Shown: positions 1 through 64,000 of the stretch, piece after piece
Position numbering within the stretch: position 1 is the stretch's first letter
How the letters are laid out: each line of letters opens with the position of its first letter
Assembly (NCBI GenBank): GCA_947259575.1
Contig: CAMYMU010000029.1
Location: forward strand, 62,001-126,000
From: an uncultured Ectothiorhodospiraceae bacterium
Lineage (GTDB): Bacteria > Pseudomonadota > Gammaproteobacteria > UBA6429 > Thiohalophilaceae
Direction of reading: 5' to 3'
DNA length: 64,000 nucleotides
Program-made: the position numbers and the translations under genes
The notes under the pieces: model-generated
The model's database searches: none
What the model was told of the DNA's origin: nothing
The model's input: the letters and a program-made list of their open reading frames with translations, nothing else

Positions 1-782
1 TTGCCTCAGGTAAAGGTGGTGTAGGTAAATCAACAACCTCTGTTAACCTGGCACTGGCCTTAGCTGCAGAGGGTGCCACGGTGGGTATCCTGGATGCGGA
101 CATCTACGGTCCTAGTCAGCCGCGTATGCTGGGGATTAATAAACAGCCTGACTCAAAAGATGGCAAGAGCCTCGAACCTCTGAATAGCCATAACTTGCAA
201 GCCATGTCCATCGGCTTCCTGGTGGATGACGAGACGCCAATGATCTGGCGTGGTCCTATGGTCACCCAGGCCCTGGAACAGTTATTAAACGATACCCAGT
301 GGAAAGACGTTGATTATCTGATTATCGACTTACCACCAGGTACGGGTGACACTCAGCTGACCCTGGCGCAGAAAGTACCTGTGACCGGTGCGGTGATTGT
401 CACTACACCACAGGACATTGCCCTGTTAGATGCGCGTAAAGGTCTGAAGATGTTTGAAAAGGTTGAAGTACCGGTATTGGGCATCATTGAAAATATGAGC
501 ACCCATATCTGTTCTGAGTGCGGCCATGAAGAGCATATCTTCGGCTCGGGTGGTGGTCAGAGCATGGCCGACCAGTACGATGTTGCGATGTTGGGTTCTT
601 TACCACTGGATATCAGTATCCGTACCTCAACGGATGAAGGTAAGCCTTCAGTGGCAGCCGAGCCAGATGGTCGTATTGCTGAAATCTATAAAGAGATTGG
701 TCGCCGTGTTGCTGCGAAATTGTCCAAACGGGCCAAAGATCATTCGGCAGCGTTCCCCAAAATCGTGATTCAGAATACTTAA
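1..782 (+). CDS. apbC: Mrp/ApbC-family iron-sulfur cluster carrier ATPase (5' end missing)
   Basis: P-loop NTPase of the Mrp/ApbC (NBP35) family, which binds and transfers Fe-S clusters in the cytoplasm. The reading frame is open from the first bases (first full codon at 3) and opens directly on the deviant Walker A motif SGKGGVGKST, so the N-terminal domain and start lie before the window. Downstream come DADIYGPSQP, the Walker B-like LIIDLPPGTGD and the CSECG CxxC pair expected to hold a bridging cluster at the dimer interface. The stop at 780-782 is followed by a hairpin terminator. The family call is secure; which Fe-S targets it serves cannot be told from here. Confidence 0.95.
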   Translation, partial: ASGKGGVGKSTTSVNLALALAAEGATVGILDADIYGPSQPRMLGINKQPDSKDGKSLEPLNSHNLQAMSIGFLVDDETPMIWRGPMVTQALEQLLNDTQWKDVDYLIIDLPPGTGDTQLTLAQKVPVTGAVIVTTPQDIALLDARKGLKMFEKVEVPVLGIIENMSTHICSECGHEEHIFGSGGGQSMADQYDVAMLGSLPLDISIRTSTDEGKPSVAAEPDGRIAEIYKEIGRRVAAKLSKRAKDHSAAFPKIVIQNT

Positions 783-808
783 TTTTCTGATTAAGTTCGG
801 TAAAGAAA

Positions 809-836
809 AAAGGCTCCGTTATACGGGGCCTTTTTC
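809..836 (+). terminator. Rho-independent terminator after apbC
   Basis: An inverted repeat AGGCTCCG (811-818) / CGGGGCCT (824-831) with one G-T wobble and a short loop is preceded by an A-run and followed by five T residues. It separates apbC from dcd. Confidence 0.8.
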
Positions 837-885
837 GTTTATAATGCCGCCTGATTTTTTAGGATAGGAATTTTGGGAGACCTAA

Positions 886-1452
886 GTGAGCATCAAATCA
901 GATAACTGGATTCGCCGCATGTCGAGCGAACAAAAGATGATTGAGCCATTTGAGGCAGGTCAGGTGCGTGAAAATGGCAGTGGCCGTATTGTCTCTTATG
1001 GAACATCAAGCTATGGCTACGATGTGCGTTGCGCTGACGAATTCAAGATTTTCACCAATATCAATTCAGAGATAGTCGATCCCAAAGCCTTTTCTGAAAA
1101 TAGCTTCGTTGATTTCCAGGGCGATGTTTGCATCATTCCTCCTAACTCATTTGCCCTGGCCAGAACAGTTGAATATTTTCGTATCCCTCGAAGTGTCCTG
1201 ACGGTCTGCTTAGGTAAATCAACCTATGCCCGTTGCGGGATCATCGTCAATGTCACGCCACTCGAACCGGAATGGGAAGGCCATGTGACTTTGGAGTTCT
1301 CTAACACCACGCCACTGCCCGCTAAGATTTACGCAAATGAAGGTGTGGCACAGATGTTGTTCTTTGAGTCTGATGAAGTGTGTGAGACTTCTTATAAAGA
1401 TCGTGGTGGCAAGTATCAGGGGCAGGAAGGAGTAACGTTACCAAAGACCTGA
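886..1452 (+). CDS. dcd: dCTP deaminase
   Basis: Deaminates dCTP to dUTP, the first step of the usual proteobacterial route to dTMP. The 188-residue length is that of the E. coli enzyme. The GTG start at 886 is set by a GGGAG Shine-Dalgarno at 875-879 and by the family N-terminus MSIKSDxWIRRM. The nucleotide-binding stretch [10 protein letters not shown] lies at residues 110-119, followed by [12 protein letters not shown] and the catalytic glutamate in the VTLEFSN segment (E137). It appears monocistronic, with its stop directly abutting the stop of the convergent DUF3108 gene (1452/1453), so no separate terminator is visible between them. Confidence 0.96.
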
Positions 1453-2175
1453 TTAATTCGGTTTTACGGACTTCAACTCTAGAACCGATTCATCGCCATC
1501 TTCGTCGATCTTCATCACCATCACCGGTAGATAATCTAATTCGGGTGCACACCAGATAATAAACTGCATCTTGTTACGTATTTTGTTGCTCACCAGTTTT
1601 ACCGCATCAAATGTTTTCATCGACGTTTCAATTTGCTCTTTTCCAGTTAGCTTCAACTGGTACGTATCGATCCGCTTTTTATCCGCAATCGTGTAGGCAA
1701 TCGATTGTTGCCCATCCTGCAAATCAAGCATGAGTTGAAGCGTAAAACTGAGTAAATCATGCGTGCCTGATTTGAGAGCAGAAGTCTTTTTATTGTAGGT
1801 GTTTGTTAAGCTTGCAACATCCCAGTCAAACTCCAGCTGGAATTTGGTTTCTTTTTTACCACTGTGTTGGTGATAACTATAAAAGTTAGGTCGCACGGTA
1901 TTTTCTAATCGTTGAATCGAGCTTAATTCATCAATGACATCTGAAACAAAGGCACTAGCGATCCCTTTGGGTGCAGTGTGGGAACGAAACACCCAGCTAT
2001 CGTCAGTTTTTTCCAGGGTACGAACCGCGTCGCCTAGATAGAATTCGTTGTGCAGGACTTCATACGTGGCTGTATAGCCAGAATCCACTAATCCCGCGGC
2101 GTTGCTAGACACCGTTGCAACCAGCAGGGGGTTGATCAGCAGGATGGATAGAAAGGCTTTTAGGCTTGATTTCAT
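1453..2175 (-). CDS. DUF3108 periplasmic or envelope protein
   Basis: DUF3108 protein of unknown function, about 240 residues. I place the start at the ATG at 2175 because it has AGGAG about ten bases upstream and begins a clean signal peptide (MKSSLKAFLSILL, cleavage near SSNAAG). The longer open frame would run into purN. The body has the typical beta-rich pattern beginning SGYTATYEVLHNEFYLGDAVRTLEK. It lies 25 bp downstream of purN on the same strand, a linkage common in gammaproteobacteria, so it is probably the last gene of a purM-purN-DUF3108 operon. The role is unknown and co-transcription with purine genes need not mean a purine function. Confidence 0.8.
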   Translation of the reverse strand: MKSSLKAFLSILLINPLLVATVSSNAAGLVDSGYTATYEVLHNEFYLGDAVRTLEKTDDSWVFRSHTAPKGIASAFVSDVIDELSSIQRLENTVRPNFYSYHQHSGKKETKFQLEFDWDVASLTNTYNKKTSALKSGTHDLLSFTLQLMLDLQDGQQSIAYTIADKKRIDTYQLKLTGKEQIETSMKTFDAVKLVSNKIRNKMQFIIWCAPELDYLPVMVMKIDEDGDESVLELKSVKPN

Positions 2176-2200
2176 GCTAGTCGCTACTCCTGTCAGCGGG

Positions 2201-2860
2201 CTAGTTAATATCAACTTTGAACTGCTGCTGTTCATGGTTGATTTCTGCGTTGTCGTAGTAAACCACGCCCTCCCTGAACGTAACCTGACCAGAGGCGATG
2301 CGTCGAATCGCCTCTGGGTAGAGCTGGTGTTCGAGGCGATGTATGCGTTCTTTGAGTGAGTTTGCATCATCTCGTTTCTGAATAGGAATTCTAGCTTGCA
2401 ATATAACAGGTCCGCTGTCCAATTCTGGTATTACATAGTGTACGGTGGCGCCGTGCTCGGAATCGCCTGCATCCAGCACACGTTGATGGGTGTTCAATCC
2501 CTGGTATTTCGGTAACAACGAAGGGTGGATGTTGATTAACTTTCCCATGTAATGCTCAACAAAGGCATCAGTGAGTATTCTCATAAAGCCGGCGAGTACA
2601 ATAAGATCGGGTTTGTGCTGATCGATTTTATGGATCAAGGCCTGATCGAAATCTTCACGGCTGGCATAATCATGGTTGTTGATCACCGAAGCGGGGATAT
2701 TGGCCTCTTGTGCTCGGGTTAAACCGTAGACGTTAGAACGGTTACTAAGCACCTCAGCGATTTCGGCATCGAGAGAACCTTGCTGAATCTCTTTAATGAT
2801 CGCCCCCAGATTACTGCCATTACCGGAGATGAGTACGACAAGCTTTAGAGGTGAGGCCAT
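2201..2860 (-). CDS. purN: Phosphoribosylglycinamide formyltransferase (10-formyl-THF dependent)
   Basis: Transfers the formyl group of 10-formyltetrahydrofolate to GAR, the third step of IMP synthesis. The sequence shows the N-terminal phosphate-binding SGNGSN loop (residues 12-17) and the catalytic set N110, H112 (INIHPSLLPKYQG) and D148 in IPELDSGPVI. All three catalytic residues are present, and the length (219) is normal for the family. It starts three bases after the purM stop, so the two are translationally close-coupled, as in E. coli purMN. Confidence 0.96.
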   Translation of the reverse strand: MASPLKLVVLISGNGSNLGAIIKEIQQGSLDAEIAEVLSNRSNVYGLTRAQEANIPASVINNHDYASREDFDQALIHKIDQHKPDLIVLAGFMRILTDAFVEHYMGKLINIHPSLLPKYQGLNTHQRVLDAGDSEHGATVHYVIPELDSGPVILQARIPIQKRDDANSLKERIHRLEHQLYPEAIRRIASGQVTFREGVVYYDNAEINHEQQQFKVDIN

Positions 2861-2863
2861 ATC

Positions 2864-3955
2864 TTATTTAATAATGACCTGAGGTTCACCTGAGTGTGCT
2901 TCGATCTGACCAATGAGTATGGCATCAAAGTCATCATCACTAAATTGTTGGATGGTTGTCTCAACATCAGCCTGATCAACGATTAATGTCATACCGATAC
3001 CACAGTTAAATGTGCGATACATTTCATCGTCAGCTACGCTGCCATTTTCCTGTAACCAGTCAAAGATGGGAGGGCGTTGCCAACTGTCTTTATTGATTAC
3101 CGCCTGCGTATTTTGTGGCAACACGCGGGGGATATTTTCTAATAAGCCACCACCCGTGATATGCGCCAGGGCATGGACCTTAATTTTTTCAAATAAGGCC
3201 AACAGGGGTTTAACGTAAATCTGGGTTGGCGTAAGCAGGGCTTGACCCAGTGATCTGCCATGGAAGTCCAGGTTTAGATCGGCTTTAACATGGTCGATGA
3301 TTTTGCGAATTAGTGAATAGCCATTGGAGTGTGGGCCGCTTGAGGTTAGACCGATAATTGCCTGACCAGCACTAACAGACTGGCCATCGATGACTTTGGC
3401 CTTGTCGACAGCGCCGACACAGAATCCAGCCAGATCATAATCACCCGAATCGTACATACCTGGCATCTCGGCGGTTTCACCACCGATTAAAGCGGCACCT
3501 GAGATCTCACAGCCTTTGGCAATACCGGAGATAACACCGGTAGCGACGTCGACACTGAGTTTACCTGTGGCATAGTAGTCGAGAAAGAAGAGCGGCTCAG
3601 CACCCTGGACAATCAGATCATTCACACACATTGCCACCAGGTCGATACCAACGGTGTCATGAATGTCCAGTTGCAAGGCTAACTTCAACTTGGTGCCCAC
3701 GCCATCGGTGCCAGCAACTAACACCGGTGCCTCATATTTGCTCAGATCCAGCTCGAACAGGGCACCGAATCCACCTAGATTACCCAGTACCTCGGGTCGC
3801 ATGGTTTTTTTGGTTAATGGTTTAATTCGTTCAATCAGCGCATTTCCGGCGTCAATATCGACTCCCGCGTCCCGGTAACTAAGACCAGATGGGCTAGATG
3901 AATCACTTGAACCCGTCATAGAACCGGGGGTAGAACCGTTTTTTTGTTGCGACAC
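2864..3955 (-). CDS. purM: Phosphoribosylformylglycinamidine cyclo-ligase (AIR synthetase)
   Basis: ATP-dependent ring closure of FGAM to AIR, the fifth step of purine synthesis. The core begins [20 protein letters not shown] and contains the family segments [35 protein letters not shown] and the C-terminal GIGM-type dimer region. The start is GTG at 3955 with AGGAG seven bases upstream. Compared with E. coli there is a Ser/Gly-rich, low-complexity N-terminal tail of some 20 residues before SYRDAG, probably disordered. It is the first gene of the purM-purN-DUF3108 operon and is transcribed divergently from the DUF2066 gene. The 93 bp between them must hold both promoters. Confidence 0.96.
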
Positions 3956-4048
3956 TCACAACTCCTCGTTATTGCACCTTTTTTGTGCTCGGACAGTAGG
4001 TAATAATAGGGTAGTTTATCAATTCGCCGACAAGCAGGGAATCAGCAG

Positions 4049-5245
4049 GTGCACTATAAAATTTATTGTTGTTCAATCAAGCATATGTATAGAGATATCA
4101 CACCAAGTCGAGTGGCCAGGTTAGTCCTCACTGGCATTGTTTTACTCGGTTTTTTAGTTCAAACACTGCCAAGTGCACAGGCCGATACGGTAAAAGGCCT
4201 TTATGAGTCTAAGATTCTTGTCACTAGCCAGGCCAGAAAAGAGCGAACTGAGGCACTACGCCAGGCCTTTATGCAGATTCTTGTTCGGGTCTCGGGTCGG
4301 CTTGATCTTGTGCAGTCAGCCGATTATCCAAATATCCAGGAAGCGATTGAGTTGGCAACCCGTTATGCTCAGCAATATCGTTACCTGAAATACAAGCCAA
4401 AGCCCAGTGACGATCCGACCAAAAAATTAATACTTTGGGTTCGTTTCGACGAGGCAGCGGTGACGCGCTTATTGAAAAATAACAATATTCCGGTCTGGGG
4501 AAATACGCGACCTGCCACCCTTGTCTGGTTGGTGATTGATAAGCGTGGTCAACGAGAACTCTTGGCAAATAACTCGCAACATGCAGCGCGCAATATCCTG
4601 GTTCGACAATCACACCAGCGAGGCCTGCCCTTACGTTTGCCATTGCTTGACTTAAAAGATCGCTCTGCCTTGCGCACCAGTGATGTATGGGGAAATTTTG
4701 AAGCGCCAATTATGCAGGCCTCACAGCGTTATCAGACGGAAGCGGTCCTGGTTGGGCGGGCCTTCCAAAGCTCGGGGGGCTACTGGAATGCACGTTGGTC
4801 CTTATATTCAGACAGCCGTCGCCAGGACTGGTCAATGTCGGGTTCGAAGCTTGATGAAGTCCTCCTACCGGGTATCGATACCACAGCAGAAATTCTCTCT
4901 TCCCGTTATGCCTCGGCTGGTCAGGCGGAAGCAGGTACGGTCATCGTGCAGGTCAAAGACATCAAAAGCCTGGCGGACTATAACCGGGTCCTCGCCTATC
5001 TAAAAAAACTCTCCAATGTCAGTGCGGTGCAACCATATTATCTTGTTGCCAGTGATGCGATTTTCAAACTGACGACGCCACAGGGACGATTAGGAGTAGC
5101 GCGTGGTGTTGCGCTTGGGCATACCTTGATAAATGATACGGTGAAGGCGACAACCGAACCAACCCAAGCCCCTCCTGCGCAGGCGGGTGACAAGGCTGAC
5201 CCTAAAGAAATTACTCCCGACCTGGTATACCGTTTAGTGCCGTGA
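4049..5245 (+). CDS. DUF2066 exported protein
   Basis: Uncharacterised DUF2066 protein, about 398 residues. The GTG at 4049 has AGGGA eight bases upstream. An ATG at 4085 lacks a Shine-Dalgarno but gives a shorter and more typical signal peptide (hydrophobic VARLVLTGIVLLGFL, cleavage near AQA-DT), so the start is uncertain by 12 codons. The family core begins VKGLYESKILVTSQ..RKEALRQAF and includes VRVSGR. A Pro/Ala-rich linker precedes the C-terminus. It overlaps the next gene by four bases (GTGA). The DUF2066 - CDP-alcohol transferase - PerM - Hda order is a known gammaproteobacterial block and suggests an envelope role. Confidence 0.8.
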   Translation: MHYKIYCCSIKHMYRDITPSRVARLVLTGIVLLGFLVQTLPSAQADTVKGLYESKILVTSQARKERTEALRQAFMQILVRVSGRLDLVQSADYPNIQEAIELATRYAQQYRYLKYKPKPSDDPTKKLILWVRFDEAAVTRLLKNNNIPVWGNTRPATLVWLVIDKRGQRELLANNSQHAARNILVRQSHQRGLPLRLPLLDLKDRSALRTSDVWGNFEAPIMQASQRYQTEAVLVGRAFQSSGGYWNARWSLYSDSRRQDWSMSGSKLDEVLLPGIDTTAEILSSRYASAGQAEAGTVIVQVKDIKSLADYNRVLAYLKKLSNVSAVQPYYLVASDAIFKLTTPQGRLGVARGVALGHTLINDTVKATTEPTQAPPAQAGDKADPKEITPDLVYRLVP

Positions 5246-5823
5246 TAAATCTATTCAGACATATACCTAACCTGATCAGCATTATGCGAATCCTGTTAGT
5301 GATACCAACAGTGTATCTACTGTGGATGCATCAATATAGTTATGCATTGTTGTTGTTTTTTATTGCTGGTCTGTCAGATGGCCTGGATGGTTTTTTGGCT
5401 CGCCGTTTTAACTGGACATCACGCCTGGGTAGTTTCCTCGATCCCATGGGCGACAAATTATTAATGACCGCCAGCTATTTTATGCTGGGCTTGTTAGGGC
5501 ACTTACCCGTATGGCTGGTGGCCATTGTGATAGGTCGTGACCTGGTGATCGTATTGGGTGCATCAGCCTATCGTTTGCTGGTACAGGACATCAGCATGAG
5601 CCCTTTGCTGATCAGTAAAATTAATACAGCGGCGCAGATATTTTTAGTCTTGTTGATGTTGTTCAAGTTGTCTGCCTTTAGCATAGTCGGTGAAGTACCG
5701 GATTGGTTAACCCAGGGAACCATTTATCTGGTTATGATTACTTCATTGCTAAGTGGATTGGCTTATATATTTATTTGGTCGAAACGGGCAGTAGAAGGTA
5801 CAAGAGGGAAAAAGACATCATGA
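5242..5823 (+). CDS. CDP-alcohol phosphatidyltransferase family protein (PgsA/cardiolipin synthase-like)
   Basis: Integral membrane enzyme of the CDP-alcohol phosphotransferase family, about 193 residues with several membrane spans. The full catalytic signature DG-x2-AR-x8-G-x3-D-x3-D is intact between residues 49 and 71 (DGFLARR ... GSFLDPMGD). It should transfer a phosphatidyl group from CDP-diacylglycerol to a small alcohol, probably glycerol-3-phosphate or phosphatidylglycerol. The sequence alone does not settle the acceptor, so I give no gene symbol. GTG start at 5242 overlapping the upstream stop, and four-base overlap (ATGA) with the PerM gene, so tight coupling in the operon. Confidence 0.85.
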   Translation: MINLFRHIPNLISIMRILLVIPTVYLLWMHQYSYALLLFFIAGLSDGLDGFLARRFNWTSRLGSFLDPMGDKLLMTASYFMLGLLGHLPVWLVAIVIGRDLVIVLGASAYRLLVQDISMSPLLISKINTAAQIFLVLLMLFKLSAFSIVGEVPDWLTQGTIYLVMITSLLSGLAYIFIWSKRAVEGTRGKKTS

Positions 5824-6869
5824 CGGATTCTAATAAGTGGTATTGGCTAGTCGTCCTTACTATAAGTGGTTTACTTATCTATTTGCTCGCACCAGTTCTC
5901 ACGCCGTTTATGATCGCGGCGATTCTGGCTTACATCGGTGACCCCCTGGTTGATAAGCTTGAAGCGCATAAGATTCCCCGCATGCTTGCAGTAACAATTG
6001 TTTTTATAGTTTTGAGTCTGCTCGCAATTACTGCCTTGATAATTTTAGTGCCGATGCTTGAGAAGCAAATTGTTATTCTCGCTCAGAAGATCCCGGTTTA
6101 TATTGAAACCGTCCAGACAAAGATAATCCCCTGGTTAAGTGCACGTTTTGGCATTGACATTGCTATCGACCCTGAGCAACTAAAACAAAGTTTAAATATT
6201 GACTGGAAACAGGCAGGTGGCGTAGCAACCACAGTGATCTCGTACATCACTCGTTCTGGTGCCTTCCTGGCAGCAGTAGCGGCGAATGTTGTTTTGATAC
6301 CTGTTGTCACTTTTTACCTGTTACGTGACTGGGATATTCTGGTTGCACGCGTATGTGAGTTACTTCCACGCAAAAGCGAACCCGTTGTCAGCAAGATCGC
6401 TAAAGAATCTGACGAGGTATTAGGCTCATTTTTACGTGGTCAGCTATTAGTCATGCTGGCCCTGAGTCTGATTTATAGTGTTGGCCTGGGTATTGTCGGA
6501 CTCGAGCTGGCATTACTGATTGGATTGATTGCCGGTCTGGTCAGTTTTGTTCCTTATCTTGGGTTTATAGTCGGCATTGTTATGGCCAGCATCGCTGCAT
6601 TGATGCAGTTTGGTGATATGACCCATCTGCTCTATGTCGGTCTCGTCTTTATGGTTGGGCAAATGCTTGAAGGTATGGTGCTAACACCTGCATTGGTTGG
6701 CGATCGAATTGGATTGCATCCGGTTGCGGTTATCTTTGCTGTGCTTGCCGGTGGTCAGTTGTTTGGCTTCCTTGGCATCTTATTAGCATTACCTGTTGCA
6801 GCTGTCTTGCTCGTGATTTTGCGTTACCTACATGAACAATATAAATCCAGCAGCATGTATTCCGGGTAA
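5820..6869 (+). CDS. perM: AI-2E/PerM family membrane permease
   Basis: Polytopic inner-membrane protein of the AI-2E exporter family (UPF0118), about 349 residues. I start it at the ATG at 5820, which overlaps the upstream stop as ATGA and has GAGGG upstream. A longer open frame into the previous gene is ignored. The N-terminal pair of helices, a soluble loop around residues 90-160, and the C-terminal helices with PYLGFIVG and GQMLEGMVLTPALVGDRIGLHP are the family's conserved parts. The substrate is unknown: members have been linked to autoinducer export and to sodium/proton exchange. It sits immediately before hda, as in many gammaproteobacteria. Confidence 0.85.
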   Translation: MTDSNKWYWLVVLTISGLLIYLLAPVLTPFMIAAILAYIGDPLVDKLEAHKIPRMLAVTIVFIVLSLLAITALIILVPMLEKQIVILAQKIPVYIETVQTKIIPWLSARFGIDIAIDPEQLKQSLNIDWKQAGGVATTVISYITRSGAFLAAVAANVVLIPVVTFYLLRDWDILVARVCELLPRKSEPVVSKIAKESDEVLGSFLRGQLLVMLALSLIYSVGLGIVGLELALLIGLIAGLVSFVPYLGFIVGIVMASIAALMQFGDMTHLLYVGLVFMVGQMLEGMVLTPALVGDRIGLHPVAVIFAVLAGGQLFGFLGILLALPVAAVLLVILRYLHEQYKSSSMYSG

Positions 6870-6872
6870 TCC

Positions 6873-7541
6873 ATGCCGAGTTACCAGATTCCATTACAGA
6901 TTAAACTGAATGATGCAGCGACCTTTGATAATTTTATTTCTAAAGGCAATGAACAACTCGTTAGTTTACTAAAGTCCGACGAACCCTTCGTTTATTACTG
7001 GTCCAAGCAAGCGACTGGTAAAACACATCTGGCACAGGCCTTGTGCCACGCTATGCCAAATGCGATCTATCTTCCCTTAAGTGATATAGAACAATGGCAA
7101 CCAGAAATATTTGATGGCCTGGAAAGTTTTGATTTGATTTGTCTGGATGATGTTGAGCACTTAGCAAATAAACCCGAGTGGGAACTGGCGTTATTTAATC
7201 TTTTTAATCGAGTCCGAGATAGTGGTAAGAAGTTAAGAATGAGTGCGCACGCTTCACCAAACAACATCGGCGTTAGTCTGAATGATCTTGTGTCGCGTTT
7301 GACCTGGGGGGTAACGGTACAGGTCGAAGCTTTAGCCGATCAAGATAAAGTGGTGGCTTTGTCGCTGCGAGCAAAACAACGCGGTTTTAGTTTGTCGGAT
7401 GAAGTGGCTAGTTATCTGCTAAAACATTGTCCGCGTGATATGCGAAATCTTTTCGCTATCCTTGATCGACTGGATGATGCAAGTTTGCAGGCACAACGTC
7501 GGTTGACTATTCCGTTTATTAAAGAGTGTCTTGATCTGTAA
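6873..7541 (+). CDS. hda: DnaA regulatory inactivator Hda
   Basis: DnaA-related AAA+ protein, 222 residues, expected to act with the DNA-loaded sliding clamp to stimulate ATP hydrolysis by DnaA and so prevent over-initiation of replication. The N-terminus carries a clamp-binding-like motif QIPLQIKL. The nucleotide loop is SKQATGKTHLA, which, as in E. coli Hda, lacks the first glycine of a standard Walker A. Walker B is LICLDDVEHL. The C-terminal lid keeps RGFxLxDEV and the ending RRLTIPFIKECLDL, close to the E. coli C-terminus. It is the last gene of the operon, converging on the DUF2069 gene 15 bp away. Confidence 0.93.
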   Translation: MPSYQIPLQIKLNDAATFDNFISKGNEQLVSLLKSDEPFVYYWSKQATGKTHLAQALCHAMPNAIYLPLSDIEQWQPEIFDGLESFDLICLDDVEHLANKPEWELALFNLFNRVRDSGKKLRMSAHASPNNIGVSLNDLVSRLTWGVTVQVEALADQDKVVALSLRAKQRGFSLSDEVASYLLKHCPRDMRNLFAILDRLDDASLQAQRRLTIPFIKECLDL

Positions 7542-7556
7542 GCCGGGAAGAGAAAA

Positions 7557-8898
<1,342 letters not shown>

Positions 8899-9007
8899 AA
8901 CGGACTCTTCCTTATTCGTTTTGATGCGCGATTTTACAGGTTTTTAGGGGTCCTGTGTTTACTCTGTGGACATCCAGAATTCACAATTTTGCCCAATTGG
9001 GAGCCGG

Positions 9008-9036
9008 TTGACAGCTTATAAGTGCGGTGATAGCTT
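9008..9036 (+). promoter_or_regulatory. Sigma70-type promoter for the DUF4398 lipoprotein gene
   Basis: A perfect -35 TTGACA (9008-9013), a 17-bp spacer and a weaker -10 TAGCTT (9031-9036) lie 48 bp before the lipoprotein ATG. A near-identical arrangement precedes the LysM lipoprotein gene 490 bp downstream. Confidence 0.5.
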
Positions 9037-9084
9037 GGCATTTCAATCATCTGGCACTTACGAGAAGATCGGCCTGAGTACTGC

Positions 9085-9420
9085 ATGTCTGCGCACATAT
9101 TTCATAGTTCGAAAGCACTGTTTAGAATCTGCATTCTAGCTGCCTTGGTTGGCTGCGGTTTGGGCGCTGGGCTATCTGGCTGTACCACTACCGCACCTGT
9201 GCAAGAAATGAGCAATGCAAGACAGACCATTGCTGCCGCGATTGAAGTAAAAGCGGAGGTTTATTCCCCCCAGCATCTTGAAACAGCCGAAAAGCTCATG
9301 GATCAGGCTACAGAGGCACTGGAAACGGGTGATTATAGCCAGGCCAGGGAATATGCGGTCTCAGCTCAGCAATATGCAATCAAGGCACGGCAACAGGCGA
9401 TTAGCAGACAGAAACAATAG
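9085..9420 (+). CDS. DUF4398 small lipoprotein
   Basis: Exported lipoprotein of 111 residues. A hydrophobic leader is followed by two candidate lipobox cysteines, LVGC (C24) and the better placed LSGC (C33). The mature part is an alpha-helical hairpin-like domain with HLETAEKLMDQATEALETGDYSQAREYAVSAQQYAIKARQQA, matching the DUF4398 pattern, where TPR-like helices follow a lipid anchor. Function unknown, presumably at the outer membrane. It has its own promoter and is followed by another promoter and a second lipoprotein whose N-terminal helices are similar in style (ALADEDYDKAIKLANKAKRQ). Confidence 0.75.
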   Translation: MSAHIFHSSKALFRICILAALVGCGLGAGLSGCTTTAPVQEMSNARQTIAAAIEVKAEVYSPQHLETAEKLMDQATEALETGDYSQAREYAVSAQQYAIKARQQAISRQKQ

Positions 9421-9500
9421 CGCGCAAATTGCGGCTGATAACACTACTTTAGGTGGTTGTTTTATACTCAGAATTGGCTGGCCTCGATAGCCCTAATTCC

Positions 9501-9529
9501 TTGACAGTGACAGGCCTGATTGATAGGTT
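9501..9529 (+). promoter_or_regulatory. Sigma70-type promoter for the LysM lipoprotein gene
   Basis: Perfect -35 TTGACA (9501-9506), 17-bp spacer, -10 TAGGTT (9524-9529). The -10 differs from the upstream promoter's TAGCTT by one base, hinting that the two lipoprotein genes share control. Confidence 0.5.
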
Positions 9530-9601
9530 GAACCTAAAATAAATCAGTCACTTTTTACCTAACAAACTGGCTAGCCAGAGAGAGATTTGGAGCGAACTAA
9601 A

Positions 9602-10237
9602 ATGAAAATAATGAATATGCTTAAATTGACCAGCTTAATTGCCTTGGTCTTTGCAGTTGCAGTCGGCTGCACAAGCACAACTGATAGCAGCGGCTCAACC
9701 GAGCAGGCAGCCAAAGATGCAATCGCTGCAGCAAAAAAAGCCAATAAAGATGCCAAGGCCGTTGGTTATGAGTGGCGCGATACCGGCAAGATCATCAAAA
9801 AAGCTGAAAAAGCCCTTGCAGATGAAGATTATGACAAGGCAATTAAACTAGCGAATAAGGCGAAGCGTCAGGCTGAAAATGCTATCGCGCAAGAGCAAGC
9901 TGAGCGTGCACGGATCGCTGACTTGTTTGGTGGTGTAGCACCGCCTCCGGTAATTCAGGCGGGCTCAGGCCAGTATGCCGTTGCTGCTGGCGACAACCTC
10001 TGGGATATTTCAGCTAAAGCCGATGTATATAACAACCCATACCAATGGCCTCTTATTTACAAGGCAAACAGCGGCAAGATTAATGATGCTGACCTTATTT
10101 ACCCTGGGCAGGTTTTCGACATCAATACCAGTCCTTCGTCAGCAGAAGCTAGTGCGGCAATCACCCACGCTAAAACACGTGGTGAATGGTCGATTGGTGT
10201 TGTTGAAGACTCAGATAAGGCCTATCTTGCGCAGTAA
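9602..10237 (+). CDS. LysM-domain lipoprotein
   Basis: Lipoprotein of 211 residues. The ATG at 9602 has GGAG nine bases upstream; a TTG at 9587 would consume that site. The lipobox is AVGC (C23). Residues 30-105 form charged helices rich in Lys/Ala. A Pro-rich linker (APPPVIQ) leads to a C-terminal LysM module at about 124-174 (YAVAAGDNLWDIS ... NDADLIYPGQVF), which binds N-acetylglucosamine chains in peptidoglycan. It therefore probably tethers the outer membrane to the wall. It is related in helix style to the DUF4398 lipoprotein just upstream and ends at a strong terminator. Confidence 0.85.
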   Translation: MKIMNMLKLTSLIALVFAVAVGCTSTTDSSGSTEQAAKDAIAAAKKANKDAKAVGYEWRDTGKIIKKAEKALADEDYDKAIKLANKAKRQAENAIAQEQAERARIADLFGGVAPPPVIQAGSGQYAVAAGDNLWDISAKADVYNNPYQWPLIYKANSGKINDADLIYPGQVFDINTSPSSAEASAAITHAKTRGEWSIGVVEDSDKAYLAQ

Positions 10238-10268
10238 GTAATTTGCAGTACAGGGCAGGATATAAGTA

Positions 10269-10298
10269 AAAAAGGGACCACTTTGGTCCCTTTTTTTA
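10269..10298 (+). terminator. Rho-independent terminator
   Basis: A-run, then GGGACCA (10274-10280), loop CTT, TGGTCCC (10284-10290) and seven T residues. It ends the LysM lipoprotein transcript, and because the reverse strand also has an A/T-run it could work in both directions. Confidence 0.9.
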
Positions 10299-10360
10299 TT
10301 GAATTCCTGCCCCATGAGATTGTCATAAATTTTAGTATGAGTTTAGATAGGTGCAACAAG

Positions 10361-10861
10361 ATGTATTTCAGAATCAGGTTATTCTTGATCAGTCTTTTAT
10401 TTATCCCTGCGATTGTATTTGCAGGTGGTATCCAGTTTTCGTCCCAGGATCTAGCGGGTAAAGAGCACAAGCTCTCGGACTACAAAGGTAAGTGGGTGAT
10501 TGTTAATTACTGGGCAACATGGTGTCCGCCCTGTCTGGATGAGATTCCCGAGTTAGTCGAGTTCCATGAAGCACACAACAAATCAGATGCAAAGATTAAT
10601 GCCCTGGTGTTGGGTGTGAACTATGAGAATGTTGATGACACTTATTTAAAGTCCTTCGTTGAAGAGTATTTTATATCCTATCCAATCTTGAAAGCTGACC
10701 TGAATCGTACCCCTCCATTCGGCAGAGTACACGGGCTACCAACGACCTTTGTGATTTCACCTGACGGTAAATTGGTCGAGACAAAAATTGGTACAGTGGA
10801 TATGGAATGGCTGGAATCGGTTATTAAACCAAAGGCAAAATTAACTAGCGTTAAGAAGTGA
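10361..10861 (+). CDS. TlpA-like periplasmic thiol-disulfide oxidoreductase
   Basis: Thioredoxin-fold protein of about 166 residues with an N-terminal signal peptide (MYFRIRLFLISLLFIPAIVFAG). The redox motif is WATWCPPC (C55, C58), with the cis-proline loop GLPTTFVI. The ATG at 10361 has AGG nine bases upstream. Longer frames start inside the preceding terminator and are unlikely. Members reduce or oxidise periplasmic cysteines, for instance in cytochrome c maturation. Ten bases downstream lies a second thioredoxin-fold protein, so the two probably form a redox pair. Confidence 0.85.
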   Translation: MYFRIRLFLISLLFIPAIVFAGGIQFSSQDLAGKEHKLSDYKGKWVIVNYWATWCPPCLDEIPELVEFHEAHNKSDAKINALVLGVNYENVDDTYLKSFVEEYFISYPILKADLNRTPPFGRVHGLPTTFVISPDGKLVETKIGTVDMEWLESVIKPKAKLTSVKK

Positions 10862-10870
10862 GCAAGTAGC

Positions 10871-11395
10871 ATGCGGTATTTATTAAGCATCCTGATCTTA
10901 GCTTTTTCCAGTAATTCATTTGCTGGTGAGCCACGTGACCCCTACAAATTCTTTTTCCACGAGAGCTGGGGTGACTTACCCGAGGAAGTGCAGAAGGCCA
11001 AAGAGCAAAAGAAAGCAGGCATACTGGTATTTTTTGAAATGGATGAGTGTCCATTTTGTCACTACATGAAAATGAATGTATTAAATCAGCCGGAAGTACA
11101 GGAGTATTTCCAAAAGAATTTTATTAATATTTCTGTCGATATCGAAGGTGATATCGAAATGGTCAATTTCAAAGGAAAGACGACCAAGCAAAAAGATTTT
11201 GCGTTTAAGGAGCACAGAGTCAGGGCGACTCCTGTTATAGCTTTTTTTGATCTCAATGGTAAGCGCGTACACCGTCATATTGGTAAAACCAATGGTGTCC
11301 AGGAATTTCTATGGATGGGAGAATATGTCGTTGATGGGGCTCACAAAGAAATGCCTTTCATAAGGTATAAACGTAAAAAACGCCAAAAGAATTAA
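10871..11395 (+). CDS. Periplasmic thioredoxin-fold protein, SoxW-like
   Basis: Exported protein of 174 residues: signal peptide MRYLLSILILAFSSNSFAG, then a thioredoxin fold with redox motif CPFC (C60, C63) and cis-proline ATPV. The motif type (thioredoxin_2/DUF255-like, ..FEMDECPFCHYMK) resembles SoxW proteins, thioredoxins of sulfur oxidation, but no sox genes are present in the window, so that function is only a possibility. The C-terminus is strongly basic (RYKRKKRQKN). It is probably co-transcribed with the upstream TlpA-like gene. Confidence 0.8.
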   Translation: MRYLLSILILAFSSNSFAGEPRDPYKFFFHESWGDLPEEVQKAKEQKKAGILVFFEMDECPFCHYMKMNVLNQPEVQEYFQKNFINISVDIEGDIEMVNFKGKTTKQKDFAFKEHRVRATPVIAFFDLNGKRVHRHIGKTNGVQEFLWMGEYVVDGAHKEMPFIRYKRKKRQKN

Positions 11396-11425
11396 TTTTC
11401 AGTAAAAATTACTTATAATAGCCTT

Positions 11426-12769
11426 ATGGGATTCTTTTCTAACAGGGCTTTAGCCATTGGACTTTCGTTGATGGCGGTAATGTCCTCTACAGTTACAGCT
11501 GATGAGCCATCAGTATCGAAATTACCCGATCCACTAACATTGGAACATGCACTTTACTTAGCAGATGAAGCGCATCCTGATTTGTTGCTAAAAGATGCTG
11601 CGATTCTCAGCGCTGAAGCAAGAAGGAAAAATATTGAGGCGACGGGTGGAATAAACGTTGATCTTGATTTTAGCGTTTTTGCGACTGATGACGACAGTGA
11701 CCGTAATGCCTGGAGAAGGGATCATGCTAGGGCTGGTGTGATTGTCTCTTCAACTTTTTATGATTTCGGTCATACAGATTCATTGCTTAGTGGTGCAGAT
11801 GAATTGAGATATAGCCGAGAACTCGCTTATCACGATACACGTGGTCAACGGCGTCTAGATATCATGGCAGCGTACTTTGATGTGTTATTGGCAGATCTTA
11901 AATTTAGTTTATATAACGAGGCTATGGCAGTAGGCTATGTTAACTATGATAAATCAAAAGATCGTAGAGAACTTGGGCAGCGAACAGATCTAGAAGTTGC
12001 CCGAAGAGAGGCTGAATATCAAAAGCTCCGTGTCTTAAGATATCAAAGTGAAAATCAACAACGTGAGACTCGTGCAAAATTAGCAGAGGTCTTGAACAGA
12101 CCAGGCCAGTTACCAGCAAATCTGGCAATTCCTAAACTTGATGTAATGAACCGTAATTTGATCGATGTTGATGAATTACAAAAACAGGCACTTGAGAAGA
12201 ATTTTCATATTAATGCATTGCGCCATGAAGTGATTGCTGCAGAGAGTGATCTTGCTGCCGCTCGTCAAAGTGATGGTCCCAAGTTGAGGGGGCGAGTGGA
12301 GGCATATGGTTTTGAAAGTGAGCAAGGTAGTTCAGACGAGGTCCGTGCAGAATTATCATTGATATATAATTTACATAAACCGGAACGGGATGGCGACGTC
12401 GCTGCTGAGTTGTCTCGTTTATATGCGGCTAGAGCCCAGTTGCAAAAGGCTGAGTCTGATCTCCGACAAGAAACACTCAAAACCTGGCATCATGTGGAGG
12501 AACTTAAGGCTCAGCGCGATGAAACAGAGGTGTTGTTAGTCCTACGTGAATTGCAGTTGGAAAAAAGTCGCGCTTTGTATGAAATGGAAGTCAAGGCAGA
12601 CCTTGGATACAGTATGTCTGCGTTGACTGAGGCTCAATTAAAATCGGCGAAAACGGATTACCAGCTAGCACTAGCATGGTTTAAACTGGATTTGTTAACA
12701 GCTAATGTTGTATTGGATCTTAATCATAGAACCAAACAACCTGAAGAAAACCTTCGGGGTGAACAATGA
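11426..12769 (+). CDS. TolC-family outer membrane efflux protein
   Basis: Outer membrane factor of 447 residues with a signal peptide (cleavage near VTA-DE) and the long coiled-coil repeats expected of TolC/OEP proteins (ALYLADEAHPDLLLKDAAILSAEA near the N-terminus, a similar repeat in the second half). It should form a trimeric channel with periplasmic alpha-barrel. There is no Shine-Dalgarno before the ATG. Instead a perfect -10 hexamer TATAAT (11414-11419) ends seven bases before it, suggesting a leaderless transcript. It overlaps the adaptor gene by four bases (ATGA). No inner-membrane pump gene accompanies it. Confidence 0.85.
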   Translation: MGFFSNRALAIGLSLMAVMSSTVTADEPSVSKLPDPLTLEHALYLADEAHPDLLLKDAAILSAEARRKNIEATGGINVDLDFSVFATDDDSDRNAWRRDHARAGVIVSSTFYDFGHTDSLLSGADELRYSRELAYHDTRGQRRLDIMAAYFDVLLADLKFSLYNEAMAVGYVNYDKSKDRRELGQRTDLEVARREAEYQKLRVLRYQSENQQRETRAKLAEVLNRPGQLPANLAIPKLDVMNRNLIDVDELQKQALEKNFHINALRHEVIAAESDLAAARQSDGPKLRGRVEAYGFESEQGSSDEVRAELSLIYNLHKPERDGDVAAELSRLYAARAQLQKAESDLRQETLKTWHHVEELKAQRDETEVLLVLRELQLEKSRALYEMEVKADLGYSMSALTEAQLKSAKTDYQLALAWFKLDLLTANVVLDLNHRTKQPEENLRGEQ

Positions 12770-13557
12770 AATATATTCATGGTTTTAAATTGCATTTTAT
12801 AAACAAGCTGATGGTCTTGTTTATGGTTATCTTTTCTCCTGTTCTTTGGGCTCAGGAATATGATGCAACTTTAATGTGGTCGCAAAAAACGGGCCTTGGA
12901 ACAGTCGTTAGTGGTATTGTTGAAGAGGTCTATGTCGATGCCGGAGATAAGATCGCAAAAGGCAAGAAGATGTTGCAACTTGATACTTCAGTGTCTGAAG
13001 CTCGAGTTGTGGAGTTTCGAGCAAAACTTGCGAGTGCGCAAGAATATTTAAAGGAAATGGAGCGTGAACGGGATCGCGCTCTCGAACTATACGAGCGTAC
13101 AGTTCTATCGGAGCACGACCTACAAATGGCGAAGAATAACTATGTTAATGCAAAAGCCAAGTATGAGAAGGTGCGTGCAGGGTTAGCAGATCAGAAATAT
13201 CACCTAAAGTATAGCGTTGTAAGGGCACCATTTAATGCCATTGTGCTCAATCGTAATGCTCAACCAGGTCAAGTAATCGCGACTCAGTTTAAGCAGGATC
13301 CATTGGTGGTCGTCGCGTCTTCAGACAAGATGCTTGCACGGCTATTGGTTACAGAGGATGAACTGAAAAGAATGGACAAAGGTAAATCAGCAAATATTAA
13401 CATTGGAGATAAGACTTTTACTGGAAAGATTCAGGCGGTCGGACTAGAGTTGCTTACCACTAAGAAAGGAAAAACTGGCTATCCTGTTGATATAGAATTC
13501 AAGATCGGAAATGAAGCACTCAGATCAGGACTAACAGCAAAGGTAATTATCAAGTGA
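12766..13557 (+). CDS. HlyD/RND-type periplasmic adaptor (membrane fusion protein)
   Basis: Adaptor protein of 263 residues: signal peptide (MVIFSPVLWAQ), lipoyl-like half (TVVSGIVEEVYVDAGDKIAKGKKMLQLDTS), coiled-coil hairpin at about 80-140 (KLASAQEYLKEMERERDRALELYERTVLSEHDLQMAKNN), second lipoyl half (VRAPFNAIVLNRNAQPGQVI) and beta-barrel. It would bridge a pump to the TolC-like partner encoded upstream. The protein is short, with little of a membrane-proximal domain. The pump must be encoded elsewhere or the pair works without one. The start overlaps the TolC-family stop, and the stop overlaps the acylphosphatase start. Confidence 0.85.
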   Translation: MKYIHGFKLHFINKLMVLFMVIFSPVLWAQEYDATLMWSQKTGLGTVVSGIVEEVYVDAGDKIAKGKKMLQLDTSVSEARVVEFRAKLASAQEYLKEMERERDRALELYERTVLSEHDLQMAKNNYVNAKAKYEKVRAGLADQKYHLKYSVVRAPFNAIVLNRNAQPGQVIATQFKQDPLVVVASSDKMLARLLVTEDELKRMDKGKSANINIGDKTFTGKIQAVGLELLTTKKGKTGYPVDIEFKIGNEALRSGLTAKVIIK

Positions 13558-13829
13558 GTTTTTGTGAAAAATGTATTGTTACTGGTCTCGTGCAAGGTGT
13601 ATTTTACCGCGACTCGACTAAACAACAGGCTGAAAAACTAGGTGTAACGGGCTACGTCAAAAATATACCGGAAGGTCATGTTGAAGTGTTGATCTGTGGT
13701 ACACCAGAAGCAGTTGGGCATATGAAGGCCTGGCTTTGGGATGGACCAGAGCAGGCACATGTTAGCAACGTGAAATGTGAATTATTTGAAGATCAAGAAG
13801 TGCCAGCGGGTTTTGATGTAGTGTTTTAA
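13554..13829 (+). CDS. acyP: Acylphosphatase
   Basis: Small cytoplasmic hydrolase of carboxyl-phosphate bonds (acetyl phosphate, carbamoyl phosphate, acylphosphates), 91 residues. The phosphate-binding loop GLVQGVFYRD contains the catalytic arginine R19, and the second catalytic residue N37 lies in GYVKN. GTG start at 13554 overlapping the adaptor stop (GTGA). It is therefore translationally coupled to an efflux adaptor, which is odd for a soluble metabolic enzyme and probably reflects operon convenience. Confidence 0.92.
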   Translation: MSFCEKCIVTGLVQGVFYRDSTKQQAEKLGVTGYVKNIPEGHVEVLICGTPEAVGHMKAWLWDGPEQAHVSNVKCELFEDQEVPAGFDVVF

Positions 13830-13830
13830 T

Positions 13831-14409
13831 TTAGCAGTGAATACAGCGCCAACGTCTATCTAACGCTCTAAACACCTTACTTGTGTACCGATGACTATAG
13901 AGACTGCCATTATAGCGAGCCAGGGCATGTGTTAGATCACCTTTTTCCTTATCCAGATAATGACGTAGTATGGTGCACCCCATTCTTAAGTTGGTTTTCA
14001 TATCAAACAGGTTATCATCAGGTCGGCCAATTTCTTTTAACCAAAATGGCATGACTTGCATAAGTCCACGTGCACCAGCGTGAGATATTGCAAACTTATC
14101 AAAACGGCTTTCTACTTCAATAACTGCAAGAACCAACTCAGGCCTCAGCTTTGCCCTTGTCGCTTCGTAGTGTACTTGTTTTAGCAGGGCGAGGCGTTTT
14201 GCATCATCTTTTACGAATGGTTTGAGTCGATTTGACATATCAACCAGCCAAACTTCTGCCTCGAATCGATCCTCAAAGCTATCAGCGTCCGCGATCGCCT
14301 GTTTCAACAAGTTGCGTAATTCAACTGAAGGCACCTGCTTCTGTGAGGCAAACGCAGTCGAGCTGAACAAGCTCAGAATCAGAACACTTGTGAAGAATGA
14401 ACGCAGCAT
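13831..14409 (-). CDS. Lytic murein transglycosylase, SLT (Slt70/MltC-like) domain
   Basis: Exported peptidoglycan-cleaving enzyme of 192 residues. The signal peptide ends at AFA-SQ. The SLT domain spans roughly residues 88-185, with catalytic glutamate E100 in AVIEVESRFD, then SHAGARGLMQVMP and a C-terminal ALARYNGS motif. It carries no extra wall-binding module. Its stop lies one base from the convergent acylphosphatase stop, and proS lies six bases upstream on the same strand, so it is probably the second gene of a proS-slt transcript. Confidence 0.88.
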   Translation of the reverse strand: MLRSFFTSVLILSLFSSTAFASQKQVPSVELRNLLKQAIADADSFEDRFEAEVWLVDMSNRLKPFVKDDAKRLALLKQVHYEATRAKLRPELVLAVIEVESRFDKFAISHAGARGLMQVMPFWLKEIGRPDDNLFDMKTNLRMGCTILRHYLDKEKGDLTHALARYNGSLYSHRYTSKVFRALDRRWRCIHC

Positions 14410-14415
14410 ATTTAT

Positions 14416-16131
14416 TTAATTACTTCCATCCAGTTTGGCGCTAATGAATTCCAGCATTTGATCAATCGGAACCTCTTGCGCATCATCACCTTGACGGTTT
14501 TTGTACTCATAGATATTTTTATCCAGGCTCTTATCACCCACCACGATTCGGTGTGGTATGCCTATCAATTCCATATCAGCAAACATAATGCCGGGTCTTT
14601 CGCCCCGATCATCAAGTAATACATCAATTCCTGCTTCTATTAAATTAGCATATAAATCATTGACTGCCTCGCGAACGCGACCAGATTTTTTGAAATTCAT
14701 CGCTAAAATGACGACCTGGAAGGGGGCGATGGAATCGGGCCAGATGATACCTTTGTCATCATGATTCTGTTCGATGGCAGAGGCGACCACCCGCGAGACC
14801 CCTATACCATAACAGCCCATGGTCATGACAACTGACTTGCCGCCGTCATCCAGCACGGTTGCTTTCATTGCCTCGGAATAGTTTTTGCCTAACTGGAATA
14901 TGTGACCTACTTCAATGCCGCGTTTGATCTGCAAGCGGCCTTTGCCATCAGGGCTTGGATCGCCTTCAACCACATTGCGTATATCAACACTGACAGGCTC
15001 AGGTAAATCTCGGCCCCAATTAACACCGGTTAGGTGTTTTCCATCCTGGTTGGCGCCCGTTACAAAATTAGTCAAACTAGCTGCACTGTGATCAACAATT
15101 ACGGGGATACTCAGACCGACAGGGCCAATAGAGCCGGGCTCACAATTCGCTGCATTTTTAATTTCATCCTCACTCGCAAAGCACAGGGGCGAGGCGATGG
15201 TATCCAGTTTCTCGGCCTTGATGGCATTTAATTCGTGATCACCGCGCAGGACAAGTGCGACTACATCTGATTCTTCACCTTTAACTAAGAGGGTCTTAAT
15301 GCATTGCTGAGGACTCAGCTTGAGAAACTGGCTGACTTCATCTATCGATTTCTGTCCGGGAGTATCAACGGTTTGCATGTCTTGCTGGTGGCTGTCAGTT
15401 TTTAAGTCCTGTTTAATTGCCTCGGCGAGTTCAACATTAGCTGCGTATTCGCTGTCGGTACTGAAGGCAATATCATCTTCCCCAGAATCAGCAAGTACGT
15501 GAAACTCATGCGAGGCATTACCACCAATCGAACCGGTATCTGCCTGTACAGGCCGATAGGCAAGTCCGATACGATCAAAGATGCGGCAATAGGTTTTATG
15601 CATTACCTGATAAGTCTCTTCAAGCGAATCTTGATCGAGGTGAAATGAATAGGCATCTTTCATTAAAAACTCACGTGCGCGCATAATGCCGTAGCGTGGT
15701 CGAATCTCATCGCGAAACTTTGTCTGGATCTGATAAAAGTTACTGGGTAATTGTTTATAGCTTCTGATCTCATTACGAATCAGATCTGTGATGACTTCCT
15801 CATGGGTCGGGCCATAACAAAATTCTCGATCATGTCGGTCTTTTAATCGGAGCAACTCAGGTCCGTATTTCTCCCAGCGACCCGATTCTTCCCAAAGTTC
15901 AGCTGGCTGTACCGAGGGCATCAAAACTTCCTGTGCACCGGCGCGGTCCATCTCTTCTCTAACAATGCGCTCGACCTTTCGTAAGACACGTAGCCCAAGT
16001 GGTAACCAGGTATAGAGGCCGGCTGCCAACTTCCTAATCATACCTGCACGTAACATCAGCTGGTGGCTGATCACTTCGGCGTCGGCAGGGGTTTCTTTGA
16101 CAGTCGCTATAAGTAATTGTGAGGCGCGCAT
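14416..16131 (-). CDS. proS: Prolyl-tRNA synthetase (bacterial type with editing domain)
   Basis: Class II aminoacyl-tRNA synthetase, 571 residues, the normal length of bacterial ProRS. Class II motif 2 is visible around [25 protein letters not shown], motif 3 around [17 protein letters not shown]. Between them (about residues 230-390) lies the YbaK-like INS editing domain that clears Ala-tRNA(Pro), including [17 protein letters not shown]. The C-terminal anticodon-binding domain follows ([17 protein letters not shown] onward). The ATG at 16131 starts the canonical [19 protein letters not shown]. Confidence 0.97.
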
Positions 16132-16225
16132 AGGCTTGAGTTTCTCTAATTAAATTTAAGGTTAGTATAAAGGAAATATTTTAAATGCAGACAGGGCACA
16201 GGTACAGGTTTAGTCGGCCCTATTG

Positions 16226-16501
16226 CTACTTAGACTTGCCTGTCAACTTTTCAGCAGGGATGACATTGGTATCTTTGTGATATTCCACTTCTTCGTAATC
16301 AATCCCTTTAGCAGGTGGACTGTCGCTTAGTTGCCATTGGCCTTTTTGATCTTTCCATCGATAGACTTTGTTGTGGGTGACGGTGTCGGGAAGGATTTCA
16401 TCTGATTGGCGTTCAAACCAGGCACGGTAAGCAGGTGTTTGATAGACATAGATTCCACCGACGATCAGCAATACCACGATGAGGAGCAGAAATTTTTTCA
16501 T
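16226..16501 (-). CDS. DUF4124 membrane-anchored or exported small protein
   Basis: Small protein of 91 residues: a hydrophobic N-terminal segment (MKKFLLLIVVLLIVGGIYVY) that may stay as an anchor, followed by a DUF4124 module (VYRWKDQKGQWQLSDSPPAKGIDYEEVEY), a WxDxxGxxxxSDxPP-type motif found in many gammaproteobacterial envelope proteins of unknown function. It follows the MIF-like gene by six bases on the same strand, so the three genes 16226-17271 are probably one operon. Confidence 0.8.
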   Translation of the reverse strand: MKKFLLLIVVLLIVGGIYVYQTPAYRAWFERQSDEILPDTVTHNKVYRWKDQKGQWQLSDSPPAKGIDYEEVEYHKDTNVIPAEKLTGKSK

Positions 16502-16507
16502 GTGTAC

Positions 16508-16852
16508 CTAGAAGGTTGCGCCGTTCCAGCCCCACATTTTGCGCGGTGCATCAGCGAATTCAATATAAACCCTATCTTGGGCAACGCCGACGGTCTCATG
16601 AGCCAGTTCACACAAGGCATTCGATAAGTCAGGGGTCTGGGATTCTGACAGGCCGATGCTTTTGAGCTCCATGAACACAGCAGGATCGTCACTGCCCGCG
16701 AAGACCATTGGTACAGGAGGCTCCATGGCAACCATCACGTAACGTTCTGGCTTACCGAGTTGCTCGGCCACCAGGTTTGATGCTCGCTTGAGCCAATCGC
16801 TGCTTTGTTCAGCGGTTAATTCTCTATTGGTCTGGATTTTTAAATAAGGCAT
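16508..16852 (-). CDS. MIF/phenylpyruvate tautomerase family protein
   Basis: Tautomerase-superfamily protein of 114 residues resembling eukaryotic macrophage migration inhibitory factor: MPYLKIQTN at the start, so Pro is exposed as the catalytic base after methionine removal, and NGATF at the C-terminus as in MIF. The central strand VMVAMEPPVPMVFAGSDDPAVFMELKSIG is also MIF-like. It is longer than the 60-80 residue 4-oxalocrotonate tautomerases. The physiological substrate is unknown. One-base overlap (TAATG) with the upstream DUF4124 gene. Confidence 0.85.
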   Translation of the reverse strand: MPYLKIQTNRELTAEQSSDWLKRASNLVAEQLGKPERYVMVAMEPPVPMVFAGSDDPAVFMELKSIGLSESQTPDLSNALCELAHETVGVAQDRVYIEFADAPRKMWGWNGATF

Positions 16853-17271
16853 TAGTCACAGAATTGGCGAATATGGCCTTCTGCCGTTTTGATCTTGGCT
16901 TCACGTTCCGAATCACTTAGTTTACGTACTTTGCCATCAGCACCTTTTATATATCGATGAACCTGGTAAAGCTTAAGGTTGTTCTTCGCTGCTTTACAGT
17001 TTTGTTTGCGAATTTCAGCATTTTTTGCCGCCTCGCTCTCGATTGTCTGCGAGGCCTTGTCAGTCTTGGCAGCGGATGTCTTAGGCGCAGTTTGGCTCGG
17101 ACGAGGCGCTTTATCGATCTTCATTTTCTCGTATTGTGAGCCTGCGGGTGGGCGTGATCCGTAATGGACATTGCCATCTTTGTCGGTCCACTTATAAGAG
17201 CCTGCCTGCAGGCTGGCGGAGAATAACAGGCACAGACCTGTGGTGATGCAAAGCTTAATGAGATGATTCAT
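16852..17271 (-). CDS. DUF4124 exported protein with coiled-coil-like tail
   Basis: About 139 residues from the ATG at 17271; a GTG at 17286 would add five residues. I prefer the ATG because GGA lies upstream at a normal distance and the signal peptide then begins MNHLIKLCITTGLCLLFSASLQA. The DUF4124 module follows at once (GSYKWTDKDGNVHYGSRPPAGSQYEKM). A Lys/Ala-rich linker leads to a charged C-terminal helix with two cysteines (QNCKAAKNN ... IRQFCD) that could form a disulfide. Function unknown. It heads the operon with the MIF-like and second DUF4124 genes and is divergent from the ilv leader. Confidence 0.75.
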   Translation of the reverse strand: MNHLIKLCITTGLCLLFSASLQAGSYKWTDKDGNVHYGSRPPAGSQYEKMKIDKAPRPSQTAPKTSAAKTDKASQTIESEAAKNAEIRKQNCKAAKNNLKLYQVHRYIKGADGKVRKLSDSEREAKIKTAEGHIRQFCD

Positions 17272-17330
17272 ATGTAAATCCGTCACTTGAGACTGGTTGA
17301 GTATGCAATGTTCTGATTATTATGTAAATT

Positions 17331-17384
17331 ATGGTTTATCACAGCAAATACACAAGGTTTGTGATCGCTGTCATGATTCTCTAG
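17331..17384 (+). CDS. Putative ilv leader peptide
   Basis: A 17-codon ORF, ATG at 17331 and TAG at 17382-17384, whose last residues are RFVIAVMIL. Thus five of the final seven codons (GTG ATC GCT GTC ATG ATT CTC) encode Val, Ile or Leu, and the stop follows immediately, as in attenuation leader peptides. There is no Shine-Dalgarno. A possible promoter (TTGAGT 17297-17302, TATTAT 17318-17323, spacing 15) would start RNA at or next to the ATG. Structured RNA and a terminator follow before ilvB. Chance could give such a short ORF, so confidence is moderate. Confidence 0.45.
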   Translation: MVYHSKYTRFVIAVMIL

Positions 17385-17434
17385 CTGAAGCTCAAATATC
17401 TATCTCATTTGGGCTAGAAAGGCCTTGATTACAC

Positions 17435-17557
17435 CTACTTATCTTGACCTCGTCTGAGAAAATAAGTAGTTTCTTATCCTTTCTGCACCCACGGAGTAAC
17501 GTCGGCACCTAGTGGACACTAGGGGGTGCAATCGAGGCCCGTTTACGGGCATTTTTC
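17435..17557 (+). promoter_or_regulatory. ilvBNC leader RNA with stacked hairpins and attenuator-like terminator
   Basis: Between the leader ORF and ilvB lie three inverted repeats. They are CTACTTAT/ATAAGTAG (17435-17442 with 17462-17469), TGCACCC/GGGTGCA (17484-17490 with 17524-17530) enclosing CCTAGTG/CACTAGG (17508-17514 with 17517-17523), and GCCCG-TTTA-CGGGC (17537-17550) followed by ATTTTT. The last has the form of an intrinsic terminator and sits 20 bp before the ilvB Shine-Dalgarno region, so read-through there would set ilvBNC expression. Confidence 0.6.
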
Positions 17558-17576
17558 GTCTTTGGGAGACTTTTAA

Positions 17577-19292
17577 GTGGAATTAAACGGCGCGGATATC
17601 GTCGTCCAGTTTTTGAAGGACGAGGGCGTTGAGTACGTGTTTGGCTACCCTGGTGGATCAGTACTCCATATATATGATGCATTGTTCAAGCAGGATGATG
17701 TCCGTCATATCCTCGTGCGTCATGAGCAAGGGGCAACCCATGCGGCTGATGGTTATGCGCGAGCGACAGGCAAACCAGGTGTCTGCCTGGTGACCTCAGG
17801 TCCAGGCGCAACTAATGCGGTAACCGGTATTGCTACCGCTCACCTGGATTCCATTCCCATGGTCGTCATTACTGGTCAGGTCCCGACAGCCTATATTGGT
17901 TCCGATGCCTTCCAGGAAGTCGATTCGGTTGGGATAACACGCCCCTGCGTAAAGCATAATTTTCTGGTGAAAGATGTAAACGATATTGCGGCCACTCTGA
18001 GAAAGGCGTTCTATATTGCGACTTCAGGCCGCCCTGGCCCGGTTGTGGTCGATATACCCAAAAATACGACGGATCCAAATATCAAAGTACCATACGAATA
18101 TCCAAAGTCTGTGGAGATGCGTTCCTATCATCCCACTGATAAAGGCAATGCGCGTCAGATAAAGAAAGCGGTTGATTTAATCTTGTCAGCGAAACGGCCA
18201 ATGCTCTATACCGGTGGTGGCGTGATTCTCAGTCAGGCTGACAAGCAACTTATCGAGTTTGCAAAAAAGCTGGGTTATCCGGTGACCAACACCTTGATGG
18301 GCCTGGGGGGTTACCCAGGAACAGATGAACAGTTCGTTGGTATGTTGGGTATGCACGGTACTTACGAAGCCAACATGGCTATGCATGAATCTGACGTATT
18401 GGTTGCGATTGGTGCCCGCTTTGATGATCGTGTAACGGGTGATGTGAAGCAATTCTGCCCCAATGCCAAGATTATCCATATCGATATCGATCCCTCATCG
18501 ATTTCGAAAAATGTTCGGGTAGATATTCCGATCGTCGGCGATGTCAAAAACGTCTTAAACGACATGTTAAAGATACTGGATGGCGCAGGTAAACCGGATG
18601 AAAAGGCCCTGAGTAGTTGGTGGAATCAGATTAACCAATGGCGCAGTAAAGATTGTCTAGGTTTTGATCGTAACAGTGATTTAATCAAACCACAGTATGT
18701 AGTTGAAACATTATATGAAGTGACGGGTGGTGATGCCTATGTCACTTCGGATGTTGGTCAGCATCAAATGTGGGCAGCCCAGTTCTATAAATTCAAGAGT
18801 CCATACCATTGGATTAATTCAGGCGGTCTTGGCACGATGGGCTTTGGTTTGCCTGCAGCGCTTGGTGTCAAACTGGCTCACCCGAATGCTGATGTCGCCT
18901 GTATCACTGGCGAGGCCAGTATTCAGATGTGTATTCAGGAGTTATCGACAGCTCTACAATACAGCCTGCCGGTTAAAGTTCTGACGCTGAATAATCGTTA
19001 TATGGGCATGGTGCGTCAGTGGCAGGAGTTCTTTTATGAAAGCCGTTACTCGCATTCTTATATGGAGGCCCTGCCTGATTTCGTTAAATTGGCTGAGAGT
19101 TACGGCCATGTGGGCATGCGCATTGAAAAACCAGGTGATGTTGAAGGTGCGATACGCGAAGCCTTTGGCATGAAAGATCGTCTGGTATTTATGGACTTTA
19201 TCACGGATAAAACCGAAAACGTTTATCCAATGATTGCAGCGGGTAAGGCGCATAACGAAATGCATATGTCACCCGATAGAGAACTATCGTAA
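17577..19292 (+). CDS. ilvB: Acetolactate synthase, large (catalytic) subunit
   Basis: ThDP- and FAD-dependent enzyme condensing two pyruvates to acetolactate, or pyruvate with 2-oxobutyrate, the first common step of Val/Leu/Ile synthesis. It has 571 residues with the usual three domains: N-terminal PYR domain with catalytic glutamate in VRHEQGATHAADGYAR, central FAD-binding domain, C-terminal PP domain. The ThDP motif reads TGEASIQM ... NNRYMGM, with Glu where GDGS-type enzymes have Asp. GTG start at 17577 is supported by GGGAG at 17564-17568. It overlaps ilvN by one base. A biosynthetic rather than catabolic enzyme, judged by the adjacent regulatory subunit. Confidence 0.95.
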   Translation: MELNGADIVVQFLKDEGVEYVFGYPGGSVLHIYDALFKQDDVRHILVRHEQGATHAADGYARATGKPGVCLVTSGPGATNAVTGIATAHLDSIPMVVITGQVPTAYIGSDAFQEVDSVGITRPCVKHNFLVKDVNDIAATLRKAFYIATSGRPGPVVVDIPKNTTDPNIKVPYEYPKSVEMRSYHPTDKGNARQIKKAVDLILSAKRPMLYTGGGVILSQADKQLIEFAKKLGYPVTNTLMGLGGYPGTDEQFVGMLGMHGTYEANMAMHESDVLVAIGARFDDRVTGDVKQFCPNAKIIHIDIDPSSISKNVRVDIPIVGDVKNVLNDMLKILDGAGKPDEKALSSWWNQINQWRSKDCLGFDRNSDLIKPQYVVETLYEVTGGDAYVTSDVGQHQMWAAQFYKFKSPYHWINSGGLGTMGFGLPAALGVKLAHPNADVACITGEASIQMCIQELSTALQYSLPVKVLTLNNRYMGMVRQWQEFFYESRYSHSYMEALPDFVKLAESYGHVGMRIEKPGDVEGAIREAFGMKDRLVFMDFITDKTENVYPMIAAGKAHNEMHMSPDRELS

Positions 19293-19792
19293 TGCGACAT
19301 ATTATTTCAATGTTAATGGAAAATGAGTCTGGTGCATTGTCGCGAGTAGCCGGTCTTTTCTCCGCGCGCGGCTATAATATTGAGTCGCTGACGGTCGCGC
19401 CAACTGAAGATGAATCGTTATCGCGTATGACCATCGTTACTAGTGGCTCTGACAACATTATCGAACAAATTACCAAGCAATTAAATAAACTGGTTGATGT
19501 GGTAAAACTTGCGGATATCACCGAAGGCATGCACATCGAGCGTGAGCTGATGTTGATTAAAGTAAAAGCGGATGACATTGATAAGCGCGAAGAACTAAAA
19601 AGATTATCAGATGTATTTCGTGGACGGATTATCGATGTCTCAGACACGACTTATATTATTGAGCTGACAGGCACAAACGAAAAGCTGGATGCGTTTATCG
19701 AAGCTATACAAGGACAGGACATTATCGAAACCGTACGTTCCGGTGTGTCGGGTATTGCTCGAGGTGAAAAAAGCCTCGGCCTGACAGTTTAA
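19292..19792 (+). CDS. ilvN: Acetolactate synthase, small (regulatory) subunit
   Basis: Regulatory subunit of 166 residues that activates the large subunit and gives valine feedback inhibition. The N-terminal ACT domain spans about residues 1-75 (MRHIISMLMENESGALSRVAGLFSARGYNIESL is the family opening), followed by the C-terminal domain ending GVSGIARGEKSLGL. The length matches IlvH/IlvN long forms. The ATG overlaps the last base of the ilvB stop (TAATG), so translation of the two is coupled. The symbol ilvH would be equally defensible. Confidence 0.95.
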   Translation: MRHIISMLMENESGALSRVAGLFSARGYNIESLTVAPTEDESLSRMTIVTSGSDNIIEQITKQLNKLVDVVKLADITEGMHIERELMLIKVKADDIDKREELKRLSDVFRGRIIDVSDTTYIIELTGTNEKLDAFIEAIQGQDIIETVRSGVSGIARGEKSLGLTV

Positions 19793-19821
19793 TTAACGAA
19801 TTTCTAAATTTAAGAACTTAA

Positions 19822-20850
<1,029 letters not shown>

Positions 20851-20859
20851 TAACAACTA

Positions 20860-20889
20860 AAGGCCGCTAGCAAGCGGCCTTCTTCTTTT
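20860..20889 (+). terminator. Rho-independent terminator after ilvC
   Basis: Perfect nine-base inverted repeat AAGGCCGCT (20860-20868) / AGCGGCCTT (20873-20881) with a four-base loop, followed by CTTCTTTTA. It separates ilvBNC from the Psd-like gene, although the T-run is interrupted and some read-through is likely. Confidence 0.8.
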
Positions 20890-20907
20890 ATCTTTGGGAG
20901 TTATATA

Positions 20908-21510
20908 ATGATCGCGCCGGAAGGCAAATTGATTGTTGGTTTGCTGTTGTTAGCAATGCTGGCGCTGCACTTGACGGTCGGCTTTATTGCCTGGCCCCTA
21001 TGGGGACTGGTGATAGCTGTTGCCTATTTATACCGTAATCCAAGGCGAATCATTCCATCAGCACCATTAGGTGTAATTAGCCCCGTTGATGGTACGGTCG
21101 TTGAGGTTCAAAATAAATTTGACACATTTCTGAAACGTGAAGCGCTTACGATTGGGATTCAGATGAGCTGGTCGGGTGCGTATGTTCTGCGTGCAATTAC
21201 TGAGGGTAAGATTATGCAGCACTGGTTGCACGAAACCGACAGTGATACACAAGGACACTTACAACATGCCATCTGGATTCAAACGGATGAGCAGGATGAT
21301 GTCATTATTGCGATTCATGCTGGAGGGCGTTTCAGACGTATGCATTGTTACGCATCAGTTGGAGAACGAGTGGGACAGGGTAAACGCTGTGGCTTTATTC
21401 CCTTTGGAACCAGAATCGATATTATCTTACCGATAAAAGCTAGAAGCAAAATTAACGTCGGCGACAAAGTGCTGGCAGGAAGCGATTTAATTGCTGAATT
21501 TGTTCATTAG
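20908..21510 (+). CDS. Phosphatidylserine decarboxylase-like protein lacking the self-cleavage serine
   Basis: Membrane-anchored homologue of the short (about 200 residue) phosphatidylserine decarboxylases: two N-terminal hydrophobic segments, then RNPRR (43-47), SPVDGTVVEV (58-67) for the usual PADG motif, and CGFIPFGTRIDIILP (161-175). In the active family the last motif is FGS, and the serine becomes the pyruvoyl cofactor after cleavage. Here it is FGT (166-168). The conserved His of the family's xVHxxR segment is also missing (AYVLR, Tyr92). It is therefore probably not a working decarboxylase. GGGAG precedes the ATG. It lies between ilvC and pssA, where such genes are often found. Confidence 0.8.
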   Translation: MIAPEGKLIVGLLLLAMLALHLTVGFIAWPLWGLVIAVAYLYRNPRRIIPSAPLGVISPVDGTVVEVQNKFDTFLKREALTIGIQMSWSGAYVLRAITEGKIMQHWLHETDSDTQGHLQHAIWIQTDEQDDVIIAIHAGGRFRRMHCYASVGERVGQGKRCGFIPFGTRIDIILPIKARSKINVGDKVLAGSDLIAEFVH

Positions 21511-21560
21511 AGCCAGAATTCTCTCTGGAATATCACTGCTGCTCGTCATACACTAGATAG

Positions 21561-22349
21561 ATGGGACAACGTACAAAAGAGCTCCGTCGTCGCGGTATCT
21601 ATCTGATACCGAATCTACTGACACTTGCCGCCTTATTCTGCGGTTTCTTTGCCATTGTTGCCGCTACCAAGGGCTGGTTTGACTGGGCAGCCTATGCCAT
21701 TTTCAGTGCGATGATTTTTGACGGTGCTGATGGTCGGGTTGCACGTTGGACCAATACACAGAGCGACTTTGGTGCCGAGTTCGATAGCCTGGCAGATATG
21801 GTTTCATTTGGTGTCGCACCTGCATTGATTATGTTCGAATATGCCCTTGGGAATACTGCACAGCTCGGTAAAGTTGGTTGGTTAGCAGCCTTTATTTACA
21901 CCGCGGCGGCAGCTTTACGCTTAGCACGCTTTAACACCCAGGTTGGGATTGCCGATAAGCGATATTTTCAAGGCCTGGCGAGTCCTTCGGCAGCAGCGAT
22001 TGTGGCGGGTTATGTATGGGTCTGTCACAAATATCTGGATACACATCCTGTGTTAAATGTGATTGCGGTCTTCATCACGATTTGTGCCGGTGTTTTGATG
22101 GTAAGTAACATTCGCTACCATAGTTTTAAAGGTATCGATTTCCGTTCCAAGATTCCTTTTGTCGGCATGGTTGCGATTGTGATGGTCATCGCTGTCGTCT
22201 TTTCTGAACCACCCATTGTGTTATTCGCGATCTTCCTTCTGTATGCTATTTCGGGCCCCATCCTGACCTTAAACGAATTACGTAAACGTCAAAAAGAAAG
22301 ACGACGTGCTCGAAAGGACGATTCGAAGCACGCCGATTCTCATCAATAA
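21561..22349 (+). CDS. pssA: CDP-diacylglycerol-serine O-phosphatidyltransferase
   Basis: Integral membrane type II-like phosphatidylserine synthase of 262 residues, making phosphatidylserine, the precursor of phosphatidylethanolamine. The CDP-alcohol signature is intact: DG-RV-AR ... G71 ... D75 ... D79 (residues 57-79, DGRVARW ... GAEFDSLAD). The fold has several membrane helices and a basic cytoplasmic C-terminus (RKRQKERRRARKDD). It follows the Psd-like gene by 50 bp. A competent Psd must be encoded elsewhere if phosphatidylethanolamine is made. Confidence 0.92.
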   Translation: MGQRTKELRRRGIYLIPNLLTLAALFCGFFAIVAATKGWFDWAAYAIFSAMIFDGADGRVARWTNTQSDFGAEFDSLADMVSFGVAPALIMFEYALGNTAQLGKVGWLAAFIYTAAAALRLARFNTQVGIADKRYFQGLASPSAAAIVAGYVWVCHKYLDTHPVLNVIAVFITICAGVLMVSNIRYHSFKGIDFRSKIPFVGMVAIVMVIAVVFSEPPIVLFAIFLLYAISGPILTLNELRKRQKERRRARKDDSKHADSHQ

Positions 22350-22391
22350 CGAATTCGCCTGCATAATTTGGATCAATTCAGTTCTGCAATT

Positions 22392-22904
22392 TTAAAAATG
22401 CAGATTAAGACTCGCCGTATAAAGGTCGACATCGCCACCATCGACATCTAGAAACGACTGGTATTCGCCACGTAAGGAAAGGTGATGCGCGAGTTGGGCC
22501 TGTATACCAACACCAAAGGTGGTATCTGTGCCGGTATTTGAGGCGAAAGCGGTCGCGACTTCCCAATCGAAAAATCCTGCTCGACCATACAAATCAATAT
22601 TGCCTGAAACTGGAATGTAACCAATGAGTTCATAACTAATGCCATCCTGGGTGAGGACACCATTAACGTAGCTACCCAGGTCAACATAACCTAGCTCTAG
22701 TCCAATATGTGGAGTGAGATTGACTCCACCATAGAATTTGAAGGCAGACTCATCTTCATTCAGGATATCATCATGCGCCGAGCCAGCTCCGATACCGATG
22801 TATGGACCAGGCTGTGCAGCCTGCGCGGCATTCACTGGAATCATGGTTGCAAGGCCGAGGCTGAGAAATAAGGCGCAACTTTTCAGGGATGTGGTCATTG
22901 TCAT
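22392..22904 (-). CDS. Outer membrane beta-barrel protein (OmpA/OmpW-like porin family)
   Basis: Exported protein of 170 residues. GAGGAG six bases before the ATG sets the start. The signal peptide ends near AQA-AQPGP. The mature part begins PYIGIGAGSAHDD and alternates polar and hydrophobic residues in short strands (KFYGGVNLTPHIGLELGYVDLG), ending with an aromatic residue (LNLHF), the outer membrane insertion signal. Predicted eight-stranded barrel. It has no OmpA wall-binding domain. Monocistronic and convergent with pssA. Function unknown. Confidence 0.8.
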   Translation of the reverse strand: MTMTTSLKSCALFLSLGLATMIPVNAAQAAQPGPYIGIGAGSAHDDILNEDESAFKFYGGVNLTPHIGLELGYVDLGSYVNGVLTQDGISYELIGYIPVSGNIDLYGRAGFFDWEVATAFASNTGTDTTFGVGIQAQLAHHLSLRGEYQSFLDVDGGDVDLYTASLNLHF

Positions 22905-23008
22905 GGTTATCTCCTCAGATAGGTTTTTACCGAAATGAAATCATTGTAACGAGCACTAGCTGAACCGAATCTGAATCTGGGACAGATTCAGCTGAGGGGC
23001 GCAAAACT

Positions 23009-23036
23009 TTGCAATTTTGGAATGAGCATGTATAGT
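23009..23036 (+). promoter_or_regulatory. Promoter of the leuA leader
   Basis: TTGCAA (23009-23014), 16-bp spacer and TATAGT (23031-23036). The predicted RNA start falls at about 23042-23044, on the ATG of the leader peptide, so that message would be leaderless. Confidence 0.5.
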
Positions 23037-23042
23037 TAGGTC

Positions 23043-23138
23043 ATGAGTTGTTCATCTAACACATTTCAGGCGTCAGCCAACAACACTCAAACCCTCCTGG
23101 GTCTGGGTCTATTCCTCCTGCCCAGTGGGGCAGCATAA
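23043..23138 (+). CDS. leuL: leu operon leader peptide
   Basis: A 31-codon ORF (ATG 23043, TAA 23136-23138) upstream of leuA containing the run LLGLGLFLLP. It has six leucines in nine residues (positions 18-26), using CTC, CTG, CTG, CTA, CTC and CTG, close to the stop. That is the hallmark of a leucine attenuation peptide, where stalled ribosomes on Leu codons change the fold of the RNA downstream. It is not homologous in sequence to E. coli LeuL. There is no Shine-Dalgarno, and the promoter places the RNA start at the ATG. Confidence 0.75.
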   Translation: MSCSSNTFQASANNTQTLLGLGLFLLPSGAA

Positions 23139-23268
23139 CTTTTTACTAGCGCGAAAGCGCAACCCAGAAAACAATCTTGTAGAATACAACCCCATCCAAA
23201 GGCTGGATGTAAAATAGTGGATCTTGTTGGTATATCCGCAGAAAGATCCCCTGATAAGATCCCAGGAG
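23094..23268 (+). promoter_or_regulatory. leuA leader RNA with alternative hairpins
   Basis: CTGCCC-AGTG-GGGCAG (23118-23133) forms a hairpin six bases before T5, and its 5' arm can instead pair with CTGGG in the Leu codon run (23097-23101 or 23103-23107, to CCCAG 23121-23125). Further on are GCGC-GAAA-GCGC (23149-23160), CATCCA/TGGATG (23193-23209) and GGATCTT (23219-23225), which can pair with either of two AAGATCC copies (23243-23249, 23256-23262). The second copy lies almost against the leuA AGGAG (23264-23268), so ribosome access may be controlled too. Confidence 0.55.
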
Positions 23269-23275
23269 TAGATTG

Positions 23276-24820
23276 ATGAGTGATCAATTAATTATTTTCG
23301 ATACCACTTTGCGCGATGGCGAACAAAGCCCTGGCGCCTCAATGACTAAGGATGAAAAAGTGCGTATCGCCAAAGCGTTGGAGCGCATGCGCGTCGATGT
23401 GATCGAGGCAGGCTTCCCTATTGCTAGCCCCGGTGATTTTGAATCCGTGCACGCTGTCGCCAGTAGTATCAAAGACAGTACAGTCTGTGGACTGGCACGG
23501 GCACTGGACAAAGACATTGAGCGGGCAGGTGAGGCTATCAAGCCGGCCAACTCGGGTCGCATCCATACCTTCATTGCCACCTCGCCGATTCATATGCAAA
23601 TGAAATTGCGGATGGAACCGGATCAGGTGCTGGAGCAGGCGGTCGCCGCGGTCAAAAAGGCTCGTCAGTTCACCGACAATGTCGAGTTTTCTCCGGAAGA
23701 TGCTGGACGCTCAGATCCGGATTTCCTCTGCCGGGTATTAGAAGCCGTGATCGACGCTGGCGCCGGAACACTGAATATCCCGGATACCGTCGGTTATAAC
23801 GTGCCCGCGCAATTCGGCAGTTTGATCAAACAATTGCGTGAACGTATTCCAAATTCAGACAAGGCGGTATTTTCCGTCCATTGCCACAACGACCTGGGGC
23901 TGGCCGTCGCCAACTCGTTATCAGCGGTAATGAATGGTGCACGCCAGGTCGAATGTACAATAAATGGTCTGGGTGAGCGGGCAGGTAATGCCTCACTGGA
24001 AGAGGTCGTTATGGCGGTTAAAACCCGTAAAGATATCTTCCCGTGCAATGTTGATCATCTGGATACCACTCAGATTGTCAGTGCCTCACGGCTGGTCTCC
24101 GGGATTACCGGTTTTGCGGTCCAGCCCAACAAGGCCATTGTGGGTGCCAACGCCTTTGCCCATGAATCGGGGATCCACCAGGATGGCGTGCTAAAGAACC
24201 GTGAGACCTATGAAATAATGCGAGCCCAGGATGTGGGCTGGAGTGATAACCGCATGGTATTGGGTAAGCACTCTGGGCGAAATGCATTTAAGACTCGCTT
24301 GAAAGAGTTAGGCGTGGAATTCGATTCGGAGGCTGAGCTGAATGAGGCCTTTGCCCGGTTCAAAGAGTTAGCCGACAAAAAGCATGAAATCTATGACGAT
24401 GATTTGCAAGCACTGGTCACCGAGGCAATGGAATCAGAAAATGAAAATATCCGCCTGGTTGCATTGAAGGTTTGCTCTGAGACGGGTGAAACGCCGCATG
24501 CCAACATAACGGTGAATGTGAATGGTGAAGAGCATACGTCCAGCTCCGATGGGGGTGGCCCGGTAGATGCTGCTTTTCGTGCCCTGGAGGCCATTTTCGA
24601 TAGTGGTAGTGAGTTGTTACTTTATTCGGTGAACAACATCACCAGTGGTACCGATGCCCAGGGAGAGGTCACGGCCCGGCTCAAGAACAAGGGCCGCATC
24701 GTCAATGGCCAGGGGGCCGACACGGATATCGTGATTGCCTCAGCCAAGGCCTATATCAATGCGCTGAACAAGATCCAGGCTGATGCACCGCGGGCTCATC
24801 CACAATCCGGTGATGTCTAG
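23276..24820 (+). CDS. leuA: 2-isopropylmalate synthase
   Basis: Condenses acetyl-CoA with 2-oxoisovalerate, the first committed step of leucine synthesis; 514 residues, the E. coli-type length. The ATG at 23276 has AGGAG seven bases upstream; a TTG one codon earlier is ignored. The catalytic TIM-barrel begins [15 protein letters not shown] and has the metal-binding [15 protein letters not shown] and HESGIHQDG segments. The C-terminal regulatory domain for leucine feedback follows (about 390-500, [23 protein letters not shown]). By eye this gene is richer in G+C than its neighbours. Preceded by an attenuation-type leader. Confidence 0.96.
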
Positions 24821-24826
24821 AATCAG

Positions 24827-24848
24827 GCCCGATCTGAGCAGATTGGGC
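24827..24848 (+). terminator. Strong hairpin after leuA, possible transcript end
   Basis: GCCCGATCTG (24827-24836), two-base loop, CAGATTGGGC (24839-24848) with one G-T wobble, seven bases after the leuA stop. There is no T-run after it, so it may be an RNA 3'-end stabiliser or a weak terminator rather than a canonical one. Confidence 0.4.
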
Positions 24849-24938
24849 TATATCTAGCCAGTTCGGCCAGGTCCAGGCCTCAACCAGCAGCGCGATCTCA
24901 GGTACAATCAGGGGCAACTGAGGCAACAGGAGAGTCAG

Positions 24939-25688
24939 TTGGCCCTGACACCACAACAACAAGCCTATCTCACTAGCATGGGGGTGACCGTCTGGGCGGA
25001 TCAGTCTGCCCCGGATATTGTCCAGCCGGCTCCTGTCACCTCGGATTCTGTCTCACCGACACCAGTAGCCGGTTTTGGCGGCAATCCTGGAGCATCAAAA
25101 ACACCATCGCTTAATCTGGATATCACTAGTTTAGACTGGACTGATTTAGCCGATATGGTGAGCACCTGCACGGCGTGTGATCTACATACCGGGCGGACCC
25201 AGGCCGTCTTCGGTGTCGGTAACCAGCATGCAGACCTTCTGATTGTGGGTGAGGCCCCTGGCGCAGAGGAAGACCGCCACGGTGAACCCTTTGTCGGGCG
25301 TGCCGGTCAGCTACTCAACGAAATGCTCCGTGCGATTGGTTTGCAGCGAGAGTCGGTTTATATTGCCAATATCCTCAAATGCCGACCACCGAATAACCGT
25401 GACCCCAAGCCCGAAGAAGCTGAACAGTGCGTGGCGTACTTGTATCAGCAGATTGCATTATTGAAACCCAAACTGATTGTCGCGGTAGGGCGTATTGCAG
25501 CCCAGCGTCTGCTAAAAACCGATACCGCGTTGTCTAAATTACGCAGCAAGGTCCATGTGCTGGCCGAGACCCAAACGCCATTCGTAGTGACTTACCATCC
25601 AGCTTATCTACTTCGTGCGCCGTTGGAAAAACGTAAAGCCTGGCAAGATCTTCTGTTTGTGAAAAAGACACTGGCATCAACGCAATAA
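24939..25688 (+). CDS. Family 4 (Fe-S) uracil-DNA glycosylase
   Basis: DNA repair enzyme removing uracil from DNA, 249 residues. TTG start at 24939 with AGGAGA upstream. The first 65 residues are a Pro/Ser-rich region with no recognised domain. Four cysteines for a 4Fe-4S cluster are visible: C77 and C80 (STCTACDL), C148 (LKCRPP) and C164 (EQCVAYL). The active-site motif GEAPGAEEDRHGEPFVGRAGQLLN (from 104) and the second motif TYHPAYLLR agree with UDG family 4. It lies next to rimI, a neighbourhood typical of gammaproteobacteria. Confidence 0.92.
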   Translation: MALTPQQQAYLTSMGVTVWADQSAPDIVQPAPVTSDSVSPTPVAGFGGNPGASKTPSLNLDITSLDWTDLADMVSTCTACDLHTGRTQAVFGVGNQHADLLIVGEAPGAEEDRHGEPFVGRAGQLLNEMLRAIGLQRESVYIANILKCRPPNNRDPKPEEAEQCVAYLYQQIALLKPKLIVAVGRIAAQRLLKTDTALSKLRSKVHVLAETQTPFVVTYHPAYLLRAPLEKRKAWQDLLFVKKTLASTQ

Positions 25689-25706
25689 AATATTAGAATT
25701 TATAAT

Positions 25707-26168
25707 ATGAGTGCAGTAGTAAAAACCACAAGTGGCCTTCGACAAATGTCTGAAGATGATCTTGAAGAGATCATGGTTATCGAGCGTGCGACCTATCCAT
25801 TTCCGTGGACCTTTGGCATTTTCCATGACTGCATGCATGTTGGTTATAGCTGTTGGGTCTATGAGGCGGATGATGGTATTGAAGCCTATGCGGTAATGTC
25901 GATTGGTGCCGAAGAGGCGCACATACTCACTCTGGTAGTCAGGGAAAGTAGTCGTAACCAGGGCCTGGGTAGAATTATGTTGCAGTTTTTAAAAAATACG
26001 GCAAAACAGTACAAGGCCGACACGCTGTTACTAGAAGTTAGGCCTTCCAATCATATCGCGATAAAACTTTATAGCAGCTTTGGCTTTAATGATTTAGCGA
26101 TTCGTCCGAACTATTATCCTGCTGAGTCCGGTAGAGAAGATGCACTCATCATGGCGATGAACATCTAA
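25707..26168 (+). CDS. rimI: Ribosomal protein S18-alanine N-acetyltransferase
   Basis: GNAT-fold acetyltransferase of 153 residues that acetylates the N-terminal alanine of ribosomal protein S18. The start of the fold carries IERATYPFPWT, a RimI-typical segment. Motif A for acetyl-CoA is LVVRESSRNQGLGRIML, followed by LLLEVRPSNHIAIKLYSSFGF and a Tyr-rich end (RPNYYPAESGREDALIM) as in E. coli RimI. It follows the glycosylase gene by 18 bp and is probably co-transcribed. Confidence 0.9.
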   Translation: MSAVVKTTSGLRQMSEDDLEEIMVIERATYPFPWTFGIFHDCMHVGYSCWVYEADDGIEAYAVMSIGAEEAHILTLVVRESSRNQGLGRIMLQFLKNTAKQYKADTLLLEVRPSNHIAIKLYSSFGFNDLAIRPNYYPAESGREDALIMAMNI

Positions 26169-26191
26169 CATTATTATTTACGCCATTTCCT

Positions 26192-26986
26192 ATGATCTCA
26201 TTACCCGATAGTCGTCAGCTGATTGATATTGTTCGTACTGCAGCAAAGCGGGAATTGCTGACACGTTTTGAACGCGTGACACAAGAATTAAAGATGGACG
26301 GCAGCATCATCACTGAAGCCGATCGGGCGATGCAAAACTGCCTCATGGAGGAGATGGAAATACACTGGCCCGAGATCCCTTTTCTTGGTGAAGAAATGAC
26401 AAGCCAGGAGCAAGAGGCACTGTTATCAGAAGCGCAAAATGGTTTGTGGGTTGTTGATCCCATCGATGGCACGACCAACTTCAGTTTGGGGATTCCATTT
26501 TATTCCGTATCAGTTGCATTCATCAAAGATAACCAGGTTCAGCTAGGTGTAGTCTACGATCCCTCGCGCGATGAGTGTTTCCATGCGATTAGAGATCAAG
26601 GTGCCTTCTTAAACGGCAAGCCACTCGATTTGATCGAGTCTGCAACAGTCGACACGATTTCAGTTGCTGAAGTAGATTTTAAACGCCTTAGCCCTGAACT
26701 TGCACAAAAGATTATTGCCAACCCTCCATATAAATCACAGCGCAGTTTTGGTTCAGTTGCGTTGGACTGGTGTTGGTTCGCCGCAGCACGCGGGGATGTC
26801 TATTTACATGGCAGGGCGAACCTATGGGACTTCGCCGCAGGCAGCCTCATTCTGGAAGAGGCCGGTGGTGTCAGTTCTACTCTAGAGGGTGAGCCAGTCT
26901 TTAATGGCACTCTGGAATCACGCTCAGCGGTGATCGCAATTAATCAGACCCTATACGACCAGTGGTATGGATTCCTAAAGAGTTAA
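26192..26986 (+). CDS. Inositol monophosphatase-family (CysQ/SuhB-like) phosphatase
   Basis: Mg-dependent phosphatase of 264 residues in the IMPase/FBPase superfamily. Metal-binding motifs are present: FLGEEM (first), VVDPIDGTTNF (second) and the C-terminal WDFAAGSLILEEAGG. The substrate could be inositol phosphate, 3'-phosphoadenosine 5'-phosphate or a sugar phosphate; the motifs do not discriminate. Since the window also encodes an APS kinase and a sulfotransferase, whose by-product is PAP, a CysQ-like role is plausible but not shown. It starts 23 bp after rimI. Confidence 0.85.
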   Translation: MISLPDSRQLIDIVRTAAKRELLTRFERVTQELKMDGSIITEADRAMQNCLMEEMEIHWPEIPFLGEEMTSQEQEALLSEAQNGLWVVDPIDGTTNFSLGIPFYSVSVAFIKDNQVQLGVVYDPSRDECFHAIRDQGAFLNGKPLDLIESATVDTISVAEVDFKRLSPELAQKIIANPPYKSQRSFGSVALDWCWFAAARGDVYLHGRANLWDFAAGSLILEEAGGVSSTLEGEPVFNGTLESRSAVIAINQTLYDQWYGFLKS

Positions 26987-27062
26987 TCCTGAAGCCATTT
27001 TGGTGGCTTTTAGCGAGTTGGCTGGTACAATCCCGTCTGCAATTAATATATAGAGTAATTTC

Positions 27063-28643
27063 ATGGCAAGTTTTCAACAGGAAATGTCGCGGCGACGCAC
27101 CTTTGCGATTATTTCCCACCCTGATGCAGGTAAGACCACCCTGACTGAGAAGCTGCTCCTGTACGGGGGTGCGATTCAGATGGCTGGTACCGTTAAGGGT
27201 AAAAAGGCCGATCGCCATGCAACTTCTGACTGGATGGAACTGGAGAAACAGCGGGGCATCTCGGTGACCTCAGCAGTAATGCAGTTCCCTTATGGTGACT
27301 ACATTGTCAACTTGTTGGACACACCGGGTCACGAAGATTTCTCGGAGGATACCTATCGCACCTTAACCGCGGTGGACTCGGCCCTGATGGTGATCGACTG
27401 TGCCAAGGGTGTCGAGGCTCGCACGATAAAATTAATGGATGTATGTCGCCTACGCGATACTCCGATCATGACCTTTATCAATAAGCTGGATCGTGAAGGC
27501 CGCGATCCAATGGAATTGCTTGATGAAGTTGAAGAAGTTCTGAAAATAAAATGTGCCCCGATTACCTGGCCTATTGGGATGGGTAAATCATTAAAAGGTG
27601 TTTACCACATTCTGCAAGATAAGGTGCATCTCTACAGTGCCACCCATGGCGGCAAGATCCAAACCGGTGAAGTGATTGAGGGCCTCGATAATCCTCGCCT
27701 GGACGAACTCCTTGAAGGCAATGCACAAGAGTTCCGTGATGAAATTGAATTAGTACAAGGCGCCAGTCATGAGTTTGATCTGGATGCTTACTTAGCCGGT
27801 GAACTAACCCCGGTATTTTTTGGATCAGGTATTAATAATTTTGGCGTCAATGAATTACTCGATTACTTTGTCGAGATTGCACCAGCGCCGCAGCCGCGTA
27901 ATACTAATGTACGCAAAGTAGATTCCTCTGAAGAAAAATTTTCTGGTTTTGTGTTTAAGATTCAAGCCAACATGGATCCCCAACATCGTGATCGCGTTGC
28001 CTTCGTGAGAGTCTGTTCTGGAACTTACAGTAAGGGCATGAAAGTCTTTCAGGTACGTTTAGACAAAGATGTCAAAATTGCCAATGCAACTACCTTTATG
28101 GCCAGTGAACGGGAAAACATTGAAGAGGCTTACGCTGGCGACATTATCGGATTTCATAATCACGGTACTATACAGATTGGTGATACCTTTACTGAAGGTG
28201 AAAAACTTAAGTTTACCGGTATCCCCAACTTTGCCCCTGAACTGTTCCGCCGTGTGCGGCTAAAAGATCCTCTACGCATGAAGGCCCTGCAAAAAGGTTT
28301 AGATCAGTTGAGCGAAGAGGGTGCCTCACAGGTATTTCGACCTCTTAACAGCAACGACGTCATCGTTGGTGCAGTCGGTGTGCTGCAGTTTGATGTGGTT
28401 GCCTTCCGTCTAAAAGAAGAATACAACGTCGAGTGTGGATTCGAGGCCGTCAACGTCAACACTGCACGTTGGGTCACCTGTGATGATGAAAAGAAGCTAG
28501 AAGAGTTCAAAAAGAAAGCCAGCGACAATCTCTCAATTGATGCAGGTGGTAGCCTGACGTATCTGGCGCCGACCAGAGTCAACCTGGAGCTAACCATTGA
28601 GCGCTGGCCCGAGATCGAATTCCACGCCACGCGTGAGCATTGA
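27063..28643 (+). CDS. prfC: Peptide chain release factor 3
   Basis: Translational GTPase that recycles RF1/RF2 after termination; 526 residues, as in E. coli. G1 is SHPDAGKTT, the switch region includes [13 protein letters not shown]3 [13 protein letters not shown]4 [10 protein letters not shown]. The C-terminal domains II and III follow, with [23 protein letters not shown]. The ATG at 27063 gives the canonical N-terminus ([26 protein letters not shown]). The Shine-Dalgarno is weak. It appears to be a single-gene unit, with 76 bp upstream and no visible terminator downstream. Confidence 0.96.
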
Positions 28644-28715
28644 CCCGAACTTCTGACTGACACCCAAAGATCAGCATTTTCCTACAAGCTTTTTGCCCAT
28701 TCTGACTTGCATTAT

Positions 28716-28759
28716 TGAACACTGTTCACTATTCTTACTTCTAAATTAAACACTGTTCA
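28716..28759 (+). promoter_or_regulatory. Two tandem operator-like palindromes upstream of the TetR gene
   Basis: TGAACA-C-TGTTCA (28716-28728) is a perfect 13-base palindrome. TAAACA-C-TGTTCA (28747-28759) differs by one base. Their centres are 31 bp apart, about three helical turns, so two dimers could bind on the same face. They end 27 bp before the tetR ATG, a position suited to autoregulation and control of the downstream aas-lplT genes. Confidence 0.7.
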
Positions 28760-28786
28760 GAAAATAACCCAAATTTGGAGTTTTGG

Positions 28787-29389
28787 ATGGCACGACGTAA
28801 CGACCACAGCAGGGAAGAGATACAGGCCATGGCCATCGAGGCGGCGATTGATATTCTCAATAATGAAGGGCCTGGCAGCCTGTCTACCCGTAAGGTGGCT
28901 AAGGCTATCGGTTACACGGTTGGCACCCTCTACCTGGTCTTCAAGAATCTGGATGAGCTCATCCTGCAGGTGAATGCGACAACCCTGGATGAACTCGAGG
29001 ATGGCATTGTGGCCGTCTCACAAGATCAGCTCAATCCTGTCTCTACCCTCAAGGCCATGGCACTGGCCTACCTGCATTACGCCCAGGATAACTTTGCACG
29101 CTGGTCCTTGTTGTTTACCTGGCGCTTGCCCGAGGGAGAGCCTGTCCCTGAATGGTTTGATGCCAAGGTTGCCGGTGTTTTCGAGAAAGTAAGAGAACCA
29201 TTACAACAACTTCGCCCCGATAGCGATGCGCAGACCTGTCTACAGGCCGCACGTGAGATTTGGAGTGGAGTACATGGGGCATGCGATTTAGGTTTGAATG
29301 GTAAATTGTCCTTTGGCGGGGAGTTCAAGCCAGATACATTAATAGAATCTCTGGTTGAAAATTATTTAATTGGTTTTGCAAAGGCTTAA
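28787..29389 (+). CDS. TetR-family transcriptional regulator (WHG-type C-terminal domain)
   Basis: Regulator of 200 residues. The ATG at 28787 has GGAG six bases upstream. The N-terminal TetR helix-turn-helix lies at about 10-55 (SREEIQAMAIEAAIDILNNEG, then STRKVAKAIGYTVGTLYLVFKNLDEL). The C-terminal ligand domain shows WSGVHGACDLGLNG, typical of the WHG subfamily. Two palindromes just upstream are likely its operators. Only ten bases separate it from aas, so it probably governs a phospholipid acylation operon and may sense an acyl-CoA or acyl-ACP; that ligand is a guess from context. Confidence 0.88.
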   Translation: MARRNDHSREEIQAMAIEAAIDILNNEGPGSLSTRKVAKAIGYTVGTLYLVFKNLDELILQVNATTLDELEDGIVAVSQDQLNPVSTLKAMALAYLHYAQDNFARWSLLFTWRLPEGEPVPEWFDAKVAGVFEKVREPLQQLRPDSDAQTCLQAAREIWSGVHGACDLGLNGKLSFGGEFKPDTLIESLVENYLIGFAKA

Positions 29390-29398
29390 GGGGCGATC

Positions 29399-31561
29399 AT
29401 GTTACGTAGAATATTAAAAGTGTTACTTAAATTCTTTTATCGAGTTGAGATAACTGGGCTTGAGCATTTTAAGCAAGCCGGTGATCGTGTTCTGATTGTT
29501 GCAAACCACACTTCATTTCTTGATGGGCTACTGTTGGCCTGCTTCTTACCAAAAAAATTAAGCTTTGCGATCAACACACAAATTTCTGAGCGTTGGTATT
29601 CCCGTTTGATTCGACCGATCGTGAATTTATTTGCGATGGATCCAACTAATCCCCTATCTTTAAAATCACTGATTCGTTATGTGCAACAAGATAAACGCGT
29701 CGTGATTTTCCCTGAAGGTAGGATAACTGTCACCGGCGCCTTGATGAAAATCTATAACGGTCCTGGTTTGGTTGCTGATCGTTCGGGTGCAATGGTACTG
29801 CCTGTTCGTCTGGAAGGTGCACAGTACACACCGTTTTCACGTTTACGTGGACGGGTACGTTTACGCTGGTTCCCTAAGATTACGATCAAGGTATTACCAC
29901 CGCAGGTGATCAGTGCACCGGATAATGTCCGGGGTCGTGCCCGTCGAAAATATGCGGGCCAGGTCTTATCCGACATCATGACCGACATGATGTATAAGAC
30001 GGGTAATTATAACCGGACCATTATGCAGGGCGTGCTTGATGCCATGAAGACGCATGGACGGAATCATAAAATCGTTGAAGACATTGAGCGCCAGCCATTA
30101 GGTTACAATCAATTACTCACACGGGCGTTTATCCTAGGCAATAAGATTAAAGACAATCATGAGCACGGTGAATATGTAGGTGTGTTGCTGCCAAATTCAG
30201 TTGGTACCGTTGTGGTCTTTTTAGGCTTACAAATTCATAGCTATGTACCTGCAATGTTGAATTTCTCAGCCGGTGCAAAGGGAATGATTTCAGCCTGTGA
30301 GACGGCGGCAATCAAAACGGTATATACATCCCGTCGTTTTATCAAAATGGGTCGAATGGAAGATACGATTGCGGCATTGGCTGAAAAGGTCAAGATCGTT
30401 TATCTCGATGACCTGATACCGACCGTGACATTGTTTGACAAGCTACGCGGTGCAGTAAATGCGCGCTTCGCGAACACTACGTATATGCGTAAGTCAAAGA
30501 AGGCGAAGCCTGAAGATCCTGCTGTTGTGTTATTTACATCGGGTTCAGAAGGTGTGCCGAAAGGCGTTGTGCTTTCACATGCAAACATCCTTGCGAATGG
30601 TGTGCAGATGTCAACGCGGATCGATTTTAGTGCGCAGGATATTATTTTTAATGCCTTACCCATGTTTCACTCATTTGGTTTATCAGCCGGTACCTTATTA
30701 CCACTTTTATCAGGCATGCGCACATTTTTCTATCCAACACCATTGCATTACCGCATTGTGCCTGAAATGGTCTATGAGGTTAATGCGACAATCATGTTTG
30801 GTACTAACACTTTCTTAAAGGGCTATGCACGTTTTGCTCATCCCTATGATTTTTACAGTCTGCGCTATGTTTTTGCTGGTGCAGAGAAACTTCATGAAGA
30901 CACACGTAAGGTTTGGAGTGAGCGCTTTGGGGTTCGAATTCTTGAAGGCTATGGTGCAACTGAGACTAGCCCAGCATTGACGTCAAATACGGCGATGGAT
31001 AATAAGTCAGGCACGGTTGGTAGATTGCTGCCGGGTATTGAGTATAAATTATTGCCGGTTCCGGGCGTGGGAAAGGGGGGGCGTTTAATTGTTAAAGGCG
31101 CGAATATTATGCGTGGTTATCTGTTACATGATAAGCCGGGGGTGATACAGCCGCCCGTGACAGAGCAAGGCGAGGGCTGGTATGACACCGGCGATATCGT
31201 GACATTGGATGAAGATGGATTTGTAACTATTCGAGGGCGAGCCAAACGCTTCGCTAAAGTAGGTGGTGAGATGATATCACTGACCGCGGTAGAGGAATTT
31301 ATTTCTCGGGTGTGGCAAGATAAGCAACATGCTGTAGTGAGTATTCCTGATGACGTCAAAGGTGAGCAATTAGTTTTAGTCACTGATGATGATTCTGCAG
31401 AACGCAAGGAATTAGTAACAGCTGCCAGGGAGCAGGGCATTGGTGAGCTGAACGTACCGAAAAAAACTATAAAAGTAAAAGAAGTGCCTCTGCTAGGCAC
31501 CGGCAAGACAGACTATCCTGCAGTCCAGGCACTCGTGTCGACTGAGCTGGGTCTTGTATAG
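29399..31561 (+). CDS. aas: Bifunctional acyl-ACP synthetase / 2-acylglycerophosphoethanolamine acyltransferase
   Basis: Fusion protein of 720 residues that re-acylates lysophosphatidylethanolamine. The N-terminal acyltransferase (about 1-190) has the HX4D motif NHTSFLD and FPEGRIT. The C-terminal AMP-binding domain (about 215-715) has the P-loop FTSGSEGVPKGVVLSHAN, GYGATETSP, and YDTGDIVTLDEDGFVTIRGR with the adenylation core lysine region near the end (GTGKTDYPAV). It acts at the inner face of the inner membrane and pairs with LplT encoded next. Good Shine-Dalgarno (AAGGGG). Confidence 0.93.
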   Translation: MLRRILKVLLKFFYRVEITGLEHFKQAGDRVLIVANHTSFLDGLLLACFLPKKLSFAINTQISERWYSRLIRPIVNLFAMDPTNPLSLKSLIRYVQQDKRVVIFPEGRITVTGALMKIYNGPGLVADRSGAMVLPVRLEGAQYTPFSRLRGRVRLRWFPKITIKVLPPQVISAPDNVRGRARRKYAGQVLSDIMTDMMYKTGNYNRTIMQGVLDAMKTHGRNHKIVEDIERQPLGYNQLLTRAFILGNKIKDNHEHGEYVGVLLPNSVGTVVVFLGLQIHSYVPAMLNFSAGAKGMISACETAAIKTVYTSRRFIKMGRMEDTIAALAEKVKIVYLDDLIPTVTLFDKLRGAVNARFANTTYMRKSKKAKPEDPAVVLFTSGSEGVPKGVVLSHANILANGVQMSTRIDFSAQDIIFNALPMFHSFGLSAGTLLPLLSGMRTFFYPTPLHYRIVPEMVYEVNATIMFGTNTFLKGYARFAHPYDFYSLRYVFAGAEKLHEDTRKVWSERFGVRILEGYGATETSPALTSNTAMDNKSGTVGRLLPGIEYKLLPVPGVGKGGRLIVKGANIMRGYLLHDKPGVIQPPVTEQGEGWYDTGDIVTLDEDGFVTIRGRAKRFAKVGGEMISLTAVEEFISRVWQDKQHAVVSIPDDVKGEQLVLVTDDDSAERKELVTAAREQGIGELNVPKKTIKVKEVPLLGTGKTDYPAVQALVSTELGLV

Positions 31562-31582
31562 AATAATTCTAAGGGGAGCGGC

Positions 31583-32782
31583 GTGAATAAAAGTGTTAAC
31601 TATTTGCTGGTCACACAATTTGCAACGGCGTTTGCCGATCGCGCTATCTTTTTTATCCTTTTTGTTATCATCGGTAAGTTTGATAACCTGCCTGGCTGGT
31701 ATACGCCTTTATTGCAACTGGCATTTATTCTGGCCTTTGTATTGTTTGCCCCCTGGGCAGGCACCTACAGTGATGGACGTCCGAAGCGCAAGGTTTTATT
31801 ACATGGCAACATCATCAAGCTAACTGGACTGGGTATCCTGTTTTTATATGCCATTCCTGGTATGACACAATGGGTCATTCTTACAGGATATTTTGTTATT
31901 GGTTTTGGGGCGGTGATGTTTAGTCCGGCCAAGTATGGCCTGATTCCTGAACTGGTGCCTGAAGAAAAACTGGTTAAGGTGAATGCCTGGCTTGAGGCAT
32001 CAACCATTGTGGCTGTACTTGCAGGCCAGTATATCGGCGCAAGCCTTGGTGAGTTTAATGTCAACCTTGCCTTGATTATTGCCGCGGTAATATATGGTGT
32101 GTCTACTCTGCTGGTGTTCGGAATCAAAATTACGCCAGTCGAACACAAACCGCAAAAGTCATTTCTGAAAAATTTTGTTTACGACTTTAGAGAATTAATG
32201 AAACACCACGTTGTCAGGTTTGCCTTATTAGGTGTTAGTCTGTTCTGGTCGGTAGCAACGATACTACAAGTATTACTCCTTGAATGGTCCAAAACCGCGA
32301 TAAACCTTACCGAGGCATCTGATATCTCTGTGTTAGGAATCTTTATCGGTGTCGGTATCATTATTGGTTCAGCGATCGTACCAAGTTTTATCTCGTTACA
32401 TAATTTACGTCGCACTCGTTTTGCGGCCTATTGTCTGGGTGGATTTGTGATTTTACTTAGCCAGCTACATTCACTCTATCCCGTTTATATAGTACTGATC
32501 CTGGCGGGCATCTCGGGTGGAATCCTGGTTGTACCTATCAATGCAGCACTGGAAGAGGTTGGACATCAAACGATTGGTAGTGGTGGTGCGGTTGCCGTGC
32601 AACGTTTTAGTGAGAATATTTCGATGTTGTTTTCTCTGCTAGTGTATACCGCAATATTTGCAATGGGTGTATCTGCAAACACGATTATGTTCTCAATGGG
32701 AATTGTTATTCTTATTTTAACAGCCTTGATCGGCCTGAATTTACCGCACCGTGATACAGAATTGTTAGAGGATGAGATATGA
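31583..32782 (+). CDS. lplT: Lysophospholipid flippase LplT (MFS)
   Basis: Twelve-helix major facilitator protein of 399 residues that flips lyso-phospholipids across the inner membrane to Aas. The family opening MNKSVNYLLVTQFATAFADRAIFF and PAKYGLIPELVPEEKLVKVNAWLEASTI, plus late VPINAALEEVGHQTIGSGGAVAVQRFSEN, are characteristic. GTG start at 31583 with AAGGGGA upstream. It overlaps the amidohydrolase gene by four bases. In other bacteria lplT and aas are either adjacent or fused; here they are adjacent, with aas first. Confidence 0.92.
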   Translation: MNKSVNYLLVTQFATAFADRAIFFILFVIIGKFDNLPGWYTPLLQLAFILAFVLFAPWAGTYSDGRPKRKVLLHGNIIKLTGLGILFLYAIPGMTQWVILTGYFVIGFGAVMFSPAKYGLIPELVPEEKLVKVNAWLEASTIVAVLAGQYIGASLGEFNVNLALIIAAVIYGVSTLLVFGIKITPVEHKPQKSFLKNFVYDFRELMKHHVVRFALLGVSLFWSVATILQVLLLEWSKTAINLTEASDISVLGIFIGVGIIIGSAIVPSFISLHNLRRTRFAAYCLGGFVILLSQLHSLYPVYIVLILAGISGGILVVPINAALEEVGHQTIGSGGAVAVQRFSENISMLFSLLVYTAIFAMGVSANTIMFSMGIVILILTALIGLNLPHRDTELLEDEI

Positions 32783-34029
32783 AACGAAGTCGCAGAAGAT
32801 TTTTACAACTATTAGGCCTGGGATTGGCCGGTGGTGCAGTTGCCTATAACTGGCCGCATGAAGGGATCCTTAATCCCTGTCTTAAAATGCCGGTGCCAAC
32901 CGATCTATTAGAACATGACCTGGTGCAATCAGCCTGGGATGGGATCAACCCAAATAATTTCAGAGATGTTCACACACATTTGCTCGGTGCAGGTGATAGC
33001 GATAGTGGTATTTATCTTCATCCTTCAATGCAGGATGTGTTAAGTCCGGCCCAGTATGTGCGTTTTAAGTTTTACATGAATGCATCGTGCGCAGAAACCC
33101 AGGATGGTATTGATCGCGGCTATGTTTACCAATTAACCGAACATATGGAATCGTTCCCCGTTGGTGCCAAAGCCATGCTGTTAGGGTTTGATTACAATCA
33201 TAACGAATATGGTGTGGCCGACAAAGATAAGTCACCGTTTCAAACTCCGAATCATTATGTGCAAAAAGTAGTGCAAGACAATCCAGCACGTTTTGAATGG
33301 ATAGCATCGATACACCCTTACCGGGAAGATTGTGTAGAGGAGTTAGAAAAGGTGGTACACGGCGGTGCAAAGGCAATCAAATGGTTACCGCCAGTGATGG
33401 GGATCGACCCTTCATCGGAGCGCTGTGATCGTTTTTATGCTGCACTGGTTAAACATAATATTCCTCTGTTGACCCATGCAGGCGATGAACATGCCGTCGC
33501 CGGTGTGGAAAATCAGGAATATGGAAATCCACTCTTGTTACGACGCGCACTCGATCATGGTGTTAGAGTCATAGTTGCACACTGTGCCAGCGAAGGTATG
33601 GGTGCCGATCTGGATAAAGGTAGTAACGAGAAAAGCATATCAAATTTCAAGTTGTTTGAGCGCCTGATGAGTGAGCAACGCTACGAAAAATTGTTGCATG
33701 GTGAGATATCTGCCATGACCCAGCTCAATAGAATAGGTCCTGCATTAAAAACAGTACTCCGAAGGGATGACTGGCATCATCGATTACTGAATGGCTCAGA
33801 CTATCCGTTACCTGGTGTGATGCCCCTGTTTTCAACGCAGACTTTACATGACAAGGGCTATTTAAAGGCTACGGCGGTTGAGCCACTGAAAGAATTAAGA
33901 CGTTTTAATCCTGTTCTCTATGATTTTGTATTGAAACGTCACTTAGCGTGGAAGGGAAAAGCATTTTCAACTTCAATATTCGAGTCGAAAAATTTCTTTG
34001 AACGTAAGAAGACAACGACGGAAGGTTAA
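32779..34029 (+). CDS. Twin-arginine exported amidohydrolase (amidohydrolase 2 family)
   Basis: Metal-dependent hydrolase of 416 residues. The N-terminus MKRSRRRFLQLLGLGLAGGAVA is a twin-arginine signal (SRRRFLQ), so the folded enzyme is exported, perhaps remaining membrane-anchored. Metal-ligand motifs include DVHTHL (63-68), THAGDEHAV, AHCASEG and NGSDYPLP with the late aspartate. The substrate is unknown; TIM-barrel amidohydrolases of this type include decarboxylases and ester or lactone hydrolases. Its translational coupling to lplT (ATGA overlap) ties it to phospholipid turnover or envelope repair, by context only. Confidence 0.8.
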   Translation: MKRSRRRFLQLLGLGLAGGAVAYNWPHEGILNPCLKMPVPTDLLEHDLVQSAWDGINPNNFRDVHTHLLGAGDSDSGIYLHPSMQDVLSPAQYVRFKFYMNASCAETQDGIDRGYVYQLTEHMESFPVGAKAMLLGFDYNHNEYGVADKDKSPFQTPNHYVQKVVQDNPARFEWIASIHPYREDCVEELEKVVHGGAKAIKWLPPVMGIDPSSERCDRFYAALVKHNIPLLTHAGDEHAVAGVENQEYGNPLLLRRALDHGVRVIVAHCASEGMGADLDKGSNEKSISNFKLFERLMSEQRYEKLLHGEISAMTQLNRIGPALKTVLRRDDWHHRLLNGSDYPLPGVMPLFSTQTLHDKGYLKATAVEPLKELRRFNPVLYDFVLKRHLAWKGKAFSTSIFESKNFFERKKTTTEG

Positions 34030-34039
34030 GGGGGAAGGT

Positions 34040-36856
34040 ATGTCTATATTAGGCGTAATTCTGGCAATAGTGGTCGCAGTTGTTGGCCTCATTATGGAAG
34101 GGGGTGGTGGATTAATTTTTGGCGCCTTAATTGGTTATTGCCTGGGTGCCATTATCCAGTTGACTACCCAGATAGGTGACATCAAGCGAAAGCTGAATCA
34201 TCTGGATAACATGTTCTTCACGTTGAAGAATACAGATAAAAAACCCGAGCAGCAGGCGCCGGCCCCAGAAGCGACACATAAACCCGCCCAGGCTCCTGTG
34301 CCTCCGCCAACACCTTCAGAGCCTACTGCACAACCGTCCACACCATCATCAGTGCAACCACCGACACAGCCTCCAATTCCGAAACCTGAACCAGCACAGC
34401 CCGAACAAAAACATAACATTCCTAAGCCTGCCCCTGCTGTTCAAAAGAGTTCAATCCAGCAACGACTGGATTCGCGTGAAAATGAATTCAAAGAGAACTT
34501 CATCGATAAACTGGTCGCAGCTGTGCACAAATTTTTCACCGACGGAAACGTTGTAGTCAAAGTCGGCATGTTGATTTTAATCATCGGCGTCGGCTTTTTA
34601 CTCAAGTATGCCTATGATGAGAAATTGCTTGTTATACCAATGGAGTTGCGCTTTGTTGGGGCAGGGTTACTTGGCCTTGCTTTAGTTGTATTTGGTTGGC
34701 GATTACGAGATAAAAAGCAAGTTTATGCACTCCTGCTGCAGGGTGGTGGTATTGGTATCATGTATCTAACCGTATTTGGTGCTGCCAAGTTCTATAGCAT
34801 GATTCCAATTGTAATGGCGTTTGCCATGATGATTGGTCTAGTCGTATTCTCGGCAATACTCGCCATTTTACAAAATGCAAGACAGCTTGCCTTCTTTGGC
34901 GCTATTGGTGGTTTCCTGGCGCCTGTGTTGTTATCGACTGGTAGTGGTAATTACATCGTTTTGTTTAGTTACTACGGTCTTTTAAACTTCGGTATTCTCT
35001 CGATAGCCTACTATCGTAGCTGGCGAGAATTAAACTTATTAGGCTTCCTGTTTACGTTTGGCGTTGCCGGTGCCTGGGGTGCAGATCGCTACACAGAGGC
35101 AATCTTTTCTACGACAGAACCCTTTCTGATTTTGTTCTTTCTTATGTATGTCGCGATTGCCATTTTGTTTGCATTTAGACAACCACCAAAACTTAAAGGC
35201 TATATTGATAGCACCCTGGTATTTGGTGTGCCGATTATTGTCTTTGGTTATCAGGCAGCAATAGTTCATCATATAGAATATGGGATTGCCTTTAGTGCAC
35301 TTTGCATGAGTGCCTTCTATATATTCCTGGCCAGTACCTTATGGCGACGTGGTCCTGAAGGAATGCGCTTATTAACCGAATCATTTTTGGCGATGGGCGT
35401 TGTCTTCGGTTCACTGGCGATACCGTTAGCACTTGACGGACGCTGGACCTCGGCTGCCTGGGCTATGGAAGGAGCTGCGCTGATATGGGTAGGTGTTCGA
35501 CAATCTAGAATTATGCCAAGGTTGTTCGGCATTTTGCTCCAGTTCGGCGCAGGTTATTTCTTCTTAGTTGATTTGTTCAAGTCCAGTACACCGGTCGACT
35601 CAATGATGTTCTTGAATAGTCTTTATATGGGGGGGGCGATCATTAGTCTGGCGGGTCTCTTTTCTAGCTATTACTTATACAAAAATAAGGAAGCGATCCG
35701 AAACTTTGAAGTACCATTTCATGTGATTTTGTTTGTCTGGGGTCTCATCTGGTGGTTTGTTGCAGGCTTAAGTGAAATGGAGGCACATGTCAGTTCTCGT
35801 TACCTGCTGAATGCCTGTTTCGCCTTTGTCACGGTTAGTTTGTATTTATGTTATGCCGTACAGTTCTGGACAAAGTGGCGCATGATGCGTTTTCCTGTTT
35901 TGGGTCATCTTTATATCATGCTTAGTTTCCTTTGGATTGGTGCGGTTGTTGGTAGCAATCATCCTTTTGCTGATTATGGCTGGATCATTTGGCCTGTGGC
36001 ACTACTACTACAGTACTGGTTCTTATATCGTTATAGTGACGAGGTAGGCCAGATTGTCATGCAATGGCAGCATATTATAACTTTCTGGTTAGTATTACTG
36101 GTCGCTTCCTGGGAGTCTGCCTGGTATATAAATAAAGTTATCGATGGTGCGCACTCGTGGCGTGACGTAATGTTTGCCATGACACCGGCCCTATTAATGC
36201 TCTTATTGTTTACTGTTGGTAAGCACGTTCGTTGGCCAATTAAAGAACATTACCGATGGTACGCCAGTCATGCTGGTTCACCTGTGATGATTACTCTGGC
36301 AATAGTCGCATTAGGCTTTGCCGTCTTGCACGAGGGCAACCCCTGGCCGGTAGAATACATTCCCATCGTTAATCCTGTCGATCTTGCCGTTGGCTTCTTT
36401 ATATACCTGGTAATGTTATGGCGTACTCAACTTGAGAAGATTGATAGCAATCTTGCCAAGGTGATCGATAAGCGCGTATTTAATTATGCCATGGCTGGCA
36501 TTGTCTTCATGTGGATCAATGGCATGGTAGCTCGTACTATTCATCATTGGTTTGATGTACGTCATGATCTAGTCAGCATGTTAAATGCAGATCAATTCCA
36601 GGGAACAATATCTATTGTATGGACCATTCTTGCTATAAGCATAATGGTCATCGCGAGTCGACGACTGAAACGACATTTGTGGTTTGTAGGCTTGGGCTTG
36701 TTTATTATTGTCGCAGCCAAGTTATTTCTGCACGACATGGGGAATGCAAATGCATTAACAATGGCAATATCGATAACTGTCGTTGGTATTATCGCTGTCG
36801 TATTCGGATATTATTTGTCACCCTTGCCACCGAAAAAAGAGGAGAGTCAGTCATGA
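34040..36856 (+). CDS. DUF2339 large polytopic membrane protein
   Basis: Very hydrophobic protein of 938 residues with well over twenty predicted membrane helices. The ATG at 34040 has GGGGAAGG upstream; the longer open frame overlaps the preceding gene. The N-terminal helix and short basic stretch are followed by a Pro/Ala/Gln-rich cytoplasmic linker (about 78-150), then an amphipathic segment (RLDSRENEFKENFIDKL) and the repeating DUF2339 helices with FFGAIGGFLAPVLLSTG and GWRLRDKK. Function unknown. The next gene overlaps by four bases and encodes DUF3999, a partner often found with DUF2339. Confidence 0.85.
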   Translation: MSILGVILAIVVAVVGLIMEGGGGLIFGALIGYCLGAIIQLTTQIGDIKRKLNHLDNMFFTLKNTDKKPEQQAPAPEATHKPAQAPVPPPTPSEPTAQPSTPSSVQPPTQPPIPKPEPAQPEQKHNIPKPAPAVQKSSIQQRLDSRENEFKENFIDKLVAAVHKFFTDGNVVVKVGMLILIIGVGFLLKYAYDEKLLVIPMELRFVGAGLLGLALVVFGWRLRDKKQVYALLLQGGGIGIMYLTVFGAAKFYSMIPIVMAFAMMIGLVVFSAILAILQNARQLAFFGAIGGFLAPVLLSTGSGNYIVLFSYYGLLNFGILSIAYYRSWRELNLLGFLFTFGVAGAWGADRYTEAIFSTTEPFLILFFLMYVAIAILFAFRQPPKLKGYIDSTLVFGVPIIVFGYQAAIVHHIEYGIAFSALCMSAFYIFLASTLWRRGPEGMRLLTESFLAMGVVFGSLAIPLALDGRWTSAAWAMEGAALIWVGVRQSRIMPRLFGILLQFGAGYFFLVDLFKSSTPVDSMMFLNSLYMGGAIISLAGLFSSYYLYKNKEAIRNFEVPFHVILFVWGLIWWFVAGLSEMEAHVSSRYLLNACFAFVTVSLYLCYAVQFWTKWRMMRFPVLGHLYIMLSFLWIGAVVGSNHPFADYGWIIWPVALLLQYWFLYRYSDEVGQIVMQWQHIITFWLVLLVASWESAWYINKVIDGAHSWRDVMFAMTPALLMLLLFTVGKHVRWPIKEHYRWYASHAGSPVMITLAIVALGFAVLHEGNPWPVEYIPIVNPVDLAVGFFIYLVMLWRTQLEKIDSNLAKVIDKRVFNYAMAGIVFMWINGMVARTIHHWFDVRHDLVSMLNADQFQGTISIVWTILAISIMVIASRRLKRHLWFVGLGLFIIVAAKLFLHDMGNANALTMAISITVVGIIAVVFGYYLSPLPPKKEESQS

Positions 36857-38262
36857 TTATCAAGCTAAGGAATTTTGTGTCACTGACGGTAGTTTTTAGC
36901 TCCTTACTGGTTCTGATGCTGGGACCACAACAAGCATCTGCAGCTGTGGCGAAAAGTGATTTCGCATACGGTTATAGCATTGAAGTTGATGGTGACGGTG
37001 CTATTTATTCATTATTTCTGGATGAAAAAGTATACAAAGGATTAATCAGGGAAGACCGAGGAGACTTGCGTATATTTAATGGCCATGGACAGGTGGTGCC
37101 ACATGATATACGTCGCGCAGAAAAAATGACCCGTAAAAAGCAATCATCGGTAGAATTACCCATCTTCCCCGTTTATAAAAATAAACACGGCGAGACAGAG
37201 ACAAAGGCAAGCCCCAATGTTCGCATCACAACAAATGATCAAGGTGCCATTATTGATCTGAATTACGGTAAAGTGACAAAAGATGAGGCAGTGCTCTCTG
37301 CGTATATTATTGATGCAAGCAGTCTAAAAAATGCTCCAGATCTAATGACCATTAACTGGAATGCCCAACACGTTGATTTTGTGACGAGGGTCAGGATTGA
37401 AGGCAGTGATGACTTAACGCGCTGGCGTAATATCGTTCAGCAGAGCACTCTGAGTCATCTTCAGCATGGTACGCATACCCTGTTACAAAAAACCATCGAT
37501 TTACCTCGCTCGATCCCAAAATATTTACGCTTAACCTGGGCTGGTTATGAATCGCTAACGATAGACTCGATAAAATTAGATTTTCCAGAAACGTATCACG
37601 CCCAGCCAAGACAGTGGTCAGCATTTTCACCAAGCAAGGTCGATGAGACACAACAGATCTATTATTTTGATACTAACACGGTTCTTCCTGTCGATAGATT
37701 GAATGTCAAACTACCTGCCAGGAATACCCTGGTCAAAGTCCTGATTGAATCGGCCCCGAAAGAAACCGGGCCCTGGTATAGCCGCTATCGTGGCCTGTTG
37801 TATGATTTAGAATATGGTCAGACTATGCTTAGAAACCCAAGTATCCATCAATCAATTAATTCGCATCGACATTGGCGTTTGCAAATATTAAACGGTGAAG
37901 GTCAATTTGGTGGAGAGCCAAGCTTAAATCTGGGCTGGATTGCAGAAGAGTTATTGTTTGTTGCCACAGGTGAGTCACCCTTTACTCTGGCCTATGGTAG
38001 TGCCAGGGTTGGGCCGGTAGCCGCACCATTGGCTCAATTACTTAGTGCTAAAACCATTAAGCAACAAGGTGCACTAATCAAATCGGCTAAACTAGGATCC
38101 AGTATAGATTTTGGCGATGATTCAAGGCTTGAGCCACCCAAGCCACCCGTCGATTGGAAACGTTACCTGCTCTGGGCAGTATTGATCCTCGGCGTGATTG
38201 CACTAGCCTTTATGGCCATGCGTCTGTACAAACAAATGGAAGAACAGGCTACAGAAGAGTAA
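36853..38262 (+). CDS. DUF3999 envelope protein
   Basis: Protein of 469 residues: signal peptide MIIKLRNFVSLTVVFSSLLVLML (cleavage near ASA-AV), a long beta-rich periplasmic part with galactose-binding-like strands (FVTRVRIEGSDDLTRWRNI, KYLRLTWAG), and one C-terminal membrane helix (YLLWAVLILGVIALAFMAMRLY) with a short charged tail. It starts at the ATG overlapping the DUF2339 stop; a longer frame inside DUF2339 is a shadow. Unknown function, probably a complex with the DUF2339 membrane protein, since the two occur together in other genomes. Confidence 0.82.
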   Translation: MIIKLRNFVSLTVVFSSLLVLMLGPQQASAAVAKSDFAYGYSIEVDGDGAIYSLFLDEKVYKGLIREDRGDLRIFNGHGQVVPHDIRRAEKMTRKKQSSVELPIFPVYKNKHGETETKASPNVRITTNDQGAIIDLNYGKVTKDEAVLSAYIIDASSLKNAPDLMTINWNAQHVDFVTRVRIEGSDDLTRWRNIVQQSTLSHLQHGTHTLLQKTIDLPRSIPKYLRLTWAGYESLTIDSIKLDFPETYHAQPRQWSAFSPSKVDETQQIYYFDTNTVLPVDRLNVKLPARNTLVKVLIESAPKETGPWYSRYRGLLYDLEYGQTMLRNPSIHQSINSHRHWRLQILNGEGQFGGEPSLNLGWIAEELLFVATGESPFTLAYGSARVGPVAAPLAQLLSAKTIKQQGALIKSAKLGSSIDFGDDSRLEPPKPPVDWKRYLLWAVLILGVIALAFMAMRLYKQMEEQATEE

Positions 38263-38304
38263 AGTACAGCCTACAAACTTGCGATATGAGTAAATAAAAG
38301 TACG

Positions 38305-38523
38305 ATGGCCGAAGAAGAAAAGAGTAATGCGCCCAGCTTATGGGACGTCACTAAGAGCGTGCTGGCAGCGGGGCTGGGCGTGCAAAGCAGGAAAAATTAT
38401 GAGCGAGATTTTACCAGTGGCAAACCCTGGCAATATATAATTATCGGATTAATAGGTGTTGGACTTTTTATCGCTATTGTCATTTCGGTTGTAATGATTG
38501 TATTGTCCATGGCTGGGGTGTGA
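38305..38523 (+). CDS. DUF2970 small membrane protein
   Basis: 72 residues: a polar N-terminus with LWDVTKSVLAAGLGVQSRKNYERDF, then a basic/aromatic turn and one membrane helix (YIIIGLIGVGLFIAIVISVVMIVLS). This matches the DUF2970 pattern. The Shine-Dalgarno is poor. It lies 42 bp after the DUF3999 gene on the same strand and is probably the end of that operon; its stop is four bases from the convergent next gene. Unknown function. Confidence 0.75.
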   Translation: MAEEEKSNAPSLWDVTKSVLAAGLGVQSRKNYERDFTSGKPWQYIIIGLIGVGLFIAIVISVVMIVLSMAGV

Positions 38524-38527
38524 TGGA

Positions 38528-38878
38528 CTACTGAGCAACAACTTGACTCATTTGAAAAATAGGTAGGTACATCGCGACAATGGTTAAAGGTATTAATATA
38601 ATTGCCATTACACCTGAGAAACCAACCAACCACCATCCGGCGAATTGTTTTTTGATGTGAATGAGGATATTGCCTACTAACCCAGGGATGGCGAGTAAAT
38701 AGAAATTATCATGTATATTAATTACTAACTTAGTGAATCCAGGTAAGTCCGCGCTAAATCCTTCAAAGAGTTCAATAAATTCCGGAATCACATAAGATAA
38801 CCAGATAAAACTTATAAGTGATCCCAGGACGGTAATCCAGGCAAACCAGAGTTGTGTTGTTTGTTTAAACTCAGCCAT
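38528..38878 (-). CDS. Uncharacterised small membrane protein
   Basis: I do not recognise this 116-residue protein. Three hydrophobic stretches are visible: WFAWITVLGSLISFIWLSYV, NFYLLAIPGLVGNILI and WLVGFSGVMAIILIPLTIVAMYLPIF. The last one resembles the C-terminal helix of GspF-type secretion proteins (..MYLPIFQM), but the protein is far too short to be one. It is 22 bp downstream of a DUF6164-like gene on the same strand and may share its transcript. Confidence 0.6.
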   Translation of the reverse strand: MAEFKQTTQLWFAWITVLGSLISFIWLSYVIPEFIELFEGFSADLPGFTKLVINIHDNFYLLAIPGLVGNILIHIKKQFAGWWLVGFSGVMAIILIPLTIVAMYLPIFQMSQVVAQ

Positions 38879-38900
38879 GGTGGTTCCAAAGTGCTAAATA

Positions 38901-39266
38901 CTAATTACCAAGATTGAGAAACAGTATCACAGAAAAGTATATTAGTGCGATGATCGCTAATAAGTATCCAATAAATTGCCCTGGACTTTGTTTAAACATA
39001 TCGAGAACCGACTTCGTCGTCCCAGCCATTTTTTGATTCTCATAATCATGACGAGCGTGTTCGGCTCTTTGTTCCTGGTATTGATTAATTAACTTCCGAG
39101 CTTGTTCTAATTGTGACTCATTTTTAAGCCAGATTGCAGGTAAGGAGATGCCCATTACGCCAGCGCTGGTTTCGTAATAATCTATTTCATTATCACTCAG
39201 TAGTTCACGAATATCCTGTGCTTCATCCTCTGGAACAAAGCGGAGTTTGAATAGCATAATCGCCAT
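38901..39266 (-). CDS. DUF6164-like membrane-anchored protein
   Basis: 121 residues: an N-terminal small alpha/beta domain (MLFKLRFVPEDEAQDIRELLSDNEIDYYETSAGVMGISLPAIWL) resembling the putative-signal-transducing DUF2007/DUF6164 proteins, a charged helical linker (QARKLINQYQEQRAEHARHDYEN), and one C-terminal membrane helix (FIGYLLAIIALIYFSVILFL). Function unknown. One base separates its start region from the stop of the upstream pldA-like gene, so it is probably the second gene of that transcript. Confidence 0.65.
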   Translation of the reverse strand: MAIMLFKLRFVPEDEAQDIRELLSDNEIDYYETSAGVMGISLPAIWLKNESQLEQARKLINQYQEQRAEHARHDYENQKMAGTTKSVLDMFKQSPGQFIGYLLAIIALIYFSVILFLNLGN

Positions 39267-39267
39267 G

Positions 39268-40191
39268 TTATAACCAATCCGTTAATGCAATACCAATACC
39301 GATACGTTTAGAACGGGCGTTATAGTCTAAGAGACTTTCGCCATAACCATCAAATGCCTGTATAAACCACTTGGCACGTCGACTCATAGGGTAGCTATAG
39401 TTTAGTTCAAGTGCGCCTTTGTTATCGGCCTTGAAATTGTTACGTGCCATAAGGCTTACTGTGTGTTTTCCAGTTGCATAAACCATGCGGAATTCACCAT
39501 GACCTAAAAAATCTTCAATGTCGGGGTTGTCATCAGTGCCTGTATCACTAAGCCGTAACCAGGGTTTGAGACTGAAATAAAAATTATCACGTTCAAATAT
39601 AAAATCAACATATACTCGATTCCAGCTACGAGAAAGACTGCCACCCCTGCCATTCGACTGGTGAACAGCACCTATTATGTTGATCTTATTTTTAAAACCA
39701 AACAACTCCCAGTCATTTGGTACTGTGACAAACAATTCAGGCTCATGATTAGTCTCACGAAAGGGGCTTGATGATGAGTTATAGGCTTGCCAGAATGAAA
39801 GGTTAGTATAGGCAAAATAAATTGTGCCAGATTCACCAAATAAGTTTTCCACTATGGGAAATTTAATACTAAATTGAAATTTTATTTCCTCGTTATCTAG
39901 GGTTACATCCGGCGTTGATAAAAAAGGTTCAAGATTTGGTTTGAAATTATATGTGTACGGCATAATATAATTTGGTTTGTGTGGTGTTAGCACATAAGGT
40001 TTGAAGCGAGTAGTCCGCTCGATTTCAATACGACGATCCAGAATGGAAGGTGATGGCTCTGATTCGGACTTGACTGTGGGATCCTGTTCGGTTTTTTCTG
40101 ATGTAGATATTTTGGGTGATTGCGCAAACACAATGGTGCATTTAGCAGCAATAAAAAGGGTAATTAAAAATTTTGTCAAAAACACTTTCAT
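39268..40191 (-). CDS. pldA: Outer membrane phospholipase A (OMPLA)
   Basis: Calcium-dependent outer membrane phospholipase of 307 residues. After a signal peptide (VFA-QS) and a Ser/Glu-rich segment, the barrel begins near residue 100 (IKFQFSIKFPIVENLFG). The catalytic residues are all present with the E. coli spacing: H177 and S179 in HQSNGRGG, N191 in SRSWNRVY. The C-terminus ends in an aromatic-containing beta signal (IGIALTDWL). It would hydrolyse surface phospholipids when outer membrane asymmetry is disturbed, producing the lyso-lipids that Aas/LplT repair. Confidence 0.93.
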   Translation of the reverse strand: MKVFLTKFLITLFIAAKCTIVFAQSPKISTSEKTEQDPTVKSESEPSPSILDRRIEIERTTRFKPYVLTPHKPNYIMPYTYNFKPNLEPFLSTPDVTLDNEEIKFQFSIKFPIVENLFGESGTIYFAYTNLSFWQAYNSSSSPFRETNHEPELFVTVPNDWELFGFKNKINIIGAVHQSNGRGGSLSRSWNRVYVDFIFERDNFYFSLKPWLRLSDTGTDDNPDIEDFLGHGEFRMVYATGKHTVSLMARNNFKADNKGALELNYSYPMSRRAKWFIQAFDGYGESLLDYNARSKRIGIGIALTDWL

Positions 40192-40216
40192 TGTGTGTAA
40201 TCGTCTTCCATTATTA

Positions 40217-40822
40217 TTAACTTAGCGACTTCGCCTCCTTGATGACATAGAATGATGAGCGCAAAAAGAGGAAGGCAATCGCCACTCCAATCACAATGTC
40301 CGGCCACTGATTCTGTGTCAACCATACACCAACAGCAGCAACGAGCACAGAGCTATTGGCAATAATGTCATTCCGCGAACATATCCATACTGACTTCATA
40401 TTGATATCCTCTGATCGATGTTTCCAGAGTAGTAAAAGACAAATGCCATTTGCTATTAAGGCCAGCAAGCCAAAGATGCCAATTAACTCGTAAGTTGGAA
40501 CCGCTGGAAATACTAGTTTGTAGGTTGCCTGGCCAAGCACAAATAGGCCAAAGCCTGCCATAATACTGCCTTTAATCATGGCAGAGATGGCCTTCCAGCG
40601 CACTGACTTGGCGACGACGTACAAGCTAAAGCCATAAACAATCGAGTCGCCGAGCATATCCAAAGAGTCAGCGAGCAGAGCCGTTGAGCTAGCAAGTATA
40701 CCTGCTGTAATTTCAACCAGAAACATGAATAGGTTTATACCGAGTACCCACTTTAGTGTGCCGTACTGACGCTCACGGAGTTTTTCAATTTCACATGCAC
40801 TATCGTTACAACAGTTTGCCAT
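40217..40822 (-). CDS. CDF-family cation efflux protein, short form
   Basis: Six-helix cation diffusion facilitator of 201 residues. It has the N-terminal ITAGILASSTALLADSLDMLGDS with acidic residues for metal binding in helix 2 (D-x3-D), and a helix 5 motif CSRNDIIANSS in place of the usual HxxxD. A Cys cluster sits at the very N-terminus (CCNDSAC). The large C-terminal cytoplasmic domain of YiiP-type proteins is absent. A subfamily with probably different metal preference; zinc, copper and iron are all possible. One-base overlap with the upstream antiporter gene. Confidence 0.8.
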   Translation of the reverse strand: MANCCNDSACEIEKLRERQYGTLKWVLGINLFMFLVEITAGILASSTALLADSLDMLGDSIVYGFSLYVVAKSVRWKAISAMIKGSIMAGFGLFVLGQATYKLVFPAVPTYELIGIFGLLALIANGICLLLLWKHRSEDINMKSVWICSRNDIIANSSVLVAAVGVWLTQNQWPDIVIGVAIAFLFLRSSFYVIKEAKSLS

Positions 40823-41997
40823 TATCGGGTACCAGCGGATTTGTTTTTTTGTAAAGCTAGTCTTGTGAAAATCGGCCCGATGATCTCAAAGAATACGGTC
40901 GAGCTGATTACGATAGTTAATAAAGTTTGGCGATATTCTGGGAAATGATTGGTGGCAACTAAAGCCATACCGATGGCGACACCCGCCTGAGGCAAAAGCG
41001 CAATGCCCATCCAATTCCTGACCCCAGGATCGGCTTGACTGCAACGACTACCAAGGTACGCGCCGACATATTTACCAATCGACCGACATACTATATATAC
41101 TAATCCGATTAAGCCAAGCTCCTTCAATGAGCTTAATTCGAGCAGGGCGCCGGCGAGCACAAAAAATACAACCATAAATGGCCACTCGATACCCTCTATC
41201 GCATGAAAAGGATAGTCATGATGTCTGGCAAAGTTAGTGATAACAGCACCCATGACCATTGATGCAATCAGAAATGACACATCTAACCAGATTGCAAGGC
41301 CTCCGCATACAAACACGAGTCCAAGCGCCTCGGTTAGTATCGGCTGCCCTTGTTTTATCCGCCCTGTTAAGTAGGCTGCAGGGAAACCAATCAATAAACC
41401 GAGAAGGATAGCTCCACCAATCTCTTTTCCTGCTGTTAGCATTGGCGACACTTCTGCGCCGTTACCATTTAATGAGGTTACGATGGCTATGCCAAGACTA
41501 AATAATATCAGTGCCCAGATGTCGTCTAAGGCAACAATTGAAAGTAACAAATCTTTAAACTTACCCTGGTAGTTGCGTTCGAGCACAGTATCAAGAATTG
41601 CGGCAGGAGCAGTTGCAGAGGCGATACAACCAAGTAAGATCGCGACTTCGAGGGAGACGCCCGCCCAGAACAGACCAAGACTAACCAAAACAGTGGTACC
41701 GATCGCCGCGCTAATAGAGATCCAGAGAATATTATTTGCCGAATTATAAAATGAAGCTCGAGTAAGCTTACCACCGAGTAAAAAACCGACCATGAGCAGC
41801 GCCATATTTGCTATCAGATCAAAGCGATTAGCAAAGACATCAGGGATAATATCGAGTACTTCCTGACCAATAATGGCGCCAAAGATAAGCAATAAGGTCA
41901 CACGAGGCAAAAAGGTACGGCGGCCAAGCTCTGAGGTGACCAGACCCAGGAGCAAAATTCCACCTAGGGTAAGTAAAAATTGAGATGTTGTAGTCAC
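40822..41997 (-). CDS. CPA2-type Na+(K+)/H+ antiporter
   Basis: Sodium/hydrogen exchanger-family protein of 391 residues with about 12 membrane helices. Visible motifs: GLVTSELGRRTFLPRVTLLLIFGAIIG in the first helices, GCIASATAPAAILDTVLE and LLSIVALDDIWALILFSLGIAI with the paired acidic residues of this family. There is no TrkA-N regulatory domain, unlike the Kef-like protein at 62054-63703. It is coupled to the CDF gene by a one-base overlap, so metal export and proton exchange may be linked. No typical promoter recognised upstream. Confidence 0.83.
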   Translation of the reverse strand: MTTTSQFLLTLGGILLLGLVTSELGRRTFLPRVTLLLIFGAIIGQEVLDIIPDVFANRFDLIANMALLMVGFLLGGKLTRASFYNSANNILWISISAAIGTTVLVSLGLFWAGVSLEVAILLGCIASATAPAAILDTVLERNYQGKFKDLLLSIVALDDIWALILFSLGIAIVTSLNGNGAEVSPMLTAGKEIGGAILLGLLIGFPAAYLTGRIKQGQPILTEALGLVFVCGGLAIWLDVSFLIASMVMGAVITNFARHHDYPFHAIEGIEWPFMVVFFVLAGALLELSSLKELGLIGLVYIVCRSIGKYVGAYLGSRCSQADPGVRNWMGIALLPQAGVAIGMALVATNHFPEYRQTLLTIVISSTVFFEIIGPIFTRLALQKNKSAGTR

Positions 41998-42130
41998 GTT
42001 ATTGACCTTTATGCCTGTATTGAGACAACTGTCCTCAAAAGTTCTGAGATATTTTAATTCATTTTAGTCTAATCAATGGAGGTATTTAACAATAAATACT
42101 CGTAATTAACTGCGACTTATTTAAGTAGAA

Positions 42131-42159
42131 TAAAAAAAGGCACTACGTGAGTAGTGCCT
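42131..42159 (-). terminator. Rho-independent terminator of the sulfotransferase transcript
   Basis: Nine-base perfect stem AGGCACTAC (42138-42146) / GTAGTGCCT (42151-42159), four-base loop. On the minus strand the stem is followed by a run of seven T residues. It ends the cysC-chrA-sulfotransferase transcript. Confidence 0.9.
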
Positions 42160-42190
42160 GTAAAGGTGCTGGGAAGGTAAATTATGCGGA

Positions 42191-43228
42191 TCAGCGAGTT
42201 GCGACTTGTTCCATTTGAGGATAGCGATTCGCATCTCTAATTTCTTGAATGATGCTGAGTTGCCGTTGACGGCGTCTGAGGTCCTCAGGATCTGTTTTCT
42301 TTGACATGGATTTCATGCTTGAATCATTTTCAGCATTGAACTGGTCAATCTCTTTGCGGCTATAACTCTCTTCCTTTCCTGGTTCCACGATGTACCGCGA
42401 ATAACCTAGTTGATCCATGATGTTTCCAGTGATTGACTCAATTATGCGGACGTGCTGTTCCGACATATTCTTTTTAAACTTGTTTGAGTTGTCAGCCATG
42501 ACAGGTTGTGTCAAATTCGACCAGAGTGAACTTTTGGTAGCGGTGCGACTAGCCTCACCTGAACGATGAAAGTTGAGCATATCTGGTATGAACGGTATAT
42601 CTAAGAATGTGCATAAATCCGAAATAGTGTCTTCAGGTTCACTGGTTAATGCTTCATAACAAACACGTTTAAATTGATCTGGCCGCAACCATTTCTCTGC
42701 ATCAAGGCAGAGTTGTTGAAGCTGGACCCACTTTGTTGCTATGTTGTATGGGTGTTTATCACCAATCACGGCTTTACTGAATGATAACGCGACATCTCTC
42801 GGGTCACGATAGAGGTAGATGAATTTTGCATTATCCAGATAATCATCAAGCTCTTTTGCCCAGCGAATATTTTGCATGCTTTTGCATAACCATGCCTTTG
42901 CATTATGTTTTTGCGCGTAGATTTCCATCACTGCACTAAATACAGCAACGAGACTATTCTCACGGCAAAGTGAACGCACTTCATCTCTATCAAAATGCTC
43001 AATTTTGTCCCAGACAACTGGATTATGTTCAACCAGGCGACAAACATCGTCTACTAAACGGTTCATCGTATCTTCATCAGATAAGTCACCATAATCCGGC
43101 ATCAATGGCATAAGATTTTGCAGGATGTGGGGAGGGTGAGGTGCAACAATTTCTGATGATGAATTTAATATCAGGCGTAACAGGTTCGATCCAGAACGTT
43201 GTTCTCCGACCATTAGAATGGACTGCAT
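42191..43228 (-). CDS. PAPS-dependent sulfotransferase family protein
   Basis: Cytoplasmic sulfotransferase of 345 residues. The ATG at 43228 has GAGGT upstream and begins at the 5'-phosphosulfate loop (MQSILMVGEQRSGSNLLRLIL); the longer frame has no family sequence. The 3'-phosphate motif is FIYLYRDPRDVALSFSKA at about 135-152. The region from 285 on is charged and helical without a recognised domain. The acceptor is unknown. Its neighbour cysC makes the PAPS donor, so the two plus the ChrA-like transporter form a likely sulfation unit, perhaps modifying a surface glycan or small molecule. Confidence 0.85.
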   Translation of the reverse strand: MQSILMVGEQRSGSNLLRLILNSSSEIVAPHPPHILQNLMPLMPDYGDLSDEDTMNRLVDDVCRLVEHNPVVWDKIEHFDRDEVRSLCRENSLVAVFSAVMEIYAQKHNAKAWLCKSMQNIRWAKELDDYLDNAKFIYLYRDPRDVALSFSKAVIGDKHPYNIATKWVQLQQLCLDAEKWLRPDQFKRVCYEALTSEPEDTISDLCTFLDIPFIPDMLNFHRSGEASRTATKSSLWSNLTQPVMADNSNKFKKNMSEQHVRIIESITGNIMDQLGYSRYIVEPGKEESYSRKEIDQFNAENDSSMKSMSKKTDPEDLRRRQRQLSIIQEIRDANRYPQMEQVATR

Positions 43229-43248
43229 ACTTATTACCTCGTAAATAG

Positions 43249-44526
43249 TTAGTACAACATATACCCAAGAAAACCAGCGGCTAAGATGACCCAAAGGATA
43301 TCCAGGTTGTATCGAATCAGCACAAACAGCGATGCAAGCAAGATAAGGGTCGATGGCCATGCCTCATTAATTGAAAACGGCCAGGGTGGATAAGCTGCCT
43401 GTAGCAAAATAAGTGATGCAATAGCTATCAGGCCGATGACGCCACAATGAATTCCATGCATTGCTGCTTGCATCATGGTTGAACGCTGAATATAACCAAG
43501 AGCATGCGAGGCCGTTACCATCAGAACGGCAGGCGGAGTATAGATAGCGACGGTTGCTAGCAAAGCGCCAAGCCAGCCATGAGACTTGAATCCGATAAAG
43601 GCTGCGCTAATCAGGATTGGACCAGGTGTTATCTGTCCCATTGCAATACCATCAGTAAATTCCTGTTGCGTTACCCAACCATATTGAAGGACAACCACAC
43701 TGCCAATAATTGGGATAAACACATAACCACCACCAAATAACATCAAGCTCATACTGGCAAACGTTAGTGTCAGGAGCAGTAGGCTGTTGTGCTCAAGTGG
43801 TAATGGCATAAACCATAAAACGACCAGGGCAACGAGAAAGAGAATCACACTAAGCAGTTTTACAAGTGAAAAAGGCCGTTGTTCAATATCCTGAACTTGG
43901 CCTGTCTCTTGTTTTTTGAAGGCCCAGTAGCCTAGAAAACCAAAACCTAAGACGATACCGAGAGTGGCATATATTTTATACTGTAACGGTGCAAGTAACA
44001 TGATTGCACAGGAAAGAATAACTAGAGCTGCTTCTCGCCAGCCCTTGATGGTTTTCCGCGCGAGGCGCAATACCACAACCATAACTATTGCTGTTACAGC
44101 GGGTATAAAGCCCATGAAGACTTTCTTGATGGCAATAATTTCACCGTATTTAAAATAAAAATAACTTAGTCCTACAATCAGGACAAATGCAGGAATCAGT
44201 ACCGCAACGGCAGAAGTTAATGCGCCAACAGGACCCCGCAAACGGTAGCCAACATAGGCGACAACATTGACTGCCTGTGGCCCGGGCAAAAGATTAGCGA
44301 GGGAGATTGCATCAAGCATCTCAGCGTGTTTGAGTAATTGTCGTTGTTTAACTATACGAGTCTCGATCACTGAGATTAACGACATGAAACCACCAAAGGA
44401 AATGCAGCCGATTCCTAAGAAAGTCTTGAATAAAAACCAGAGTGAGACTTTATTGGGAGTATCTGCTTGAGCGTCTTTTTCATCAGTAGACGCATTAAGA
44501 TTCATGTCGATAGTCGTATGATTCAT
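43249..44526 (-). CDS. ChrA-family chromate/anion transporter
   Basis: Two-domain CHR-family transporter of 425 residues, each half with a conserved opening: KVSLWFLFKTFLGIGCISFGGFMSLISV and LLLTLTFASMSLMLFGGGYVFIPIIGSVVV. It also has GPQAVNVVAYVGYRLRG and ITPGPILISAAFIGFK. Known members export chromate, while some are thought to handle sulfate or other anions. Here it sits between a sulfotransferase and an APS kinase gene with 20-28 bp gaps, so sulfate or a sulfated product is a reasonable alternative substrate. A second full-length paralogue lies at 60412-61761. Confidence 0.85.
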   Translation of the reverse strand: MNHTTIDMNLNASTDEKDAQADTPNKVSLWFLFKTFLGIGCISFGGFMSLISVIETRIVKQRQLLKHAEMLDAISLANLLPGPQAVNVVAYVGYRLRGPVGALTSAVAVLIPAFVLIVGLSYFYFKYGEIIAIKKVFMGFIPAVTAIVMVVVLRLARKTIKGWREAALVILSCAIMLLAPLQYKIYATLGIVLGFGFLGYWAFKKQETGQVQDIEQRPFSLVKLLSVILFLVALVVLWFMPLPLEHNSLLLLTLTFASMSLMLFGGGYVFIPIIGSVVVLQYGWVTQQEFTDGIAMGQITPGPILISAAFIGFKSHGWLGALLATVAIYTPPAVLMVTASHALGYIQRSTMMQAAMHGIHCGVIGLIAIASLILLQAAYPPWPFSINEAWPSTLILLASLFVLIRYNLDILWVILAAGFLGYMLY

Positions 44527-44554
44527 AACCTGATAAGTCCTAATTTATGAATTT

Positions 44555-45184
44555 TTATTTGAGACTGGATATGGATTCAATAAAAGCGATAAGTTTATTC
44601 GCGCTCGTTTCTATCTCGTTTTCAGACGTATTGATAATCAAGTCAGCATCATTTGGATTTTCGTAACCCTGGCCAATTCCAGTGAAGTTTTCTATATCGC
44701 CTGAAAGTGCCTTTTTGTATAAACCTTTAGGATCACGATCTATGCAGTCATCAAGATTTGCTTCGACATGAACAAGATAAAAATTATTTTGGATAATGCT
44801 GCGTACATATTCTCTTCCCTCTTGATAAGGTGAGATAAATGTAGCTAGCACGATATGACCGGTTTGTGCAAACAGTGATGCAACTTCGCCTGCACGGCGC
44901 AGGTTTTCTTGTCTAGACTGTTTACTAAAATCAAGATCTGCGTTCAGACCTGCGCGCATTGTGTCACCATCGAGTACGGTAATGAGATAGCCGCGATCAA
45001 ATAAGGTTTGTTCAACCAGAGTAGAGATCGTTGACTTACCTGCTCCTGATAGTCCGGTTAACCATATGACGCCACTTTGGTGCCCGAGTCGGCGGTTACG
45101 CATATTGCGTGAAATAAAACTTCCATGAGGAAAAATATTATCTTGCGCTAAAGGTTCAGCAGTATTGTGTTGGCAATTTGACAT
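44555..45184 (-). CDS. cysC: Adenylylsulfate (APS) kinase
   Basis: Phosphorylates APS to PAPS, 209 residues. I start at the ATG at 45184, which has AAAGG eight bases upstream; a GTG at 45193 would place the Shine-Dalgarno inside the gene. The P-loop is GLSGAGKST (44-52). Further motifs are LDGDTMRAGLNADLDFS, ENLRRAGEVASLF, FISPYQEGREYVRS and DPKGLYKKA. No ATP sulfurylase (cysD/cysN or sat) is in the window. It heads the operon with the ChrA-like and sulfotransferase genes. Confidence 0.93.
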   Translation of the reverse strand: MSNCQHNTAEPLAQDNIFPHGSFISRNMRNRRLGHQSGVIWLTGLSGAGKSTISTLVEQTLFDRGYLITVLDGDTMRAGLNADLDFSKQSRQENLRRAGEVASLFAQTGHIVLATFISPYQEGREYVRSIIQNNFYLVHVEANLDDCIDRDPKGLYKKALSGDIENFTGIGQGYENPNDADLIINTSENEIETSANKLIAFIESISSLK

Positions 45185-45386
45185 AACATTCACCTTTCTG
45201 ATTCAGTCTCAAGCATCACTCATCACGATGCTAACAATCTTAGTAATGTTATCCTCTCATTGCGGCAGCGAGTACATTCAAAAACTGCGTTATTGGTCAC
45301 ACATTTTGTCGTCGGTATTTTGTTGTATCAAAATTAGGAAACAATAATTATAAAACGGGAGTGGAAAGTGATTACAGTTTACATTT

Positions 45387-45403
45387 TGTGACAAATATTC
45401 ACA
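45387..45403. promoter_or_regulatory. TGTGA-N7-TYACA motif, copy A (cysC / PilZ-like intergenic)
   Basis: TGTGACAAATATTCACA, an imperfect inverted repeat in the 404-bp gap between cysC (minus) and the PilZ-like gene (plus). It has the 5-base half-sites TGTGA and TCACA but seven bases between them, one more than a CRP site. The rest of the gap is AT-rich with a TATATT at about 45553-45558 before the PilZ-like ATG; I see no gene or terminator in it. Confidence 0.5.
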
Positions 45404-45588
45404 GGTAATTTATTTCTCATTTGCTGGTTTTTATTATGTTCTAGTTTTAACTGGACCTGAAAAAATGTGATGACTTCTTCATTTTTTAAAAGGTCTACAG
45501 CTAAAGGATGATATTTACAGGCCGAGAAAAAGTGTGGTGTTTAAAATATCTATATATTAATGTTTTATTATTGAGAAAATAACTGACG

Positions 45589-47160
45589 ATGCTTTTGTTA
45601 ACTGCACCAATGCAACATATTGCTGAGAATTCTGCTGTCGAGCAGGATCCTAAGCGTGTCAAGCTGTGGTTAGATAAATTGCCTATCGAAAATGTGCAGG
45701 TAACCGTCGATGAACTCATTTCTACCCTGAAACCATTCAATGAACTTCAAATCGATGTTCGTACAAGAATAAAGTTATTGGAGATTTACCATCGCTCATT
45801 TGAAACAATTCTTTATACCTATGACGACCTTCATCTGCGAACCCTTCCGCTTAATGTTGAGCAAAGAAGGAAACTATCTGACGATATAATGTGGGTATAC
45901 CTTGAGTTAGCTAATGGCTATAAATCAATAGTAAAATCGGTTTATGAAGGGGAAGAAGAAAGTTCGTCACAGCATAATATTTCATTATCGATTTATCGAG
46001 CTATCGAACTAATTTCTAATGCCTTATTGTATGCATTTCGTGACCACCAGACACCACCGCCACTGGTATATCTTGAAATCCATCAACTTTACTATTTGGC
46101 AGAGCAATACAATATTGAAAATAAAGACGTTGGCAAGTTTGGTAATCGGTCTTCTAAGGCTACGATTCAAAACCTCTATAAGCAAATAATGTTACTAATT
46201 GCCGGTGATGCATATGGTTACGATGGTAGTCAGGTAAATGAACTGTACCTTTTACTGGAAAAATATACCGCCTGCAGTCAACTTACTTCAGCAATTCAGG
46301 CCGGACAAAAAAATACAGAGTTTTATATTGATTTTACCGAAGATGCAGGTCCGCGTAATGGCCTCAATATAAATATTCAGCTTCCAACTCAGCGAATCCT
46401 TGATGTAGCACCTGTATTGGAGATGTTAATCGCTGATCTCAGAAGCACAAAAAAACATTCATTAGATTCATTTCAGGCGCATGAACAACGTCTATTACGG
46501 TTGTTTTGCAATAATTTACGACAAACTAGTGCAGACAGAACACTTCGTCAACCAAGTTCAGAAACTGCACATGTAGCCTATGGTGTAGAGGCAACCTGTT
46601 ACTACATTAGTCATCGTGAAAAATTTCTTGAACAAGAGGTTGAAGAGGCAGTAAATGGGATAGAAGTAAGAGACATTGATATGTTCGAGGCGGAACACGA
46701 GTTGTCGACCTGGAAAATCGCTAATGTAAACCCGAAAGGTCGGATGTTAGTGTCAGATCTGGAAGAGGGCACGCATTATTCAGTAGGAGAGATTGTTTCC
46801 AGCGTCGAGTTCTTATCGAAGACACAACAACATCTTATTGTAACTGGCTTTATTCGTTGGTTACGGTATATAGATGATAAGGTGCAAATGGGCATTGAGT
46901 TTCTTGAAGGTATTCCAATTTCGGTGAACTGCTCTGCTGAACTGGCAGATAGTGATGAACCAATCAATTTCCCTGCGTTGTATTTTCCAAGTAACAAAGG
47001 AACCAAACAACCAGCAAGTTTACTATTTGAATACAGCTACTTTAGTCATGCCAAAACTTTTATTGTTGATGTGAATGGTCAACGCTATCGAATTGAGCCT
47101 GTCAGGATAAATAAAGAATCACCTGTCCATGTTCAATTTAGTTTTCGAATTATCAAATAA
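45589..47160 (+). CDS. PilZ-like (putative c-di-GMP-binding) protein
   Basis: Cytoplasmic protein of 523 residues. The first ~370 residues are helical and unrecognised (WVYLELANGYKSIVKSVYEGEEES; AYGYDGSQVNELYLLLEKYTACSQL). The C-terminal part has the pattern of divergent PilZ-type domains: STWKIANVNPKGRMLV, YSVGEIVSS, IVTGFIRWLRY, VQMGIEFLEG. The PilZ motif (D/N)xSxxG is recognisable only as NVNPKG, and the RxxxR motif is not evident, so c-di-GMP binding is uncertain. No clear Shine-Dalgarno. It stands alone on the plus strand beside the GTPase operon and upstream of it lies motif copy A. Confidence 0.6.
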   Translation: MLLLTAPMQHIAENSAVEQDPKRVKLWLDKLPIENVQVTVDELISTLKPFNELQIDVRTRIKLLEIYHRSFETILYTYDDLHLRTLPLNVEQRRKLSDDIMWVYLELANGYKSIVKSVYEGEEESSSQHNISLSIYRAIELISNALLYAFRDHQTPPPLVYLEIHQLYYLAEQYNIENKDVGKFGNRSSKATIQNLYKQIMLLIAGDAYGYDGSQVNELYLLLEKYTACSQLTSAIQAGQKNTEFYIDFTEDAGPRNGLNINIQLPTQRILDVAPVLEMLIADLRSTKKHSLDSFQAHEQRLLRLFCNNLRQTSADRTLRQPSSETAHVAYGVEATCYYISHREKFLEQEVEEAVNGIEVRDIDMFEAEHELSTWKIANVNPKGRMLVSDLEEGTHYSVGEIVSSVEFLSKTQQHLIVTGFIRWLRYIDDKVQMGIEFLEGIPISVNCSAELADSDEPINFPALYFPSNKGTKQPASLLFEYSYFSHAKTFIVDVNGQRYRIEPVRINKESPVHVQFSFRIIK

Positions 47161-47173
47161 ATATGTCGCAGCG

Positions 47174-47596
47174 TCAGGGGCAGCACTCTGCGATTTCCTT
47201 GAGTCTGCTTCTCAAGCTAGCCCATCCCATGCCTAAATTGATTTTTTTTCCCGCAATTAGAACGGCAAGTATGTCGGGTTTATCCGGGACAATGCACATA
47301 AAGTGAAATGTGGATTCTGTTGACAACTGAATTTCCTGGATTTGTCTGCGCGGTTCTTCTGCTCTTAGGTCAGCAATCATCTTCTCTGCGGTAACGACCG
47401 CCTTACCACGAAACATCTCTACGGCGGAGGCAGCAACAGCATCAAGGTATACTTGTGTTATATAGGATACATTGTGTGCAACCCCCAATAACAGTCCTGA
47501 TTCTTGATCGATGATAGCAGCCGCGTATGCATAATCAACAGAACCAATCATGTCATCGCAGATATCGTTCAGATTTGGCATGTCTAGACTTTCCAT
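47174..47596 (-). CDS. Roadblock/LC7-like protein
   Basis: 140-residue protein with a roadblock-like alternation: helix (LNDICDDMIGSVDYAYA), strand (AAAIIDQESGLLLGVA), helix, then strands (STFHFMCIVPDKPDILAVLIAG). The similarity to LC7 is by pattern only. The ATG at 47596 lacks a Shine-Dalgarno; one at 47581 has GGAAAG upstream and may be the real start. It is the last gene after a clear roadblock protein and a small GTPase on the same strand, consistent with a GTPase-regulator role. Confidence 0.55.
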   Translation of the reverse strand: MESLDMPNLNDICDDMIGSVDYAYAAAIIDQESGLLLGVAHNVSYITQVYLDAVAASAVEMFRGKAVVTAEKMIADLRAEEPRRQIQEIQLSTESTFHFMCIVPDKPDILAVLIAGKKINLGMGWASLRSRLKEIAECCP

Positions 47597-47655
47597 ATGT
47601 GCATTGAGGAATGAAAAGTATGCACAATATTAGACATATTTAAAAGGAGAATTGA

Positions 47656-48105
47656 TTATGAGGCGAGCACTTCCATCAAGGCTGCAATTTGTTCGGTTGC
47701 CTGTTTTGCATATGCCAGAGGCATTCCCAGACTGCCACAATTGTGAGTAAACACTGTGAGTAGGTGTTTGGGACCAGCATGTAGCAGAAAAATCTTACCG
47801 TTTGTTCCTTCAATCAAAACATTCTCTGTGTTTCCTTTACCCCCTTCACTGGCAATATTATCACTTAAAGCCAGTAGTGCACTGCTCATTGCGGCAAAAC
47901 GATGTTCATCCATGTCGGCTTCCAGCCTTTGGGCTTTAGAGTGGCCATCAACACTACTGATAATCGCTGCGCTAATATCTTCGGAACTGGTTAACAGGGC
48001 ATCCAGTATTTTGTCTAATTCCTGTGCAAGCACCTCTTGAGTCTGAGTATCTTGCTCAAGATTGGTATGACTAATTTGTTCAATTACATCATTGATGATT
48101 CGCAT
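47656..48105 (-). CDS. Roadblock/LC7-domain protein (MglB-like)
   Basis: 149 residues with a typical roadblock/LC7 domain at about 30-145: LDKILDALLTSSEDISAAIISSVDGHSKAQRL, MDEHRFAAMSSALLALSDNIASE, and the strand NVLIEGTNGKIFLLHAGPKHLLTVFT. In Myxococcus and others such proteins (MglB) are GTPase-activating partners of MglA-type small GTPases. A small GTPase is encoded 11 bp upstream in the same operon, so the pairing is strong by both fold and context. Confidence 0.82.
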   Translation of the reverse strand: MRIINDVIEQISHTNLEQDTQTQEVLAQELDKILDALLTSSEDISAAIISSVDGHSKAQRLEADMDEHRFAAMSSALLALSDNIASEGGKGNTENVLIEGTNGKIFLLHAGPKHLLTVFTHNCGSLGMPLAYAKQATEQIAALMEVLAS

Positions 48106-48116
48106 ATTGGATACCT

Positions 48117-48641
48117 CTAATGATTAAGTACAGCGAGCAGGGCATGAACAAGTACCTTAATGTCATCTTCACTACGTGCATCGACATCAAAAACGGGAAA
48201 AATTTGCTGGCGTTCGTATAAAAAATCCTGGAATTTACTGATGTCATGTTTGTCACTAATATCTGACTTAGTCAGACCGATTACTACTCCCGTATCCTGG
48301 ATAAAATCAGCAAAGGCATTTAAATAAAAGCCAAGTTGATGAAGCGGATCAGGGTGGTCTCGATTTATTAGTAAAACCAGACCAATCCCATCTTTTGCGA
48401 GGATTTGCCACATAAAATCGAAGCGGTCCTGACCAGGAGTGCCATAAAGGTGGATTCGTGTGCCATCATCAAGTGTGATGTAGCTATAGTCCATGGCGAC
48501 GGTCGTTTTTTCCTTGATCTGGGCTGACTCATCTGTACAGGCAACATCTGTTCCAACAGGAGGGATTTCGCTAATCGAACCAATCGCCGTGGTTTTACCC
48601 GCTCCAACGGGGCCGGCAAATATTATTTTATCCATATGCAC
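48117..48641 (-). CDS. Small Ras-like GTPase (MglA/ATP-GTP-binding type)
   Basis: 174 residues with P-loop GPVGAGKTT (10-18), switch/G3 region HLYGTPGQDRFDFMWQI (a GTPGQDR variant of DxxGQ), and G4 GLTKSD. It resembles the bacterial GTPases that partner roadblock proteins and control polarity or motility. It is coupled by one base to the upstream regulator gene (48641) and followed by two roadblock-type genes. In this island it may set the polar position of the chemosensory or pilus machinery, an inference from myxobacterial and Xanthomonas-type systems. Confidence 0.85.
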   Translation of the reverse strand: MHMDKIIFAGPVGAGKTTAIGSISEIPPVGTDVACTDESAQIKEKTTVAMDYSYITLDDGTRIHLYGTPGQDRFDFMWQILAKDGIGLVLLINRDHPDPLHQLGFYLNAFADFIQDTGVVIGLTKSDISDKHDISKFQDFLYERQQIFPVFDVDARSEDDIKVLVHALLAVLNH

Positions 48642-49627
48642 TAGAAGATACCTTTTAGGCTAAGTCGCTTAGCAATGCGTGAAAATAGGCTTTGTTGCTC
48701 AAGTGAGCGAGATCGTGAATTCCCTGATAAGTTGTTGTTGCCTTGCTCATGTATTATCAGATCAACAGCGAGTGCAGCATTATAAAAATTAACTACTTCG
48801 GCCATTTTAACTCCTGTTGCCTCAGCTAGTTGGTGCATTGACATGGGTTGTTTTGCAAGAATGGCTGCTAATTTCAAGTGCTCTGCTATAAATGAACTAC
48901 GCGTGAAATTAGGCCAGGCTTTTAACCGAAAAGGCTTGTCGAGGGAGTGGCCAGGTAAAAGTCTGCCCTTGGAACAGCGAATTCCAGCTAGCCATAATAT
49001 ATTGTGCAGTGATTGCACATTCATTTCATTGCTATGCACGGCAAAACTTTTAGGTTTTAGCTTATAAAATGTAATTTGGTCTAGTGCTAAGCTGAATATT
49101 TTTTCCAGTTCAGTTTCGTTGGCGGTGGTGGCAAGGCATTGATTGCAGCCATCGATGAAAATATCGGGCAGTTCATCGCAAGTTATATGTAAAACTCTTT
49201 TTTTAAGCTTAGTCTCGATCAAAATATTAAAAAGTGAGTCTTTTAACTCGAGAACTGCTTGAGTTTTCGGTTGAGCAGAAGCAGTAATTTTTTGTGTAGA
49301 CAGTTGCGCATGCAATTTTGCGTAGAGTTTTTTCAGCACAGATTTAAGCGTACTTAGATCTATGGGTCGTTGTAGGCCAATCGTATTTTTGGCCATTTTT
49401 GGATTGCTCGATACGAGCAATTTCACTTGTCCGGCTCGACTTTGGCGTAGTGCCTGTTTCCCAGACTGGCTATCTTCATCAATAATAAGTAAATGTGCTT
49501 TACTGATCTCACCGTCATTCACAACAAAACCCACATCGTCATAAGACAATAACTTAGCTGCGGTACTCACAACCATATTGTCTTGCTCAGTTAACCCAGC
49601 AGAGTAAAGCTTTAATTTATCCGACAT
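48641..49627 (-). CDS. Unrecognised regulator with pseudo-receiver-like N-terminus and helical C-terminal domain
   Basis: I do not recognise this 328-residue protein. The N-terminal ~115 residues look like a degenerate response-regulator receiver (LLIIDEDSQSG; VKLLVSSN; LQRPIDLSTLKSVLKKLYAKL), with Arg-Pro where receivers have Lys-Pro. The middle has a Cys pair (DGCNQCLA). The C-terminal region WPNFTRSSFIAEHLKLAAILAKQ, then MSMHQLAEATGVKMAEVVNFYNAALAVDLII resembles winged-helix or DUF4388-type adaptors. It is first in the operon with the GTPase and roadblock genes. Confidence 0.5.
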   Translation of the reverse strand: MSDKLKLYSAGLTEQDNMVVSTAAKLLSYDDVGFVVNDGEISKAHLLIIDEDSQSGKQALRQSRAGQVKLLVSSNPKMAKNTIGLQRPIDLSTLKSVLKKLYAKLHAQLSTQKITASAQPKTQAVLELKDSLFNILIETKLKKRVLHITCDELPDIFIDGCNQCLATTANETELEKIFSLALDQITFYKLKPKSFAVHSNEMNVQSLHNILWLAGIRCSKGRLLPGHSLDKPFRLKAWPNFTRSSFIAEHLKLAAILAKQPMSMHQLAEATGVKMAEVVNFYNAALAVDLIIHEQGNNNLSGNSRSRSLEQQSLFSRIAKRLSLKGIF

Positions 49628-49786
49628 TTATGCTGTCTCAAATCACCATATATATAATATGTCTGAATATATCGGGATATTTCAGTGTGAGTACATCCAT
49701 AAACTGTGAGCATTGCCGCAGTTTTTCTTGTTGGTAAATTAGTGCGTCGGGGTATGGTTTAAAAGCATTGGATAAGCCTTGCAGAA

Positions 49787-49803
49787 TGTGAACATATGTT
49801 ACA
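49787..49803. promoter_or_regulatory. TGTGA-N7-TYACA motif, copy E (between the GTPase operon and the Pil-Chp operon)
   Basis: TGTGAACATATGTTACA, almost a perfect palindrome (TGTGAACAT / ATGTTACA), centred midway in the 358-bp gap between the divergent genes starting at 49627 (minus) and 49986 (plus). A TATAAT at 49954-49959 may be the -10 of the plus-strand operon. No gene is visible in the gap. Confidence 0.5.
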
Positions 49804-49985
49804 GGCAATACAGGAACACCGTGGTTTTTAAGGCTTAAATGCTATTTTCATGCGTAGCAAAATCGCTTTTTATGAAGATCGTCACACTTTTTGTCAGGGC
49901 CGATGGAGAGCTGAAATATAACGTCGATACTCAAATTGTGGTTATGTAAAACTTATAATTTATGCAATTTAGACAGGTGTCCGTC

Positions 49986-50972
49986 ATGACAGAAACCAAG
50001 CATTACATCGTTCAGTTTGAGGATGTCCCAGAGACTGAGCAGCTGATCTTTAAGTTGATCTTTTCCATCTCAGAAAAAACCAAAAATCGGCCACACCACT
50101 ATCAAATTAAGAATGAGAATGATGATAGTACAACTGAAGATGTTCTGATCTCAACTCTCAGAAGTGACGGTTCTGCCAGCGATGAGAAAATATTTCTGGT
50201 TGACCAGGGCAACGAATGTACAGACTGTTCATTCGTTATCCAACGCCCTTTGATTGCAACACGCACACTTTTGGTGCTCGATCGATATATTCAAAATTGC
50301 TTAGAGGTTCAACAGACAAGCTTAGATATGACAGCTACAGTAGAAGAAGAGAGCAAAAATGAAAATGATGAGCAAGAGGGCATAGATTTCTGTATTACAG
50401 AAGAAGAGGCTTCTGAACTAGCAATTGTCGCTGATGAAACATTGTCCAATCCGGCTAATGAGCAGGTTGAAATACCACAACCAAAAGTGATAAATCAAGA
50501 GACAACGCTTGTTGCTTTTGAACGTTCACCAAATAAACCTAAACAAACCAGCACGGATGCGGCAGTAACGATAACTGCACGTGATAAACCTCGAGCGATT
50601 GTCGTAGATGATAGTGCGTCAGTAAGGAAACAGATTGAGCTTGAACTGGATTTATTTGATGTTGAGGTCGATTATGCAGAATCTGTTGAACAGACTTTCG
50701 AGCTTTTGAACAACAATAAGTATGATATTGCGTTTTTAGACGTTGTACTACCAGATGGTGATGGATTTCAAATATGCAAAACGATTAAGCAAACGGCCGG
50801 AACAACAAAGGTCGTCATGTTGACAGGTAAAGCGACAGCAGCAGACAAAATTAAAGGTACCATGGTTGGTTGTGATGCTTACCTGGTTAAACCTGTGGGG
50901 AGAATGACTTTTCAGAATACCGTATGCAACTACATAAAACTTAAGGCACAAAATGAAGCAATGCATGGGTAA
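49986..50972 (+). CDS. PilG-like response regulator with extra N-terminal domain
   Basis: Protein of about 328 residues from the ATG at 49986 (AGGTG upstream; a TATAAT lies just before the earlier ATG at 49962, which would leave no leader). The N-terminal ~100 residues form a receiver-like fold without the acidic pocket (FVIQRPLIATRTLLVLDRYIQ), then an acidic linker. The C-terminal receiver (about 205-325) is complete: IVVDDSASVRKQ, FLDVVLPDGDGFQICK with the phosphoacceptor Asp, VVMLTGKATAADKI and AYLVKPVGR. It heads a six-gene chemosensory operon. Confidence 0.85.
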   Translation: MTETKHYIVQFEDVPETEQLIFKLIFSISEKTKNRPHHYQIKNENDDSTTEDVLISTLRSDGSASDEKIFLVDQGNECTDCSFVIQRPLIATRTLLVLDRYIQNCLEVQQTSLDMTATVEEESKNENDEQEGIDFCITEEEASELAIVADETLSNPANEQVEIPQPKVINQETTLVAFERSPNKPKQTSTDAAVTITARDKPRAIVVDDSASVRKQIELELDLFDVEVDYAESVEQTFELLNNNKYDIAFLDVVLPDGDGFQICKTIKQTAGTTKVVMLTGKATAADKIKGTMVGCDAYLVKPVGRMTFQNTVCNYIKLKAQNEAMHG

Positions 50973-50998
50973 TTAAAACAAGTATTAAATGGAGAGAC

Positions 50999-51370
50999 AT
51001 GATGGCGATTAATAAGGTTCTAGTTGTCGATGATTCAGCACCTGAATTATCAAATATCAAAAAAATTATTGGAGACATGGGATGCATTGTGATTAGTGCG
51101 TCAAATGGTATTCAGGCAGTCGAGCTTGCTAAAAAAGAGCTCCCAGATATCATTTTTATGGATATCATCATGCCGGAAATGGATGGCTACGAAGCGACTC
51201 GAAAGCTGAGTAATGATCCTGAGGTAAGAAATATCCCGATCATATTTGTTTCTAGTAAAGGCCAAAAAGCCGATAAGCTCTGGGGCCAGATGCAAGGCGG
51301 AAAAGGCTATATCACTAAGCCTTATAAGCCGGAAGAAATCCTTAATCAGATACGTATATTTAATCGTTGA
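50999..51370 (+). CDS. pilH: PilH-like single-domain response regulator
   Basis: Stand-alone receiver of 123 residues. Acidic pocket VVDDSAPELSN, phosphoacceptor in IIFMDIIMPEMDGYEATRKL, Thr/Ser in IIFVSSKGQKADKLWGQMQGG, and Lys in GYITKPYKPEEI. The Trp-Gly-Gln-containing segment after the active-site Ser is typical of PilH. GGAGAG precedes it; ATGs at 50999 and 51002 are both possible. In Pseudomonas PilH and PilG are phosphorylated by ChpA and control pilus retraction and extension. Confidence 0.88.
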   Translation: MMAINKVLVVDDSAPELSNIKKIIGDMGCIVISASNGIQAVELAKKELPDIIFMDIIMPEMDGYEATRKLSNDPEVRNIPIIFVSSKGQKADKLWGQMQGGKGYITKPYKPEEILNQIRIFNR

Positions 51371-51930
51371 TGATGGATAAAAATACGCCACAAATGCCTG
51401 TGCATGCTAAAGGGAAAGAGCATGCAAGCAATATTCTGCAGCTGAGTGAGCATGTCATTCATGATGAGTCGTTAGATGATATCGAAATTCGCTTTGGCTA
51501 CAGTATTGGTTATTTTGATTTTGTATTGGAGAAAAAATTAGTCACTGAAATAGTCATTGAGCCAACAATTTTCCCTGTACCTAATGGCCCAAACTGGTTG
51601 AAAGGTATGATTAATCTGAGGGGTAATATTTTACCAGTGTTTGACCTTACTCAAATACTAACGGCAAATTTGAAATCGTCTCCGGGTCATTATGTATTAG
51701 TAGTCGATGAGGGTGTCAATGCTCTAGCACTATTAATCGATGCACTACCAAAGTCCTTGCCAAATCCAATTGCTGCAGAAGGAGTTGGGGAAATAAACAA
51801 TATTTCTGCCGATTATCTAACCCCAGGTGTTGTCTCGGAAGACAAAAACTGGATTGAGCTCGATATTAAAGCATTAGCAAAAAGAATGAAGGAAGAGGAA
51901 GAAGGCCAGCTACAAACTAGCACAAGCTAG
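51370..51930 (+). CDS. pilI: PilI-like CheW coupling protein
   Basis: CheW-domain adaptor of about 186 residues that joins the MCP to the histidine kinase. The ATG at 51370 overlaps the last base of the preceding TGA; a TTG at 51367 is unlikely. The CheW fold appears at 40-180: IGYFDFVLEKKLVTEIV, WLKGMINLRGNILPVFDL and HYVLVVDEGVNALALLIDALPKSL. The ~35 N-terminal residues and acidic C-terminal tail are not recognised. Gene order receiver, receiver, CheW, MCP, CheA is that of the Pil-Chp cluster. Confidence 0.88.
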   Translation: MMDKNTPQMPVHAKGKEHASNILQLSEHVIHDESLDDIEIRFGYSIGYFDFVLEKKLVTEIVIEPTIFPVPNGPNWLKGMINLRGNILPVFDLTQILTANLKSSPGHYVLVVDEGVNALALLIDALPKSLPNPIAAEGVGEINNISADYLTPGVVSEDKNWIELDIKALAKRMKEEEEGQLQTSTS

Positions 51931-51963
51931 TAACCCACAACCAGATAACTGAGGTAGAGATTC

Positions 51964-53850
51964 ATGTTTAACAAGATAAAAATTGGCCCGCGACTAGTCA
52001 TATTGTTAACAATTCAGACCATTGTACTGATTGTATTTGGTCTTACTGCGGTGCTAGGTCTTAACTTCGCTGCTAATACATCATCAGTACTAAATAACAA
52101 TGTTATTGAGCAAGTAAAGCTAAATCAACTTAATGAAGTGCTTCGTAGTGATCTTCTTGATACAGCAAACAAAATGAGTGTGGGTAAAATTGAACCGCAA
52201 CTGGGTTATGCGTATTTAATGGCAGCCAGGGCATTGTTTATAAACAACTGGAAAGAATACAAGCAAGATAAAAGCCAGCAAGTTATAAAAGATATTGAAG
52301 CGTCATTTGGTAAGGAGTATACGCAGATTATTGCGGCATTTACAAAAATGGAATCACTCTTACAGGCTGGGGATCAGATTGGCTTTAATAGTTTCGCTGA
52401 AAATGAATTAAATATCCTGGTCAATCCATTTCTTGTCGAGCTTAATGAAAGGGTAAATGAACAGCAATTGATATCTGAAGGCCTTTTTGATCAGGCGATA
52501 GAACAGAACCAGGCGGCCTTGGTCAATAGTACAGCCATTATGATCGGTGGTTTATTGATTACCAGTTTGCTTGGATACCTTATATATAGATCAATTGTTA
52601 GACCAATTCGATTAATTTCATCCACCGTGGATAAGGTTTCGGATGGTGACTATTATGCACGGACAACGGTGACAGGAACAGATGAGTTAGGTCACCTTGG
52701 TATCGCCTTTGACCATTTGTTAGAAGATAAAGTAGCAACCCTGGTGCAGGCAGAAAAGGATAATGAACAACTAAACGAGTCAGTTATTTCGCTCTTGCAA
52801 GCAGTGTCTAAGCTGAGTCAACGCGATCTGACAATTAAAGCACCAGTTACCGAGGATGTTACAGGCCCTGTTGCTGATGCGTTGAATCAATTAACCTCAG
52901 AGACCTCGAGGGTCTTGCTAGGTGTGCGACATATCTCAGAAGAAGTTGCGCGGGCATCAACCATGGTGAAATCACAGTCTGACATGGTTATCGAAGTAGC
53001 AAACGATGAACAGCGAGATGTTCAAGAAACAGTTAATAGCCTAGCTGATGCTGTTGAGGCGATGACGCATATCGCGGCTCTCGCGCAAACCTGTAACCAT
53101 GCTGCTGAAAATGCGATTGATACTACACACACTGCGCTCGAGACCGTAAATAATACAGTTAACGGAATTAATAATATTCGTGAAACAATTCATGAAACTG
53201 AAAAACGAATCAAACGTCTCGGCGAACGTTCACAGGAAATCAGCCGTGCCGTAAACTTGATTAATAGTATATCTGAACGAACTCATATTTTGGCCCTTAA
53301 CGCGAGCATGCATGCTGCCTCTGCTGGTGAGGCAGGAAAAGGCTTTGCGGTGGTAGCCGACGAAGTGCAACGACTTGCTGAAAATGCAAGAGATGCAACA
53401 AGCCAAATTGCGACCCTGGTAAATAATATTCAAGTCGAGACTTCCGATACGGTTTCAACTATGAACGATGCTATTAGCCAGGTTGTTGAAGGATCACAAA
53501 TGGCTGAAGAGGCAGGTGAGCAAATGCGTAAAACGCGGGATAGTACTGAAAACCTGGTGTCCTCAGTTCGTGAAATTGCAGAAACTTCGGCACAACAAGC
53601 ACAGCTGAGTAATGAACTACAAGGCCGTGCTGAACACATCCATGAAAGCGCTCGTAAAACTGGAGAACAATTGAACCAGCAGTCAATAGTGACGACACGC
53701 CTTGTAGAGTATGCACGTAGTCTGGTGCGAGCGGTGCAAGTATTCCAGCTTCCTAATAATGGTAAAAAACAAGCACCACCAGAACAATCAAAACCAGAAC
53801 CAGCAAAAGCAGATGTCGTAACAACTGACTTTGAGCGGAAAGCCTCGTAG
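51964..53850 (+). CDS. pilJ: PilJ-like methyl-accepting chemotaxis protein
   Basis: Transducer of 628 residues with two membrane helices (about 10-33 and 190-212) bracketing a periplasmic helical sensor of ~155 residues, a HAMP domain ([26 protein letters not shown]), and a signalling domain (about 330-600) with the hairpin tip [40 protein letters not shown]. The tip has [14 protein letters not shown] rather than the usual TNLLALNAAIEAAR, as in PilJ-type transducers. It has no C-terminal CheR/CheB pentapeptide and ends in a Pro/Lys-rich tail. Confidence 0.9.
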
Positions 53851-53860
53851 GTTTATCGCT

Positions 53861-56800
53861 ATGCCACAACTTACACAACCTCGTATTTCCTTAGAGGAGG
53901 AGTTAAGCACTCTGTCAGCTGAGCTGATTGAGGCCTTTATGGATGCTGATACACAGGTTGATATCCAAACTGATATTCACGAAGTTCTTAAAAGTTATAT
54001 CAAACATGTCACTCGCTGTGGACTATCTGCAGGCCGGAGTGGTCTGGATGAACTTCAAGACTATTTTGTGCAATTTCAGGCAATTCTCAAAAACTTGTTG
54101 AAAAGTAAACCGGAGACAATTAATAAGTATCGTGGTGTTCTTGAGCAATGGCCTTTGCTTGTAATGTCTTATATGAACAGCACCGATAATTCTGAATTTA
54201 TCGAGGAAATAGAAAACTTATTAAATAATACCCAGTGGCCGAAAGCAGACATGGCCGATACAAAACAAACTGACTTGAACTTGATTGAAAAAGTAGAGAT
54301 AAAATCTGAATCAAATTCGAATTTATATGGGGGCTTGCTCGAAGAGTTCAGGCAAGTTATCGAGGGATTGATTTTACTTAATAAAAATGATGCTCATCAT
54401 GATTATCAGCAGGTAAAAAAATTACTGGTGGATACGTCGAATAAGCTCGAGTTGTTTGGTTTGTCAGCTGCTTCTTCTGGGTTAATTGGTTTGATGGACG
54501 TTGCGCAGATTTTACAATCAGGATTACGTACACGCAGCTATCAAGCTGAGATTTTAGCTGAGAATGAATGGCAAGATATTTTTAAATTAAAAATAGCCAT
54601 TGAAAACTACCTGAAGCATGATCTTGATAGTGATTCCGTAGACAAATTGATAGCAGCGATTCGGCAGTATTCGATGCAGGAACCAATGCCTGATGAAGAA
54701 GTGAATACTTTACGTAACTTATTGCTGTTAGACGAATCTGATGTGACAAGTAGTACCAGTGATGAAGAACTGGCAGAGGATAATGAAGAACAAGTTCAGC
54801 CACAACCACTATCAGATCAAAATGCTGAATTACTAAAATTAATCGCCGTAGAGTTTGAAAATGTTACGGTAGAATTGACTGAAAGTCTTCAAGATGTATG
54901 CAATGAAAATACAGACTCAAAAGTAAGGGAAGAATCTACAAATAAGTATGCTTCGTTTATAGAACGCTTTTATAGTGTTACTGAGTCCATCGGTTTGGTT
55001 GGGCTACAGTTTTTTTTCAGAAAATTGGTAGATTATTTTCAACAATATCAACCTGCAGACTTATTAACTCCGGAAAAACAATTATGGTTGGCTGAGTGGC
55101 CGGCTTATGTTGAGAATTACCTAACTGATCCTCACCAGGTTGCGATGGAATTTTTTGACCACTGTCGGTCATCAAATTCGGTCATAACAATAAGCGATGT
55201 TGAGGCTAGTGATTTTCGTGATGCACTGCTGAATCCACAATTCGTGCTTGATGATGAAGAGACGGAACCTCGCCAGACAACGGCAGAGCTTTCTGATGTT
55301 TCCCTACAGTTGCCAGAAGACGTGAATCAGCAATTGCTCGATAGTTTATTGCAGGAATTACCCCAACAAACGGCCGATTTTTCGAACGCTATCACCAGCA
55401 TAATCAGTGGAGAGGGTAGTTTACAAGATGTAGATATTGCTCAACGGATAGCACATACCCTTAAGGGATCGGCCAATACGGTCGGAGTCACTGGCATAGC
55501 AACATTAACGCATCATATTGAAGATATTCTAACAGCGTTTACAAAACAAAAAGAACTCCCGCAAGAACCATTAACTACTACCTTGCAAGAGGCCGCGGAT
55601 ATTCTCGAAATAATGAGTGAGTCGTTGCTAGGAATGAACACCCTGCCAGAAAAACAATCACTTGCTGTATTACAGCAAGTCCTGGATTGGGCAAACCAAA
55701 TAGAGCAGAATGGTTTACCTGAGTCAGGTTCGACGATACCTGCATCTAGTCCTGACACAGAGGAACAGACAAACCAAACCGCAGTTGAAAGTGATGTTAA
55801 ACAGACAAGCTTACGCATTACGACACCAACTATTGATGAAATCTTGAGGCTGGTTGGTGAAAGTATCATTTTGAATGGTCAGCTACATGAAAGTTTACGA
55901 CATATCGTCTTGCAAAATCAGATAATTCAGGAGCAAAGCTCTTTATTCCAACAGCTAGCTTTCGATCTTGAGCAGGTAATTGATGTTCGTGGAATTAATA
56001 ATTATATGTCAAAAGCCAGTGATTCTAAGTTTGATGCTCTGGAGATGGATCAATATAACGAACTACACACATTATCCAGACGTTTAGTTGAAGCAGCTAC
56101 TGACTCGCGTGAAATGACACAGACTGCTGATGATGATCTAAAAAAACTAGAGACTCTCCTTCATAGTCAGTCACGAATTGAAAAAGATACTCAAGAAGTC
56201 GTAATGAAAACACGTATGTTGCCGGTACAGACAATCGTGCCAAGATTGCAACGGAGTGTTCGCCAGGTTTGTCGCCAATTACAAAAGGAAGTAGACCTGG
56301 AGTTGATTGGTACCGATACGTTGATCGATAGTGATATCCTCAACATGTTAGCTGATCCGCTTATGCATATTCTCCGGAATGCCGTCGATCATGGTATTGA
56401 GGATCAAACAAGTCGCGCGCAACAGGAAAAGCCAAAAAAGGGAAAGCTCAAGCTGGATTTCTCACAAGAAGGTGAAAATATTAAAATACGCTGTGAAGAT
56501 GATGGAAATGGACTTGATTTAAAAGCGATAAAAGAATTAGCTATAAATAAAGGATTGATAAATAGCGACAGCAGTTTGACAGATAATGAGCTTAGTCGCT
56601 TAATACTCATTGCTGGTTTTACAACTCGAGATGAAACTACACAGATTTCAGGACGTGGTATAGGCATGGATGCTGTTTACAGCCAAATCATGAAAATGAA
56701 AGGTACCCTGAAAATAGAGACCAGTCATGGTAAAGGGACCACTATTGAGATCCAATTACCTATCACACTCATCACGATGCATGGCATTATGGTGAAGGTT

Positions 56801-57646
56801 AGTAGACAAGATATCGCTTTATCAAATCGTGGCGTTACCCAAATATTACACTACAGCGCTGGCAATATTCGTGAAGAAGAGGGTGAAATATATTACGACT
56901 ATGCAGATGAAACATATAGTGCTTTCTATATCGAAGATCTTCTTGGTGTAATGCGTAAAAAGCAGGATAAATCAGAATTAGATCATTCTGCGTTACTTTT
57001 AAGTGGTGAGGATGGAAAACAATACGTAGTTTTAGTTGGTAAGATCGCTACGACGAAAGACCTCGTGTTGAAAAAGCTTGGCCCCTATGTTCCAGCAATA
57101 ACAGGTGTAGAGGGCGCGACTATACTGGGTGGCGGCAGTATTGCCCCTGTAATCGATTTACCTTCACTTATAAATGCATTTCAGGGGACCCAGTATGTCC
57201 CGATTATAGAGAGTCGTGAGCTAAGCGGTATTCAATCAGGCGCACCAAAAGTATTAGTGGTTGATGATTCTATGAGTGCACGACGCACCCTAGCAGAGTT
57301 TATGCATGATGTGGGATATCGTGTTGTCACTGCTCGCGATGGAATGGACGCTATCGATCAATTGGAAGAAGAGGCACCTGATGTACTATTGGTGGACATG
57401 GAAATGCCACGTATGAATGGACTTGAATTTACATCCTATGTCCGTGCTAATCCTGTAACACGCGATCTGCCGGTAGTAATGATTACCTCTCGCGCGACTA
57501 AAAAACACCGTGGTGAGGCAGATATCGCTGGAGTCAATGCTTATCTAGTTAAACCCTATTCAGAAAATGAGTTATTAGATGTCGTCGAGACTCAATTAAA
57601 GAATGTATTTTACGCTAACAAAACAGTAACTAAAACATCGGAGTGA
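53861..57646 (+). CDS. chpA: ChpA-like hybrid CheA histidine kinase
   Basis: Large protein of ~1261 residues from the ATG at 53861 (a TTG at 53831 overlaps pilJ). N-terminal repeats (about 1-500) are degenerate Hpt-like helical modules (AGRSGLDELQDYF; AASSGLIGLMDVAQIL; SIGLVGLQFFFRKL). One Hpt has a true phosphorylatable His (AHTLKGSANTVG, His about 532). Then follow a dimerisation segment (DEILRLVGESIILNGQLHESL), HATPase (N box ADPLMHILRNAVDHG about 830; DDGNGLDLKAIK; SGRGIGMDAV), a CheW-like domain and a C-terminal receiver (VLVVDDSMSARRTL; VDMEMPRMNGLEF; VMITSRAT; YLVKPYSE). No CheR or CheB partner is nearby. Confidence 0.9.
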   Translation: MPQLTQPRISLEEELSTLSAELIEAFMDADTQVDIQTDIHEVLKSYIKHVTRCGLSAGRSGLDELQDYFVQFQAILKNLLKSKPETINKYRGVLEQWPLLVMSYMNSTDNSEFIEEIENLLNNTQWPKADMADTKQTDLNLIEKVEIKSESNSNLYGGLLEEFRQVIEGLILLNKNDAHHDYQQVKKLLVDTSNKLELFGLSAASSGLIGLMDVAQILQSGLRTRSYQAEILAENEWQDIFKLKIAIENYLKHDLDSDSVDKLIAAIRQYSMQEPMPDEEVNTLRNLLLLDESDVTSSTSDEELAEDNEEQVQPQPLSDQNAELLKLIAVEFENVTVELTESLQDVCNENTDSKVREESTNKYASFIERFYSVTESIGLVGLQFFFRKLVDYFQQYQPADLLTPEKQLWLAEWPAYVENYLTDPHQVAMEFFDHCRSSNSVITISDVEASDFRDALLNPQFVLDDEETEPRQTTAELSDVSLQLPEDVNQQLLDSLLQELPQQTADFSNAITSIISGEGSLQDVDIAQRIAHTLKGSANTVGVTGIATLTHHIEDILTAFTKQKELPQEPLTTTLQEAADILEIMSESLLGMNTLPEKQSLAVLQQVLDWANQIEQNGLPESGSTIPASSPDTEEQTNQTAVESDVKQTSLRITTPTIDEILRLVGESIILNGQLHESLRHIVLQNQIIQEQSSLFQQLAFDLEQVIDVRGINNYMSKASDSKFDALEMDQYNELHTLSRRLVEAATDSREMTQTADDDLKKLETLLHSQSRIEKDTQEVVMKTRMLPVQTIVPRLQRSVRQVCRQLQKEVDLELIGTDTLIDSDILNMLADPLMHILRNAVDHGIEDQTSRAQQEKPKKGKLKLDFSQEGENIKIRCEDDGNGLDLKAIKELAINKGLINSDSSLTDNELSRLILIAGFTTRDETTQISGRGIGMDAVYSQIMKMKGTLKIETSHGKGTTIEIQLPITLITMHGIMVKVSRQDIALSNRGVTQILHYSAGNIREEEGEIYYDYADETYSAFYIEDLLGVMRKKQDKSELDHSALLLSGEDGKQYVVLVGKIATTKDLVLKKLGPYVPAITGVEGATILGGGSIAPVIDLPSLINAFQGTQYVPIIESRELSGIQSGAPKVLVVDDSMSARRTLAEFMHDVGYRVVTARDGMDAIDQLEEEAPDVLLVDMEMPRMNGLEFTSYVRANPVTRDLPVVMITSRATKKHRGEADIAGVNAYLVKPYSENELLDVVETQLKNVFYANKTVTKTSE

Positions 57647-57650
57647 CTGT

Positions 57651-58475
57651 ATGAAATATCTATATAAATTCCGCTACAGCATATATATGTCATTTGCAGT
57701 GTTAATGACATTTATGAGTGGTCAGATAATTGCAACGAAGCAACAATTTAGATTCGGCATCGTACCACAATCCTCCGGTAGTAAACTGGCCCGGACCTGG
57801 GTGCCAATTCTAACTTACCTTGAAGAAAAAACAGGTTATGATCTGGAGTTTGCGACGGCTCGGAATATTCCAACCTTTGAACAACGTTTACATGACGGGC
57901 AGTATGATATTGCCTATATGAACCCTTATCATTACACCCAGGTTAACGCTACAGCCGGTTATCAGGCGTTTGCCAAGGCTAAAGGAAAACGACTAAAGGG
58001 AATTCTGGTTGTACATAAAGACAGCCCCTACCGTGACTTAAAAGATCTGGACAATAAGGAATTGGCTTTTCCATCTAATGCCTTTGCTGCTAGCCAGATT
58101 CCACGTGCTTACTTTAATAGTATTGGCGTTAATATCAGCTGGAAGTTTGTGTCATCACATGATTCTGTTTATCGAAATATTGCCAAAGGACGTTATCCTG
58201 CTGGTGGTGGTGTAATGCGTACCTTTAAGAATAGTTCTCCCGAGCTTCGAAAAGATCTGCGGATCCTTTGGACTTCCGATGGCTATACACCTCATGCGTT
58301 TGCACATCATCCACGCATACCAAGAGAAGTGATTGAACGACTACAAGATGCGATGTTAGCAATGGATCAGGACCCAGTCGGTCGCGCATTACTAAATACA
58401 ATCAGACTCAAAGGTGTTGAAACAGGGCTGGATGGTGAATGGAATGATGTGCGGTCATTGCAGATTACTAATTAA
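57651..58475 (+). CDS. PhnD-like periplasmic substrate-binding protein
   Basis: Exported protein of 274 residues, PhnD/phosphate-phosphonate binding family: signal segment, then RFGIVPQSSGSKLARTWVPILTYLEEKTGYDLEFATARNIPTFEQRLHDGQYDIAYMNPYHYTQV, typical of lobe I with the YMNP-type pocket. The second lobe follows (GILVVHKDSPYRDLKDLDNKELAFPSNAFAAS). There are no ABC permease or ATPase genes around. It starts four bases after chpA and is therefore almost certainly in the chemosensory operon. This suggests a binding protein that reports to the PilJ-like sensor rather than a transporter part; ligand unknown. Confidence 0.82.
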   Translation: MKYLYKFRYSIYMSFAVLMTFMSGQIIATKQQFRFGIVPQSSGSKLARTWVPILTYLEEKTGYDLEFATARNIPTFEQRLHDGQYDIAYMNPYHYTQVNATAGYQAFAKAKGKRLKGILVVHKDSPYRDLKDLDNKELAFPSNAFAASQIPRAYFNSIGVNISWKFVSSHDSVYRNIAKGRYPAGGGVMRTFKNSSPELRKDLRILWTSDGYTPHAFAHHPRIPREVIERLQDAMLAMDQDPVGRALLNTIRLKGVETGLDGEWNDVRSLQITN

Positions 58476-58478
58476 CGT

Positions 58479-59159
58479 TTAACGGCTGTGATAGACCACG
58501 ATATCCATACCGCTTGCTTCGATCATACCGTCTTCGGCCATCGATTTGAGAATGCGGCCAACGGTTTCACGTGAACAACCAGCCATTCGACCAAGCTCCT
58601 GACGTGAGATATGCAGCTGTGTTCCTTCAGGATGTGACATTGCCTCGGGTTCACGGCAAAGGTCCAGCAGGATGCGTGCAACACGCCCAGAGACATCCAT
58701 ATGTGCGAGTTGGGTGACACGTCTTGTCGTTTTCAATAGTCGCTGGGCTAACTGTAAGCCAATAGCGGTTAAGATGTCTGATTGGTAATCTTTAAGTTTG
58801 TTGGAAAATAATTGCTCTAGCTTCTGGTATTTTATTCCAGCCAATTCACAGGGAGTGCGAGCGCGTACTCTGGCGACGCGGTGTTTTACCTGATAGAACA
58901 TGCCTATCTCACCAATGAAGTCTCCGGCATTCAGGTATGTCAGGACAACCTCATTTTCATTCTCGTCAAGTACCGTGACTTTCACGGATCCCTTAATTAA
59001 ATAATAGAGTGTCTCCGCAGTCTCACCAGTTTTGATGATAATGCCTTTTTTCGGGAATTGGAGAATCTCACAATGACGCAATAATTCATCTATCGCTTCT
59101 AGGTTGATAGATTTTGCCGCATCCGGTTCAACAACGTCATTATCGTAAATTAGTGGCAT
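58479..59159 (-). CDS. Vfr/CRP-like cyclic-nucleotide-responsive regulator
   Basis: 226-residue CRP/FNR-family regulator close to Pseudomonas Vfr and E. coli CRP. The nucleotide-binding domain has GEIGMFYQVKHRVARVRARTPCELA: Gly-Glu (83-84) and Arg94 match cAMP-contacting residues, but CRP's Ser83 equivalent is Val95. The C-helix has KTTRRV (T144-T145). The helix-turn-helix (183-210) HISRQELGRMAGCSRETVGRIL has the CRP recognition helix SRETVGRIL. It converges on the PhnD-like gene three bases away. A motif copy lies 125-141 bp upstream, suggesting autoregulation. Confidence 0.88.
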   Translation of the reverse strand: MPLIYDNDVVEPDAAKSINLEAIDELLRHCEILQFPKKGIIIKTGETAETLYYLIKGSVKVTVLDENENEVVLTYLNAGDFIGEIGMFYQVKHRVARVRARTPCELAGIKYQKLEQLFSNKLKDYQSDILTAIGLQLAQRLLKTTRRVTQLAHMDVSGRVARILLDLCREPEAMSHPEGTQLHISRQELGRMAGCSRETVGRILKSMAEDGMIEASGMDIVVYHSR

Positions 59160-59283
59160 AAGCTCTCTTTTGTCGTAGTGCTATTAGTATAATCGGCACA
59201 AAAACTATGGAATTAAGCTTTTACTTTATAATAACTTTGAAAAATGGAATAGCTCGTTGATTTAACGAAGATTGCACAAGCAT

Positions 59284-59300
59284 TGTGACAATTATTTACA
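59284..59300. promoter_or_regulatory. TGTGA-N7-TYACA motif, copy B (upstream of the Vfr-like gene)
   Basis: TGTGACAATTATTTACA, centred about 133 bp before the Vfr-like start. A possible -10 (TATACT on the minus strand, around 59186-59191) is about 100 bp from it. The 226-bp gap between the Vfr-like gene and the HDOD gene has no other clear feature. Confidence 0.5.
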
Positions 59301-59385
59301 AATAGTTGAAGCATCTTTTTGCCGAGATCTGGATGCTATATAGTCAATTTTTAACTTTGTGGGAGATATATGACTAATTAGTGCG

Positions 59386-60225
59386 CTAAGTAGCTCGTGG
59401 TAGGTAGTAGCTTGAAAGCTCAGCGGCTTTTTCAAAGTGACTTTGCACAAGCTCGGCAACCAGTCCGACAGGTTGCTTCATCCAGTTCGCTAATGATTGC
59501 AAACCTTGTAGAGAATAATTATTGTTACCAAATTCCATGATGACAGCATGACTTTGAGAAAGACATTGAACATATGGATCATGAATATTGGGTTCCAATA
59601 GCGCCATCCGTAGAATTGGGCTGAGTTGCCAGCGTGTGGCCAGGCCTATAGTGAGCTCGTCGAATGTCACACCCAGTAACTCTTGTTGGGCTTCTTCACT
59701 GGGCAAGTTGATACTCATGTCCTCAAGTTGTGTTGCGATGTCATCCCCCGAAGCCCCTGTCAGACTCCAGAAGGCAATTTCGCCAAAATTATAAAATAGA
59801 CCCGCGATAAATAAATCATCGGGACGGTGTAGCTTCAGTGTTTTTGCAATTGCCGTAGATAACAAAGCCGTTTGTAAAGAACACATCATTAGCCTTTTAA
59901 TATGGCACATGGTGTTGTTGTTCACTAATGAATCAACGATGGAAACCGTAAGACTAATAGCAAGAATCTTATCAAAACCCACCAGCAAAACAGCCTGTCG
60001 AATATCCTTAATAGGGGCTGTTGTGCGATTGTAGTAAAGGCAGTTTGCAATACGGATGACCCGTGACGCAAAGGCCGGATCCTTCATGATTGTGTCAGCA
60101 AGATCTTTACATGTTGCCTGTTCGTCATTGCATATATTGAGTATAGACTGCACGGTCGTTTTCATAACAGGGACGGATTGCTCGCATATATAGCTTATCC
60201 ACAAGTCAAGGTTTTTTGCAGCCAT
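59386..60225 (-). CDS. HDOD-domain protein
   Basis: 279 residues consisting of a single HDOD domain (about 15-215), the non-catalytic relative of HD phosphohydrolases: VQSILNICNDEQATCKDLADTIMKDPAFASRVIRIANCLYYN, DIRQAVLLVGFDKILAISLTVS, HRPDDLFIAGLFYNFGEI. The catalytic His-Asp of HD enzymes is not evident. Such proteins act in motility and stress signalling, for example as c-di-GMP-independent regulators. It is divergent from nothing close and has motif copy C upstream. Confidence 0.85.
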   Translation of the reverse strand: MAAKNLDLWISYICEQSVPVMKTTVQSILNICNDEQATCKDLADTIMKDPAFASRVIRIANCLYYNRTTAPIKDIRQAVLLVGFDKILAISLTVSIVDSLVNNNTMCHIKRLMMCSLQTALLSTAIAKTLKLHRPDDLFIAGLFYNFGEIAFWSLTGASGDDIATQLEDMSINLPSEEAQQELLGVTFDELTIGLATRWQLSPILRMALLEPNIHDPYVQCLSQSHAVIMEFGNNNYSLQGLQSLANWMKQPVGLVAELVQSHFEKAAELSSYYLPRAT

Positions 60226-60351
60226 AATTCATGTCCATTAATGCATAAAAAATGTAATTGTATAAAAACATTAATTCATCTAGGCATTAATAACCAACAC
60301 CAAAATGTGAAGTTCATCGCAAAAAAAATGCTAAGAGATTGACGTGCCCGG

Positions 60352-60368
60352 TGTGACAGTTGTTTACA
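60352..60368. promoter_or_regulatory. TGTGA-N7-TYACA motif, copy C (upstream of the HDOD gene)
   Basis: TGTGACAGTTGTTTACA, centred about 135 bp before the HDOD start, nearly the same distance as copy B from the Vfr-like start. A possible -10 TATACA (minus strand, 60259-60264) is about 98 bp from it. An isolated TGTGA half-site occurs at about 60306. Confidence 0.5.
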
Positions 60369-60411
60369 TTTAGTTTAATTGTACAGTGTCAGACAAAAGC
60401 AACGTGAGAGA

Positions 60412-61761
60412 TCAAAAGATCAGGGAATAACCAAGACCAGCACTGGCACAGGCAGCAATGACAGGGATTATTCCTATCTTAAATCTAAACAGTGCTGCTA
60501 AAGCAAGAATACCTAGCAATGCAGAAAACCATTCAAAGTCTCCACCCAGGCCTTGAGGCCAAAGTACATGATCGGTAAAGTACACCGCCAGATTAATGAT
60601 GACACCCACAACCGCGGCGGTTATGCCCGTTAGTGGTGCAGTGAATTTAATATCATGTCGGGTTGCTTCGACTGCGGGCCCACCGATAAGAATAAACAGA
60701 AATGAAGGTAAAAAAGTAAACAAGGTTGCGATACTTGCACCAGCGATACCAGCAACAAGATGCATGTCGGTGCCAAAGATCTCTTTGCTCCAACCACCGA
60801 CGAAACCGACAAAGGCTACGATCATGATCAGTGGTCCCGGGGTGGTTTCGCCTAATGCCAGACCATCAATCATTTGTGCAGAGGTTAACCAGGCATATTG
60901 TTCAACACCACCTTGATGTACATATGGCAAGACAGCATAAGCACCACCAAAGGTAACGAGTGCTGCCTTGGTAAAGAACCAGCTCATTTGTGTGAGTGTG
61001 CCTTCCCAGCCATAGTTTAGAAACAGGACAAGCATTGCGGCTGTCCAAATCGACAAACCGACGCCGGCAAACAGGATGAGTCGACTCCATTTAAATTTCG
61101 TATGACCGGGTGGTGGAGTATCATCATCGATTATCGCAGGGCCGTAAGAATTCTTTGCATCCGAATGATGACTGCCGGCTGTAAACTTGTTTGGTGCATA
61201 ACGTGAACCGATGTAACCAATTATACCTGCTGCGAGTACAACATAGGGAAACATAATTTCAAAGTGGTAGACCGCGATAAAGGCGAGTACTGCCATAATA
61301 CGAAGAAGGTTATTGTTAAGCGCCTTAGATCCAATGCGGTAGGCAGCAAAAACAATAATGGCCGTTACCGCTGGTTTGATGCCATACAAAATACCCTCGG
61401 CAATGGGGTGTGAACCAAAGGTTAGATATAACCATGCAAGTGTAACGAGAATAAAGAGGGAAGGCAGAACGAACAAGACCCCGGCAATAATGCCACCCCA
61501 AATACCATGCATCAACCAGCCGATATAGGTGGCCAATTGCTGGGCCTCAGGCCCAGGTAACACCATGGTGTAATTAAGCGCGTGTAAAAAACGTCGTTCA
61601 GAAATCCATCGGCGTTTCTCGACTAACTCCTGATGCATCATGTTGATTTGACCGGCGGGACCGCCAAAGCTAATGAATCCAAGTTTTAGCCAGTAACTAA
61701 ATGCCTCCCAGAATGAAACAGGATCAGGTCTTTGTAGTTGTTCTTCGGTAATATCAGTCAT
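60412..61761 (-). CDS. chrA: ChrA-family chromate/anion transporter, second copy
   Basis: Full-length two-domain CHR-family transporter of 449 residues, paralogous to 43249-44526. First half opens SFWEAFSYWLKLGFISFGGPAGQINMMHQELV with LPGPEAQQLATYIGWLMHG; second half WFFTKAALVTFGGAYAVLPYVHQGGV with GETTPGPLIMIVAFVGFVGGW. It is likely to export chromate or a related oxyanion. No regulator (ChrB) is adjacent. Its stop is 187 bp from the divergent HDOD start region; the gap upstream (61762-62053) shows no gene. Confidence 0.88.
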   Translation of the reverse strand: MTDITEEQLQRPDPVSFWEAFSYWLKLGFISFGGPAGQINMMHQELVEKRRWISERRFLHALNYTMVLPGPEAQQLATYIGWLMHGIWGGIIAGVLFVLPSLFILVTLAWLYLTFGSHPIAEGILYGIKPAVTAIIVFAAYRIGSKALNNNLLRIMAVLAFIAVYHFEIMFPYVVLAAGIIGYIGSRYAPNKFTAGSHHSDAKNSYGPAIIDDDTPPPGHTKFKWSRLILFAGVGLSIWTAAMLVLFLNYGWEGTLTQMSWFFTKAALVTFGGAYAVLPYVHQGGVEQYAWLTSAQMIDGLALGETTPGPLIMIVAFVGFVGGWSKEIFGTDMHLVAGIAGASIATLFTFLPSFLFILIGGPAVEATRHDIKFTAPLTGITAAVVGVIINLAVYFTDHVLWPQGLGGDFEWFSALLGILALAALFRFKIGIIPVIAACASAGLGYSLIF

Positions 61762-62053
61762 GATTGATTGTTATTATTATGTGAAGAGTCTGACTAAGAT
61801 TATTGTTTTATTCTGGGTTTAGCAAGATTATTCTGTTAGGAACAATATATTCGCCATATCAGCAATAGGGATGTGCCGATCCATTGGGTATTCGATAACG
61901 GAAACCTGGTTTGGATTAGAAAACTGTTTTATAAACGGTTCAAATAGTTTCCCGTACCATCAAGGCCCGGTAGTAACACCAGGTGGTAACTCGAATGTCC
62001 CCCCTCATTTGACATTAACTATTTCCAATTTGAAAAGCTATTTTATTGAACAC
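61762..62053. other. Intergenic region without recognised features
   Basis: About 290 bases between the second chrA start and the stop of the Kef-like gene, AT-rich, containing short tracts such as CCCAGG- and CCTGG-like words but no supported gene, terminator or motif copy. The promoter of chrA should lie here. Confidence 0.4.
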
Positions 62054-63703
62054 TTAATCATGTTCAATTTGTGCAAAATATTTTTCTCTAAAGTTAGTGA
62101 TAATCTTTTTTATTTTAGTCTCATTTAAACCAACGTTAGTTAATACGATATTAGCCAATTCCAGACTGGCCTCAACGTTTTCGGAGATAACTGCGGTTGC
62201 CCCCAGTTTTCTCAGTTTCCGGCAATGACTTATACGTTGCCCTCGTACATAGATAATAATGTCTGGGTAACTTTTTCTTAGCGTTTCGACCACTTGCTCA
62301 GTTGCATCGGGATCATTCAAGGTCACAATGATGATCTCCGAGTTACTGGCGCCCGCAGACTTTAGTAACTCGGGGTTGCGTACATCACCATTGAAAACGG
62401 GATAACCCTTAGCTCGTTCTATTTCGACAATATTATTATCTACATCCAGGGCAACAAACGGCATTTTTGCGATAGAAAGGATTTCACCAATCCGTCGGCC
62501 AACACGGCCAAAACCAGCGATAACTATTGGTGCCGAAACTGGGGGTTCTTCATTTTTTGATTTAGTCGACCTTGTCTTTGCTACAAGCCGATGGGCAAAA
62601 TAGGCGAGAAAAGGGGTGGCCAACATACTTAGCAAGACGACTAACAGAAGTTGTTGATAAACAGTCTCTACTATCAGCTCTGATTGGAAGGACAGGGAAA
62701 ATATAACCAGGGCAAATTCACCACTTTGGGCAAGTAAAAGGGCGACAGCGATGCTGTGTTTAAGTTTGCGCGTGAATACATAAGTAATGGGGAAAAGCAC
62801 AAAGGCTTTTACCGCGATAAGCAGGCAAACAAGGCCGATAAAAAAGATTGGGCTCTCGAGTAGCAGATTGAGGTTTAACGACATTCCCATGGACATAAAA
62901 AACAGTCCTAGCAGCAGACCACGAAATGGCTGGATCTCAGCCATGATTTGATGTTTATACGATGAATCTGAAATGAGCAAGCCAGCCAGGAATGCGCCCA
63001 TCGCCATTGATAGACCGGCATGTTCGGTAATTAATGCCGTGCCGAGCACCACGAGAACTGCGGACGCGGTAAAGATTTCAGGACTACCCGAAAGCGCGAT
63101 ACGGTGTAATATCGGATGTAATAAATAGCGCCCAATTAAAACAACAAGACCAAGTAATAGTATTGTTTCCGCAAACGCGATACCAATATCTTCACCAATG
63201 CTCAACTCAGGCATGGCTACTAAGGGTACGAGTACTAGCAGTGGTACTACCGCAAGATCCTGTAATAACAATATTGAGAATGATGTTCGGCCGAACATCG
63301 ATGTAAGTAGTTTTTTTTCAGAGAGTATTTGTAGCACAAATGCTGTTGATGAGAGTGCCAATGCCGGGCCAACCAGAATAGCTACCTGCAATGGGATTGC
63401 GAAAACAAAATGTGCTACGCCACCAATCAATAAACTGGTAAATACTAATTGCAGTGTACCCAGACCAAATACGAGGCGACGCATCTGCCAGAGTCGAGAA
63501 GGCTTGAGTTCAATACCAATGACAAAAAGAAGAAACACGACTCCGATCTCTGCCAGGTGTCTGATATCACTAATATTGTCAATTAAACCTAAGCCATAGG
63601 GACCAACTACCACACCCGCGATCAGAAAGCCGGGGACTGCACCGAGTCTAATCGCTTGAAAGAAAGGAACAGCAATGACCGAAGCAAGTAAGGAGTGAAA
63701 CAA
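62054..63703 (-). CDS. Kef-type K+/H+ antiporter with TrkA-N domain
   Basis: CPA2 antiporter of about 549 residues: membrane part with GAVPGFLIAGVVVGPYGLG, VVFLLFVIGIELKPSRLW, ALALSSTAFVLQIL and LLLQDLAVVPLLVL, then a cytoplasmic TrkA-N (RCK) Rossmann domain from about 395 (IVIAGFGRVGRRIGEIL). Resembles KefB/KefC/YbaL. The start is uncertain: the first usable start in frame is a TTG at 63703 without a Shine-Dalgarno, leaving the first membrane helix a few residues short. A non-standard CTG eight codons upstream would restore it. Confidence 0.82.
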   Translation of the reverse strand: MFHSLLASVIAVPFFQAIRLGAVPGFLIAGVVVGPYGLGLIDNISDIRHLAEIGVVFLLFVIGIELKPSRLWQMRRLVFGLGTLQLVFTSLLIGGVAHFVFAIPLQVAILVGPALALSSTAFVLQILSEKKLLTSMFGRTSFSILLLQDLAVVPLLVLVPLVAMPELSIGEDIGIAFAETILLLGLVVLIGRYLLHPILHRIALSGSPEIFTASAVLVVLGTALITEHAGLSMAMGAFLAGLLISDSSYKHQIMAEIQPFRGLLLGLFFMSMGMSLNLNLLLESPIFFIGLVCLLIAVKAFVLFPITYVFTRKLKHSIAVALLLAQSGEFALVIFSLSFQSELIVETVYQQLLLVVLLSMLATPFLAYFAHRLVAKTRSTKSKNEEPPVSAPIVIAGFGRVGRRIGEILSIAKMPFVALDVDNNIVEIERAKGYPVFNGDVRNPELLKSAGASNSEIIIVTLNDPDATEQVVETLRKSYPDIIIYVRGQRISHCRKLRKLGATAVISENVEASLELANIVLTNVGLNETKIKKIITNFREKYFAQIEHD

Positions 63704-63819
63704 TACTTTATATAATATTAGCAGCTAAAATAGCCGATCCCTAATAGGTAATGGGCCTGGAAGCCCGACCAACATATCATAAAAACTTACTAAAGTTGTT
63801 TGGGAAACAGTATGAGTAG

Positions 63820-64000
63820 TTAGTTCCAGCCACTGTTCTCTTTTTGGGCGAGGGCGATCCATTCTTTATGTAATGAATTGTAGTGTCGGCCCGATATTTT
63901 TGAACGGTGAATGATCTTTTCAAACATCTCATTGGCCTTATCATTTTCGCCAACGCTTTTGAGTAGTTTGCCATAACGGTATGTGGCTTCTGGTCCAGGG
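63820..64000 (-). CDS. C-terminal end of a TPR-like protein (partial)
   Basis: Open frame running off the end of the window with its stop (TAA) at 63820-63822. The readable 59 residues include TYRYGKLLKSVGENDKANEMFEKIIHRSKISGRHY, a tetratricopeptide-like helix pair, followed by SLHKEWIALAQKENSGWN at the C-terminus. The rest of the protein and its start lie beyond 64000. Function cannot be assigned. It is upstream of, and on the same strand as, the Kef-type gene, with a GGGC/GCCC hairpin (63752-63767) in the gap. Confidence 0.6.
   Translation of the reverse strand, partial: PGPEATYRYGKLLKSVGENDKANEMFEKIIHRSKISGRHYNSLHKEWIALAQKENSGWN

Follow-up and report, generated by a model that had tools for sequence, protein, structure and literature searches.

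A phosphatidylserine decarboxylase relative without its active site in the ilvC-pssA slot of Gammaproteobacteria, possibly kept for a second function

The window analysed here, a stretch of 64,000 nucleotides from an uncultured Ectothiorhodospiraceae bacterium, carries between ilvC and pssA a gene for a relative of the short-type phosphatidylserine decarboxylases (Psd) from which the catalytic residues have gone. It belongs to a family of such relatives, labelled ‘pPsd’ here, whose members have lost most of the active site, group as a single clade in our trees, are under purifying selection, mostly keep the same gene slot and mostly occur in genomes that hold another Psd. We tentatively propose that pPsd is a dead, membrane-anchored Psd derivative, kept for a second function that predates the loss of catalysis and that most likely involves PssA; taken as a whole, this may well be right, though we stop short of calling it probable. 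In this model, pPsd would descend from a short Psd that once filled an ilvC-psd-pssA slot. With a long-type Psd on hand elsewhere, catalysis would have been lost and the second function alone selected, residing in nine fixed residues on the Psd barrel, adjoining the membrane helix. That the protein is kept for a function already present in the still-intact Psd is a component that we consider likely in its own right.

The coordinates of the gene, its motifs and its neighbours are collected in Table 1. A sequence-only reading of this stretch had described a Psd relative without the histidine and serine of the active site, lying between ilvC and pssA; translation and alignment place RNPRR, SPVDG (residues 58-62), Tyr92 and FGT where that reading had them, the Gly-Ser self-cleavage site is absent (G167-T168 instead), and the flanking genes identified in the window agree with the position that it gave. 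The best 19-residue hydropathy within the first 48 residues is 2.5 in the window protein, and at least 1.6 in 123 of 126 pPsd sequences.

Table 1. Positions in the window of the pPsd gene, its motifs and its neighbours
Feature	Position	Strand	Remark
ilvC, upstream neighbour	19834..20850	+	
Strong terminator-like hairpin with T-rich tail, directly after ilvC and before pPsd	20860..20881	+	
pPsd open reading frame, 200 aa, ATG start	20908..21510	+	Relative of short Psd without catalytic residues
N-terminal hydrophobic helix, residues 4-41, probable membrane anchor	20917..21030	+	AlphaFold2 model, hydropathy
RNPRR, residues 43-47, arginines kept from intact Psds	21034..21048	+	R43 94%, R47 95% of 126 pPsd
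P53-L54, pPsd-specific	21064..21069	+	P 98%, L 93% of 126 pPsd vs 44%, 8% of 48 intact
Tyr92 codon, replaces catalytic His (E. coli His144)	21181..21183	+	Alignment
E99, near-invariant in pPsd	21202..21204	+	125/126
TDEQDD turn, residues 126-131	21283..21300	+	D127, E128 in 126/126 pPsd
GERVGQGKRC, residues 152-161	21361..21390	+	G152, R154 in 126/126 pPsd
F166-G167-T168, degenerated self-cleavage site	21403..21411	+	FGS in intact enzymes
pssA (CDP-alcohol phosphatidyltransferase), downstream neighbour	21561..22349	+	PF01066
Small outer-membrane beta-barrel gene between pssA and leuA, inverted	22392-22904	-	PF13505

The only Pfam match of the window protein is PF02666 (55.6 bits against a cut-off of 22); 11 NCBIfam models of Psd type also match it, all under their cut-offs (the best, NF003680, at 131.1 against 262 bits), and the equivalog cut-off for an active Psd is not reached. 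Across the 31 family members tested, PF02666 matches every one, with E up to 0.001, and none reaches the NCBIfam cut-offs, directly so for the window protein and by implication from the best E-values for the other 30. Since pPsd stands above the cut-off of the Pfam Psd family, automatic annotation may well name it a Psd, and so report an enzyme of phosphatidylethanolamine (PE) synthesis that is none. Literature searches, judged from their listings, turned up no publication describing a dead Psd homologue in bacteria. One proteomics paper reportedly uses the name ‘phosphatidylserine decarboxylase-related protein’.

With the window protein as query, 29 of 58 related genomes gave a match, of which alignment showed one, in G014 (E 0.001), to be spurious. 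When a profile built from 31 relatives was used, 127 of 369 Gammaproteobacteria genomes matched, and 121 of these were classified: 19 with an intact short Psd (bearing both His and Ser) and 102 with pPsd. In some of the 102, G324 and G350 among them, the locus counted is a fragment or a repeat. The six left unclassified comprise fragments (G159, G221), weak matches (G060, G086, G222) and a match too broken to assign (G362). Omission of nine duplicate loci before any residue counts (L003, L034, L041, L042, L163-L167), and of nine short or identical matches in seven loci (L011, L029, L031, L104, L157, L161, L162), left 148 sequences; 22 are intact, defined as having His92 and Ser168, and 126 are pPsd, which by that definition can never have both together. 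These 126 come from 54 family codes plus six loci without a code. In a phylum-wide sample 157 of 299 genomes matched, and the 29 loci read from it (L195-L223, 18 of them from outside Gammaproteobacteria) all carry the His and FGSR. Among the matches listed from outside the class, the best reaches 126 bits, where the window protein has 295; as some in-class pPsd score lower still, pPsd beyond Gammaproteobacteria is conceivable.

Our 48 intact comparators are 20 of the 22 together with 28 of the 29 loci L195-L223, one being a repeat. L159 (G391) and L160 (G186) fit the definition of ‘intact’ but were kept out, as they are of a third, long-branched short Psd-like type (DVHVQR and LGST) found away from the ilvC-pssA slot in genomes where pPsd occurs as well. 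A further pPsd genome carries a canonical short Psd beside a low-identity ilv-pssA-leuA (L033, G030:C283), perhaps on a contaminating contig or through transfer.

Position 92 of the 126 pPsd is Tyr in 72, Phe in 37 and His in two. The missing histidine cannot be put down to chance, given that 124 sequences spread over so many family codes lack it; every one of the 48 intact comparators has the residue, 20 of them having been selected for it. At position 168 we find Ala in 34, Arg in 28, Gly in 24, Ser in 21 and Thr in nine, such that FGT is a local variant within the family. Of the two changes highlighted by the sequence-only reading, loss of the histidine is therefore near-fixed in the clade and FGT is not; and the damage, which that reading had put at two residues, extends to most of the substrate and cofactor site. 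Relative to the 48 intact enzymes, most columns of the FMNxFxVHxN motif, the PGxFxNA loop and the QxAGLxARRI strand are kept in at most 20% of pPsd, the exceptions being M86 (58%), V91 (27%), G139 (40%) and R144 (37%), and the phosphate-binding columns are almost empty of their residues (F85 0%, G110 2%, F112 2%, N114 4%). In an alignment with the long type, the lost motif columns stand opposite E. coli Tyr137, His144 and Ser166-Val167; in the published account of that enzyme, Tyr137 and Ser166-Val167 contact the lipid phosphate and His144 the leaving carboxyl group (PMC7952604). Across 20 active-site columns, hand-picked from the comparison of the two kinds, each pPsd keeps 0-6 and each intact comparator 18-20, a contrast that follows from the choice of columns itself.

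Judged from these alignments, pPsd has almost certainly lost the ability both to make its pyruvoyl cofactor and to decarboxylate phosphatidylserine (PS). Threonine is chemically possible as a cleavage residue, and a decarboxylase that remains active with Thr168 in that role has to be weighed; we find it scarcely credible, with Ala, Arg or Gly at this position in 86 of the 126 sequences, the substrate site mostly gone and complete Psds in the same genome. According to PMC7952604, E. coli PSD self-cleaves by means of D90/D142-H144-S254, and His144 mutants still cleaved to a degree in time but showed no decarboxylation; the His and Ser of this set are both absent from the window protein. Our literature search found no report on cleavage by an E. 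coli S254T mutant. The sequence-only reading had also offered a PS-binding protein, which would make use of the old substrate site. The fold, the membrane helix and the interface arginines are all kept, as such a protein would want, but the columns opposite Tyr137 and the Ser166-Val167 loop are lost, and the His likewise (2% retained); because the phosphate loop has gone, PS binding in the manner of a Psd is disfavoured, and we hold this suggestion to be very unlikely.

Set against these losses is a group of residues that the family has fixed. Nine sites (P53, L54, E99, D127, E128, D130, R154, G156 and Q157) are 93-100% conserved in pPsd and 6-44% in the intact enzymes; they are all the columns reaching at least 90% in the former and less than 50% in the latter, and the contrast again follows from that criterion. 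All nine are present together in 102 of the 126 sequences, with a minimum of six, and both kinds have in common a scaffold of R43, R47, P59, G100, G152, G158, P175 and G185. Of 19 pPsd pairs compared, two were saturated and the other 17 give dN/dS values of 0.03-0.18; the family is under purifying selection. The view taken by the sequence-only reading, of a pseudoenzyme (as regards Psd chemistry) kept in a lipid-gene slot, is thereby supported. A decaying pseudogene would explain the loss of active-site residues and the empty slot of some relatives, but hardly the dN/dS values, the new residues found in up to 126 of 126 sequences, or the listed profile matches, which are free of internal stops save for one TAA in G220; it is the least credible of the readings considered here.

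In a tree built without the motif columns and rooted on alphaproteobacterial enzymes, all 42 of the pPsd sampled (from the 126, with 12 named long, odd or near-duplicate rows left out and columns 53-54 retained) form one clade (100/100) nested in the intact short Psds. A stricter tree, from which columns 53-54 and the hand-picked active-site columns were removed as well and three further rows omitted, again gives one clade for 40 of 40 (100/100), on a bootstrap that had not settled. With a single pPsd clade inside the intact enzymes, catalysis would most simply have been lost once.

The 50 sequences bearing both His and Ser provide some insight into the order of events. Forty-six of them score 0-3 on the nine sites and four score more: L064 (8), L069 (8) and L098 (7), all of f111, and L111 (7), of f83. 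Each of the four has all 20 active-site columns, and their genomes (G146, G262, G360 and G345) show a single PF02666 match and no other Psd. The best tree puts the three f111 enzymes together with pPsd, with support that is not firm (78/89), and the stricter data do not reject a tree in which the two are joined (p-AU 0.54). L111 falls elsewhere, with L125 and L141 (98/89); forcing it into the clade of pPsd and f111 costs 25 log units and is not rejected either (p-AU 0.16), and given that worse likelihood its new residues may be convergent. Whichever placement is right, the new residues occur together with an intact active site in the only Psd of a genome, where no other Psd can account for them. 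From these four carriers we infer that the new residues were probably on hand, and the second role with them, before catalysis was lost.

As for other Psds, the window’s genome holds two further PF02666 genes, both long-type with catalytic motifs: L001, an E. coli-like long Psd of 296 aa (DYHRIHMP and NMGST), and L002 (1288-2181 of G000:C39), a second of 297 aa (MYHRFHAP and QHGST). The sequence-only reading would have been in difficulty with a genome devoid of any other complete psd; there are two. Two strong PF02666 matches are also seen in six relatives (G001, G003, G008, G015, G019 and G026). More widely, all 19 intact-form genomes have one PF02666 match and no other Psd, and 97 of the 102 pPsd genomes, the window’s included, have a conventional Psd elsewhere, as judged by a best PF02666 E-value below 1e-25, the places of most not being listed. 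For this contrast Fisher’s p is 6e-18, a value to be read with the caution that a loss in one event leaves the genomes phylogenetically non-independent. The pPsd genomes in which no other Psd was found are G123, G226, G252, G275 and G350, and L001 as query, in a search that had no positive control, gave no match in them; since PF02666 is missing altogether from 27 of the 369 genomes, most of these exceptions could be down to gaps in the assemblies. Two of them, G252 (L106) and G350 (L104), belong to one genus and are 95-96% complete, with pssA and pPsd present and no conventional Psd detected.

Co-occurrence on this scale raises the idea, voiced in the sequence-only reading, that pPsd is the partner of another Psd, that is, a dead paralogue which binds and activates the active enzyme. 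There is precedent in another pyruvoyl-dependent decarboxylase, the AdoMetDC of trypanosomes, whose ‘prozyme’ is a catalytically dead paralogue (PMC5201418); pPsd resembles it in being a paralogue without catalytic residues that is under selection. The prozyme, however, activates its own paralogue, whereas the conserved residues of pPsd mostly occur also on the four intact enzymes in whose genomes no other Psd was found. The two other Psds that were read, L001 and L002, are moreover of the long type, a different subfamily, and the 22 genomes chosen for lacking pPsd have one or two conventional Psds each all the same. A partnership of this kind is, by analogy with the prozyme, distinctly unlikely, even though most pPsd genomes do hold another Psd.

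We favour instead the retained second function, and its object may be sought in the gene slot, where the usual neighbour pssA encodes the step that comes before Psd in the pathway. In the window the order is ilvB-ilvH-ilvC-pPsd-pssA, followed by the inverted outer-membrane-protein gene and then leuA; ilvC upstream and pssA downstream are both found at 112 of the 126 pPsd loci, one of the two at eight and neither at six. Terminator-like hairpins occur in 26 of 113 ilvC-pPsd gaps (mean 1.5 and maximum 4 in 30 shuffles) and in three of 113 pPsd-pssA gaps (shuffled mean 0.3, maximum 2); the scanned gaps average 167 and 112 bases respectively, a difference too small to explain the contrast. Relatives L006, L009, L010, L019, L022 and L025 have hairpins like the window’s at the same place. 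The case for a terminator rests on this recurrence, as the same scan across the window region gives six sites against 4.4 expected. Such recurring hairpins between ilvC and pPsd suggest that pPsd-pssA is probably a transcription unit of its own, headed by pPsd.

Several pPsd reading frames, of 568-577 aa in G097, G252 and G350 and longer frames in G158 and G272, had looked like fusion proteins. At L051, L058, L106 and L112 the added part runs over ilvC in a different frame, an open-frame artefact rather than a fusion; L104 (G350) lay outside this check, and its pPsd is identical to that of L106.

Across 67 of the 126 loci, the distance correlation of pPsd with PssA, given IlvC and IlvH, is 0.30, compared with 0.14 for IlvH and 0.09 for IlvC. 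Saying this, PssA and IlvH correlate about as strongly (0.28), and we rejected the rate correlation as a PssA-specific signal. No PssA column at least 90% conserved alongside pPsd (112 sequences) falls below 70% in the PssA of genomes with an empty slot (16 sequences). In the Woeseiaceae-type genome G202 the only PssA match lies elsewhere and is 35% identical. Of the 22 pPsd-free genomes, for all of which the ilvC region was read, 16 have pssA directly after ilvC, with too little room for pPsd except at L170; PssA therefore does not need pPsd generally. In the other six, the flank lacks pssA, the ilvC is of a distant type, or leuA follows ilvC. The exception, L170 (926-1501, G009), has a 575-base ilvC-pssA gap that is repeat-bearing by eye, with no pPsd match or frame of pPsd length.

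PssA as the object of the second role is thus a weakly supported best guess, suggested by the slot and by the transcription unit that the two genes probably share. It is conceivable, if rather short of probable, that pPsd made from a pPsd-pssA transcript serves as a non-enzymatic docking or regulatory factor for PssA, tuning or localising PS synthesis. More speculatively still, pPsd could represent an unrecognised gammaproteobacterial family that gained its second function while active, shed its active site after another Psd had taken over and now acts as a membrane factor controlling phospholipid synthesis, with the f111 and f83 enzymes as intermediates doing both jobs. In any event pPsd belongs to a known enzyme family as its dead offshoot, and the stages through which it may have arisen are unusually well documented. 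If the second role is true, the slot holds a natural experiment, with intact enzyme, apparent intermediate and dead descendant in the same place; whether the new function came before catalysis was lost could then be tested at the bench, and the role itself would point to an unrecognised way in which the conversion of PS to PE is controlled in bacterial membranes.

The main rival to a role with PssA, which we think unlikely though worth taking seriously, is that E99, D127, E128, D130, R154 and Q157 form a newly arisen site, either catalytic or for binding a ligand such as a metal or lipid head group, and that pPsd acts independently of PssA. The fixed residues are mostly charged or polar, and in an AlphaFold2 model (from eight sequences; mean pLDDT 81.9, pTM 0.74), with its long N-terminal helix at residues 4-41 and a mostly beta domain, a turn joining two strands is predicted to hold TDExDD, and a loop most of GERxGQG. 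The residues also persist where pssA no longer adjoins: the six loci without either neighbour are all Woeseiaceae-type and retain 7-9 of the nine, and intact enzymes carry them too. Conservation in turns may, however, be structural, and the comparisons brought up no known enzyme site; Foldseek and VIA indicate a common barrel fold, with EIIA-Glc nearest among solved structures, followed by M23-type proteins, E. coli PSD and PsiD. A sequence search of solved structures with the window protein gave nothing credible (best E 0.95).

The best match of the model, which was built from eight sequences only, is 3our_B (Z 15.4 over 126 residues, 17% identity); a predicted barrel is all that pPsd would have in common with the EIIA-Glc phosphocarrier and M23 peptidase folds, and no common function is claimed. 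E. coli PSD (7cnx, long type) matches with a VIA Z of 10.0 over 121 residues for one cleaved chain, its two cut chains not being directly comparable with the single-chain matches. The closest known system remains the short-type Psd (PF02666) of the ilvC-psd-pssA slot, which has the domain, similar length, hydrophobic N-terminus, interface arginines and slot in common with pPsd; the difference is that pPsd mostly lacks the catalytic His, cleavage Ser, phosphate loop and AGLxARRI strand, and has nine other residues fixed.

Finally, in three of the Woeseiaceae-type loci (pPsd at 5980-6606 of L036, 1678-2301 of L037 and 3056-3682 of L105), where ilv, pssA and leuA are absent from the spot, pPsd lies near genes that we take from their sequences to be udg, rimI and prfC; what is presumably a UDG-like gene is also found after leuA in the window, at 24939-25688.
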